DNA from: Berberis thunbergii
Lineage: Eukaryota; Streptophyta; Magnoliopsida; Ranunculales; Berberidaceae
Length of the DNA: 64,000 nt
Assembly (NCBI GenBank): GCA_003290165.1
Contig: QNQO01005785.1
Location: 372,001 to 436,000, forward strand
Reading direction: 5' to 3'
The translations under genes were made by a program, and so were the position numbers. This document shows, in pieces, positions 1-64,000 of this stretch; position 1 is the stretch's first letter, and every line of letters starts with the position of its first letter. The notes below the pieces were generated by a model that made no database searches, was not told the DNA's origin, and saw nothing but the letters and a program-made list of their open reading frames with translations.

Positions 1-103
1 GGATTTTGAGACTAAAAAATTTTAAATTCATATTTAGACATACAACTAATTATTTCATCAACTAAGAAATTTATGATGGTTTAAACTTTATGAGGGTTTA
101 AAT

Positions 104-732
104 CAGTGTTCTAAAAATTGCTAGGCGCTGGGCGGGCGGCGAGCAGGTGCTTAGCGCCCAAGGGCCTAGGCGGCACCTAGGCGGTCTTAGGTTTTGTATT
201 ATTACTTTAATAATTTACAAAAGTTAAGCATAATACATTATCAATTACATCCAATTTAATGCCAATATACATATGCAAAATTTAAAAACATGAAAAATTA
301 CCAATCGTGAACAAAATTTATTAAAACTCAAATGACTGAAGTTGATCATGATGGGTACTTTATATAAATTTGAATTTGTGTACTCTTTTATTTTTCTTCA
401 AATTGCATGAATAACCTCAATTATGTTTGATAAAATCTACATTAGTAAAATTGGTACCGACAGATCCTTTGAGAATTCCATTAAGTAATCATTATTTGCT
501 ACATTTAGATATATACTGAATAAAAACAATTAAATAGTTTATTTCTAAAAAATAGGAAATAAAATAAAATAATAACACAATCAGCAATATTAAAAAATTT
601 AAAAAAATAAAAATCGCCCAGACCTCCTAGACCCCGCCCAGACCCACCTAGACCCGCCCAGAACCGCCCGCCCAGCCATTAATGTGGGCGATTTTCCACC
701 TTCTAGCACCTAGGCCGATTTTTATAATACTG
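104..732 (+). mobile_element. hAT-type non-autonomous element, copy 1 (629 bp)
   Basis: The ends are inverted copies: it opens with cagtgttctaaaaat and closes with atttttataatactg. The subterminal zones are GC-rich, with many copies of cctaggcgg-like words, while the core is AT-rich. It is clearly homologous, in the same orientation, to the copy at 61057-61707. The flanking octamers gtttaaat (96-103) and atttaaac (733-740) agree at 6 of 8 positions, as expected for an old 8-bp hAT target duplication. It has no transposase ORF, so it would have to be mobilised in trans. Confidence 0.8.
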
Positions 733-740
733 ATTTAAAC

Positions 741-1376
741 TGAAATATGTCATAGTTGTAATTCATAAGAGTGTATTAGATTCATAATTACACAAAACTA
801 AAAATTGTTATATAAGATTGTCACATTACCATCTTAATGTGTCATCAAATGGTTTAAATGAGTTATCTAGCTACAACACCATTTGTAAATTTAGATTAAC
901 TTTGTAAATCAAATTTAAGTATTTGAATCCAATAAAATCATATTCTGTTATAGTATCAGCAAGGCCCAACCCAATCCAAATGTTGTGATGAATCTTTCAT
1001 ACAAATCAATCATTCCTAACCATTCTCCGTAATTAAACATTTACATTCACTCATATTACTTAACCATCATCATTGGCTTTCATGGATCTCACAAACTATC
1101 GATATATTTTAGTCTATATTAAAAAATTAAAAAAATTAAAATTAATAATAATAAATATTAGATAAAGAATTTTGGGACGGGAGGACGGAATGAGTGGAAT
1201 TGAAAATCTCCATCATACTCTAAATTGGAAAGTGATAGGATCAGAATGGGTTTGATCAATCCCGAAAGAACCCAAAAAAAAATTGGGATGGGACAGGATG
1301 CCCACCACTAATAGCAAACGTTTACAACATTCATTCATTTATCCCATGATTAAAATGCAACCAACATGAGATACAG
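741..1376. other. AT-rich intergenic DNA, no gene seen
   Basis: This is AT-rich sequence downstream of the thioesterase gene. I see no coding exon and no repeat shared with the rest of the window. It should contain the 3' flank and perhaps the polyadenylation region of the minus-strand gene that ends at 1477. Confidence 0.5.
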
Positions 1377-1504
1377 ATAACAAATCATTGAGACTCCTTA
1401 GAACGAAGAAATCGGGTGGGAAGATGGATCCTGTCACTTACCTGAAGCTTACTGCAAAAACACACGCAATAACAAATCATTGAGACTCCTTAGAACGAAG
1501 AAAT
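1377..1504. repeat. 36-nt direct duplication of the thioesterase 3' coding end
   Basis: The 36 nt at 1469-1504, which contain the last codons and stop of the thioesterase gene, recur exactly at 1377-1412, giving a period of 92 nt. The downstream copy therefore sits in the 3' UTR or flank of the gene. Confidence 0.85.
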
Positions 1505-4500
1505 TGGACGAGCTTTGATCTTATCTCAGGAGGAATGCGGATTGGTCGATAGTTTTTGTCCAGGCAGACTGCAGTGCCCTTGGCTTCCAGAATAGGCTAA
1601 ACGAGAAGTGGTGATAATTTAAAATCAAGTTACTGAGACAATGCAAGTTACACTAGTAGGGAAAATACCTCATTGTTTGGCAGCTTGAAGATGAAATGTT
1701 CAAAGATTAAGCGGGCAGCTGAGGTGGTAGAGATCCTCACTTTCACAACAAACCTGTCACCACTCTAGAAACACACATAACGCTTTGAGAAATAGAAATG
1801 ATGTACTAAGAAGAACAGACTTTGGATATCTCAGTCATAATAGTATTCAACGTGTTATTGGTAAGTAGTACCCCATCCATCATCTACCATTTAAGATAAC
1901 GAAGATTGCAGAAAACCTTATAGGGTAACAAGAGCTATAAGAGTAGGTGCATAGACAGGCATACCCTTAGAGGAGCAAGAAACTTGAGGGATAACTCAGA
2001 CAATGCCAATGCATTGCCAGCACGGGCAACTGCATCTGCATTGATGCCCATCCTTTCCAATAGTTCATGACGACCTGATCAAACATCTAGAACAAACCAT
2101 CATTCATATTAAGTTGGAAAAATAAAATAAATAAATCAGTAAAACAGAGGCAATTCATCGAACCAATGAAAAGGAAAACTTATAAGAGATGCAAAATCAG
2201 GAACTCACTTCCTTAAAAAACGAAAACAAAAAAACAGAAAGAAAAGTGACTGATTGTTAACCACTAAACTGCGCCAAGCCACCAACTGAACATACACACG
2301 AGTTGAAACGTTAGTGAACCAGCCCAACTGATTCCCCACTGCCATACAGTAGCTTTTATACTCCTACAAATATGAATTACATCCCTGTTTTGGTTCTCAA
2401 AGATTATTACATTATGCTCGCCCCACAAAACCTATAAAGTTGCCAATGCAAAGCACTCCCATAACCAGTTGCCTTGCTCTGAAAATTATCTGATCTTCCA
2501 CTGCAAGACCATTGTGGAAATGCTCCATAGACCTTCCCCATTCATACACATTCAATTCCAAAATGTCCACTGAGAAATCACATTGAAAGAAAAGGTGGTT
2601 GATTGACTATGCTTGATGCATGCAGGCTGCTTCTGTTTGATGATAATTAGCCCTCTGTTGGGTAGTTGATCAACAGTTCAAACTCTTCCCAGCATAATAC
2701 ACCAGTTTTCCTTTGAAATGACTCCTTTTTCCACAAGAATCTTTCGTCAGCCTCAAAGTATCATTCCAATACTGCTGATTGGTAGCAGATCAACGAGATT
2801 TTAGTGAGAAAGGTTCCGACTTCATTTCACTTCCACTTGTCCTCCTCTTCATTTAGATTGAACTTAGATAGCCTTTTCTGAAGAAATGTGGCACTGTATT
2901 CTTGTAAGTTTTCTGTTACGAACATTTCCCGGAAGCAGACGAAAAGTTTTAAATTGTAAACCAGGCAGGGCATATCTAGTTGAATCCATAAAACGTGCAA
3001 TTCAAGCGAGAGCCAAGTCTTCCTTCCCAATCTTGAAATTTCTTCTGATCTTCTCCAATTGATGACCCAACTACTACCCCCAGAGAACTCACCCATCTGA
3101 AAACAATCTGCTACCAGCACATCTTTTCCATAGGAGTTGGCGAACAGGTGGCCAAACCCTACCTATAAAGGTATGTCTAGCTCCCATTTTATCTTCACAG
3201 AACTGCACCCTTTGCCTCGAGTCCATTGTGAAGGAGATATGATCCTGAAGTTCTGATTTTTATTCATAATTGTTCTCCACCACATGCAACCGTGAGGGAT
3301 GGAGACTGGAATGATAAACCAACTACTCTGGTGCACTATGTATTTATCCCCAATGATAAATTCCTGAGTGACTGCTGCTCCCTACCTAAGCGCCACACCC
3401 ACCTCAAGGGCTGGGCGGCTGGGCCTCATTGTGACCCGTTGAGCTTTGGTTTGCAAACGTGTGCCCACTTCACCAAGTGAAACTTCTTTATCTGCTGACT
3501 GGAGCCCCCACGGGAAATTCCTAGATATTCTTTCAAGCTCATCAGCTATTGATATAGGCATTACTGATGCCAACATCATGAAAACTGGAATACTAGAAAC
3601 TGTCAATCAACACTACCCTAGGCATGTTGGAGATGTAATTTCGTCTCGAAACCGTAAGTCTGCTCCTACCCCGTCTACCACTACTTCACAAGCTCTTTGA
3701 TTCATGAAACTTGAAAGCCTAAAGGGAGCCCTAAATATTTATCCGTACTTGCAAGACAAACAAGGCTAGCTGTTGAATGTTCTCTACAAAAGAGGCTCAT
3801 AAAGAATGGATTTCTGGAAATTCATTGTGAGGACCAAAACGGCTTCAAAACATAACATATAATAGATTTGAGCACCGACACATGTTGAGGATTGGGGTCA
3901 TATGCAAAGAGCTTGTCATCTGCATATTGCAAAATGGGAATCAAAGTGCCTTGTTCCTTCAATTTAAACCCAGACAACAGACCTTCCACTTCGAGAAGAT
4001 TGATGGAGAAAGAGGATCTCCTTGGCAGATTTGTCTTGACGATTTAAAAATCTGCTCAAGGATCCGTTATTATTGACTGGAAAAGGATGTGGACTTCAGC
4101 ACTGTCGCCACCCATCTGTACCATTTATCTCCAAAACCATAACACGTTAAACATGTAAAAGATGAATTGCCAACTTACCATATCAAATGCCTTCGAGAAA
4201 TATATTCTGCACACCCTTGATCTCCAGTGGAAATCAATTAATTTGCTTGCTATAAGCAGCACACCTACTAGAAGCCTGCTGTGGACTGCAGCAGCTTGAA
4301 ACTGATCCACCAACTCTGCCATTAACCCAACAACCCCATCCCCCCCCCCCCCCCCCCCCCCCTTTCCCTTGAAGCCGGTTAGCCATTATTTTATAGATGA
4401 TAATTTTGCAGACTGAGCAAATAAGAGACTTAATAGATCTGTAATTCTTGATTTGCCTGCTCCCTTGATTTCAGGATGAGAGATAATCAAGGATGCACGG

Positions 4501-7500
4501 ACTCTTCGGAAAACCCCCGTTTCGAGAGTCGGATGTCCGACACGTATCTGACACACGGTCAATGGTCAAGACACGTTGACTGAGACCGACACGACCAATT
4601 TTTTTTCTTTGTTTTTTTTCCTGTTTTTCTTGGTTTTTTCTTTTTTCTTATTTTTCTCTGCTGGTTTTCGGAAGTAGTTCTTGAAGAAAACACCAGTTCT
4701 ACTTTGGAAGAGAGGTTGCTTCAATTAGAGCACCTCTTCACGCCGTACTCAATCTGAGGGTTCTTGACTGACATTTTTATTTGATGGTAGATCAGGTGTC
4801 ATCAAGGTCGTTTCTTCCCTCGCTCTAAATTAGATACAATACACAAAAAAAAAGTATTTTGCTATATAATTTCTCTGTAATTTGATTTATCTGTTTCTGA
4901 TGACTAATTTTCTCTTAGATACACAATTACACATTATTTTAAAAAAATTTGTAAATTAGATACACTCCCCAATAAATTTTGACTATCCGAGCATCTCTGT
5001 AAATTTTTCTATCTCTCTTGTTAAGCTCTCCTTTTCCAGCTTCAAAAGTAAAAATTTTAAACAATTTTAAGGTTTAAGTTGTTTATGTTCATATGAGTTA
5101 TACAAAAATAAAAATTAATAAAAAGTAAAGTTTGACTGTGTCGCCGAGTCCTAATTTTTTGAAATTGCTGAGTCACCGTGTCGTGTCTGTGTCCGACACG
5201 ACACACGTGTTTGTGCATCCTTGGAGATAATAGTTGGAATAAGTCTCTAATCTAAAAATCCCTGATAACTCTCATCATCCAAAGCCCACTAAAAAGTTCA
5301 ACAGGGATTTCTGTAACTACATTCACCGCCAAACCGATAATGGCTTTCCACACCTCTAGCTCAAGGATTTCTGTTTCTATCTGAGTTGGTGAGTCTACCA
5401 GATCAGCAAGTTGAACTCAATATCATTTAGCTGTGGTCTCCAAACCGGGAGTTCACCAAATTTCACTTTGAAGTGGTTTAATACGAATGAAGCAATTATA
5501 TATTTTCCCCAGTATCTCCCATCAATGTATAACACCTCAATGGAGTTAACGAATCTTGTGTGGTTAGTGAGCTTATGGAAAAGATTCGAGCTGACACCCC
5601 CCTCTCTCCCCCATCTAATCCCTAATATTCTCTTCTAGCTAATGAAACCACTTCTCAAAAGCTATTGGACATCCGTCTTTATCTCTATTATTTGGTCTCA
5701 TTCCTCCGACAATAATTCACTGTCCTTTGCATAGACTCCCTCTGAGCTGAGTTTGATTGACAGTCTTTGATCATCTCTCCCATATTCCCAAACAACAACC
5801 TATCCATTCCTACAGATAGGTTTTTAATAATTTCAGCTTTTTCCATAGCACAAAACCTGCATTCCATTCACTTCCAAGCCTCCTCCACAAACTAACCAAA
5901 TACATTATGCTCAAACCACATATATTCTAAGCATAATGGTTTTGGGATTGGGTTGGAGGGTGTAACTTACAGAAGTACAGACAGCATTGTGGTCTGACCC
6001 TGCTTTTCTAACAACAACTCACCTCATCTCCAAAAAGTCTAGTCATTCGCTATTGGCCAAAATTTTATCAAGATGGGACATAGCTGGGGTTTGGTGTTGA
6101 CTAGACCAAGCATATAGCAATTTTGCTGCCTATCACTTCAACCAGAGCATAATCATTTACCAAATGAAAGCGACAATGTGTCAATTTCTTCTCCCTCGGC
6201 CTTTTTCCCCTTTGTTTAGAGGACCATGTAGAAATATCCCCTTAAATTGAAGGCAGAACCCACAAAACCTTGGATGTGTCTTGAAGTTCCTCCCACAAGT
6301 GATCCTTTTGACGATTATTGGTTGGGCCGTGACTTTAGTAAAAACTTATTCCAATTATAAGTCTACTGTCTACCCATTTCGCTCCGATGGAGGATGAAAA
6401 AGCCCCTTTCAACACTTCAAGAGCCTTCATGTGGCTGTTGTCCCAGTCCCAGCCCCTAGCAGCTCATATGGAAAGAATGAACTTACAACTGAAAGAATCT
6501 CGATCCCAGATGGATTTGATTCGATCCAATCTTATCTATAAATTCAGACTTGGTCTCATGAATGAGCAAAAACACAAAAACACTGGCCTAAAGCTCTAAT
6601 ATTCCTTAAACGGCTAAACCCCTTGTTTTGTCAAAACTCCCCCGTCCTCTCGCATTCCAAACAAGAGCTAAAATCATATATAACTTACACACAAAAACAT
6701 CAAAGAGGATGGAAACTGGAAAGCATCATTGGACTACCCCAAGCATCCCAACTAGGCCAGCAAGGCCGTAAAGGTTATCTGATGTGCTCTCTCCTAGAGA
6801 AAACACATGCTAGGAATGATGGAATTTATGCCAAAACTGATAAAAGAGGTGTTACTAAGGCAACAGAATGGTTATAAGCGAGCATTTTGAGAGGAGTAAC
6901 ACCATATATCCATATGACTGAATTATGTCAAACAATTCATGAGAATTGTCTCTGACAATACTAGTAAGCAATCATCACTTCATTGATTACAAATACAATC
7001 CTAGTTTATTGTTTTAACCTTTCATAAATCGACCAGTGGTGGCTTGCATACAATATATGATACACATGCACAGAGAAATTTTCAGATATGTGGACTCTGA
7101 TTTTTCCTATGTCCATCAATCACTATTTATTTAGTATTTTATCAGTTGAAAAAGAAAAAAGATAGAAGGATACCTTGGAATAAATAGGTCAGAAATTCCG
7201 GGTTTTTCTTTTCAACCTTAGTCTATTCAGATTCAGATCTTAAGGTATTTTTAAAGCACAGATATTTAACCTCCCTACCCCCTGTGCCCCCGGGAGAAGA
7301 TCCATATACCGTATTCAATTTTGTCTCACTTGGCATTTTTTTTTCCATTTGAATTATTATTCATAGAATTTTTTCAGTATGTACTTACTAAATTCTAGGA
7401 AAATGTTCCAGTTGAACACAAAGGATACTGACGAACTGAACATTTCCTTCTACAGAGCCTCTCTACAAACATAATAGTTCAAGGTTCCTAGAATATGGCA

Positions 7501-8881
7501 CAGTTGTGGCAATCTGTTTGATTGTACACAAGGTCCAAGTAGTTTGATTTTCTTATTTAAGTCAGTTATAGTTGGATCTAGCTTATGGTTGAAAATGGAA
7601 TACGTTTCTTCGTCTTTACCAAAAAAAAGGGAAAAAAGACGAGGAATTTGCTGTGACACATTCACTTAAAAAAAGAACAAAAAAACCCTTTTGTAGTTAA
7701 TCAATTATTGGAAAAAGTGAGAAGCTCAACCGAAGGGCAGAAAAAGAAATAATAGTAACTTGGCATATACCATTATACTCAAAATGACGCCATACAATTG
7801 CTAATTCATAATGGGAACATGAAGAGGATGAACTTGAAGAAAATAACTCACAATTTTTGTACAATGGAACAACACACAACAAAACCAGAGATACATCTTC
7901 CAAAATCTAAGGCATTTCTAAAATAATGAACTTTTCAGCAACTTTACATAAGTGGTTATGATCATTAGTAATGAGTTAAAAAATAACCTCACTTATTTCT
8001 GTTGTGTTAAAATGAAAGCTCTACAAGGTGCAGGCAAAAGTATCCAAATTTCACATTCAAACCAGCAACCACGAATACACATAATAATTTCAGAATGAAA
8101 CGGATAAAAGGCACAATTTTTCGAACAACATCTATAGAACTTTTGATTTTTACTCTGGATAATATACTTATGAAGAATTCCAAACATTAATCTCCTAACA
8201 TAAACAATGGATGCTCAGAAAACAGGTAGGCAAGCAAGTAGTAATTGATTTATATTCCACAACATGAAAGATGACATGGATCCTGACCATGTTGGCAATA
8301 ACTTGCATAGACAGCATTGTTTATAACGCCATACTGATCCAGCTCATAATCACGAACTTTAAGTTCAACTTCAAAGAACTCCTTCATTCTGAAATGTAGA
8401 AAAGAAAGTTCCTTCACACTCTATAATTACATAACATTTCTTTGATTAATCAACTACTAACAAACACAAATTAATTACAAACGAAAATTTTCAGGAATGG
8501 GGCTCAAAATCAGACAATATGAATCGAATTCGATCATAGCCAAACAAGTTTGATGGATAAGAATAACACATTTTAGATCAAAATACGAAATGGGTGTCTA
8601 GTAAATCCTTCAAATTTCACCAAATATGAATATACATCCGGAAAAAGAGAAAAGAAAAGAGGATGAGTGAAGTACCCATTGCCTGATTGAAGATCAACAA
8701 ATGCTTGAAGACTAGTGCTACTCCTCCTGAAGTGGGAAAGCGATATGAGATTAGGGGAGAAGAGACGCTGAGAAAGGCCGCTGAAGCTCGCTAGGTCTGG
8801 GTGAGAAACAAGGGTGAAGGTCGTCTTAGCACGTGAGGGAAGGCAATTAAGGTGCCCTATGGTTGTGAGAGCTTGAAACAT
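1477..8881 (-). CDS. ALT: Plastid acyl-lipid/acyl-ACP thioesterase (ALT type, hotdog fold), five exons
   Basis: The protein should hydrolyse acyl-ACP or beta-ketoacyl-ACP thioesters in plastids, the known role of the plant ALT family. Exons on the minus strand are 8881-8676, 8388-8288, 2074-1965, 1764-1669 and 1596-1477, all bounded by GT and AG with matching phases, giving 210 residues. Exon 1 encodes a Ser/Thr/Arg-rich, acid-poor leader typical of a transit peptide. Exon 2 starts the hotdog domain with [23 protein letters not shown] sequence (seen as [16 protein letters not shown]), including the family Asp and the [12 protein letters not shown] segment. Exons 3 and 4 encode [18 protein letters not shown] and [15 protein letters not shown]; exon 5 ends with [10 protein letters not shown] Cys stands where I expect Trp in the AVWLD motif. 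There are no frameshifts. Intron 2 (8287-2075, about 6.2 kb) holds a LINE. The family assignment is from recalled motifs; expression is unknown. Confidence 0.88.
4340..4362. repeat. Homopolymer of 23 C
   Basis: This is an uninterrupted C run inside the LINE reverse-transcriptase region. Similar runs of 20 C at 21272-21291 and 24 G at 36677-36700 occur in other elements. The exact length of such runs is prone to sequencing error. Confidence 0.9.
4488..5223. mobile_element. hAT-type non-autonomous element (736 bp) nested in the LINE
   Basis: The terminal inverted repeats are caaggatgcac and gtgcatccttg, flanked by a perfect 8-bp target duplication gagataat (4480-4487 and 5224-5231). Subterminal sequence is rich in ccgacacg words in both orientations, and the core is AT-rich. 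The LINE reverse-transcriptase reading continues on both sides, so this insertion is younger than the LINE. There is no transposase ORF. Confidence 0.9.
6901..8287 (-). other. Remainder of thioesterase intron 2
   Basis: This is AT-rich intronic DNA between the LINE and exon 2. I recognise no coding segment or repeat shared elsewhere in the window; short ORFs here look random. Confidence 0.5.
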
Positions 8882-9016
8882 TGTGAATTGTTGGGAGAAT
8901 ATGAACAGTGTCAGTAGCTCTGCTGCTTCTTCAGATGGAAATGGGAACTACGGAGAACAAACTTGACGGTTCCTTCTATAACAAATTAGGAGCGACTACT
9001 TCACACCACCTTGGAA

Positions 9017-9140
9017 AAATTCTAAATGGCGAGGAAATGGGTGAGGGGGTGTGCCTATGCTCTCGAGATGCACAACTTCACAAATCTCGAGAAAAATGAG
9101 TGATAATACCCACTCCCTCGCCCCTGTCCTCAACGGCTAG
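9017..9140. mobile_element. Small foldback MITE, copy 1, in the thioesterase promoter
   Basis: The sequence aaattctaaatggcgaggaa and the following Ctcgagatgcacaac / aaatctcgagaaaaatgag words recur at 24027-24195, and the ends recur at 22545-22660. The arms are inverted copies (gcgaggaaa against tccctcgcc). It lies roughly 140-260 bp upstream of the thioesterase start codon. The ends are approximate and no target duplication was confirmed. Confidence 0.6.
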
Positions 9141-9204
9141 AAGAGCTCCACCACCATTGAGGGTGTTTTTATTTTTTAAATTTATTTATTATTATTATAT
9201 ATAT

Positions 9205-10170
9205 ATCACCATCAATAAACATGCATAACTTAACAGAGAAATCCAAACTCAAAACGTAAAACATAGTAACTTTTGACTAATTTAAACCCTTAATTGAGAC
9301 TGATTCTCAAGCTCATCAAAACTTGAAAGTTGTAGTACTATGAGTTATTTGATAAACATAGTCTGGATCACTTGAAAATGTTTTGAAATGAACAAGTTAT
9401 GATCATTTTAATAAAGTCGTGCAAATCTGTCTTGCAGTTAAAATGGGATAATGTCCCTTACTTTCGGCCAATTTATGTGCTGGATCGAGACCGAATCTCA
9501 AGTTGATGAAAATAAAAAGTTGTAGCACTCTGAGTTATCTAATAAACACAACTTGATTCACTTGAAAATGTTTTGAAATGAGTAAGTTATGATAATTTTA
9601 ATAAAGTCGCACAAATCTGTACGAAAAAATATGCTGAAATTTCTTGTTCGCTCAGAACAATGCAAGATTTTTGTGAAAACTCGCAGAGTTCCAAGAGAAT
9701 AGGAAATTTCAGCAAATTTTTTTTACTGTTCGCCCATATAAAAAACCTCGAATTGTCTCAGGTGAACAATAGTTTTTTTTTGTGATTTCTGAAATTTTTT
9801 TTGAAGTTTACTTTGTTTTTGTGATTGAAAATATTTCTGAAGTTTCCATGAGATTACTTTGTTTTTCTGAAATTTTTTGGGGAGGTTGCGATTTGGGATT
9901 TGATTTTTAAGGATTTTGATTTTGAGGGAGAAGGAAGATATTGGTTTCGATTTTGCAAGAAATTTGAATGTGGAGAGAAATTTGCAAGAGATTTGAATGT
10001 GGGAGAGGGAAGAGATTCGAATGGGGGAGGAAGAAATGAATTTTCGATTTGAATGAAGAAAAAAAATGTTGGTTTTTTGTTTAAATAGGTGGTATGGTAG
10101 AGTAAAATGGCGTGAGAAAGAGGAAATGGTGGTGTGGAGTGGTCGTTGTCAACAAATTAAGGTGGATTTT
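9205..10170. mobile_element. Truncated relative of the 21127-22467 inverted-repeat element
   Basis: It shares long stretches with 21127-22467, including two direct copies of a unit of about 190 bp (near 9290-9430 and 9480-9620) with the words cacttgaaaatgttttgaaa and gttgtagtac. The right end, ggtggtgtggagtggtcgttg, resembles that element's terminus. The left terminal 200-300 bp seen in the other copy are missing here, so this copy is truncated or rearranged. No transposase ORF is visible. Confidence 0.65.
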
Positions 10171-10186
10171 TTTTTTTTTTTTGGTT

Positions 10187-11055
10187 CCATTAGTTTACAT
10201 CAATTCTTTGTTGGCATCCAAAGTTTTTCTTAATCCCGTTTAACCCCCATGGCCGTGAGGTCAATGCCAAGAACAAGTTTTCTCATCCAACAATTTCCAA
10301 ATAACCAAACTACCATCACTTAATGCACATATGCAAAACACACGTCAAAATTCATCGAGATTGAATTAAATCTAATTACCCATCTAACATCAAACAGTTG
10401 ATCATGCCACACCCAAACTCATCTTCTTCACTTCATTATTGTTTTTCATTATACTTTCACTACTTGCAAAAATTTCACAAAAACCCTAAAATGGATAATG
10501 AGAAAAAAAAAAAAAAATTTGCTTCTACAAATCCTAAAACACCAACATTTGATAAAAATCTATCATTTTACAACAATAACCTACCCAAATTTCTCTATTT
10601 CATAAACCCAAACCAAAAATTTGTAGTCACTAAAATATTCTACAATAGTGTAAAAAAGTGTCCCTTCATAATGGTAAGGAACCCTATTTTCAAAACCCAA
10701 ATGAAATTGCGAGATTTCAACAAGGTCTTTGAATTATGCGTTGGCGGGATCTGGGGTTAGGGTTGGATAATGGTGGTTTGTAATGATGATGAGACAATTG
10801 GGAGCTAGAATAATGAATAACATATAGAGAGGTCTTCCATTGGAGAGGCATCATGAAAGCTTTGTTGATGGTGCTATTAATTTTTTTTTTATAGATTAAG
10901 GGTACGTTAAGTGAATGGTAGTTTGGCTATTTGAAAATTGGTGGATGGAAAAATTTGGTTCATGACATTGACCATACGGTCATGGGGGTTAGATGAGATT
11001 AAAAAAACTTGGAGGCCAACAAAGAATATATATAAACTAATGGGGGTCAAAAGGA
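10187..11055. mobile_element. Non-autonomous element with about 170-bp terminal inverted repeats
   Basis: The left arm (ccattagtttacatcaattc, then aacccccatggccg) is matched in reverse complement at the right end (about 10880-11055). The arms flank an AT-rich core. An ORF of 120 residues in the core (10398-10760) is low-complexity and looks spurious. I could not fix a target duplication because both ends run into A/T tracts. Confidence 0.6.
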
Positions 11056-12620
11056 AAATATATATTTTTTAAATGTTTAGAAGCGTATGGCAATAGGGCG
11101 GATTGGGGTGGATTTGGGAAAATCTGTCCCACCCCCTCTAGGGATGACAAATCTCTGAATCCACCCCAAATAACCGATTACATTTAAAAAAAAAAAACCC
11201 ATCTCCGCTTCATCACAAATGGTGGATATCAGCCCTGCCTCAGTTAACCGTTAAAAAATTATTCTTCATCAACCAATCATTCAAAACCCTTTCATCCCTC
11301 TAATGGATTTCTTCAATCTGTCTTCTTAGATGATCTAGAGGAAGAACACACTGATCTCTCTCAGAAATCCAAGAATCAAAACACCAAAGAGTCAAAAAAG
11401 AAATAGAGGATGCAAAAGCAGATGAAGATCAAGAGGCCTGCGAACCCTAAACAAACCCAGCTCCAAAATCATCAAACGAGAGTGGGGTTTGGAGTTTCGG
11501 TGGTGTAAACCCTAAATTCAAAATTCGATTTTGTTATGGAGACTTACCGTCACAACATTGAGGAATTCACCTTTGGGTTGAAAAAGGAGACAGTGACGAT
11601 CAATGAAGCAGTGAAAGATCTCCCTGGGACAGATTATGGGTGGAGGAGAAGAAAAAAGTTACTGGTGGAGGTGTGGAGTGGCACGATGGAGGAGGCAAAG
11701 GGGATGATGGTCGATGCAATGATGCCTCGATGATGAGAGATACTATAAAGAAAGGCGATGGTAAATAGTGATTAAATATTATGAATTTAGGGTTAAGGGT
11801 ATTTTAGTAATAACCTATATACAAACATATATCTGCTTGAGAAATATGGCGAAATCCGTATTCGCCCCGAATCTATGATGGATAAACTTTTCATCCCCAA
11901 ATCCGTCCCAAAATCTGTTAAAACAAACCTACATCCACCCAATTTGGGGCGGGGCAGGTATCCATGTAAATCTGTCCCATTACCAACCTTAGAAGCCACC
12001 TTCTAACTGAAGTTAAATTTTCTGAATGAGTTGTTTGTTTCCTTCTGAATGAGTTGCTGATTAGAAGTTGTAAAATTAAAAAAAAAAATCTATTTTTAGG
12101 TGTTGAAATAAAGTTGTTTGACATTTTTGCCCAACACCACAACTGCCATCGCTCACCACAAACTGCCAACATTAACTTCTTTTATCACCTGTTTTCTCTC
12201 CTCCAAACACTATTAGGATCCCTTTCCACTACCACCACCACCACCAGAAACCACCCAATATCACTCTATCTTGCTTATAAATCTCCAACAACTGAAGGAA
12301 GATAAAAAGAAGGGAGGAGGAGTATGATGATGAGGGGAGGGGGAGAAGTGGCAATGGTGGAAACATTTCTCGCGTGATAGAGAGGAGATAGATAAGAGGG
12401 GATGGAATGTGGAGAAGAGAAATAACATTGGTCGTTACAAATTTATTGTGAGATTATTATTGGAACAAATTTTCATAAGCACTCAGTTAAGTGATTAGCA
12501 CCCCATGGTGCTTACTCCAATCGGAAGTTCAACTTCTAGTAAAAAACAAACACCCTTGGTAGGGTGTACCACTTCTTATTAAGACTTCTGACTCAAATCA
12601 GAACAAAAAAAAACCCTCTA
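11040..12620. repeat. Tandem repeat unit A (about 640 bp without its insertion)
   Basis: Sequence after 11997 (ccaccttctaactgaagtt, the ctaccaccaccacc tract, then ttattgtgagattattattggaacaa) aligns along its whole length with 12621-13285. The two are adjacent and in the same orientation. Unit A is interrupted at 11084 by the 904-bp element described separately. No coding signal was recognised; the purine-rich and CCA-rich tracts produce chance ORFs. Confidence 0.75.
11085..11988. mobile_element. Probable hAT-like element, 904 bp, inserted in repeat unit A
   Basis: The flanks carry the perfect octamer ttagaagc (11077-11084 and 11989-11996). The ends are imperfect inverted repeats, gtatggcaatagggcggatt against ggttggtaatgggacagatt in reverse complement, agreeing at about 14 of 20 positions. 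Joining the flanks restores the layout of the neighbouring tandem unit B, whose equivalent site reads gcttagaagctaactt, which supports the boundaries. The internal ORF at 11536-11733 has no recognisable family. Confidence 0.7.
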
Positions 12621-13285
12621 AGGTGGTGTTTTTATTTTCTTAAAGTGCTTAGAAGCTAACTTCTAACTGGAGTTTGAAGTTCTGAACAAACTTTTAAATG
12701 AGCAATTTGTTTTGCTTCTGAATGGACTACTAATTAAAAGTAATTTGTTTTTTAGGTGCTGACTTGAAGGTTTTTTTTAAAATTTTTTATAACATTTTTG
12801 CCCAGCACAACAACTCCCACCATCAACATTAACCCCCTTCTGCACCTAGTTTCTCTATTCTAAATACCATTGAGATCCATTTTCACCACTACCAGAAAAC
12901 CACCCTACATCCATCTTCAGTCCTCATACAATCTTCAATAGAGAGAAGGATAAAGTGAAAGAGGAAGGAAAAAGAGGAAGATGAGGGGAGGCTAGAAAGG
13001 GCAGTGGCAGTATTGCTTGCATGATAAAGATGAGGCGGATAAAAGAGGGAATGGTTGGTAGAGGAGAGGGGTAGCATGAATCATTACGAATTTATTGTGA
13101 GGTTATTATTGGAACAAATTTTCATTAAGCACTCAGTAATAAGTGATCAACACCCCCATGGTGGTTATCCAATCAAAATTTCAACTTCTGATCAAAATTA
13201 AAATCAAACACTCTTTTCAAAATGTCCCACTTTTTACTAAGACATGTGAGTATTCAGAACAAAAAAAAAACACCATCTAAGTCAA
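12621..13285. repeat. Tandem repeat unit B (about 665 bp, uninterrupted)
   Basis: This is the second copy of the unit described at 11040-12620. It begins ggtgtttttattttctt and ends aaaaacaccatcta, so its own ends are short inverted repeats. That suggests the unit is itself an old MITE that was duplicated in tandem. Confidence 0.7.
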
Positions 13286-13342
13286 CATTTCTTCTTTTTC
13301 GATAGCACCGTCGTGCTTTGCATTTCCAGAGCCAATTGCAAA

Positions 13343-13428
13343 CCACACTCTACCCAATTCTTTTGAATTTGGTTGAACCATTTGTCAACCACACTCCACC
13401 CAATTCTTTTAAATTTGGTTGAACCATT
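13343..13428. repeat. 46-bp local tandem duplication
   Basis: The unit starting ccacactctacccaattc at 13343 is repeated at 13389 with two or three substitutions. No associated gene was recognised. Confidence 0.85.
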
Positions 13429-13767
13429 CTCTTGAAACCCTTGCAACATTTGAAAGTCTTAAACTTGTTTAGATCATCCACTCTGCATATAGACAATTGC
13501 AATTTGCTATCCAAAACCAAACCTCTAGAAGACGTCTGAAATGGTATCCCACACCATATAGCAAATTGCCACACTATTTAGGCATCTATCTAACAAAGCA
13601 TTTACCATCAAAACATGTCTAGATATCACTACTCGACAATGTTTCAAATGCACTACGTAAGCATTGTTTCAACATCACCACCAATAGTATTTTTTAATAA
13701 ATAAACTGAGCAAATTTATTCCAAAAAAAAAAAGATGGGAAAGGTACAACAACTAAAAACTACAAAC

Positions 13768-13897
13768 GCCAAAGGTGTACAAGCTGAGTTGGTAGAGGTG
13801 TGGTGGATGGAATCACACATCACAGGTTCAAACTTGGCCGACGACATCGGGTGGGGAGGGTTAAGGGTAAACGGGTTAAGGGTAAACAAAAAACTAG
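13768..13897 (+). mobile_element. tRNA-derived SINE
   Basis: The internal promoter is recognisable: an A-box-like aagctgagttggtagagg near 13781-13798 and a B-box-like aggttcaaacttgg near 13823. The body is flanked by an 11-bp direct repeat, aaactacaaac (13757-13767 and 13898-13908), typical of LINE-type target-primed insertion. The 3' part holds two copies of gggttaagggtaaac and ends in an A-rich stretch. It has no coding potential, as expected. Confidence 0.75.
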
Positions 13898-13919
13898 AAA
13901 CTACAAACAACTATTAACA

Positions 13920-15277
13920 TACACTAGAAAACAGATTCCAAAACAGTTACAGGTAAAAAGATACTATCCCAATTAAACATGTACTTATGAAAAGGTTGAT
14001 CGTTGATGATCCCCTAAGTAGTTCTCCAATGCCAAACCAGAGCTTTGACTGATCTACTGAGTTGAGGAATATCTCTAATACTATATTTAAATAACCCAAA
14101 TTGTAGCTAAAAGAATTTTATCCCAAAGTCAGCCTCATTTGGCTGATTGACCATTCCTTTCATAAGCCTTCATTCATTGCAGAAAGATAGAAGCAATTGG
14201 ATTGGTGCAATTGGCTTATCTAGAGATAGAAGCCTATAATTCAGAAGTGAAGAGACAAGAAAAAAAGATGTGATCATTGGATTCAGAGTTAAGGTGACAA
14301 AACACATTTATTAGTAGTGATGATCAAGCCTCTAGGGGGGATTTTTTTTTTCCAGATGATTTTATGGCCAAAAAAATGAAGGGAAATGAGTTGATTCCCA
14401 GGTAGCAACTGATTGAGCCTGGATCTTCAAATGAGAATCAAGAATTGAGAATTATCCTAACTTATTGTCTGATCACCAACTATCTTCCTCATTAGAGAGT
14501 GTATATTGGTTAAGCAATTATAGGAGAAAGAGAAGAGGAAAAAACTCTTCATTTTTAACCCCTTTTCTAAGCTTGAGATCCTAAAAACGGGAGTGATGCT
14601 CATTTTCATGATAGAGATTTGTTGAAAAGATTGAGCCTTCTAATCCCCAAACCTCTTTGATCTTTTGGTTTGCGTCTAGTACTCTAATTGACCCAGTGGT
14701 AGTTTTTCACTTGTTACTTGGTCCCCAAAGAAAACCCCTTCAAACTTTTCAATATCTTGTTGGATGGAGATGGGCCTATTTATGTAGGACATGAAAAACA
14801 TTGGTAGACTAGAGAGTGTGTTTTTATTTTCTTATAAGAATGACTATTCATGCTCCGGATATGTATTTGGCTTTCTATACAGATAGTCTACTTTCGATTT
14901 TATTAATTGTAGGTTCCCACACAGATCAACTTTTGTATTAGCTCCAAGAGGGAGACCAAGGTAGGTAGTTGGCACAACCCCTATTTGGCAATGAGAATAT
15001 TAGCCATAGACAAGAGCTCAAGAGATTTGACCATACCCACTAGAAAAACATTGGAAATTATTGTTGAGACCAAATACTACTTCAAAACAAATAATGATGG
15101 ATTGTAAATTAGAGACACTTTGAATAATTGGCTTTAGAAAGGGAATAATATCATATGTATATTGAAGGATTGGGATGGAAGTTCCATGGTTAATTAACCA
15201 CCTGAAAACCTTTGATCTAGTCAAAGTGTCAACTCTTAGCATCCTCTGAGTAAGGCCTTCAGTAACCAAAAGAAGAG
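13920..15277 (-). mobile_element. L1-type LINE 2, 3' segment
   Basis: On the minus strand the segment shows late reverse-transcriptase sequence, with LLLVTEGLTQRML followed by ILQYTYDIIPFLKP (the YxDD box degraded to YTYDI) and CFEVVFGLNNNF. L1-type carboxy-terminal sequence follows, with LWDKILLATIWVI-like words near 14120. Several stops interrupt it. The 5' part of the same LINE lies across the large element, at 19617-20070. Confidence 0.72.
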
Positions 15278-15420
15278 GGATCGAGGGGGGCTCCTGCGCG
15301 GGGTGTGCTGGAGCGCGTCCTACGCACCGTTGTGAACCGTTGGATGAAATCCGACGGCTCGTAGCGATGGAATTCAAAACCCTCTATTAATTAAAATGTT
15401 GGCAGATTTTAAATCTATTA

Positions 15421-15447
15421 CAGCCGTCGGATCAGATCCGACGGCTG
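15421..15447. repeat. Subterminal palindrome in the left arm
   Basis: There are 13-nt inverted arms, cagccgtcggatc and gatccgacggctg, separated by one base. The same palindrome is in the right arm at 19448-19474. The half-site atccgacggct also occurs nearer both ends and in the 606-bp relative, so it may be a transposase-binding motif. Confidence 0.8.
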
Positions 15448-15944
15448 AGATTTATGACTTGGAAAATCCATTTGCAAAGAGAGAGAGAGGGTCTGCGTTT
15501 GGAAAAAAAATCCAGTTCTCGATCTAGATCTGAGGGAGAGGGAGAGGAAGAGGAAGAGGAAGAGAAAGGGGATCTGAGGGAGAGGAAGAGAAAGGACATC
15601 TGAGGGTTCGTTCGAGAGGAAGAAGAAGAAGAAGAAAGGGAATCTGAGGGTTCGCTCGAGAGGAAGAAGAAGAAGCAGAGGAGGAGGGGTTCGCTCGAAA
15701 TGGCATCTGTAGAAGAGTTTTCTCCCATTTGGTTCCCAAAAGCTTCAATCTGCAAAAGCTTCAGTCTCAAAACTCTCTGCATTTCGTCTTCGAAAAGCTC
15801 TCTCCCATTTTGATAGTAATTTTGTGAGTTTCAATTGAGATGCTGCTAATGCTAATACTAATGTTCAAACCTCAACTCATGGTACGTACCTTGTTCCAGG
15901 TAATTTATGTTAATAGATTCTCCACATCGTCAAGGAAGCATGCT

Positions 15945-18942
15945 AATTGCTTCATGTCTTCCCAATCTTCTCCATGTTGCTCATCAAGTAGTATGGTCAT
16001 GTTATTTGCTTCATGTCTTCCCAATCTTCATGTTCTTTGCTTCATGTTTTTTTTTCCCCACTTCTTCTCTCCAATTTTCTTCACTTTGTTGTATTATTTG
16101 GTGGTGGTGGTAACGGGATGTGGTGGCCGGTGGGTTGGTTTAGGGGTGGTGGTGGTGGCAAGGTTGATTGGAGTGGTGGTGGTGGTGAGCTCGATTGGGA
16201 TAGCGCTAATTGTTCTTCTCCCCTTCTTTTCCATTGTACAGTAGTATGTTTGAGTATAGCATTTGATTAAATGTAGTTTAAATTTGTAATGTATCCATTG
16301 ACTGAAATGTAGTTTCAATTCTAATGAGCTGGTTTTCAGCTTTGCCTGTATCTGATTTGCAACAACACTTGATTGTTATTCAATTTTGTGGTCTACTCTT
16401 TCATTCCCATACCGAAATTCTCAAGTTCACAGGTTGAAAAACCCTTCTCTTGCAACCATGGGTGTTCAACCTCAAGGTCTGACAAATAAGGCATCCAAAG
16501 ACACACTCATGCAGACTGATGGGATTCCAAGATGCTTTTGTAATGTACTTATAAAGAGATTTTGTAATGAATTTCAGTATGTAATGAACTTCAAGTTATG
16601 AAGTATGAATTTTGTTGTAATTTATTGTGTTTTTGTTCCTACACTGATTCAAATAATGAAGTATGAATTTTGTTGTAATTTATTTTGTTTCTGTTCCTAC
16701 ACTGATTCAAATAGTTCTTTGTTTCCATAGGGGTTTTTGGAGTAATTGGATGTGTAGGTTTTTCGAGTTTGATTTTTGATGTTTGTGTTATATTTTCATT
16801 GTTTCAGAGAAAATTGTTTCAGGTAAGGTGTTCTTGATTTGAAACACAGGTAGCTGAGATTAATTGAACTATATGTTTGTGTTATTTCTCTTTTACTTAT
16901 TTTGATTTAATTTCTGAAGGTGAAGTTGTAAAAAAAGCAGGCAGTGGAGAGAAACCAGAGGGATTAACATTGCATTTCATACCAAAATTAGCATATAAAA
17001 CTGCTGTTACAGCATTTCAATTCATATAAAACTGCTGTATGATTTTGTTCTTGAAATCTGCTGTTATTTTGGAATGAACTTCATATAAAACTGAAGTTTA
17101 ACATTGCATTTCATACCAAAATCAGCATATAAAACTGAATTCATATAGCAACCTGAACAAAATCAGCATTTCACATGGCAACCTGCTGAATTACTGATTC
17201 ACTGAAATCATATAAAACTGATTCACATTTACTGAGTTCATATAAAACTGATTCACAATTACAACATTTCAATTCACTGAACAAAATCAACATTTAACTG
17301 ATTCACTGAACAAAACCAGTTGCATTTCAAACTGATTCATAAGTGAGTCTAAATTCCTGGCAGCAGCAGCAGCAAGTCATGATCAGCAGTTCATTGATCC
17401 TAATCTTCAAATCAACACTGAAATGATCAATTCCTCCAGGTTGTAAAGTCCATTTCATTGCTTGAACTTGGTGGCTGCAAAAATAAATAATAAAGATCAT
17501 AAAATAAATAATAGAGACGCAAACATACAAATTATATACATTTCAGTATAGGCACATTTGATCAATATTTCTACTCCCTTATTTCCATCTAATTAAAGTA
17601 CTCTACTTGACTTCTACCTATTTTGCATTATGATATCAAACCACCTTTAGGGTCTTGGCAAAAATAAAGCACTTGTCAACACAATCCTCTGCGGAGTACG
17701 ATCTCTTGAAGAGCTAAAGAGCTTAAGTTATAAATAGCATTTCCCTTTAGCTTATCATACTAATCATTGCACAATATTTGTTATTGAGCTTAGACATATG
17801 AAAACCACTATCTCAAAGTTGATTGAAAAAAGTGAATGTAACACGACATTAAAAGCTTATAACTGAAGCTAGACATGAAATGCATAGTTGAAAATAATAC
17901 TAGTACTCTTTACAAACTATAAACGACTTTCTTTTGTATACATGAGTCTAACTAATAGGATGTGGAAGATAATGTTCGATTAAGAACTTATAAGAGCTAC
18001 TAATGGCAGTGTTGTTTACAATCAAACAATGAGAGTCAAAATAAAGATGAAAATACCTCATTACACACCTTTTCCTCCAATGCCCCTTTACCAAGAGAGG
18101 TCGGGCTTCCATTTGTAGTGATTGTAGGTGGATCTCTTTCAGCCTGGTAATGAGCTTCACCAAGGGTTTGATCAATGGAATAGTTGGGTTCTTCCTAAGG
18201 ATGTAGAATGGATTTGGGAGAGGCCTATTTTTGTGGTCCTGATATCATGACCCTGGTCGCACCACACATCAATGTTACCCTAACCTCATACAATCATCCA
18301 TGATCCCCAACCTCAATATTCTCATCCTGCAATCCCTTCATTCTGCAGTTAAGTCATAACTGAATTGGAATTCAATCATTAACCATTTAACTACTACCAG
18401 ATGCTCCAAAACAGTCACGCAGAGTATTTCTCAAAGCATTGCAGATGATGGAAGGCAAAAAAAAAAAAAATTGAACTACTCTTAATGCAATCACCGTATA
18501 AGGTGAATATAAAAAAAACTGAAGGAAATGATGTAATGCAACATTTTTAACAATGGAGAAAACATATGGGAAAGGCGGGGAGTCTTGTTTCTCAATATGT
18601 TTGAATTACTGTTTCACATTAAGATGACAAATAGATTGTTTACAATGAAAATGTTTCTCAATGCATTCGTTACGAGTTGAAAGTGCCTTAATATATCAAC
18701 TTTTAATGAGTCTTACAAAGTAAACGTATTTCAGTATGAAATGTATCCATGTAGACCATTAGCTTATGTTCACCTAGCATGCTACGCAAATATTCTTCAA
18801 ATTATAAACTCAGCATATAATATGATTTCATTAGATAAATCAAAACAACAAACCATGAAGTTCAAACTTCAAAGTAACAAAGTAAGACAATGGTTTATTC
18901 AATCAAAACTTAAAACCTTTTTCTTGCCTTTATTTCGCTAAC
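15945..18942. other. Interior of the long-TIR element, no recognised gene
   Basis: It is mostly AT-rich. It includes a short tgg/ggt-rich stretch (16100-16190) and, at about 16980-17340, degenerate repeats built on ttcatataaaactgattcac. A minus-strand reading at 17490-17330 (HQVQAMKWTLQPGGIDHF) looks protein-like, but I do not recognise it; it could be a captured exon. No DDE transposase or zinc finger was visible. Confidence 0.5.
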
Positions 18943-19616
18943 AGCATGCTTCCTTGACGATGTGGAGAATCTATTAACATAAATTACCTGGAACAAGGTA
19001 CGTACCATGAGTTGAGGTTTGAACATTAGTATTAGCATTAGCAGCATCTCAATTGAAACTCACAAAATTACTATCAAATGGGAGAGAGTTTTTCGAAGAC
19101 GAAATGCAGATAGTTTTGAGACTGAAGCTTTTGAAGATTGAAGCAGATTGAAGCTTTTGGGAACCAAATGGGAGAAAACTCTTCTGCAGATGCCATTTCG
19201 AGCGAACCCTCCTCCTCTGCTTCTTCTTCTTCCTCTCGAGCGAACCCTCAGATTCCCTGTCTTCTTCTTCTTCTTCTTCCTCTCGAGCGAACCCTCAGAT
19301 GTCCTTTCCTCTTCCTCTCCCTCAGATCCCCTTTCTCTTCCTCTTCCTCTTCCTCTCCCTCAGATCTAGATCGAGAACTGGATTTTTTTTTCCAAACGCA
19401 GACCCTCTCTCTCTCTTTGCAAATGGATTTTCCAAGTCATAAATCTCAGCCGTCGGATCTGATCCGACGGCTGTAATAGATTTAAAACCTGCCAACATTT
19501 TAATTAATAGAGGGTTTTGAATTCCATTGCTACGAGCCGTCGGATTTCATCCAACGGTTCACAATGGTGCGCAGGACGCGCTCCAGCACACCCCGCGCAG
19601 GAGCCCCCTTCAATCC
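18943..19616. repeat. Right terminal inverted repeat of the long-TIR element
   Basis: This is the reverse complement of 15278-15944. It contains the same CT-rich tract, palindrome (19448-19474) and GC-rich tip ending in cgcgcaggagccccc. Confidence 0.85.
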
Positions 19617-20070
19617 TTGCTAGGACATTGGAGATGATCTTGCAAACTGAGGAAATTAAGCTAATAGGTCTGAATGGAGAAATGTGAAGATATCTTTTAG
19701 TCTTGGGATGAGGGAGATAAGTGTCAAATTGAGTCTCTAATCGAGGGATTAGCCGCTGTTAAATTCTCCAATAACTTTGATAAGGTCCTCCTTGACAGTC
19801 ACCCAACATTTTTTTAAGAGCTCATGGTTTTTTTTAAAGAACTCAACTGGGTATCCATCAATTCCCGTTGCCACCTTTTCATCTAGGTCTTTCAAAGCAT
19901 TGACCACTTCTTGCTCAGTGATTTCTGCATCTAAACTATCTGAGTTGTACAAATCAAGAGTATTTAGCATTATCCCTGATATAGGGGATGGGTTAAACCC
20001 AAGATCCATTGATACATGCATAGTACGGATAACAAAAACTATTGTTCTTAAAAAAGGAAAAAACATACAG
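19617..20070 (-). mobile_element. L1-type LINE 2, 5' segment
   Basis: On the minus strand, ITEQEVVNALKDLDEKVATG then DGYPVEFFKK and VTVKEDLIKVIGEF match the amino-terminal part of plant L1 reverse transcriptase. FRPISLISSVCKIISNVLA follows up to the edge of the large element. Relative to intact L1s, about 100 or more residues are missing between this end and the resumption at 15277, so target DNA was lost around the insertion or earlier. Confidence 0.75.
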
Positions 20071-21117
20071 TAGAGATCTCTTTTACTTGATCTCGACTAA
20101 ACGTGAACGTGATCCAAAGCCCACAATGAAGCAATACACACCTCCTGATCTTCTACTATGTTTTTCGAATGCCTAGCTACGAATAGAGAGTGGACTATAT
20201 CTTCACAACTTCTCCTTTCTCATATGGCTCTCCAATTCTCTGAAACTTTTCTAGGGTTTTACACACGACCATAGAAATGTTTGTTGCATTATAAAGAGGT
20301 CCAAATTCTATTCGTAAGCCCATGAGCTATATAATTCACACTACTAAAGAATGATAGTTGGTCATATCTTAAAATTAATTTGAGTTCCACATTATTAAAT
20401 GCTAAATAAATTCCTCATGTTCAGATTACAAAATCCTTCAATTAAATTAAATCACTGACAATTATATTAATTGACCTCTTGTCATCCTTGAGACCTTTCC
20501 ACTTAACTTATTTGCCACGATGATTAAATCCATCTATATGGTTAAACATTTAGAAAACTTATAAATTTTCACAAGAGGACATCATTAATCCCTCTAACGG
20601 GATGGGGGTTCCATCAATGATCAATATACATAATACACATTATGTCATCACCTAATCCTTTGAGGTTATCAACCCACAAACATATCTTACTCGTTGATAA
20701 ATCTAAGTGACATACACAATGTGTACCAGTCTAAATTAAGACCTTAAGTACTCATATAATCATGGGGTTCAATTACCTAGTATAATCGGTATATAGAAAA
20801 TTACCTCAAGACGGTCTTGTTCAATACACATAGACTGTACTAGTGCAATAGTCCGATACATCAAACAATTTCCCATATCTAAGATTTATTATAGCAAAAA
20901 ATTGCACTACAACCCTACCAATGGTGTGTCCAATTCCATCTAAGGTTGTGAATTCACAACTTATTATTCTATAAGTATCTGACAATCTTATCTTTTGTGT
21001 GTAAGCCAAGCTCTACATATAGATATCTAAAATGGTGAACAAAGACACACTTGCAAAATCATAACCTAATGCAGACATTTGCTTATACAGATTCTCATTA
21101 AAACATAAACATAAGGA
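20071..21117. other. Unclassified AT-rich DNA
   Basis: I see no coding domain. On the minus strand, 20340-20080 has the look of an LTR (short TATA-like and plus-one region), but no partner copy is present, so I leave it unassigned. Confidence 0.4.
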
Positions 21118-21126
21118 TTTTATAAA

Positions 21127-22467
21127 GGCAACGACTACTTTGCACCACCAATTCCTCTCTCTCACACCACCTACTTGTTTTTTCACACTACCTACTTATT
21201 TTCTCAGACCACCTATATAAACAAAAACCTCTGTTTTTTTCCCCTCACCATTCAAATCTACAATGGTTCCTCCCCCCCCCCCCCCCCCCCCATTCGAAAT
21301 CTTGTCCAAATCTCTCCCCACACTCAAATTTCTTACAAATCACCTCCCTCTCCCTCAAAAACTCTAAACATACCCTTAAAGTTGAAACCCTTGAACAAAA
21401 ATTGAATAAATATGCATACCTTAACATAACAGACAAATCCAAACTCAAACCAAAAAAAATGAAAAAAATGGTAACTTTTGAACAAATTTAAACCCTCAAT
21501 TGAGATTGATTCTCAATCTCAAAGTTGTAGTACTCTGAGTTATCTAATAAAAACAACTTGAATCACTTGAAAATGTTTTGAAATGAGCAAGTTATGGTCA
21601 TTTTACTAAAGTTGTGCAAAAAATAAAAAATCGAATAGTGTTCTTGAGTTTCGGCCAACTTATATGCTCAATCGAGACTGATTCTCAAGTTGATCAACAA
21701 AAAAGTTGTAGTACTTTCCGTTATCTAATAAACACCACTTGAATCACTTGAAAATGAGCAAGTTATGGTTGTTTTTAGTAAAGTCGCGCAGAACAGAAAA
21801 ATAATTTCAATTTACTAAACCGACAATAATTTTCTCATTTCAAAACATTTTCAAGTGATTTAAGTTGTTTTTATTAGATAACTGAGAGTACTACAACTTT
21901 TTTGTTTTGATCAACTTGAGAATTGGTCTCGATCAAGCACATAAGTTGGCCGAAAGTCAGGAATACTATCCCGTTTTTATTTTTTCGGACAGATTTGTGC
22001 GACTTTAGTAAAATGACCATAAATTGCTCATTTCAAAACATTTTCAAGTGATTCAAGTTCTGTTTATTAGATAACTCAGAGTATTACAACGTTTGTGTTT
22101 TGATGAGCTTGAGAATCAGTCTCAATTGAGGTTTAAATTGGTTTGAAAGTTATCCTATTTTGTTTTTTCGGTTTGAGTTTGGATTTGTCTATTATGTTAA
22201 GTTATGCATATTTATTGAATTTGGATTTAAGAGTTTCAACTTTAAGGGGATTTTGAGAATTTTCGAGGGAGAGGGATGAGATTTGCAAGAGATTTGAGTA
22301 TGGAAAGAGATTTGAAAGATATTTCGAATGGGGGAGGGAGGGAGGAATCATTGTATATTTGAATGGTGAGGGAAAAAAATGGAGGTTTTTGTTTATATAT
22401 GTGGTATGAAAAAAAAATCAATGGTGGTGTGAGAAAGAAAATACGGTGGTGCGAGGTAGTTGTTGCC
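21127..22467. mobile_element. Mutator-like inverted-repeat element, 1341 bp
   Basis: A perfect 9-bp target duplication, ttttataaa (21118-21126 and 22468-22476), flanks ends ggcaacgactac and gtagttgttgcc. The two halves are long inverted copies of each other, making the element nearly palindromic over most of its length. Each half contains two direct copies of a unit of about 190 bp with cacttgaaaatgttttgaaa. No transposase is encoded. A run of 20 C lies at 21272-21291. Confidence 0.85.
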
Positions 22468-22544
22468 TTTTATAAACTCATAACCAAATCATAAAATGAG
22501 TTCTAAACAATGACAAACTATATAGAGAAAAAAAACACGAATCT

Positions 22545-22660
22545 AATGAGCCTTTCTAATTAGCGAGGAAATGGGCAAGGAAACTGGCGAGGGAGGAGGG
22601 TGCACGCCCATTTCTTCGTCCATTTCCTCGACAATAAGAAAAAGACGCGAATTTATTATG
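22545..22660. mobile_element. Small foldback MITE, copy 3
   Basis: The ends ctttctaattagcgaggaaa and tttcctcgacaataagaaa are inverted copies, and the right end is shared word for word with copy 2 at about 24160-24195. It is shorter than the other two copies. Target duplication not resolved. Confidence 0.6.
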
Positions 22661-23009
22661 TATCCATATCATCAGAGAGGTGAGGTCTCCAATTTTCTTT
22701 CTCGTCAATCATAAATTTGAAATCATGCATATGTGTACAACAATGGGCTTCTAACATCCTTCATCATGATTTCATGCTGGAATATTTATATGGTTTAATT
22801 GAAGTTATAGTTGCTTTCTCAACCATTATTTTATTTATTTTTTATAAAAAATTAAACGAAAGTGATGAAATGGAATGAAAAGTCTGAGGTAAAAATCCAA
22901 ATGCAAACAATAGTGATGTTGTTGGAAAAGATGAAGATATTTTTTATAAGAGAAAGTTGAGAAAAATAAGGGATGAAATAGAAAAAGGAAAAAAGAAGAA
23001 GTGTGAGAA
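22661..23009. other. Spacer without recognised features
   Basis: AT-rich DNA. No gene or repeat was recognised. Confidence 0.5.
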
Positions 23010-23018
23010 TTTATTTAA

Positions 23019-24005
23019 GGGATTGTTATTGGCAGACCCTAGATTAAGGCAAACCTCAAATGTGGGCATCATGAGCATTTGTAGACCCCAAATAGTCAAA
23101 AGGGTTTGACCTAAATAAACACCAAAAAAATGGGTTTCACCTTTTTATTTTAATTTTTTCCTCCGAAATCATCTTCTCTTCAAACTTTCCAAATTGAAAA
23201 GAAGAAGAAGAATTTCAACTCTAACAAGAAAAATAATTCAAACAAAAAAAAAGGAGTTGGCTCGCTTTTCTTGTTCTTATTTTTCTCCAACCTGAATTGT
23301 TCTTTTTTAGAGAGCGAGAGATTGAAGATGGGTAGGAGTTGATGATGACGGGGATTATGAAGGTGGTTGTGGGCAACGTGTAGTAGGTTGTAACGGGGTT
23401 GTAGAATAGGTGATGCCGAGATGTGGAGCAGGCAGTGGTGGTGTCTTTCCTGATTCATTCGACAATGTTTAATGATAGCCATGAAAAGATTCAAAATCAT
23501 AGTTTTTGCCAGTTCACACAGTTGGCTTAAATCGTGTCTTTCATAGTTACATGGTTGGTCTAACCGTGAGAACTGGTAACAACTTCCCAAATCGGGTAAA
23601 ACCTCATGGTTGGCTCAAACTGTGGTTTTCAATATTTCACGTCTATCCCAATTGTGAAAAATTTCCTATAGTTTGAGTTAACCTGGGCAACTCGTAACAA
23701 CTTCCTAATTCTCGGGTAAAACTTCAACCGTGGTTATTTATGTTACATGTCTGCCAAAACCATGAAAATGAATTTCTTATGGTTTGAACTAAGTAGGAAA
23801 ACTAACGACTACATTTCAAAAGATTCACTCTAGGGAATACTTCTTGGAGTCAAATGGCAGGTTCAAACAATTGCTTTCACAATTACATGGTTGACCTAAC
23901 CATGAAACTAAAAAGTCAAGGTATGCCAGAATATAAAATTATGGGATATTTCACTTTTGTGTTTCATTTAAAAAGCATAATACAGGTCTACCAATAGTAG
24001 TACCC
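23019..24005. mobile_element. Non-autonomous element, 987 bp, with 9-bp target duplication
   Basis: A perfect 9-bp duplication, tttatttaa (23010-23018 and 24006-24014), flanks inverted ends gggattgttattggcagacc and, in reverse complement, gggtactactattggtagacc. The duplication length suggests Mutator-like, but the terminal sequence is unlike the other Mutator-like elements here. Its interior has degenerate direct repeats containing taacaacttccaaatcgggt-like words (about 23570-23720). A 136-residue minus-strand ORF (23590-23180) has no recognised family. Confidence 0.75.
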
Positions 24006-24026
24006 TTTATTTAAAGAACAAAAATT

Positions 24027-24195
24027 CTAAATGGCGAGGAAACCAGCAAGGGGGAGGGTGTGACCGCTCATCCCCCTTGAGATGCGTGCTCACATTTTTG
24101 AGATGCACAACAATGCAAATCTCGAGAAAAATGAGTGGTAAAACCCCTCCCTTCGCTGGTTTCCTCGCCCCTTACCTCGACAATAAGAAAGGATT
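24027..24195. mobile_element. Small foldback MITE, copy 2
   Basis: The arms ggcgaggaaaccagcaaggg and, inverted, ccttcgctggtttcctcgcc enclose a core with ctcgagaaaaatgagtgg. It is homologous to 9017-9140. It starts only about 12 bp after the neighbouring 987-bp element. Exact ends unresolved. Confidence 0.65.
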
Positions 24196-24545
24196 TTTAA
24201 AGAAAGTCAAATATGACCAAAGGTGGCCTAATAAATGGGTGCACTGATTACATCGTCCTACTAAGATTATAGGGTCAGTTCTCAACTCCCACCCAAGTCA
24301 AATTTGTGTTGGTTTCTTTTTCTTTTAAATTTTTAACAAGAAATTTAGGAATAAATTATACTTAGTTTACTTTTCTTCCTAAGTTGTTTTAGTATTGTAA
24401 GGTCGAAAAAAAACTCAAAAATGACCCATTACCATGATAAGACCCTACCAAGTTGAGCCTAGATTCAGACTTGAAATGACAACTTTGGCTTATGAAAAGT
24501 ACCCTATAATTGGGGGTAAAGGCTATTTTTTAAACTTAGTAGGAG
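24196..24545. other. Spacer without recognised features
   Basis: AT-rich DNA between two elements. No coding or repeat signal was recognised. Confidence 0.5.
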
Positions 24546-24554
24546 GGTATTGTC

Positions 24555-25160
24555 TGCGCGTGGTGTGTTGGAGGGCGTCTTGCGCACGTGTGTGAGCCGT
24601 TGGATGAAATCCGACGGCTCATATCGATGGACCTCAAAACCCACTCTTAATTAAAATGTTGGCAAGATTTTAATCTCTTACAGTCGTCGGACCTGATTTT
24701 AATCTCTTGGTTTGGAAAAGATTAGTTTTTTGGGTTTTGAATTGTTTTGCAAATAGAGAGAAAGTGAACTGCGTTTTGAAAAAAAAAAACTAATTCGATC
24801 TGAAGGAGAGGAATAGGAAGAAGAAGAGGAAGAGGAGTAGGAAGAATAAGAGGAGGGTTCGCTCGAGAAAGGGGATCTGAGGAAGAAGAAGAGGATAATC
24901 TCAGTGTTGACCCGAGGGTTCGATCTGAGGAAGAAGAAGAGGAAAAATTAATTTATCTGAGGGTTCAATCTGTACACTTGCATTTATTGACATTCAAAAC
25001 ATCAGATTCGACGGCTGTAAGAGATTAAAATCTTGCCAACATTTTAATTAAGAGTGGGTTTTGAGGTCCATCGATATGAGCCATCAGATTTCATCCAACG
25101 GCTCACACACGTGCGCAGGACGCCCTCCAGCACACCACGCGCAGGAACCCCCCCGGGTCC
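24555..25160. mobile_element. 606-bp Mutator-like MITE, relative of the 15278-19616 element
   Basis: A perfect 9-bp duplication, ggtattgtc, lies at 24546-24554 and 25161-25169. The arms of roughly 200 bp are inverted and match the outer arms of the 4.3-kb element (gcgcgtggtgtg, ccgttggatgaaatccgacg, ttaattaaaatgttggca). The left tip lacks about 15-20 bp found at the right tip (aggaacccccccgggtcc). The core is a GA-rich tract. No ORF. Confidence 0.85.
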
Positions 25161-25272
25161 GGTATTGTCAAACATGCATTAATTTCGAGGCAAGTTTAAA
25201 TATATATATAATATACGAAATGCTTTAAAGTTCAACTTGGCTTAATTTATGGGATGCTCTAAAAGCAGGTGA

Positions 25273-25280
25273 CACGGATC
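25273..25280 (+). promoter_or_regulatory. Octamer-like box upstream of the H4 copy
   Basis: cacggatc differs by one base from the plant histone octamer cgcggatc and lies 129 nt upstream of the ATG. This suggests that promoter sequence was copied along with the H4 body, but a single near-match could be chance. Confidence 0.35.
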
Positions 25281-25408
25281 AACCTTACGTCGTTGATAAG
25301 ACACTTGACCAACGATTAGAACCAACATCACACCAAAATCTCTTTCTTGTTCAAAATCCATCAACCAACCGCCTTTTACACTCTTCATTTCTACAAAACC
25401 CTTGAAAA

Positions 25409-25734
25409 ATGTCAGGAAGAGGCAAGGGTCTGGGCAAACGAGGGGTGAAGCGTCACAAAATGTTTTTGAGAGATAACATCCGGGGAATCACGAAACATTT
25501 GATCCGTCGTCTTGCAAGAAGAGGATCAGTGGGCTGATATATGAAGATACTAGATGGGTTCTCAAGATCTTTCTTGAGAATTTCATCTGTGATGCCGTCA
25601 CTTACACTGAACATGCCAGAAGGAAGACTATCACTGCCATGGACATAGTTTACGCTCTCAAGAGGCAGGGCAAGACACTACTACTATATGGGTTGGAGGC
25701 TAAATTTGGGCATTTTACGGTTTACAATTATTGA
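25409..25734 (+). pseudogene. Histone H4 pseudogene
   Basis: The reading [16 protein letters not shown], then [19 protein letters not shown], is nucleosomal histone H4. It lacks three residues of the Gly/Lys-rich tail. An out-of-frame deletion of about 13 nt near 25530 removes the codons around VKRI, so the first frame hits a stop while the second frame continues as [18 protein letters not shown], then [18 protein letters not shown] and [10 protein letters not shown]. The C-terminal GFGG is altered. Plant H4 genes are intronless, so lack of introns does not show that it is a retrocopy. No poly(A) tail was seen. Confidence 0.92.
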
Positions 25735-25934
25735 ATTTAGTACTTACAATCTTCAATGGAAAATTGAATCTGAATTTTTAGTGTCAACAATTTCTCAATG
25801 AGATTGAAAATTGGTTTGACTTGCAATGATTCCAAACTTTTCTATTTTATTTATTTTTCTTTCCACTTGCAATAATCTTATGTGGAAAAGAAAGGCATTT
25901 ATCTTATGAGTGTTCACTGAGGAGGGGCTTAAGA

Positions 25935-26245
25935 ATGTTGTGATGGTTGCTGCAATCAATCAAATGAACAAAACAGGCAAAAACATAATTGGATTCAATA
26001 GAATTTGGATTTAGGGAGAAGAAGTAACACAGTTTCTCCACAAAGGGAGCCTTACAAATCTGATCTCTTCATGCATCTTTCTCTTACCCTAATATTTCTT
26101 TCTACGCATAAGATTTTTAATATCTAACAATGAAAGGACTACTCTTGACCCTACGCGTGACTCACTTCACTACCCTTCTGACATCTAACAACTAGTAAGA
26201 CTAATCTATCCTTACAACTTGAATTTTTCTCCGGTATCATTGCAT
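25935..26245 (-). repeat. Probable 3' LTR of the gypsy element
   Basis: The polyprotein end (SLEDKVCLKGMG-like, about 26280) is followed on the minus strand by a purine-rich stretch and then DNA that could run from tgataccgg to about accatcaca. The 5' LTR is not present in the window, so the boundaries and LTR identity cannot be confirmed by comparison. Confidence 0.45.
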
Positions 26246-26723
26246 TCCCATCCCCTTCAAACACACATTGACCTCAAGGCTGAAAGTCTGGAAATGCTAC
26301 AGAGATGTGAGTCAATCTTCCCACGTAACTTCATCATTGGAAGAGAGAACTTGAGTCACAACTCTATTATGTCGAGGAATAATATGCCTACTCAGAATGG
26401 CCACAAGTTCGACAATAAAGCCCTCAGTGTGATGCAAGAAAAAGTCGAGAATATGAGTGTTGCAAGGGACCCAATTTCTTTTTCAACTATGAAACATGAA
26501 AAACAATATGGATCTATGATCCTTAAGGCAGGTCTAACTTGTAAGCAAGCTATCCAACTTTGTCAATTATGAGGAAGAGACCATAATATTTTGAAGATAA
26601 TTTCAAATTACTGCGAATAGCCACTGAGGTCTACCTATAAAGCTATAATTTGATAAACACCCAATCACCTATGTTGAACTCCCTATTTGTCCTGTTTTTG
26701 TCCACAAAGTTCTTCATTATCGC

Positions 26724-27797
26724 TTATGCTTTGACTAGCAAATCTTTCAAGGAATCAAACACATGTTGACATGTCTCTAAGTATGTATCCATGTCAATAA
26801 TACGGAGTGGGGCAAAAAGCGGCAAAGCAAATAGGAGGGGTGAGTACCCATATAAAGCCATAAAAGGAGTAGTATTCAAAATAGAGTGAAATAAAGTGTT
26901 GAACCAAAACTCTACCAAATACAACCAGTCTGCCCAGTTGTGAGGATAGTGACCAATCGTACACCTATGATAACACTCTAAATAGGCATTGGTGCATTCA
27001 GCTTGACAATGCATTTGTGGGCGTTATGTGGAACTCATAGCCATATTAGGGCTAAATACGACAAATAAGTCTTGCCAGAATGCACCAAGAAAAATTCAGC
27101 CTTGGTCATACACTACAGTTTGAGGCAGCCCATGCAACTTATAAACATTTTCTGAGAAGACATGTGCAACTATAGTAGTTGTGTAAGGATGTGAGGGAGC
27201 CATGAAGTGACTGTATTTGGTGAGCCTATCAACCACCTGGGAAACCCTTTATAAAGTCCATGGATGTGTCTTGCCAAGCTTGGGTGGGAATAGGCAAAGG
27301 TTGTAGTAGGCCAGTAGGCTTAGAATGTTGCCCTTTATTCATTTGAGAAATATCACATTGGATAATGAAGGTGGCAATATCATACTTCATGCCAGGCTTG
27401 TAAATGTAGAGTTGGCCCTTTGATAGGTGAAATTAATACCCAAATGACTACCCAAGTTAGAAAAATGTAGAGCTGAGATGTGTAGTTGCCTTAGAGTACC
27501 ATTGGAGCCAACGTAAAGTTGAGTTTTGAACTCAAGTAAACCACTGTGAAGTGTATAAGGAGAATCCTCAGGAATTGAAATCAAAAGACTAGATATTAAG
27601 GACCGAGCTACAGAGTCATGATCATAATTGTGAAGTACCTCGGTAAGCCAATAAGGAGTAGTAATAAAAACGACATGTAAAGTAGCTTCCATGGAGGATG
27701 ATGACTTCGCTCTTCTTGATAAGGCATCAACTTCAATTTTATCAACACCCTTTTTGTATTTGATTTCATAATCATACCCAAGGAGCTTGGTCATCAA
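26724..27797 (-). pseudogene. Gypsy RNase H end and integrase remnant
   Basis: LTKLLGYDYEIKYKKGVDK then VDALSRR marks the RNase H-integrase connection (27790-27700). YHRCTIGHYPHNWADWLYLV and TTPFMALYGYSPLL mark the integrase core and its C-terminal side (about 26970-26840). Integrase normally joins the cDNA to chromosomal DNA. The frames are broken in between, so no functional enzyme is possible. Confidence 0.85.
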
Positions 27798-27836
27798 TTT
27801 TTGTTGTAAAATAGTTGTAACTTTCTGGTCCGGGAA

Positions 27837-29000
27837 TTATTTAATACTTTGATGGTTAGCTCTAATAATAAAATGAGTAACCAACAAATATGATCTCCAT
27901 TTAGCAACTGCCAACACAATAGCTAAAAGCTCGTTTTCATATGTAGACAAACCTAGAGCTTTAAGACTCAATGCTATAGTAAAGAAAACAATAGAATGAC
28001 CTTCTTGCATCAAAACAACACCCAAACCCAGAGTACTAGCCTCAGTCTCCACTACAAAAGGTAACTGAAAATTGGGCACTGCTAAGACAAGTGTGGAACT
28101 CATGGCTTGTTTAAGTTTATTGAAAGCTGTAGTAGCTTCTGGAGACTAATGGAAGGCACTTTTTTTAGAAAGTTTGTGAGAGGTCTACAAATCACACCAT
28201 AGCCTTAACATGCCAAGCCTATGAAGCCTTTCAATTGCTTCAATCTTGTAGGTAAGGGCCATTCAAACATTGCTTTAATCTTCACTGGGTCAGCAACCAC
28301 ACCTTGAGCATTAATGATGTGTCACATGTATCCAAGGTGAGATTGAGAAAATGAGTACTTTGCAAGTTTTAGAATAGAAAGTATGGGTTCTCAAGGTATT
28401 GAAAGTATGTGTTAGATGTTGAATGTGGGTTTCCAAAGAAGAGCTATAAACTGAAATATCATTAAAAAGGATAAGTTTTCTAAGAAAATGTTTGAAAATT
28501 TAATTTATAAGGGCTTGAAATGTGGCTGGAGTTCATGGATTGGGAGCGTTGGTCTTGACAAGATATTGAGGCCAAATGGAATCACTTTGAATTCAAAGTG
28601 GCAATGATGTGTCCTAAAAGCTCGAGCACCGGGAAGGTGAAATAAGATTTGGCGATACCCACTACTAAGGTCAAGTTTGAAAAAAACATAAGCTCCATGT
28701 AATTCATCTAAAAATCTTCAATGGTAGGAAATAAAAACTTACACTTTATGGTGACGTCATTCAATTTTCTGTAATCCACACAAAATCTCCAAGTGGAGTC
28801 TTTCTTCCTTACAAGTAAAATCGGAGTAGCAAAAGGGGAGTGACTATGAGTGACCAGCCAGCTTGCAACATTCTTCAACAACTTTTTGGATGTATGGTAT
28901 CTTATAGGGTGTTTGGTGAGTAGGGGTGGAATTGCATTTCATTGAATATGGTGGTCTAATGAACGACTAGGTGGGAGCTCATGTGGTTCTTGGATATATC
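27837..29000 (-). pseudogene. Gypsy reverse transcriptase and RNase H remnant
   Basis: STWRFCVDYRKLND-like sequence (about 28800-28750) and LPFVVETEASTLGLGVVLMQ then STYENELLAIVLAVAKW (28050-27900) identify the RT fingers and RNase H. The catalytic YxDD box is degraded to FNDI near 28460. Frameshifts split the RT. Confidence 0.82.
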
Positions 29001-29519
29001 TTGATACTGAGATAACATGTTGGTAAGGATATGGGCATTGGTGGAGAAAAGTGGGAAGTAGTAATGGATAAGAAATGATCAACTAAAGCCTGGGAAGGGT
29101 GTTTGAATAGTTTCTTGAGGGCACTACAGAGAGAAGGAGTAAGGAGCCTTTATTTCATGCTCCCTTTTAAAGTGATCTTCTTTCCATGGAGCTTAAGTGT
29201 TAAGTTGAGCTTTTTGGAAATTTATAATGATGTCTCCAAAGGGTTTCGGTCAATCTATACCAAGGACAATGTCACACCCACCCATTTACAAAACTATGAG
29301 ATCACCATGGAAGTGATGCCCTTGCATGTCCCATTGCATTTTTGGGCGTATAGCATTACTGACAATCTTAGATCCATTGGCAACTGTGCATATTTGGAGT
29401 CAAAACAGTTGGACAATTCAATACTACAACAAATGTCCTCTTTTATAGCATTTCATAATAGCATTTTTCACACATTTGCTATAAAAACCAATTTTTGTTC
29501 CTACTGAAATTAGAAAACA

Positions 29520-32500
29520 CTATTAAAATTGGGTGGGATTTAAAAACACTGAAGGCACTCGCCTAAATATTGACATCGCGCTATTCTCCTTTCCCTCCAA
29601 CCTACAAACCTAAAAACTTATCATGTCTCTCTCTCCTGCAATTCTCCTCCTCCATGTCTCCCTCTCATGTTGACATCCTTCTCATGTTTACCTCTCTTGC
29701 AATTCCCGTGTTGCTCTGGAGAGTAGGAAACAAAGCAAGGACGACAACAACTGTCTCTCTGGTTCTCTCTGTTGCAGATCTGGTTTGTTTTGAGTGTTTG
29801 AAGTAAATGTACCTCTCTCTCTACTCCTTTCATCATCTTATTCTTCTTGTTCATTTCGATCACTTTTTTTCTAAAACCCAAGCTCCAAAAACGTGCCCAG
29901 ACAGATTTTTACTTAGGGTATCTATTGATTGTAGAAGATTCGGGTTTCTATTAATCTTGTTACTGGAATTGCAAGTAAGCACGGGCAATCAGAATGGATG
30001 TTTCAAGTTCTTAGAAACAGCTAAGGACTTACCCACCATCAGTAAGAATCAAGTTAGATGTATTTCAAGTTATACGCTATTGCTCTAATATACTATGACA
30101 CAAAATTCATCAATGTCAACGAGTGTGTAACACAAAAATAAGAGGATTTCCTTTTGTAATGATATTTCAATCAACATCTACTGCCAAAGTAACTCATATG
30201 AAAAATTTGTGTGGAATAGTGACTTCAAACATTCAGTGTCTGAGCACCATGATGAAATGCATTGCAGTGAGTTTTCTGATGTATCCTCTTATTTTACCCT
30301 AATATATTAATTTATAAAATAGCATTTTTTGAATCAATTCTGAAAATGCGTTATTCTTTTAGCCTGGTGAAGCTGAGTTCCTTCCAAAACCATTATCTGA
30401 AGACAAACTCAGAAATATATGGCAACATGCCGTTCATAAGGCCAGTCTCAACTATAGTTCTTTCCAATATGTTGCATTGAATGGCAACACCTCGTTCATA
30501 AGATAAAGAAGATCTAAGCAATTTTTCCTGAACAATCTTTTAATGGTAGGGAAGTGCCGTCCCAAAATCATTGAGGCCAATAAAAGAGACCGTAGATTCA
30601 ATGCTTCAGCTCCAACAAGACAACAATGAAGCTGATAATAAAAACTTGCTAGAAATTAATGATTCCTGGCAAGCCCATGAATGAAGGCTTTACTCATTTT
30701 CTGTGCTCTAGTTACCCGACACAGGAAGCATTCCGATAAGTAATTAGTGTATATATGCTTTTACAACTTTATTAAAATTGAGCCCTTTGTTGCTTTTGAG
30801 CATGCAACCTCACCTGCTGTGTTATTATACTTTTAGGTTGATGCCAAATATCATAAACTGTGCATCTAAAATAGTCAAGCAAAACATCAATATCAGTGTA
30901 AGATAATCAAATTTATTTAGTGGTTAAAAACAAGCAATAATTATTTTGCATTATCCATTCTTGTATTAGTAAGAATTTTGGTTCATATTTTATGCTTGCA
31001 TTCTAAGTATGCATATGCTGTTCATGTGTCCAACTGGAAATGAAATTGGTTCTAGAACATTGCTTGGCTTACAACCTGTTTGTTTAACTACTTTGTTCTA
31101 TCACTGTGTTTTCTTCCAGTCACGTTCTGAAGCATTTCATATGTCTTACAGAAGCTCGATTTTTTGCCAGAGTGAATTGTTTCATTAGGTTTTGATGTTA
31201 TTTCACGTGTCTTGGAAACAAGCCCCAGTAAGATCTTTACTGTTTTGTTTTTGTTCAAGGCAAATCTCGTGTATGTTCAGTTGTGTTTAATTATGCCATT
31301 TGTTACTTTCCTCACTTTTGGCATATCATCTGATGTAAGGTTGGAGACTAGTTTCACCACATTTTTCAACATTGTTAGAATCTGCAATAGTTCCAGCATT
31401 AGTAATGAATGAAAAAGTGAGATATCTTGTATCTTTTTTGTGTCCTTTCCCAGTTATGGTTGTCATCTTTTCAACATTTTTCAACAAGCCAAAAATTTAT
31501 GGCTTCCCTTCCTTGTTGGTGCTTCCTTTTCTATCGAAGTTCCCTATTCCTGCTTCTGCTACTGCAAGCGATACTATGATTTCAAATAAGCGAGTTTAAA
31601 AGAAATTCCTTCACAAAATATGTATGTATATTTTATTATGTATTAATGAAGGGGGAAAAAAACTAATGTCTTCACTATATTTGCTTAGAAAAGACGATGG
31701 ATAAGAAAGTTATGTTATGTTAAATTTTTTATTAATTTGCGATTTTACACCCTAATGCTCAATAGGATTTGAGTTCTTTGATCCATACACGAACTGACAA
31801 AATCTTTGATGGGTTTCTTGTTGGGTTACAGTAGTATTAAATTGAAATCCTTGTTTGACCCAAGGTTTTGTTTCATAGGCCGATATCTTAATCAGTTTTG
31901 CCATTCTAGGTGCAACCACTGGCTGGATGTTGTAGAAAATGGACTTTATTGAGAATCTTTACTTTACATAATGTTATCAGAGAGCTAATACCATTGGAAG
32001 GTTATTATGTGCAAAACTAGTTTCATCATGAATTTCTTGTTTTAATTTAGCTTGAAAGCTTCTAGGAATTCAATACAGAGATGTTAAAGATGTGTGAATA
32101 AATGACACGACTGAAAGTTATTTTATGGAAGATCAATCTATTAAGTTATTCTTTGGTCCCGTGTACAATAGTTATTTGTGATATGTTTCTGAGAAGTGGA
32201 TAGTATTTTGGGCGTTAAGATCCTAAGATGTAATTGGTGTATATATATATAAATATGACTCCTAAGCTTCTCTTTCTCGTGGCCATTTGTGGATCAGTTG
32301 GTTGGAGATCACAATTTCAATCATCAATTTCCAATTTTCATTCGATTTCGATATTTTCATGCTTTAGAGTGGTCATTTTGTACCTTTGGTGCTTTCCATT
32401 AGCATCGTGCGTATGCCTATCTCTTTTTTAGGCCACTTCTTTTGTTTGCTTCTTCGTTGTATCCTTTTTATACTAATAAATTCTACTCCTAAAATAGAAT

Positions 32501-32870
32501 AAAAGGAAAGTTGATGAAAAGTTCTTGAATTCTTTGTGATAATTGATGCTTTTCTGATTTCACAATCATTAATCAAATATCTCTTACGACAATCATGAAT
32601 GCAACACTTGAAATCTATTATTATTTGTCTTATAAATTATAATAGATAATGGGCATAAGGTTGTCACCCATTTTATTTTAGCTAAGATTATGAGTTGTAT
32701 CACTTAACTATTTCGTTTCTTATCATCATATATACATGGGATTTTGAAAATTGTGTGCCTCCCTTGAGCGTACGACATACATTAGCTACCGTGCTTTCAT
32801 TTATTAGTCAGAAATGAACCATTTACGCCAAGTTTTGATGTCTTATTTTTACATTTATGTTCATTACGGC
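29520..32870. other. CACTA interior, left half, no recognised gene
   Basis: AT-rich with short ORFs. A plus-strand reading near 30366-30450 ([20 protein letters not shown]) followed by a GT donor-like site looks like an exon of a further captured gene, which I cannot identify. No transposase domain was seen. Confidence 0.45.
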
Positions 32871-32874
32871 AGTT

Positions 32875-34414
32875 ACTACGGTGTTTTGATGGCATATGGT
32901 GGCCTCCAAGATGTAAGGTGGTCTTGTCATTTCAATTAGTGGCTTTAGACTATCTGACCTGTAATCTCATAAATCAATGCTTTTTTATACAGTTCTTAAG
33001 TGAGCGCAATCCTGGATATACATCAACTCTAGTTCGAACTCGAGTGATACCATTGTATTCATTGTCTGCACATATACCCTTCTTAACTTGCAACTGCAAA
33101 CTGGGTACTAGGAGAACTCGCTTCTTGTCTTCCTGAAGTGAGAAATCTTATCCACCATTTTTTAGCTCTCTCCTCGTTCCTCTCTTTTTAACTTTGACTT
33201 TTTTTGTTCAGGATATCACTGCAGATATATTCTTCATTGCTAAAATCTTTGGTTACACCTGATTTGAGGGATATATCTTGTTATCTCGGTCCGGGCTTCT
33301 GCTGCTGGGGCAGTTGCTGAGCTTCTTGAGGTGAGGGACCCAATTATAATGGTAAATTCTATCAATCGTAGCATTTTCATAGCTGCCTTATATTTTGTAA
33401 CCTTAATTGTCTGCAGAATGAGTACTATCCACCGGATTGGTTGCCACTTTTGCAAGTTATTGTTATAGAATGGACAATGAAGACGACAATGAATCCTCTG
33501 TTTTACTTCAGCTTTTGAGTACCATAGTTGAAGCTGGAAACAAATATGTGATTGCGCACATTCCCTATGTCATGTCTGCTTTGGTTGGGACTATATCAAA
33601 GCACATACCTCCTATTCATGAACCATGGCCTCAGGTACTCAAAGGATGTCATAGATTCTTTGACATGATTGTGAGTTGCGCAGTTTTACTTGGATAAATC
33701 GACACTTATAGTCATCAATATTAGGTGGTTTCTTTTGGAGATTTCACATATCTCAACCTGATTGAGCTTTGTAAGTTCTACATTAGAGAACTTGGTTTAA
33801 CTCCTCACAGTCAAATGCATCACTCAGGAGTGTGAGCTTTGTTGATGACCTATATCTCTATGTTGAATTTGTTGCATAGCGGTTTAGGGTCACTTTGGTG
33901 GTAGCCTGGTGGGTGGTTGGAGATGATTTTTCTACCACATAGATATCCACTTATATCATTTTAGGTTCTGGCAATTACATGTTGGGAATTTCATCATATG
34001 CTTGATTGTCATCAGTGAGACTATCTATGTTTATTAAAGAGGGTTCTAGTTAATGCAGTAGTGCTAGTTAATGTCAATATTTATATTAATATATCAGCAA
34101 TATTTGCATGTTACCTTTTGTTTTTAAGTCCATATTCCATATATTATGAACTTGTGGCAAACAGTTCTGTGGCCTTAAATAGAAACATAACTAATCAATT
34201 TGTTATTTATAAATGCTAACTGATGACACCTTTTTAGGCGGTTGAAAGGGGATTTTTGGCGTTAGCAGTTATGGCTAAAACTTGGAAGGATCACATGCCA
34301 AAAGAAAATGAGCCAAATGAATCAAGTGAAAGTTGAGATCTAGTTGGGCTACTATTGCTAGAGCATTTTTCAGTTCTCTTGGAACAAGCTTTGCTTACAC
34401 CCATGAAACTAGAG
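32875..34414 (+). pseudogene. Captured importin-beta-like gene fragment (several exons with introns)
   Basis: The exons resemble part of a HEAT-repeat importin-beta-family nuclear transport receptor. They are about 32875-32912 (GVLMAYGGLQD), 32993-33135 (ERNPGYTSTLVRTRVIPLYS), 33212-33330 (ASAAGAVAELLE in one frame), 33417-33634 (NEYYPPDWLPLLQVIV, then IAHIPYVMSALVGTISKHI) and 34238-34414 (VERGFLALAVMAKTWKDHM). Introns keep GT-AG borders, so genomic DNA was captured, not mRNA. Single-base indels break at least three exons. The exact family member is uncertain. Confidence 0.75.
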
Positions 34415-35099
34415 GTGCATTTCTCTTCTTGGAGTTGTCAATTGTATTTGATCTTATAAGGGTCCTATCATTTATTTGATATGCAATGGTAACGTGAAGA
34501 CAATAAATTTATTTATTTTGATGAAGTACGTAGATTTATTTTTTATCTGCAGAAATTGGAAAGCTTTTCCTACAATGTAGAATGCATGGATGCCGTTTCG
34601 ACCCTCACTAACTTATTGATATATGAAATGGAAATAGGTATGTTATGCACATATGGGTCAAACAACTATGTGGGTAAATCTATTCTGTGCATGTATTAAC
34701 AGCTGATCCTAGTACAATATCATAAAATCAATGTCTCTGGCTCTTTGCTGTTTAGTGGCATGATCTTGCCAAGGTTTTTGAATATTATAATGGTTTATCG
34801 GTTCTTTTAATTTCTCAAGGAGCTCTCCTGGAATTTAATGATAGGGTACAAAAGAAACTTGTCAAGATTTTATAACCTTACCTTGTTGAAGTATATAGAA
34901 TTCTTTATATCTGCAGAAACACGACTTCTGTAGATGACGGGAATCTTGAAGTGGATGCCTCCGTTTGCATTTCAAAGTCAGATGAACACGTTTTTTTTTT
35001 TTTTTGCAGCAAGAAAGAAAACTTGCACTGATGATGTCTTATCTCAACATATCATCTTTCCCTTTATTCTCTAACATAGTGACGTCCTTATTAATGTAG

Positions 35100-35715
35100 G
35101 GAGTCATGATAACTCAAGGGAACATTGTAGCGACTGCAACAATTATGATAGTCATTCCTGGAGTAGGGAGTAGTGATACTTACTTAGCTTATTTGCCACT
35201 AGCTCATGTTTTTGAACTAGCAGCTAAGGTAATTGACTACAACTCTTTAGGTATACATGTAATACAAACAATACCTTATTTGTTTATCGCATACTCCTTT
35301 CTTTTGTTTCTGGTAGCCAGGTTGTGATGATTTATGCTGGTGCTTCCATTGGTTATGGTTCAGCTTTGACTTTGACTGATAGTTCAAATAAGATTAAGAA
35401 AGGAACCCTTGGAGATGCATCCATGTTAAAGCCCACCATTATGACTGCAGCTCTTTCCATTTTAGATCATGTCCGAGAGGGTGTGCTGAAAAAAGGTTTG
35501 AAAATTGGCAATGTTTAACAGAAATTATGCCCTATTGTATGCATGGTTTGGGATTTTCAAATTTGCCTATTCTTCACCTTCTTTGTTCTGTAGGTTGATG
35601 AGACGGGTGGACTAGCTAAGAAACTATTCAACATTGGATTCAAACAAAATTGGTAGCTATGGAAGGGAGTTGGTTTGGGGCCTGGGGACTTGAAAAAGTT
35701 TTGTGGATGCAATAG
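35100..35715 (+). pseudogene. Captured long-chain acyl-CoA synthetase (LACS) fragment
   Basis: Three exons with GT-AG introns are present: 35100-35228 (GVMITQGNIVATATIMIVIP, then LAYLPLAHVFELAAK), 35321-35495 ([20 protein letters not shown], then REGVLKK) and from 35594 (VDETGGLAKKLFNIGFK, then GSWFGAWGLEKVLW in another frame). These match the central AMP-binding region of plant LACS8/9-type enzymes, which activate fatty acids with CoA. The third exon has frameshifts, including one just after the GLEKVLW motif. The amino- and carboxy-terminal parts of the enzyme are absent. Confidence 0.85.
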
Positions 35716-36007
35716 TTTTCAAAAAACTATTCACACTGATAAAACAAGGAGTACAATGGGGATGAGGCAGACTATGAGACAATCAATGAGGCAATCATCA
35801 ACTACTCCATTCACACTTATGCATGAAATCCGTAAACTTGAGCACCTCCAGGAGCAGCTTGGAGAAGAAGCAAATTGGGCTCTGAAGGTACTACAGAAAA
35901 AGGTTGCTTGTCATAGACTAGGTAATCAAGATGCAGTTGAGACTATTGCCAAGTTGCAAGCAGAAATACGGGAGATGCGTACTGCAAGGGAGTTAAGAAA
36001 TGTTTAA
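35675..36007 (+). pseudogene. Chimeric ORF ending in a captured NACK/HINKEL-type kinesin segment
   Basis: This 110-codon ORF starts in out-of-frame LACS sequence, then from about 35760 reads RQSMRQSSTTPFTLMHEIRK, LEHLQEQLGEEANWALKVLQ and HRLGNQDAVETIAKLQAEIR. These match the region after the motor domain of NACK1/HINKEL cytokinesis kinesins, in good frame. The fragment lacks the motor domain entirely. It ends at a stop after ELRNV. Whether the chimera is transcribed is unknown. Confidence 0.82.
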
Positions 36008-36264
36008 GTGTAATACATTATCTTATTAATTACATTATTTTTATTATTTGATAGATTTTGTGACTTGATGTAATACATTATCATATTAATTACATTACTT
36101 TGCCTCCATTCATGGAAATGTTTAAGTGTTTGACACATTTAGATTTTTATTTTCTAGAAATAAAATTTATAAGATGTTATAAAAAGTCATTTGATAGCAC
36201 TTGATGAGTGCTATAGAAAAAAGGGCATTGAGAAACGCTATAGAAACTAATACAATAGCATTTG

Positions 36265-36900
36265 TTAAATGCTACGTGAGAGAAGACAATAGCGTGTCTG
36301 AAACGCTAGAAATGGTCTACTTACAATTAATGAACAATTTTCTTGTAGCAACTCCTTTACCACATGACGGTCAATAAATGAATGTGTGCTTCCCATATCA
36401 GTAAGTATAAAAACCACTTTTTTTAAGACGACATGTGATGAGGATGGTATTTGGAGAATTTGTGCCAATGAGAGCATGTAAACAGACCTCCGTCTATGTG
36501 TGAATTTCTTGCATAAGATCCTCTCGATCAATCTCAAGTGAAGATTCCCTAGGGACTTCCTCTAAATCAGCCATAACCATGTATAATTGTTGTTACTTGT
36601 ATTTCTCATCGCAATTATAGCATAAACCTTGTTTTCCTCTGGATCTCGTTTGAGCTTGGTAACGTTGCCTTCTAATGGGGGGGGGGGGGGGGGGGGGGGG
36701 AATAGAGTAGCATATTTGGTGTTGGAAGGCAATGATTTAGGGTTGACAACAACTTTGGTGTAGTGGGTGTAGCAAAAAAAGTGAAGTATGAGTAGTGCTA
36801 GAAGAGGGAAATGTTTTACTCCAAGGGGCACTATAAGCCTGATATTAAAGTGAAGTGGAAAAATGTTTGGAGTTGGGTTTTGAAGTTTTGGATTGAGCAA
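36265..36900 (-). pseudogene. Gypsy gag-protease linker and protease start
   Basis: FILTDMGSTHSFIDRHVVKE near 36430-36350 is the retropepsin-like active-site region, with the usual DSG changed to DMG. A proline-rich linker is encoded by the 24-base G run at 36677-36700. The segment breaks at the CACTA insertion (36348) and resumes at 29421 with NCPTVLTPN. Confidence 0.75.
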
Positions 36901-37080
36901 GTAGAGTGACTTTCCAGCATTTTAGCTAAGCCAAAGGCTTGGGACATAGTAGTAGGCTTAAACATTTGAATTGTTGTCTTAACTTCATCGTTCAAACACT
37001 TAGGAAGCTCAATATATAATATTGTTCCCCTAAATCATTATCGTGTGCAACCATTTGTGTTTTCAACTCCTTAAACTTAT

Positions 37081-37633
37081 TGACGATACATCAAAATAGA
37101 CCGACAACCACGACCATACATGTGGCATAAAAACACATCATGAGGACACAACAAACAACCTACTGGGCCAGCTCATGAAATCCGATAGAAATAAAGTTAA
37201 TTCCATAAGCCCAGACAAAGCCCACCTTTAAGGAGGCATACGCAGGATCTGAATCAAAGCCCAAATCCAAGCCCGTTACACGTTATCTCATAAAGAAGAA
37301 TAACGTTGCGCCGATAAAGAGCTGTGGAAGAACCTATGCCTCCCTGAACGCATCTCCATTAAGGAGGAGATTGTTACAAAGACATCTCATTCCGTTACGC
37401 CTCACATGCTTAAGTCACGCAGAGAGTTAACTACGACCATTATAAAAGGTAAAGGGAACATTCGACAAAGGTATGCAACTTTAACTAAGTTTTGTCCAGA
37501 TTTACTTCCTTCTTCTAACAGAGTTACTGACTTTAGCATCGGAGTGCCTTCGGCCACCAAAAAGGTGGTTCTTGGCAGTCTAACAATGGTTTTGTAGGTC
37601 AAACTCATAGGATGACAATTTTTGGACTCATCA
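37081..37633 (+). repeat. 5' LTR of the 6.0-kb element
   Basis: It matches 42502-43064 along its length with scattered substitutions. A ccacc/ggtgg hairpin lies at 37554-37568. Confidence 0.88.
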
Positions 37634-37656
37634 GTTTAGCACCGTTCATGGGGAAC
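37634..37656 (+). promoter_or_regulatory. Putative primer-binding site
   Basis: tttagcaccgttcatgggga directly follows the LTR and resembles the ttggcgccgttgccgggg-type sites used by several plant gypsy lineages, with several changes. The equivalent in the 10.1-kb element (60928-60905, minus strand) is tttggcgctatccatgggaa. Confidence 0.5.
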
Positions 37657-38048
37657 GACGAGTTTCCTCTTTCTAAACACAAAAAAACTGTGATAAAGTT
37701 CACCATAGTCTGACAAAATATCCACATGCCATCAGATCAGAACAACTCTCCTCCGATGCACCACTAACATCTAGAGGAGAAGACACATCCTGGATCACCG
37801 AACCATTAGCATCCGAGAACGCGGATCCATTACACTCAATAGTTCAAACAACCCAGACGACTGTCAGTGCTGCCACGGATCCTCAGGTAGACTTGCTCAT
37901 GGCTTAGATGAAATACATGACAGAGACGCTGGAGAAATTACCCAAGAACGTGTTCAGCCAGCTGACCCTACTCCAACACCGCCTCAACGAAACAACACTA
38001 TCCGAACTCAAGGGAGTGACAAAGCTTTAGCAGAACCCCAATAGGGAA

Positions 38049-39085
38049 ATGTCGAGAGTAGCAAACTCAACTGAGACAAAACTCTGCTGTGCGGCAGAAC
38101 AGTTGCTGAGATACCGTTCAGGATCGGAGTCACAGATCCTAACGTACTGTATAAATTGGCAAAACTACTATTCTTCTGACGAACTCATGAAGAAGGCAAT
38201 GCCAAATAAGTTCACTCCACCAAAGTTCGAAGTATTCGATGGCACCACTGACCTTACTGGTTACCTAATACACTTTCACCATATGATGGCTCCAAAGGAA
38301 ACCACGGAGTCGAGCCTGTGCAGAACGTTCCCAACAAGCGTCACATCCACAACAATGAACTCGTTCAATGCCTACCGCCAAAGTCAATACATTCTTTCCA
38401 AACCTTAGCCACTGCTTTCATTATCAGATTCATCGGGAGCCAACGGATGAGGAAAGGAGCCCATTACCTTCTGTACATCTGACAAAACTGGAAGAAACAA
38501 TACGAGAGTATGTTACTCGCTTCACCAACGAACTAACAATGATTGATGGATGCATCGACGACACAGCCTCAACGAATTTCGCGCAAGATTGAAGAGAGGT
38601 ACCTTCTTCGATGTCCTTAACTTGGAACCTCCAAATGGCATGGCGATCCTGCTGAAATAACATAGAAACATATCTCCTATGAGAAAATGAAAGCAGCGAG
38701 GATAAAGAATGACCACGAGAGGGATAACCGTTCAAGGAAGCGAGAAAAAAAAATGAAAGAAGATGAGATAGCAGATTACGGGCGAACAACAGTCATTTAA
38801 AGAAACATCAAAGCAATAGACGCACAAAATCCAACCAGAAGAAATCCAGGAAATCGCAGTCGGCATGACCCAATCATGAGCGAATAACTGGCGTAATGAG
38901 GAAAAAGTATAAACCATACACAACCCTAAAAAGCAAGCCAAACCAACATCTTAAAACACATCAAACTGGGCGAATGTCAACTGGCCTACAAGAATGAAAG
39001 GAGACCCGAAAAGACAAGACAAGAGAAAATATTGTTCTTTCAACAAGGATCACAGACACGATACCAAGGACTGCTACAAATTAAA
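38049..39085 (+). pseudogene. Gag remnant of the 6.0-kb Tat-like element
   Basis: MPNKFTPPKFEVFDGTTDLT, then MAPKETTESSLCRTFPTSV, is typical of the plant gypsy Retrotrans_gag capsid domain. The reading shifts frame near 38370 (KLEETIREYVTRFTNELTMI). A zinc-knuckle-like CSFNKDHRHDTKDC lies at about 39030-39085, with Asn in place of the usual His of CxFH. Stops and shifts disrupt it. Confidence 0.78.
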
Positions 39086-39309
39086 AGAAAGATCAAGCAT
39101 TGGATCAAAAGTGGACGATGGAAGAGTTCGTCGACACATCAAATGAGCAGTTCAAACGCAAGGAAAAAACATAAGCTACCGCCACGGGATCAAAGGAGTG
39201 ATCAAGGGAATTAATATATGCTCTACACTGCATCCGCCCTTGGAAAGGAGCACCTCCCACCCGAATAGACCTATATCAAAGTCGAGAGGTCAACGTTCAA
39301 AAGACCTCA

Positions 39310-39560
39310 ACAACATAGCGAGTCAAACTGAACAAAAACTTTGAATCAACCGAGGTGTCGAGTTAATGAAGTAAAAGTTGGACGAATGAGTCAACTAAAA
39401 GGAAATGACTTCGAGTTGATTAGAGTCTCACATAAAATGAAGCAAAAGTTGAACACCCGAGTCAAACAGAAAACAAAAACTTCAAATCGATCGAGGAATC
39501 AAGTTAATGGAGTAAGAGTTTCAACTAAATGAAATGGCTTTGAATCGACTAGAGCGTTGC
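39310..39560. repeat. Two degenerate tandem units (about 142 bp) in the 6.0-kb element
   Basis: acaaaaactttgaatcaacc, then gagttaatgaagtaaaagtt, near 39330 recurs in diverged form near 39471. No coding function is seen. Confidence 0.6.
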
Positions 39561-40039
39561 ACCTTGAACGAACGAGACAATTGAACAAAGAAACTTCGTG
39601 TCATGACAATTTAGCAAAGCAAGATACCGGGCGAATAATTCAAAAAAGAAAATATGTAAACAAAGCAGCCTTCCACAAAAAATTCAGAAACAACAAGTAC
39701 AAGATCAAGACATGCACACTAAAGCATGGAAAAAATCAAACCATTGAAAGGTTACTACAAACATCTGTGAAACATCAAATGCAATTTCAAGACAACAACA
39801 AGTGAACAAAGACGATAAAGGAACTAATTCCATTTCATTCAAAATTCGTTCGTTACAAAAGCAACAATGGAAGATTAAGGGGAAACATTTATAACATCCT
39901 TGACAATATCTCCTTTAGGAGCCAGATCAATAACATGGACTCCTTCTTCAAGAGGAGGAAGCGGTCCTTCGGCCAGTGGTACGCTTGGAGAATCTTCAAC
40001 GACATCTTCCACGTCCTCAAAATTCTAATGCACTAGAGG

Positions 40040-42315
40040 ATGATACTGGATCAAATCGACACCAAGACCCTCGATATAATCCAAAAGCTCAGTCTGACCA
40101 TCAACAACGCGTTGCCAGTCTGCCACTTCCATAACACAGAGTCTATCCTTAAAGAAGCAAACTCACTTCTTGCCGCAATAAGTTGGCCCTCAACAGTAGA
40201 AAACATCGCAGAGAAATCAGTTTTGACCTCGTCAAGCAAAGACAACAATCGCTCCACCTTTTCTCAGCAATGTTGCAACTTTAGAGTGTTCTATCATGGC
40301 CCGCACGATCTCATCATGGAGCGCCTTATCAGTAGAAAGCTCATTTTCCACATCGAGAAAACGTGTGCGGACGCCTTCTAGGTTAGCTATCAGAGATTCG
40401 AGTGCTGCCACAGATTGATCTCGTGCACCCTCTACCTTGGCTAAAGGCGGCCTAAGCAATTTCAGCCACTTTGTTTTGTTTAGAGCATCGTGCTTTTAAC
40501 GCGTCATACTGATAAAGAACTTGGGAAAACACCAGGAGAAACATGAAAACTTCCCTCTCCAAAGAAACCATAAAAATGTGATTGACCTGACTACTCAAGC
40601 CCATCACCCTTGCATTCGTGAGATGAGTCATCCCCTCCATTACAAGCCTAACACCATCGTCAAGGCGAAGGTCTGGATTTAGCATGGACATCGGGGGCCT
40701 CTCTACCGACCACTTGTACCATTCATTTATCAGCTTGTGTACACCATCTTGCACACCAAGACGAGAAAACCAACAGAACTTTTCATCCGATTTGACCCAA
40801 ATCTCTTCAGAAGTAGGTTCCTTCCAACTGATCCGTGAATGAAGAACACAAGGATCAGGTAGTATGGAGGAACCACCACCACCCATGGCTGGAAAAGATG
40901 AGGAAACAACATGAAAACCTCCATCACCATCTCGTCGCTCGATCGAAACGAAACGAATGACAGGCGAAGGATTCAAGTAGGCTTCCTCCATCCCTCCGTC
41001 AGCAAGAGGGGAAGGAGGGGGATGCGACTGCAATTCAGAGGCTAGACCTCGACTACCAAGTTCTTCATATTGGAAAACAACCAACTGGACATCTTGTCAT
41101 CCAAAGACCGAGGATCCTCTTCAAAGCACTTGACAATGTCAAGGCCACCATAAGCAGAAATAAGCCTCTTTTCACCATCATCTAGAGGATGAACAATATC
41201 CTTCTCACTCTTCTCTTGAGCCAACCTCAACTCTTTCGCCTCTTACAAAGAGCAGCGGTTTTCCCTCGAAGAGTCGCGCGACGTACATAATCAACAAGCC
41301 GTTTCTTTTTCGACACGTGGTCGGAAGATAGAAACAATCGCTACAACAGACTAACAAGACTTGCTATTTTCCTTTTTCTAGAAGGACCAATAATAGTACG
41401 AATAGGAGCATTGAGATCCGTAACATCAGAGCCCACTTTCTTATCAACGACCACTTTAGCGTCGATAGCACGAGCAACAATCTCTTCAGCCTGCCTCGTG
41501 GTCAACAAGGCCCTTTCGCTCTCATTTATGATGTATAGACCATTGCGTCTCACCATATCATCAGTAAGATAGGAACCCAATGGGACCACCAAAAGCCCCA
41601 AGAAGCGCTCACTGATAATATGCTCATCAACATTCAATTTCATATTCTGATCCTTGAAAGGAACTCGAAAAGACCTTACTATCAGAAGACTACGCAAATT
41701 GAAGTGGCCAAAATCGATAGACGCATAGAAACAATCCCGCGACCAACCCTGTTAAGGTTACCAAAACACGCAGGGGAATACATGAAACAGGTATGGTTGG
41801 ATGTCACATTGAACCCCACCAAGGAATGCAAGATTCGAGGTGTTAAAGAGATACCAGAAAGAATGGCCTTAGCATACGTGGCAACCATGACCCTCCAGAC
41901 GTTCAACCCCATTTGAGCAGGAGGAATACCTAAGAAGTCCAGATATGACCAGAACAACTCTGGAACAGGGAACTGAAGATCGACATAGAACATGCGAGGA
42001 TAAGTGCGATATATCCTTTCTTCAGGCAATAAGGGTTGTCGTTTTGTGAGGAATAATGATTTCAAGGTCCTCAAGCAAAGAATAGTCAGAACATACTATC
42101 CAAAGTAGCCCAAGGGGCTTTGTTTGTAGAAAAATGAGCTTCACAAGTGGAAAACTGATCACCAACCAACATGTCGCCAGCAGGCATCGTAAGCAGGGAA
42201 GAACGAAAGAGGAAAAAAAGCAGTAGAAAAAATAAAATAACACTACAGATGGCATAAAGAAAAAATAAGAGTAGCCGCAACACCTTTTAAACTTGGAAAC
42301 AAAGAGACCACTCAT
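40040..42315 (-). CDS. Antisense ORF (aORF) of the 6.0-kb element, broken
   Basis: On the strand opposite to gag, next to the 3' LTR, consecutive frames read DFLGIPPAQMGLNVWRVMVA (41682-42074), EERAL-rich and coiled-coil-like segments (41697-41341, 41230-41042) and helical tails (40459-40051). The LGIPPAQ motif resembles the putative gypsy-type transposon domain (Pfam Transposase_28). The same ORF recurs in the elements at 44890-47190 and 52930-55524. Function is unknown. Frames are interrupted, perhaps partly by introns. Confidence 0.6.
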
Positions 42316-42484
42316 GGAGTGAAATACGGGACATAATGATGCATTAAAAATATGCGCAAAAACGAATAGACAACAAAGTAGCTGAGGCGATCGAGCAACT
42401 AAAAGTTATCAAGTTCAACGCAAAAGCACAATCAACACACCAACCGTTACACAATTAGTGGATATGTTACCATACCCACTAACT

Positions 42485-42500
42485 AAGGGGGGAGTAGCTA
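42485..42500 (+). promoter_or_regulatory. Polypurine tract before the 3' LTR
   Basis: aaggggggagtagct lies directly upstream of the LTR at 42502. Equivalent tracts occur at 47371-47380 (plus) and 52861-52878 (minus). Confidence 0.7.
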
Positions 42501-42501
42501 A

Positions 42502-43064
42502 TGATACATCAAAATAGACCGACTACCACGACCGTACACATGGCATAAAAACCCATCATGAGGACACATCAAACGACCTACTGGGCCAGCTCATGAAGCT
42601 CGATAGAAATAAAGCTAATTCCACAAGTCCAAACAAGGCCCACCTCTAAGGAGGCGTAAGCAGGATCCGAATCCAGGCCCAGACGAATCAAAGCCCAAAT
42701 CCAAGCCCGTGACACGTTATCTCATAAAGAAAAAAAACGTTGTGCCAAGAAAGACCGTATAGGGATCTACGCCTCCAAGAACGCCTTTCCATTAAGGAGG
42801 AAACTGTTACAAAGACATCTCCTTTCGTTGCGCCTCACATGCTTATGTCATGCAGAGAGTTAACTACGACCATTATAAAAGGTAAAGGGAACGTTCCACA
42901 AAATTTTGCAACTTTAACTTAGTTTTGTCCAAATTTACTTCCTTTTCCCAACAAAATTACTGAATAAGCATCAGAGTGCCTTCGGCCACCAAAAGGTGGT
43001 CCTTGGTAGTCTAACAATGGTTTTGCAAATCAAACTCACATGAGAATGATTTTTGGATGCATCA
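42502..43064 (+). repeat. 3' LTR of the 6.0-kb element
   Basis: It pairs with 37081-37633. The hairpin ccacc-aaaa-ggtgg is at 42986-42999. Confidence 0.88.
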
Positions 43065-43440
43065 CTTATAATAATATTGTACTAAAGTCTCTTGGATCAA
43101 TTTATTAAATATTAAACAAAATTTTCTTGGGCATCGTTTTCAAACCTATCCATACATCCTTAACAAACACCTCCCAATTAACTATTCCCTCACCTTCTTA
43201 GTAATCCATGAACCAATGCTTAGCTATGCCTTCTAGATGAATCAAGCCATGTGCACTTTGTTGTCATCTTTCACATGGTGTAATTGGAAATAGTGATCAC
43301 ACTTACGAGCCCAATATCGAGGGTTAACTCAATCAAAATCGGGAAAATAAGCTTGGGACAACAAAGAAAATTACCATCTCTCCAATGATTGTCGAAGAGC
43401 AGATGTATATGTGAGTGGAATCGCGTCCCTCTGTTGAACT
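43065..43440 (-). pseudogene. Gypsy gag remnant, upstream segment
   Basis: NPRYWARKCDHYFQLHHVKD, then DDNKVHMA, is typical gypsy capsid sequence, with in-frame stops. It continues as ETLVQYYYK and, after removing the 6.0-kb insertion, FKELKTQMVAHD at 37080. Confidence 0.8.
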
Positions 43441-43513
43441 TCAACACTAACACCTATACTTGTTTTGGAAGTATGGGCGGGATTCTTCTCCTTGCTCGAG
43501 TGATGTAGACCCT

Positions 43514-44200
43514 TGATGCAGTCAATTTTCGCTCCCTACTTTGACAATGACCTGCAATCTTGCTGACCTGCACAAGGAATGCACATGAGCCACGGACCAC
43601 CGTTGTGGTGGCCGACGACACTCCAATGCTAAAGTCTGACAAGGATGTGAAGAAGGCGTAATGGTGTAAACAAGGAATTTGTAATGTACCTTAGCTTACA
43701 ACCTCATGTCTTATTTATAGTATTGGAGTCCTGGTTTAACCAGGCCATCGATAGCGTCGTTTAGGGAATAAGATTTTCATGGAGATCCTTCTCTAATTAG
43801 GAGTTGTGCTGTGAAGGAGAGTTTCCTTGTTAGCCTTGTGCTCCTAGATACGCGGGGGATAGTTCCCAATCCAAGAGTAGTTCATAGATAGAAGTCCCCA
43901 TGTGTGATATATACTCTGGAATTTTCTTCCTAGTTGGAAGCAAAGTTATGTTGTCTTGCCTATCCGAAGCCGATCCTCGAGATACTTTCCTTAACAAGGC
44001 TTATGGGCATTGAGGATAGTTGTGAGATGCGTGGGCTTACTAGGCTGTAATGATTTCGGGTCTGTTTGGCGGACTGCACTGTGCGGGCTTGGAACCGCTT
44101 GGGTTGGATCAATGTTGGGTTGATGCTTGGGCCTACTAATTCTTGAGATCATTATGACATGTGTACGGTGTAAAGGAAAGACTGTTTCGGTGTATCATCA
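43514..44200 (-). repeat. LTR of a Tat-like element, minus orientation
   Basis: It starts tgatgcagtcaatttt and ends tgtatcatca, homologous to the LTRs at 52174-52860 and 60929-62268. The hairpin is at 43597-43611 (ccacc-gttgt-ggtgg). A purine tract on the minus strand abuts its right edge, so it is the 3' LTR of a minus-strand element of which only the 3' end remains. No target duplication was found. Confidence 0.8.
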
Positions 44201-44880
44201 GCTACTTCTCTCGAGTTAGAGAGGCTTTTAGTCGGTCCTCTGAATCTCTAAAAAGTAATTGTACCGTCGTGTTGATTGAACCCAAAGTGTTGTTTTGAGC
44301 GACTCATAGCATTAATGGATACACAACTACTCTAGGAGAAGAAGTACGATTTGTATTCTCTATAAATTATCGTCGCTTCAAGGTGGATCTCTCATGTTAC
44401 TTTTTGTATTGTTCTTTTGTGCGATTGTGCTTCTATATTATCAATGACGGATAATGTTGAACTTACTTCCATGCAGTTGTTGTCCTTTACCTACCTCAAG
44501 CTTTTCAAAAATAGCTTGGTTGACGAAACTGAGTTATCAAGCTTCGGAGCCTGTATCATATTCCAGGAGATCTGGAACTTATTCCTACGCTCGTGGATAG
44601 GGCTCTGTCTTCACCTTCTCAGGGGTACATAGGGTTGGATCGGGGCATGTTCAAAACTGGGCTCCAATTTCCAGTGCGTGACGATGTTTGGCGCTTCTTT
44701 TCTCTTTGCATGCCTCCACTCAATTGGTCTCGAGTGGGTTCAAGATTTTGATTGTGATCCTCCTCCGAGCACACGATATTGGCCTTCGTCTAACACTAGC
44801 GATAGTTCATCATCTGACCGCCGCTCGGTTGGATTCTAGGGGCCTCTACATACTAAATAATCCATCTTGCTTGCGTTAGG
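44201..44880 (+). pseudogene. aORF remnant attached to the 43514-44200 LTR
   Basis: Readings at 44417-44632 and 44688-44879, including IVILLRAHDIGLRLTLAIVH, correspond to the IVILIRAKDAGTRVSSRAMQ segment of the aORF at 53402. Homology changes strand between about 44880 and 45000. Confidence 0.6.
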
Positions 44881-44889
44881 TAGCGAATG

Positions 44890-47190
44890 ATGTTTAGCCC
44901 TGGACAAAGTATTGGTTTCTAGCTTCAGTGAATTCCTCGTATTTCAACTTTTGAGGTCGTCGAGTCCACAAATACTTCTAGTTTGACCTCAGTAAGTTTC
45001 TTTGTTGCTATCTCATTTTCTCGTTCCCGGATGCAATACTGAGTATCTTCTTGGCCTTTTCCATCATCAGAGCTAGTATCTTAGCATGCGCCTTGGCTGC
45101 AGTCTCCCGAGCAAGTTTTAAGTCACGACAGACAATGTTCATCTCCTCATCAGACCTGCCTTTGACAAATCGAATTCAAACATTTCCAAGCGAACCCTCT
45201 AAGCCTCCGGCCTTGTCTGCCAGGCCTCCGAATCAATAGCCGATTGGGCAGGCCTCCATTCTTCAAACTGTTTTTATAATGATTCAATTTCGTAAAGAGC
45301 GTCAGAATATGACTTCTGCAAATTTGCAAAGACCTGCTCCATGGTATTCACTATCTTACGAGCAGCTACAACTTCCATCTTAGTGACAACATTTTGGTTC
45401 AGATATGACATCCTTAGCACGAGATGTTTTTGTCTTTTTGTCCATACGTTCTCCCAGTAACCTTCTAGCTTCAAAACATAATTTTCCAGCTAGTCATTCC
45501 ATCTACTAATATGTTTCCTAGAGGCATAATAAATGTCAACCTCTTGGTGCGAAGTTTGGTTGCTCATGCTGATTCACGCATCCGAATGGAGGTTCTTTTG
45601 GTATCGGAATCACGCTAGCACCGCCCTTCACAGTCTTTATCACATCAGGGCCCCCTCTACCACTTTTCTTTACTCACAACGATCGATCCTCTCTCACGAG
45701 CCAATTCGAAGATAGTTGATGGGGAAAAGGGAAGTGAGTTATCTCTCGGACCCATCGTCACCTCAATCTAAGGTCAACATCTAGACGAAGGACAATATGG
45801 ATGATGTGGAGGGGACCTTTCGCCATAAGAATGATGGTTAGTCGACCCTTCATCAGGTTGAGAAGACTCGCGATCCAAGAAGGGGTTATACATGAAATCT
45901 TCCCATGAAAAAGGACGAGTTGACCTGCATCGGACGAAACTGCCATACCCGCCTGCAACAATAGGTTATTCAGAACCCTTGCCGTCTTAGTTTCGTTGCA
46001 TCTTCAACCCCCACCATTTGCATATATGCCTTCTCCAAATCGGGAAGGAAAATAGGGGCTTTCACCCGAGCATCATGCCCCTCGAGCACAACAGCTTCCG
46101 CTCTAGCGGACAAATCAAGATCTTGCTCCACAACTTTGCATCCCCTTTCTAAAGGAGGTGAATGCTCAAGAGTAGGCTTAGGCGCATTATGGTGCTTCTG
46201 TGAACGCACAAAAAAGAAAGTGCCTCATTCAACTCCGCCCTCCTTGATAGGCTAGGAATCTTAACCTTCAAGAGCTTCATCTTTTTCAAAGAAGGCTCGT
46301 CATCAAACTTCTATTTCGAGACCCTAAAAAGAGTGGGAGCTTCATCCCAGTAAGCCCACAGTTTGATGCATTTGATATTATAGGGCTAGATGACATCCTC
46401 GACCCGCATCTGAGGGATGTCACGAAATTTATCCATGGCTGCTTCATCCTCAAAAGAGAGGGGCGTAGTTGGAAATTTCCCTACAGAAAGCATGGTAACA
46501 ATTCAACATGCAATCAATACAAGCAGGATCGAGAAAATAATTAAACTTACTCAGTTGCCTGAACTCTCGCTTGATCGAACAACCATCAAGCTCAAAACAC
46601 TTCGAGTCCATAGAAGCCATGAAACAATACTTCTGCCAAAACTTGTAATCATCAGGAAGCGTGTTCCAAAACTAGTCGGGGACTTCGACACGCATATATT
46701 GTTCTCATTTATCCGAGGAAAGATGAGCAATTGGATCACCCTCGAAGACACTCTGACACTACTGTCTTTCGCCCTAAATTGAATGGCGATAGCCGTCCCA
46801 TACCCGTTTGGCACCAGCTGAGCAGGCGGAATGCCGAGGTACGATAGGAAGCTCTAAATTTCCTTGATGACAGGAAAATGAACGCCCAATTGAAGCATAC
46901 CTCAGTGCAAACTAAAAAATTCTTCTGGAGGAGACAATGGCGTTTAACTAGCGCCCAATGTGAAGATCACCAGATCTTTAGGGATCCCATACTTCTTGCG
47001 AAGGCCCTCCATATTCGAATCGAAGATTGATCTCTCTTCAAAAACTTACAGCCTTTAGCGAACAGTTTATCAGAAAGCTGATTCTGGCCTGCCATCGAAG
47101 AACATACAAACTTTTGATTGCGAAAGTTGACAAAGCAAAAAACACAAAAAGTGAAATGACGAAGCAGAGTCTCTGGGATCAAAGGAGTAA
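44890..47190 (-). pseudogene. aORF remnant of a plus-oriented Tat-like element
   Basis: Minus-strand frames contain QLSDKLFAKGCKFLKRD (about 47090), FLSYLGIPPAQLVPNGYG (46853-46803), FRAKDSSVRVSSRVIQLL (46770) and a long helical stretch (VVAARKIVNTMEQVFANLQK at 45370). The order matches the aORFs of the other two elements. There are many frameshifts. Gag and the 5' LTR of this element are missing. Confidence 0.65.
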
Positions 47191-47370
47191 AGAAACTAAA
47201 CTTTGTAGAAAATGGGATCTATATGGAAAACATGGATTTTTTCCTTTTTAGCAATCGAAAGCCCAATTAATGATGCGCACCACTCGAGGAGATGTCTCAG
47301 ACTCATTTATCAGGACAACGCAGTTCCTTCATGACATGACTTATTAGATTGCTGAACTGTCACACTAACT

Positions 47371-48052
47371 CGGGGGGAGTAGCTAATGATACACCAAACT
47401 GCCCATTAATTTGTGTCGTGCACATGTCATGATGATCTCGTCAAACAGAGCATAGCGGCCTGGCTGCTCGCCCAATCTGACAAAACCCAGACAACACTAA
47501 ACCCATGTTGCAGGGTCCATGAGGTTGAACTCAAATTACAATGCCTTATTAAGCCCATACGTCACATGGTCAAGCCCAATACCTGTAAGACCTAATAAGG
47601 CAAGTATCTGGGGTATCGACCTAAGATAGACAAGTCAACGATACATTGACTCCGACTAGGAAATAGATACAGGATTATAAGTCGTGCATGGAAGTTCCCC
47701 TGCATGGATAACACTCCATATGGGAAAATTCCTACAAATCTAGAAGCGCAAGTCGTGCAGGGAAACTCTCCTACATGGATGACTCCTAGTCAGGAATGGA
47801 TATACAGCAAGATATTTTCCCCTAAACTACGCCACCAAAGGTCTAGCTAAACAAGGACTCTCACATGATAAATAAGACACAAGGTTGATGAACAAATGTA
47901 TGCTACAGAACCCAATTTACAACATTATGCCTTTCTCAAACCTTGTCTGACTTAAGCATCAGAGTGCCATCGGCTGCCACAACGGCGATCTTTGGCTCAC
48001 GTGTGTTCCCTGTGCATGTCAAGGTCATGGAGAACATGATTCGACTACATCA
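47371..48052 (+). repeat. Polypurine tract and 3' LTR of a Tat-like element, plus orientation
   Basis: The tract cggggggagtagct is followed by an LTR from tgatacaccaaac (47387) to gactacatca (48052). It is related to the other five LTRs here. Its hairpin (47974-47988) is ctgcc-acaac-ggcga, in which the central A:T pair of the others is replaced by G:C. It abuts copia sequence directly. Confidence 0.8.
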
Positions 48053-48103
48053 GCATCTACTTCAAATGATTTGGATGATAATGTAGATGTTTGACATATA
48101 AGA

Positions 48104-48760
48104 CTAGGCTATATTAGTCAACATAGAATGCATAAATTGACAAAAAAATTGTCTTATTAGGCTCAATTGAGAAAGCCAATCTATCAATATGTGAGTATTG
48201 TCTGGCTGGAAAAATGGCACGTAAACCATTTGGCAAAGGAACAAGAACTGAGATTGCAGATAATCCATTTGAATATTTGTGGTCCGATGAATTTTAGGGC
48301 CAGAGATGGGTATGTATATTTTATCACAGTTATAGATGATCACACTCGATCTTGTCACGTCTATTTGACATCTCATAAGTCAGAATCTTTAGATTGCTTC
48401 AGATGCTATGTTAAACTGGTAGAAAATCAATTAGACATGAAAATAAAAATATTGAGAAATGATCGAGGACGTGAATATCTATCTGATGAATTCAAAATTC
48501 TATGTGGTGAAAAAGGAATAGACAGACAACAAAATTTTAACTATTTCGAGGACTCCGCAACAAAATGGTGTTGCGGAAAGGAGAAACATAACCCTTCTTG
48601 AAATGGTTAGGTCAATGATGGTACAAACAAATTTACCTATTACCTTTTTGGGTGATGCTTTGCTAACTGTTGTCCACATACTTAACCTAGTGTCCTCCAA
48701 ATCAATTACGATGACTCCTTATGAACTATGGACTGGTTGCAAACCCAATTTTTTAATTTA
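48104..48760 (+). pseudogene. Copia integrase remnant
   Basis: CEYCLAGKMARKPFGKGTRT-like zinc-binding sequence with changes is followed by ICGPMNFRARDGYVYFITVI and ILRNDRGREYLSDEFKILCG, the integrase core with its catalytic Asp region. A frameshift near 48550 is followed by TPYELWTGCKPNF in another frame. Confidence 0.82.
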
Positions 48761-49215
48761 AGATCTTAGGTTGTGCTGCTTATGTTTACAATATTTCCCA
48801 TAAATTTGGAAAATTGGGTCCTAGAGGTAAAAAAGAATATATTTATAAGATACTCTGAACACTCTAAAGGATATGTATTTATGGGGAACAGGCAAGTGGT
48901 AGTGTAACTGAATTTGAATCATGAGATGTCGTGTTTCTTGAAACAGGATTTTCAAGCAGGGGTGAGTTAAACCATGATTTAACTCTCTTTGAAATGGCGG
49001 ATTCAGATGAATTGCTTACGCAAAACTAGTTGGTGAGTTCACTAGATATTTCAACCAAATCATCTGATCTGAGTGGGATCCAAGCAAATAATCTTGAAAT
49101 CGTTTCACAAGAAAATCAATTATGATGTAGTAGTCGTGGAAATATTCCCCGTCGTTATTTTGAAATTGAGGGTGAGGCTTTTATTATAGCCCCACAAGAG
49201 GACGATGATCCGAAA

Positions 49216-49950
49216 ATGGTTAGGGAGGCTCTCACATGCCCTGCAAAAGAACAATGGATAAATGTAATGAAAGAAGAAATGGAGTCAATGAGATCAAACC
49301 AAGTTTGGGAATTGGTTGATCTTCCAGAAGGATGGAAAACAATTGGGAACAAATGGGTTCTCAAGATTATGTGTAAAGCTAATGGAACAGTTGAAAGATA
49401 TAAGGCTTGATTTGTAGCCTAGGGGTATACTCAAAATGAGGAAATTGATTACTAAGAAACATTCTCTCCAGTTGTGAGATTTACCTATATTTGCTTTATT
49501 CAATCTATAGTGGCAAGTATGGATATTGAATTACATCAAATTGATGTAAAGACTGTTTTTCTCAATGTAGAATTGCAAGAGGAAATCTATATGGAACAAT
49601 CTATAGGTTTCATAAAGGAAGGTGAAAAACAGAAAGTGTACAGGCTCTTAAAATCAATTTATGGTATAAAACAGTCTACCAGACAGTGGCATATACGTTT
49701 TCATCAATTCTTAATGTCTTTTGATTTTAACCTGATTGATGAGGACTACTATGTATATGTTAAAAGATGCAATGACATGTTTGTGGCCTTGTCATTATAT
49801 GTAGATGACATACTGTTAGCCGAAAATGATAAGGAGTTTGTGATAGCCATTAAGAGTTTGTTATCATCAACATTTGAATTGAAGGATATGGGTGAAGCTG
49901 TATATATACTTGGTATACAATCGAGCGAGATCGTTCAAAGAGATTGTTAA
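49216..49950 (+). pseudogene. Copia reverse transcriptase remnant
   Basis: REALTCPAKEQWINVMKEEM, then WELVDLPEGWKTIGNKWVLK, is the RT start. IDVKTVFLNVELQEEIYMEQ and the catalytic LYVDDILLAE (about 49795) are retained. In-frame stops at 49408, 49420 and 49453 stand for Arg, Gln and Gln. Confidence 0.88.
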
Positions 49951-50745
49951 CTCTTTCACAAGAATCTTATATTAAGAAGATTCTTGAACTATTTAATATG
50001 CATAATTGTAAACCCATTGACACTTCTATTGCAAAAGGCAAAAGTCTGAGCAAAAGATTTTGTCCTAAAACTCCATTTGAAAATGGACAAATGAAAAAAG
50101 TTCCTTATTCCAGTGATGTTGGGAGCCTTATGTACGTTATGATATGTACAAGGCCATATATATATATGTTTTGCGGTTGGAATGACAAGCAGATATTAAT
50201 TACATCCAGGTCCAGGTCATTGGAGAGCGGTCAAGAGGATTTTGAGGTATCTAAAAAGAACTACAAATTACACATTGTGTTATGAAGGAAAAAATCTGCA
50301 TCTTGAAGGCTATACTGGTGCTGATTAGGGAGGAGATTTAGATGAAATAAATATACCTCTGGTTATATTTTCTTACTGAATAATGGTGTTATTTCTTGGA
50401 GAAGTAAGAAACAAACATGTGTAGCCTTATTATCCACAATGGAAGCTGAGTTTGTGGCGTTTGTAGGTGCAGTACAAGATAAGTTAAGAAATTTTTTAAT
50501 CATTTGGGGGTAAGAAAGATGTTATAAAGATAATCTTAGTGAACTGTGACAACCAGGCAGCTATAGCTTCACAAAAGATCCGATGTATCACTCTTTGGCC
50601 AAACATATAGACACCAAATACAATTTTGTTAAAGACTTGGTTGCACGAAAAGAAGTGAATGTGAAGTATATATCGATGCATAGGATGGTAGCAGGTCCAT
50701 TTACAAAACTGATTCCGAGATATGTATTTAATGGTCATATCTAGT

Positions 50746-52173
50746 CTCTAGGGTTGCGTGGATATTGTTGAATGATTTTCAATTATAAACAATCAATGCT
50801 TATTTTATTTTAATGTAATAACATTCATAGAGGAATAATAATAAGTTTTTTATTTAGTTGATGTCTAATATTGCTAATTTTTGTTGAAAACATACAAGCA
50901 TGATACATGCTTAGTACTTGATATAAAAGGTATGTCGAAAAGATTGATTGGCCTTCTCACATAAGCAATCGCCTCTATGAATGTATGATTTATAGAGATG
51001 TGACTGTTTGAGTAGTATGAGAGTTCAAGCTTAAACGAATGACGCCTTGATTAAGGATCAAAATGAGGTCACTATATTCAAAATTTTTGTGACCGAAAAT
51101 AAATAACCCCACGATTCATCTTATCCGTATTAATGCCAGGTGAAAAACCTGTTTTGTGATAAAATAAAGAGTAGAATGGTGGACTTAAGTTAGAAACTAA
51201 GTGTATCTAAACTATCACCTGTATGGTATTTTAATGAGAGACATACGCTCCATGGAAAGGGAGAAAATACCAAAGCATGTGTTTCATACCACATGTGCAA
51301 AGTAACGACCATAAGAATAATGAAGTATTGTTGATCTCTCCTCCTCATTATGTGAGACTCTTGAGGCAAAGATGGCCCATCTTTGTACCCTTATGACTTC
51401 CACCAGTTTATTGAGGTTTGAGTTTGATGTATGCTATCTTAGAATGTTGCTAATATTGGTCATGAATGATTCGGCCCAAATGGGCATCTCTAGAAAAGAA
51501 ATTAAATTGGAATCAAAGGATTCTAAGATGAAAAAAAAATACCACATTGAATGTCAAATTTAATAGTATTCACAGGTCGACCAATTATGCTTACTATGCG
51601 TTTACAGAATTGTGAATATAAAAACGCATTGCAATGATATATCCATTGAGAGATCAAGAAATGTTTTAAATGTGACGAAATTGGTCTGGAGTACTGCATA
51701 CTTTCTGTACTCGTTGGAACTAGTATGTATACCTAACAGTTACATAGTAGTGAACTTCCGTGATTTGTGAGATATGTTGGTCGCACAACCTATTTAAATG
51801 TATGAACGTTGAAGAAGAGCAAGTGGAAGATCTCAGTTTCCAAAATGTGCACATGTTTAGAAACTATTCGTCGGATTGGTTAACCTCCGAGAGCAGTTAA
51901 TGAAACTAATATCCATAAGAGATAGAAGAAGATGAAGTTTTAGAATGAGAAAAATAACATTGTATTATATGTTCCTTCTCACTTACATAAAACCAACACT
52001 ATAACAACAGGGTACTTAGGCCGTGAATGTGAGACGATTTCCAGTTTCGTGATTTCATACATGGTTTTTTCTCCGCATACAAGATTTTGAGGATTCCATA
52101 GAATCGTAAGTTCCTTGGACAATTTTATTCAAATCAAACATTAATATAAAAGGTCCCCATCTCGTATCACTAG
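50746..52173. other. Probable copia 3' region/LTR, noncoding
   Basis: This follows the RNase H end. A TATA-like aatataaaaggtcccc at about 52144 suggests an LTR, but no second copy is present and the edge is cut by the element at 52174. Small ORFs such as 51372-51563 look incidental. Confidence 0.5.
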
Positions 52174-52860
52174 TGATGTAGTCGATTTTTGCTCTCCCGT
52201 TTCACCTTTACCTAAACCTCCATAGGGAGCGCACGTGAGCGAAGGACCACCGTGTGGTGGTTGATGGCACTCTAATGCTTAAGTTAGATAAGGCTTAGGA
52301 GAGGCTTAAAGTTGTAAATTGGGTTTTTGTAGTGTACCTTTGTTCATCGACCTTTTTATAGTGTGAGAGTCCTTGTTCAACTCGATTTTTGGTGGCGTAG
52401 TTTAGGGAAAGAGATCTTGTTGGAGATCTTTTCCTTATTGGGAGCTGTCCATGTAGAGAAGATTCCCTACACGACTTGTGCTTCTAGTTATGCGAGAGAG
52501 GTTTCCCTTTCTAAGTGTTGTCCATGCAAGGAAGTTTCCATGCTTGACTTATACTCTAGTATTTGTTTCCTAGTCGGAGCCAATGTATTGTTGGCCTGGC
52601 TATCTTAGGTTGATCCCTCAGATACTTGCTTTATTAGGGCTTAATCTTGCCTTATTAGCACGTAAGAGTATTGGGCTTGACGTGTGGGCTTAGTGGCGTG
52701 TTACAATCTGGGTCTGACCTTCTAGATCCTGCCAATAATGGGCTTAGTGCTGACTGGGCCTTGCTGAATTAGACGTGCAGTCAGGCTTGCTTTGTTTTGT
52801 TGATGAGATTATCATGACACATGTATGATGCTGATTAGAGGATGATTTGATGTATCATCA
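52174..52860 (-). repeat. 3' LTR of the 10.1-kb element
   Basis: It pairs with 60929-62268. It retains the uninterrupted site cttaggag (52294-52301), where the other LTR carries a hAT element. Hairpin ccacc-gtgt-ggtgg at 52247-52260. Confidence 0.88.
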
Positions 52861-52929
52861 GCTACTCCCCCGGGGTGTGTGGGCCATTTTATCGGTCCAT
52901 CATCATTTTATGAAGCAACTCTGCAGTCA

Positions 52930-55524
52930 TGATGGTTGAGTCTGAGTTGTTTCCTCGAGCGACGAGTTTCATTAATTGGGCATGTGTCTGGTCGAAAGTG
53001 AAAAAGGCGAGAATTCTATTTTCTATATAGATATCCTCTCTGCGGAGTTTGGCTTCTTCACTCTTTCGATCTCAGAGACTTTTTTTTGTCGTATCACATT
53101 CAATGCTTTTGATTTTGTTCAACCTTCGAAATCAAAAGCTTGTACGATATCTCATGGCGGGCCTGATAAGCTTTCCGATGAACTATTCGCTAAGGGATGC
53201 AAGTTCTTTGAGGAGAGGTCACTTTCTGAGTCGAGTCTGGTGGTCTTCTGTAAAACATACAGGATTTCTAAAATTTTGGCGCTCTTCACTCTGGGGGCCA
53301 ATCTATCGCTGTTGTCCCCTTTAGAGAGGTTTTTCTGTCATCACCGCAGTATTCTTTAATCAAGTGTCCACTTTCATGTTATCAAAATTTTTTGGAAGTT
53401 CTTGACATACCTCGGCATCGTGCCCGCTCAACTGGTACTGAACGGGTATAGAACTGTGATTGTTATCCTGATTAGGGCGAAAGATGCTGGTACCCGAGTA
53501 TCTTCAAGGGCGATGCAACTGCTTACTTCCCTTCGGATAAATGAGCACGCTGTGTGCATGCTGACATTCCAGAACGACTTTGGCAATCGAGTTTGCTGGT
53601 CGTCCGGTGGAGCGGGAATTCAGACAACTGAGTAAGTTCAATTTCGTTTTTGGTTTCTCTTGTGTTAAATGCATATCAAATTGACCTTCGTGCTTTTCTT
53701 AGGGAAATTCCCCACTTCACCTCTTTCTACTAAGGATAAAGCAGCTCTGGATGCATTTCGCAACATGCCTCGTCTGAGGGTAGAGGATGTTGTTAAGTCT
53801 TCTAATACCATGTGCATCGGACTGTGGGCTCATTGGCATGAGGCTCCTATTCTCTTTAAGGTTTCAAAGCCAAAGCCTGAAGGCATATCTTCCTCAAAGA
53901 AGAGAAATTTACCAAAGATTAAGATCCCGAGCCCCTCAATGAGGGCAGAACTAAGTGAAGTGCTTCCTTCTCATGCTTTCTGAAGAGGCCTTGTGCTGTG
54001 TCTAGGCCCGTTAGTGGGCGTTCAGCTTCTTTCGAAGGGTGTGAAGTTGTCGGATAGGTTCTTGAATCGTCCATTGGGGTGGAGACTGCAGTATCTAAAC
54101 GGCATGATGCTTAGGCAAATGCTCCCATTTCCCTTCCTTAGAAAGGGAGTATTTGCAAATGGTTGGGGTTGCAGATGTAACAAAGCTAAGTACAGAGCAG
54201 GCCTTTCGTCTGGTGTGGGATTGGATGGTCCCTTTTCGTTGAAAGACTTTGTTGCAGCCCTACTAGACTTGCTGAAGAGTTTCTTGACCGTCGTCCTTAT
54301 GGCAAAAGGTCCCCTCCGCATCGCTTGTACTGTCCCCTGTCTTGCTCCCGTCCTCATATTGTGGTTACGATGGGTCCGAGAATAACTCGCTTCCTTCTTC
54401 CCCATCAACTCACTCTGAGTCAGTTTGTGAGAGAGATCCGATCATTGCGAGTAAGGGGAAAGTTGTAGATGAGGGTCCTGATGTAGTGAAAACAATGAAG
54501 GGTGGTGTTGGAATGATTCCGATCCCGAAGGACCTTCATCTCGATACGCGGATAGTCTGTTCGCTTCGAATGTGGAAAAGATGAGCAACCAAGCTTGGCA
54601 TCAAGGAGTTGACATTTCTCATGCTTCCAAGAAGCATATTAGCAGGTGGAATGACTAGCTGACGAACTATGCTCCAGAGCCAAAAAGAGAGACAGTGGGA
54701 GAGTGTATGGATAAAGAACAGAAGCATCTCGTGTTGGGGATGTCACACTTGAATCAAGTGGCCATAGCTGGAACTGAAGGTTAGGTCGCTCATGAAAGAG
54801 TGTATACTATGGAGTGAGTCTTTGTAAACTTGTAGAAGTCATACTCTGATGCTCTCTATGAGATTGAATCATCAAGGAAGCAACTTGAAGCTTGCTCAGA
54901 TGCTGAAGCGGAGTCCTGGCGCACAAGGTCGGATAGTCAGATGGTTCGCTTAGAAATGCTTGAGTCTGACCTGGCAAGGGCAGTGTCTGCAAGGGATCAG
55001 TTTGAGAATGAACTGAACCTTTCCCGTCGTGCAGGTTGAAATACAAGCTCTGAACGTCGAGAAGGCCTAGAAAGAGTCCGAATGGCCAGTCCAATGTCAG
55101 CAATTGGAGCCTGGTGTTGATTTTAATGGAAAAAAGCGTGCGAACCTTGGAAGAGCAACTCCTTCTAGCACATAATAAGCTAAGTGATGTTAATGATAAG
55201 TTGGGCATCGAGTAGCCAAAGATTGACATTCTGTCGGGCAAATTGGAGTAGCTGGAGCGAGAGCTTGCTAAATCAAGGATGTGCGAGGAGAAGCTTATCA
55301 AGTCCCATGGCACGTTTGAGTTCAGCAGAGTCGTGCATGGTAGGCTGGAGCTATTGCTGCTTATGAAAAAAGAACATCTTGATTGGGATCTCTCCTATTA
55401 TGGAGAGGTATCATATGCAGAGTTTGGAATGGCCTTTGTTCCGTCCAAAGAGGAAGGTGACCCCACTTCATCCCTTGCTATATCTGGCTCTGTTGTATCT
55501 GATTTTCCTCCTGATGAGGAGTGA
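52930..55524 (+). CDS. Antisense ORF (aORF) of the 10.1-kb element, broken
   Basis: On the strand opposite to gag, near the 3' LTR, it reads DKLSDELFAKGCKFFEERSL (about 53160-53220), YLGIVPAQLVLNGYRTVIVI and IRAKDAGTRVSSRAMQLLTS (53402-53540), KFPTSPLSTKDKAALDAFR (53700) and a predicted coiled-coil tail (SYSDALYEIESSRKQLEA, then RLEMLESDLARAVSARDQFE, about 54840-55010), ending at a stop at 55524. It is the best preserved of three copies. The Transposase_28-like motif is shared. No known enzymatic residues were recognised. Frameshifts and a few stops divide it, or some breaks may be introns. Confidence 0.62.
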
Positions 55525-55869
55525 ACCTTGTACTTTTTGGCTTGCAAATGAATAGCATTCTGTACTTGTACATTTTTCTTTTACATTCCCTGCTAGCTTT
55601 TATCTATTTTGTCTTATCATGACATTAGTTGTCAGATGAGAGGCTTTGCTAAGTCAAAAAGTCGTATGATTGATATGTTTAGACTGCATATGGTACGATA
55701 GTTCATGCAATCTTGGTCAGAATCTTCTTAGAAATCGAGGAGTGTAATTCCCCCTTTATTTGGAGGCCTGGCTGTATATCAGACCAGCAATTGTTGTTGC
55801 TATTATAATCGAACTAGTCAGACTGTGGTCCTAGCATGTGCACCATCATAGACAGTTGGATAATAGTCC

Positions 55870-57115
55870 TCGCGAGTCCTCCGCGTCGAGCTTCCAAAGC
55901 TCTGACCAAACTTTCGACTCGGTTTTACCTGATATTGGTGGAATAGGCTTAGTTAGACCAGAATTTTTTATTGCCAGTTATAATTGATTAAACCAGGGTT
56001 GCGGTTTTGCGACCATTGTTTGTGATAAAACAGTTTTCCCTGGCGAACTATTTTGATTAGGCGTCGAGGGCACTGACTAGACTCCCACTTTCCAACCCAT
56101 CATCGTCTGTTATTTGCATACTAGATGTTAGAGTGATAAGGTTTGGTTATCATTGTCTGCGGAAGGACAATGATCTTTGGCAAGCAGTCTTCACCAGGCT
56201 ACGTGAGCACTGACTAAGCTCCCACTTTCTAATCCATCATCATTTGTTATTTGCAGACAATGTGTTAAAGTTATAAGGTTTGGTGATTATTGTCTGTAGA
56301 AGAACAATGATCCCTAGCAAGCCGTCTTCACAGGCTACATAACATTGATTAAGCTCCCATTTTCTAACCCATCATCATCTACTATTTGCAGACTAGGTGT
56401 TAGAGTGATAAGGTTCGACGATCATTGTCTATAGTTGGACAATGATCCCTAGCAAGCCGTCTTCACCAGGCTACCAAAGCACTGATTAAACTCCCATTAT
56501 CACCCGTTCTATTTGGACTAGGCTTTGAGTGGACTAGAAGCTATCATTGTTAGTGGCCGTTGACTAAGCTTTGGTCGGGTTAGGAGATCGTTTTCCATGC
56601 AAGGATCCCTGGCAAACCATCGACACCAGGCTTGAAAGCACTGACAAGACTCCAACTTTCTAAGCCGTCGAAATTCGTAATTCGAGGACTAGGCTTCGAG
56701 CGGACCAAAAGCTATCATCATCGGTCATCACTGACTAAGCTTTGGTCGGGTTTGATCACTATTGACCATGTTTGGACAATGATCCTTGGCAAGCTGTCTC
56801 AATCAAGCATCAAAACGCTGACTAAGGTGCCACTCTCTAAACCGTTGGCACCCGTTTGACGGACTGGGTGTTAGAGTGGACTAGAAGCTATAGTCATATA
56901 TCGAAACCGACTAAGTTTTACTTAAGTTCGGTGACCATTGTCTACACATGGACAATGGTCCCTGACAAGCCATCGTGGTAAGGTATTAAGAACGCTGAGA
57001 AAGCTCCCACCTTCTAACCCATTGTCGTCCACTTTTGGCCGGCTAGGCGGTAGAGCGGACCAAAACCTATTGTAATCAATCGGGTCAGACTAAGTTTTTC
57101 TTAGAATAAGATTTT
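55870..57115. repeat. Tandem repeat block, about 7 units of 135-180 bp
   Basis: Units carry gactaagctcccactttcta and gacaatgatccctagcaagc. The first motif recurs near 56062, 56209, 56343, 56480, 56638, 56816 and 56992. Later units gain an extra segment with ggactagaagctat. The spacing is irregular and the units are diverged, so the array is old. It lies between the aORF and the gag side of the element. Confidence 0.85.
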
Positions 57116-58500
57116 GGACGTGCAAGTCTAACTTGGGTGTTCTGGCTTACTTAATTCGCCTTGCTGTCTGATTTTAAATCCGGATCGATTGATATGACTA
57201 ACAATAGTTTTACGAGTTTTAATGAACAACAACGGAATAATAGTAGTGCAGATGCCTTGGATTTTTTGTAGGTGTGCTCCTTATTGCATGGGCGCTCAAG
57301 GCCTTTCGCTATTTGTGTCTTTGCATGTGAGAGAGAAAAAAATAAAATCTTTATAGATCAGCGTGCCATGTGTATGGCGCAGGTTGTGAGACAGTTCAAT
57401 ATCGGTTACTCCCCCAAATTAATGGGATTGCGTGTAGGGTCATTAAATTGATGGATGTGGACTCGTGCAGTTGTAAATGGAATCATCACTTCCTTGTTTT
57501 CCTTATGGCATTTAATGCTGACATAACGATTGGTTTATGCTGTTTCATAAACCGCCTCGCCTATATATGTAGGCTAGTCGTTCTCTATCTCAAACATTGC
57601 AATGAGCATTGTAGAGTATATTGATCAAATGTATCTTACCATAGAATATGTTTTGGATTCCAAAGGCTGAAGGAAGATCTCTGTTACTGGAATATTCGAA
57701 TGTTCTGACATTTGCAGCGATGAGTCTTGGTAAGACATGTAATTATGTGATGCCACCTGACCTGGGTGAGCATCCAATTGATTCCATGAGATATTGTAAT
57801 ATCTTCTTATACCGTGAAAAAGAGTTACAAACTTCCCTTCATGGGTGAGGTATGTCTTCCATCTTCCGAGGCCCCCACGGCTCATCGCACCATCTTGTTT
57901 GAAGGATTATGCCCGCAACTAGTTTTGGGGGGGTCGTTCCCACTGTATCTACTGGGCTTCATGCATGACACCACAATCGGAAGGCAGGTTGGTGGAGTGG
58001 AGATCTGATGAATTTGACCTTCTTTCCAGGGACGTTAACTCAACAACACCCCAAGCACTCCCCTCTTGAAGGTCATTTTCCTCTGCCTTCTTCTGCTATA
58101 GTTTTAAATTTTCTTTGCACGACAGATTGATGTGGCAAATATGTTTGTATTTTGTTTGGAAGCTCGTGCTGCCATTTTCAGATCATCCTTGCAAGGTGAT
58201 TTGACAGAGCAAAGAGTCGAATGAGTGCTTGTAGCTTTTTCCAAGTACTTTACTATCACCACCTTCTCTTCTAGAGGCAGATTGGCGGAGAGAAGTTTTA
58301 ACGTGTGTGTTAGCTGATGCATACATGCGCAAGACTTAGATACTTGTAGTGTATAAACATCTTTACTAGTTCGTCAACAAGCTTTGTAATAACTTTTATT
58401 GCATTCAATAAAATTTGTCTGGAATGAACGATTCTTCTAAACTGAAAATAACAGAAAATAAAATCGGAATCAAAACAACAAAATAATTTAACTTTGAGAG
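57116..58500. other. Noncoding interior of the 10.1-kb element
   Basis: No RT or integrase is seen. A second purine-tract-like stretch (minus strand, about 57420-57395, tttgggggagtaac) and a coiled-coil-like minus reading at 58322-58104 (LPLEEKVVIVKYLEKATSTH) hint at a rearranged or nested piece of a related element. Confidence 0.45.
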
Positions 58501-58869
58501 GGAACTAATCTAACCCAGCCCTGAAATAGGCGCGTATAGTCCTAACTCAGATTGCATAGTTCCTCTAGCAAAGTGTCTTGTTTTGCCAAAGCTAGCGAAG
58601 TTACTGAATAGTGGACTTCGTGCTGGCAAGTGGTTCCTTGCTGATTATCAGCTCTTGGAGTGGGCGCCTGTTTATTGAAGTATCGTTACTTAGCTCTACA
58701 TTGGGCCTCCAACTCTGAACTCTGTCTCTCAGCATAGCTGGGCTTTGGTTGTCAGGGTTTTCTCTTCGTCCACGCGGATTGATTCTCTCCTTTCGTCTTG
58801 GTCCAGTGCCTGAGCTGCAATTGGTAGCAATTTAGTTGTTTCAGGGCTGCATAATGGCAGTCTCTTACT

Positions 58870-59260
58870 GTAGATTGATCTCCTCAGATAGTTCCATGGG
58901 CTTGGTTGGTTGTATATTTGATGCATTGGTGCAAAGTGGGAACTACTGCATCCATATGATGAAGCCAAGGCCTTCACAAAATAATGTTGTAGGTGGACAA
59001 AGCATCAACCACCATAAATTCTTGGACAAGGTACTTTTACGATTGTGTCTCTCCCGCCACCATCATTAGATTGATCTTCCCGATAAGGAAACACTTCTCT
59101 CAACTGAACCCGACCATGGGGTGAGTGACAGGGGTTGTCTTACTCCTGGAATTTCATGTTTCGGAATGTGTTGAGAAATAGGACATTAAGTGAGCTTCAT
59201 GTATCCACCAAGGCCCTTTTCACCTCCCACTTTGTGATGAGGACGAAGATGCCAAGGAAT
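58870..59260 (-). pseudogene. Protease-region remnant of the 10.1-kb element
   Basis: GKINLMMVAGETQS, QEFMVVDALSTYNIIL and RPWLHHMDAVVPTLHQCIKY match the segment that follows the retropepsin active site in Tat-lineage polyproteins. Stops replace Arg and Gly codons (near 59040 and 58985). The readable pol stops by about 58750 and no RT follows. Confidence 0.72.
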
Positions 59261-59533
59261 CATTGTGAGGAGAACATACGCCCTGGAGACTCCATAAATG
59301 TCAATGGTGGGATCGGGTTGTGAACTAGTGTATGATGCACTAGTCAGATGTTGCACTAGGGTGACGTCCGCATCTCAGTCAGCGTCCTTTTGCGAGACCT
59401 GTTTGATTACTCTCCCTCGAGACCGACCCCATGAGGGACATAGATGATGCTAGGAGTGTCATTTTTATCTCCTTGGTAGAGTCCTCCATTTCCTTTGCTA
59501 GGTCTGACCTCCTATCCGACCTCAAGAATTCCT

Positions 59534-60500
59534 TTAGCTTGCCTTTCCTGATCCAGTACTCGACTTTTCCTCTAAGGTTTCTACAATCCTCAGTATCATG
59601 TCTGCCCTTCTTATGGAAGACACAATATGTTTTGTAGTCGCGAAGAGCGGGGCCTCCTCAATGCATAAGGGCCACATCAGTTCTTTCCAATTATTCATAG
59701 AATTGACGTTGGACAGATTGGTGTTGAGAGGGGTGACAGACTTGGACCCAACATAATTGGAGGCCTTGTCTTGCCTTGTGCGCCTATAGTCAGTCTTACT
59801 GTCATTGCACTTCCTCTTGTTCCCGTCGTTGTCCTCATTCTTCTTCCCTTTTTTGTCTCTAGGGTCGGGGGATTTCTTTTCCGATTTCGCCTCCTTCTTG
59901 GCGGTTAGCATCTCATCTAGAGTGATGTATCTCTGGGCATCCTTCACCAGGTCTGCCATATCGGTTGGGAGTCCGAAGTAAGGAATTCGTAGAACTTTCC
60001 TCGCCTTAGACCCTAGGTGAAGGCAGTGTCGGTGATGTCACTAAAGCCATCGATGAGAGTCAACTCATCATTGAAGTATGTGACGTATTCCCTCAACATC
60101 TCATTCTGCTTCTATTTTAGGGTCAGTAGATAGTGCGGGTCGTTCCTGGTTCGTTGGTTGCCCACAAAGAAATGGGCCTAGGTTAGCGCCAATGTCCGAA
60201 ATGAGTCAATGGACCTCGGAGGGAGGCTGTGGAATTAGGTTAGTGCTGACTTCTTCAAGCTGGTAGGGAATGAAAGACACATTATTGCATCAGACCATTC
60301 CTTGAGTGCCATTACATGTTGGAAGAAATGCAAGTGGCCGTCATAATACTCTAGCTTTGGCTGGGTGTACTTCTTCAGTAGCGATTCATCCATGATATGA
60401 TCCATGAATGGAGGGACAATGAGATTGAACAATACGTCTAGATTTGGGGCCTCTTGCTGAATTGGGTTGTGCGAGACGCGTCTGTCATCTCTGGACATTG
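59534..60500 (-). pseudogene. Gag remnant of the 10.1-kb element
   Basis: YTQPKLEYYDGHLHFFQHVM, then WSDAIMCLSFPTSLKKSALT, is the capsid region (60400-60235), with later pieces in shifted frames (MLREYVTYFNDELTLIDGF). MADLVKDAQRYITLDEMLTA starts the nucleocapsid side (59959). The zinc knuckle CVFHKKGRHDTEDC lies at about 59632-59590. Gag normally forms the particle that packages element RNA. Confidence 0.8.
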
Positions 60501-60904
60501 GGTCCCCTCAGTTGCTCCTCCACCTTTGGTCCACAGGGAAGCTGCAGGGGCAGTACAACTCGCTTGAACTTGTTTTATGGAACCTTCTGGGGACTTGGCT
60601 CTTCGTTGCTTACGGTCTTCTCCTACGGGTGGATGATTCTGCTGATTGAGTATCTCCACTGCTCGTGCGATTTGTTGCATTTAGGTTGAAAGTAGATATA
60701 CCCTTGGGTCCACCACGGCTGCCACTGACGCAAGGGTCTGAGAAGGTTCCTTCTGCGTTGGTGGTGGCACCGGAGCTAGCGACGCTCTGCTAGCACCGAG
60801 CGTTATAGAGTCCAACAGTGTCTCCATTATTGCGAAACCTTTTTGTTACCATTTTTATGGCTCTATGGGAAAGGTGGCACTACTGTTTCTTTTGAGGAAC
60901 TCTG

Positions 60905-60928
60905 TCGTTCCCATGGATAGCGCCAAAC
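60905..60928 (-). promoter_or_regulatory. Putative primer-binding site of the 10.1-kb element
   Basis: On the minus strand, tttggcgctatccatgggaa directly follows the LTR. It is the same type as at 37634. Confidence 0.55.
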
Positions 60929-62268
60929 TGATGTAGTCAATTTTTTCTCTCATGTTTCGCCTTTACCTAAACCTACACAGGGAACACACGTGAACCAAGG
61001 ACCACCGTGTGGTGGCTGATGGCACTCCAATGCTTAAGTTAGATAAGGCTTAGGAGCAGTGTTATAAAAAGTGGTAGGCGGGCAGCGAGCAGGTGCCTAG
61101 CGCCTAGGCGGTTTTAGGTTTTTGTATTATAACTTTAATAATTTACAAAAGTTAAACATAATACCTTATCAATTACATCCAATTTAATGTCAGAATACAT
61201 ATGCAAAATTTATAAACATGAAAAATTAACAATCATGAACAAAATTTATTAAAATTCAAATGACTGAAGTTGGTCATGATGTGTACTTTATACAAAGTTG
61301 AATTTGTGGACAAATATTCAAACCTACTCTTTTATTTTTCTTCAAATTGCATGAATGACCTCAATCATGTTTGATAAAATTTACATTACTAAAATTGGTA
61401 CCGGCAGATCCTTTGATAATTCCATTAAGTAATCATCCTTTGCTACATTTAGACATATACTGAATAAAAAATAATTAAATTGTTTCTTTCCAAAAAAGGG
61501 GAAAGAAAAATAAAATAAGAACAAAATCAGCCTTACTAAAAAAAAACTCGCTCAGACCGCCTAAACCCTGCCCAGGCCTCGCCTAGACTACCCAAACTCT
61601 GCCCAAAACCCGCCTAGGTGCCTACCCGATTTTTCACCCCGCCCAGCCATTAATCTGGGCATTTCTCTAACGCCTAGGCGCCGCCTAGGCCGTCTTTTAG
61701 AACACTGCTTAGGAGAGGCTTAAAGCTGTAAATTTGGTTTCTGTAACATACTTTTGTTCATCAACCTTATCTCCCTATTATAGAGTGAGAGTCCTTGTTC
61801 GGCTCAGCCTTTGGTGGCATTGTTTAGGGAAAGAGATCTTGCTGGAGATCTTTTCCTTATTGGGAGTTGTCCATGTAGAAAAGTTTCCCTACACGATTAG
61901 TGCTCCTAGATCCGCGGGAGAGGTTTCCATTTCTGAGTGTTGTCCATGCAAGGAAGTTTCTTTGCCCAACTTATACTCTAGTATTTGTTTTCTAGTCGGA
62001 GTCAATGTATTGCTGGCATGCCCGTCATGGGTCGATCCACAGATACTTGGCTTATCAGGGCTTACGAGTATTGGGCTTGACCGTGTGACGTGTGGGCTTA
62101 ATGGCGCGTTGCAATTTGGGTCTGACCTTCTGGATCCTGCCAATAATGGGCTTAGTACTGACCATGCCTTGCTGGATTGGACGTGCAATCAGGCCTATTT
62201 TGTTCTATTGACGAGATTATCATGACACGTGTACAGTGCTGATCAAAGCATGGTTTGATGTATCATCA
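60929..62268 (-). repeat. 5' LTR of the 10.1-kb element, interrupted
   Basis: Without the 659 bp at 61057-61715 it is 681 bp, close to the 687 bp of its partner. Hairpin ccacc-gtgt-ggtgg at 61002-61015. Confidence 0.88.
61057..61707 (+). mobile_element. hAT-type non-autonomous element, copy 2 (651 bp)
   Basis: The ends are cagtgttataaaaa and cttttagaacactg, with a perfect 8-bp duplication cttaggag (61049-61056 and 61708-61715). The paired LTR at 52294-52301 has a single cttaggag, giving the empty site directly. It is homologous over its length to 104-732. It is younger than the host LTR element. There is no transposase. Confidence 0.95.
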
Positions 62269-62269
62269 G

Positions 62270-62897
62270 CTGGTATTACTCTAGAGAGCTGCAATTATCA
62301 ATTTTAGTTGAAAAGATATCAAAGAGTAGCTAAATAAAACATTGCTAATATTTGTATACCTGTAAATTGAAAAATTCAGGACTCTTGTGCTCCCATTTGA
62401 GCATACCAACATGTAGAGTCCCAAACTCAATCCCTTTTTCGATCAAGCAGCTAGAACTCGTTTTGTAGCTAGAACATACGTTGTGCCATGCATTTTCACA
62501 ACCATTTTTGGGTACCATTAATCTGAGCAAAGCTAGATTATCTATGTGTATGAGAAAAATGTTCTCTAGAGATTTTTATATATAGAATTTTTTAATAAAC
62601 TAAGGTCCAATGAGACCAGGAAATCTGAGGTATGGCTAGGTTATTCCTTTTTCGTATTATTTTTTTGTTTTTGTTGTAATTACTTGATATAAGATAAAGC
62701 ATTCATGTATTGTGCATATATCTTAGATATCATCTTATTGTCCGTTTTCTTTTCATTATTCTTATAATATAATTTATAGCCTATTAAAAGTCAAAGAAAA
62801 CTTGCTAGCTCATGCCACCACATGCCATGAGGTAGCAATAGGTGAACATCCACTAAGATCTTCTAAGTTCTATACTATTCTACCAAATTCTACAATA
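62270..62897 (-). repeat. Probable copia LTR, minus orientation
   Basis: On the minus strand a purine tract, atccaagggggag (about 62911-62898), is followed by tattgtagaatttggtag, the usual start context of many plant copia LTRs. The right portion is cut by the 10.1-kb element at 62268. No partner LTR is in the window. Confidence 0.5.
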
Positions 62898-63859
62898 CTC
62901 CCCCTTGGATGTTCACAACATATTTTCTCTCCCTGATGAAATGCTCCAAATTATCACCATCATTGCCTCATTAAAAACCAGTAAAACTTAGTGGAAAAAA
63001 TTGGAAGAAGGTAAAAAAATACAACATTCTTCATAAAGATGGAGGATGCAAATATTTCTTCAAGGAGAAGTTGGTGTGCATAATGATGCATCGTTAAAAC
63101 CTTGACAGGAAAAATCCAGTGGGATAAAATCATGTCGAAGGAAAAATAGTACAACCACCAATTTTGCATGCTCCAGGATGCTATATGCGCATAATGTTGC
63201 CTTATTAAAACCTTGTCAAGAAAATTCAATGGGAAATACCTTATCAAAGGAAAAGAGTACAACGCACGTAAATCAAATATAACATATTTTTTATGATTTC
63301 GAAACATACTTCTAGATGGTTTCGTAGCATACTTCTGGATGCACACCAGGGGTATACTTCTGATACTTCCCTTGATAATGACTCCTCCTCATGATAGTAG
63401 AACTAAAATTACTTGGATGATTAAGTCGGCGCTAAACCAATTTTATGAAGAGATCTAGAAGGTTACAGTGCAGTTTCACTATACTGAACCTGTTCAACTT
63501 CAATCACATGATTTTTTGAAGCTCGTGTGGGTAGAGAAACTGTCGTTTAGTCTCATTTGATGAAATCTTCTTGCATTTAAACAATATGTGAAACCTTGTC
63601 GTCATCTTGTAGTCAACTGATCAATAAGTTTGTATAATAGACCCTTGAGAAATAGTTGCACTGCAACTCAGAACCTACCTATGAACTACCCTTATAGGGG
63701 TCAAATAGAGACCTTGAATTTGCATAGTCAACTAAGTGGGAATGGTTAGATAAATTACATCAATAAACTCATATCAATGGTCCCACGACGATATATGAGT
63801 AATGTCATGCCAATATCTATAAGTTTGCGTAAAACTAAAACTTGCTAGTAAATGCACAG
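62898..63859 (-). other. Adjacent copia-type internal noncoding sequence
   Basis: On the minus strand there are repeated phrases of the type ccactggatttttcctgtca and aaggttttaacgatgcatca, in three diverged copies around 63240-62970. These recall the 3' internal region of certain plant copia elements. No coding domain was recognised; the 128-residue ORF here follows the repeats. Confidence 0.45.
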
Positions 63860-63978
63860 AAAAAAAAACAAAAAACAAAAAACAAAAAAACAAAAAACAA
63901 AAAACAAAAAACAAAAAACAAAAAACAAAAAACAAAAAACAAAAAACAAAAAACAAAAAACGAAAAAACAAAAAACAA
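63860..63978. repeat. A-rich microsatellite, (caaaaaa)n
   Basis: About 16 imperfect units of caaaaaa occur near the window edge, giving a low-complexity FLFFVFC repeat ORF on the minus strand that is not a gene. Confidence 0.95.
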
Positions 63979-64000
63979 AACTATATCAGTTTATGCACTT

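Follow-up and report, generated by a model that had tools for sequence, protein, structure and literature searches.

We found slices of at least four host genes between two CACTA-like tips in a 64,000-nucleotide stretch of DNA from Berberis thunbergii (contig QNQO01005785.1; the whole stretch is called the window). The slices resemble genes for an APRR2-type response regulator, an importin-beta-family protein, an AMP-binding enzyme, and a NACK1/KIN-7A kinesin. Parts of a Ty3 retrotransposon lie on either side (Table 1).

Table 1. Positions in the window of the element, its cargo, and the flanking Ty3 retrotransposon
Feature	Position	Strand	Remarks
Host Ty3, RT_RNaseH_2 and SH3_Tf2-1	within 26478-29421	-	E 5.7e-22 and E 3e-16
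Host Ty3, remainder of RVP_2	within 26478-29421	-	profile columns 71-112, E 0.0029
Target-site duplication CAA, left copy	29419-29421		
Whole element	29422-36348		6,927 bp; based on CACTA-like tips and CAA on either side
5' terminus	29422-29571	+	tip TACTACAACAAATG; subterminal TAGCATTT at 29446 and 29459; TGCTA at 29477
Stretch left of APRR2	29572-29971	+	two matches with E<1e-3 extend to 29909 and 29921
APRR2-type two-component response-regulator-like slice	29972-30681	+	four coding pieces
Importin-beta-family slice	30684-34415	+	P0241 residues 269-691, in parent order
Stretch after importin	34416-35099	+	exon-like 34552-34637; contains the importin/LACS junction
AMP-binding, LACS-like slice	35100-35718	+	two exons by Pfam; two GT-AG introns placed
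NACK1/KIN-7A kinesin exon slice	35717-35995	+	P0126 residues 417-500, open frame
3' terminus	35996-36348	+	TAGCA/TGCTA/TAGCG/CGCTA cluster 36195-36304; tip ...TTTTCTTGTAG
Target-site duplication CAA, right copy	36349-36351		
Host Ty3, first part of protease RVP_2	36352-36531	-	profile columns 13-52, E 0.016

Slices of host genes in the element

Genes were identified by comparing reading frames of the window, read through stops, with a protein database that included plant proteins. Slices were then placed by mapping whole relatives (244 proteins) back to the DNA with tblastn. An earlier note on this DNA, made from the letters alone, had described pieces of three host genes on one strand: an importin-beta-like gene, a LACS8/9-type acyl-CoA synthetase, and a NACK/HINKEL kinesin. 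We recovered the importin, AMP-binding, and kinesin pieces, all on one strand. The count of three was too low; the APRR2 slice had been missed.

The APRR2 slice matches APRR2-like response regulators (best E 1.5e-9; 176 proteins at E<=0.01). Two introns were placed in it (30042-30219 and 30267-30362), and it contains a duplication of 22 nt (repeat D9). A TAGCATTT-like repeat lies inside an APRR2 intron at 30303-30334 (repeat D4) and may be there by chance. The stretch to the left of the slice is possibly further APRR2 or an additional capture; the best match ending left of 29970 had an E of 0.067 among the 244 proteins.

The importin slice is best matched (E 1.3e-22) by a protein of Coptis that carries an importin N-terminal domain, and matched four plant proteins among the 7,993 scored. 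It is missing residues 359-438 of P0241. Eight introns of 74-1279 bp, with GT-AG ends, were placed. A further junction at 31417-31509, where about 80 codons are deleted, was unplaceable. The exons carry stops and frameshifts, including stops in the exon at 31152-31227 and at 34334. The right edge was set by eye, and matches end at 34402-34423; in the stretch that follows, the best E among the 244 proteins was 0.30. On the left, the join to APRR2 is tight: APRR2 matches most often stop at 30681, three nucleotides from the first position of the importin slice. A search of the PDB with the importin piece found no relative.

The AMP-binding enzyme was identified by Pfam (E 4.1e-11 across the first two exons), in a search in which one of five peptides reached the cut-off. 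The slice was placed from this Pfam-matched translation and by eye, not from relatives. NCBIfam gave weak matches (2.3e-5, far below cut-off) to bacterial long-chain acyl-CoA ligases, and a PDB search with this piece found no relative. The slice may be of the LACS8/9 type. Its third exon, presumably LACS-like and starting at 35594, and its right edge are assumed from what is known of LACS proteins. For intron 1, an acceptor four bases downstream (35320) preserves the frame better.

The kinesin exon gave the strongest matches, with a best E of 8.8e-32 for an unnamed protein and 6.6e-31 for the best protein named NACK1 (393 proteins at E<=0.001). Its join to the LACS-like slice near 35717 appears tight by eye.

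Ends of the element and the Ty3 host site

Both ends of the element are near-matches to those of CACTA elements, as the earlier note had proposed. The element starts TACTACAAC, and its 5' tip, TACTACAACAAATG, has a single mismatch to CACTACAASAAA. The 3' tip, reversed, is CTACAAGAAAATTG; the final two bases of the expected ...TAGTG are absent. In inverted form this tip is CTACAAG and lacks the outer CA, an inexact match to the CACTA start. A loose tip pattern had 22 matches in the window, a number reached in 9 of 100 shuffles and so not above chance, and a stricter pattern matched the window at a single place, 29422. We chose 29571 as the right edge of the 5' terminus.

The 3-bp repeat that the earlier note had seen flanking the element is present, with one CAA on each side. 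Across the window, the chance rate of a 3-bp match at the spacing of the element is 1.9%, and it rises to 9% when any of five positions may serve as the 3' edge. Taken alone, the match is evidence of modest weight.

Subterminal repeats had also been noted, and this held best for the 3' end. There are seven TAGCR/YGCTA motifs in the last 180 bp of the element, compared to 0.25 per 100 bp across the window. When the whole window was scanned in 180-bp windows with 20-bp steps, seven motifs were reached at the 3' end only. The first 100 bp of the element contain three, a smaller cluster of a kind found elsewhere too; three per 100 bp also occur near 16160-16200, 36700, and 60700-60760. The short repeats (TAGCA, TAGCG, and their complements) occur both as direct and as inverted copies.

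It is because the tips, the flanking repeat, and the subterminal repeats coincide, together with the host site described below, that we identify the element as CACTA-like. The imperfect tips, the chance-level result of the loose search, and the recurrence of the 5' repeat density in a few other parts of the window would fit a Helitron, a Pack-MULE, or another gene-capturing element with an accidental resemblance to CACTA. Mutator elements have a 9-bp duplication and long repeats, and Helitrons have TC...CTRR ends. The ends of the Berberis element are unlike these signatures, and the same two points combine a CACTA-like tip with its inverted counterpart at the 3' end, a flanking repeat of 3 bp, and subterminal repeats. 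We therefore regard an accidental resemblance as extremely unlikely.

The DNA around the element encodes parts of a Ty3 retrotransposon on the opposite strand. The match to the aspartic protease profile RVP_2 runs up to the element's right edge and restarts 15 residues past the left edge; both parts are weaker than the curated cut-off, and the left-flank frame was searched with X at stops. An RNase H domain and then an integrase-type SH3 domain follow in the same frame as RVP_2 columns 71-112. Most likely, a single insertion of ~6.9 kb split one Ty3 protease domain.

We reconstructed the empty site in two ways. The join with one CAA was open for 17 residues and scored 16.9 bits, and the join without a CAA duplication was open for 42 residues and scored 18.1 bits. 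The empty-site protein showed no preference for the CAA-duplication join, and neither join carries the upstream frame straight into the frame with RVP_2 columns 71-112. Because the joins do not discriminate, the exact 3' edge is not fixed by the host protein. A 3-bp target-site duplication (CAA/CAA) is present, and the host protein frame gives no confirmation of it.

It is possible that a chimeric pseudogene segment came first, assembled for instance during double-strand-break repair with filler DNA, and that CACTA ends came to flank the mosaic later. The tight APRR2/importin join, with no tip relic between the pieces, and the small duplication in the APRR2 slice are consistent with such an origin. 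In contrast, all of the pieces lie between matching termini, within a single insertion by which a Ty3 protease domain is interrupted, and we consider the pseudogene origin unlikely. A single insertion between the termini indicates that the unit moved together, whichever arose first.

Introns, coding state, and origin of the cargo

Mapped back to the element at E<1e-4, relatives matched the plus strand only: 120 of 120 for APRR2 (the best 120 of 176), 120 of 120 for kinesins (the best 120 of 393), and four of four for importins. These relatives were found with the element itself, so the matches confirm place and strand, not identity. The chance that four slices share a strand is 1 in 8, and this calls for no explanation.

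In all, 12 introns were placed (two in APRR2, eight in importin, and two in LACS), from 74 to 1,279 bp long. The GT-AG introns reported in the earlier note were thus borne out in 12 of 12 cases, an agreement partly by construction, as we set the intron boundaries by eye, guided by parent continuity and by GT-AG. The separation of parent-matching exons by non-coding stretches is the stronger point. Because introns are retained between exons, our results support capture of the pieces from genomic DNA, the DNA-level capture that the note had inferred.

The retained introns also bear on whether the pieces could be remnants of neighboring real genes, or retrocopies, that the element happens to span. 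The common strand of the pieces is all that speaks for this. The introns argue against retrocopies, and each slice comes from the interior of its gene. In addition, the parent genes have widely different numbers in other plants: in Reevesia, APRR2 is Repub07fG0230400 and NACK1 is Repub07fG0103800, and in Coptis, importin is IFM89_012676 and NACK1 is IFM89_024461. Reading these numbers as far apart presumes that numbering runs along the chromosome, and the two genes of each pair, which are on contigs of equal length, may perhaps share one chromosome in Reevesia and likewise in Coptis. An origin of the mosaic from contiguous parent genes appears unlikely because the slices are internal gene parts, and also given the widely different gene numbers. 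Overall, we give remnants or spanned retrocopies almost no chance of being the correct explanation.

The captured DNA most likely makes no protein. Because the importin exons carry stops and frameshifts, the mosaic is not one open frame. Spliced translations on rough coordinates were not continuous for APRR2 and importin, and the longest stop-free stretch within the element is 116 codons.

We looked for a transposase domain in six frames, read through stops, with Pfam at E<=0.1. None was found and AMP-binding was the sole match, in a scan that failed to pick up the kinesin, importin, and APRR2 pieces and so has limited sensitivity to decayed remnants.

Assembly of the element and relation to known elements

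Based on these results, we infer that this is very probably a non-autonomous multi-gene Pack-CACTA that took up at least four internal genomic slices in the same orientation and was then inserted whole into a Ty3 protease gene. The earlier note had also called it a multi-gene Pack-CACTA, and the tips, the repeats, the split Ty3 protease, the four slices, and the lack of a detected transposase domain agree with this. Like Pack-TYPE elements, it carries host coding DNA and shows no transposase domain of its own (six frames, Pfam).

In this reading, slices of the APRR2, importin, LACS-like, and NACK1 genes were taken in as internal genomic pieces, and the loaded element would then have inserted as a single unit into a resident Ty3, within its protease gene. 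Movement probably depended on a transposase supplied from another CACTA element. The slices may have been gathered stepwise, either by fusion and re-mobilization of neighboring insertions or by faulty gap repair. In the published model for Pack-CACTAs, adjacent insertions fuse, move as one, and trap the intervening DNA (PMC8903248, PMC13317346).

We found no tip or subterminal relics between the gene pieces; within the element, 100-bp windows with at least three TAGCR/YGCTA motifs were at its ends only. The missing relics neither support nor exclude stepwise fusion. The fusion model also predicts that inner pieces are younger. We estimated drift at the protein level as ortholog-to-ortholog identity minus element-to-ortholog identity, leaving out LACS, which was without relatives. 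Drift was 0.03 for NACK1, -0.01, -0.03, and 0.08 for three APRR2 pieces, and -0.04, 0.07, 0.10, and 0.13 for four importin pieces, the last measured against four proteins from two genera. There was no clear gradient in drift across the NACK1, APRR2, and importin segments. Relatives without an ungapped match of at least 55% were dropped (13 of 120 for NACK1, 13 of 120 for one APRR2 piece, and one of four for one importin piece).

If transcribed, the exons of the mosaic would behave as cassette exons, as in soybean wp. It is also conceivable, and we think very unlikely, that the mosaic is still mobile and transcribed, with same-strand exons that are spliced together or feed small RNAs and act in trans on the four genes. 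Such an element would act on a cytokinesis kinesin, an importin, an acyl-CoA synthetase, and a response regulator simultaneously.

How transposons gather several gene pieces is still argued, and the four slices of this element make it well suited to studying the question. The order in which slices were captured would show in relatives with fewer of them, and the points of fusion bear on element fusion versus repair. There is also a warning for annotators: the cargo of a transposon can look like exons and have good splice sites. Viral and prokaryote collections yielded no match to a pattern of the 5' end, the outcome to be expected of plant DNA, and no earlier description of an APRR2/importin/LACS/NACK1 mosaic was found in the open-licence literature.

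Other plant elements share features with the one described here. The CACTA elements described from Chenopodium (PMC8978399) have CACTA ends, subterminal units of 10-20 bp, and fragments of host genes. In contrast to the Berberis element, those fragments adjoin a transposase-associated domain, and one capture is given as 80 bp (AP2). Pack-CACTAs of Arabidopsis and maize, as described in PMC8903248, contain host coding DNA without a transposase match, like the Berberis element, and have ends of the CACTACAA type, to which the imperfect tips in Berberis come close. In maize, Pack-CACTAs are reported to carry coding DNA from the most distinct loci among the Pack-TYPE elements studied. The captured pieces for which that source gives sizes (PIF and Mariner families) were 58 to 280 bp, whereas one slice in Berberis is kilobases long.

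The direct precedent for the multi-gene Pack-CACTA described here is Tgm-Express1, a 5.7-kb CACTA element of soybean reported to contain parts of five unrelated host genes, both exons and introns (PMC1947982). The two elements are alike in having CACTA-like ends, a similar size, and exons and introns of several genes. They differ in the genes captured and in location; the soybean element is in an F3H intron and gives rise to chimeric transcripts, whereas the Berberis element is in a Ty3. The Berberis element stands out for its largest slice, importin, which spans ~3.7 kb and in which eight introns were placed. Gene shuffling of this kind is already on record from soybean, maize, and Arabidopsis, and the Berberis element is a large and clear case of it.

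Deletion in the importin slice

The importin-beta-family gene piece carried by the CACTA-like element is missing ~80 codons within 93 bp (residues 359-438 of P0241, an importin-family plant protein). We therefore infer that this slice underwent a deletion, either before or after its capture by the element.

Repeats and retroelement traces in the window

Features of the window
Feature	Position	Strand	Matches
Codons missing from importin slice	31417-31509		
24-G run	36677-36700		
Direct repeats	37085-37636; 42503-43067		
Copia-type retroelement remains	48161-49950	+	integrase core 7.5e-12; RVT_2 1.9e-38
Inverted pair	15278-15944; 18943-19616		
Tandem-like repeats	56071-56991		

Left of the element, two long stretches form an inverted pair; its blocks show 89-100% complementarity and ~3 kb separates the arms. 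Inspection by eye showed no matching flank duplication at the outer ends of this pair. The G tract, just right of the insertion, is perhaps a product of assembly or replication slippage. The tandem-like repeats are degenerate, with a spacing of ~135-137 bp in the first part. The direct repeats, which have blocks 82-91% alike and are separated by 5.4 kb, may be the long terminal repeats (LTRs) that bound a further retroelement.
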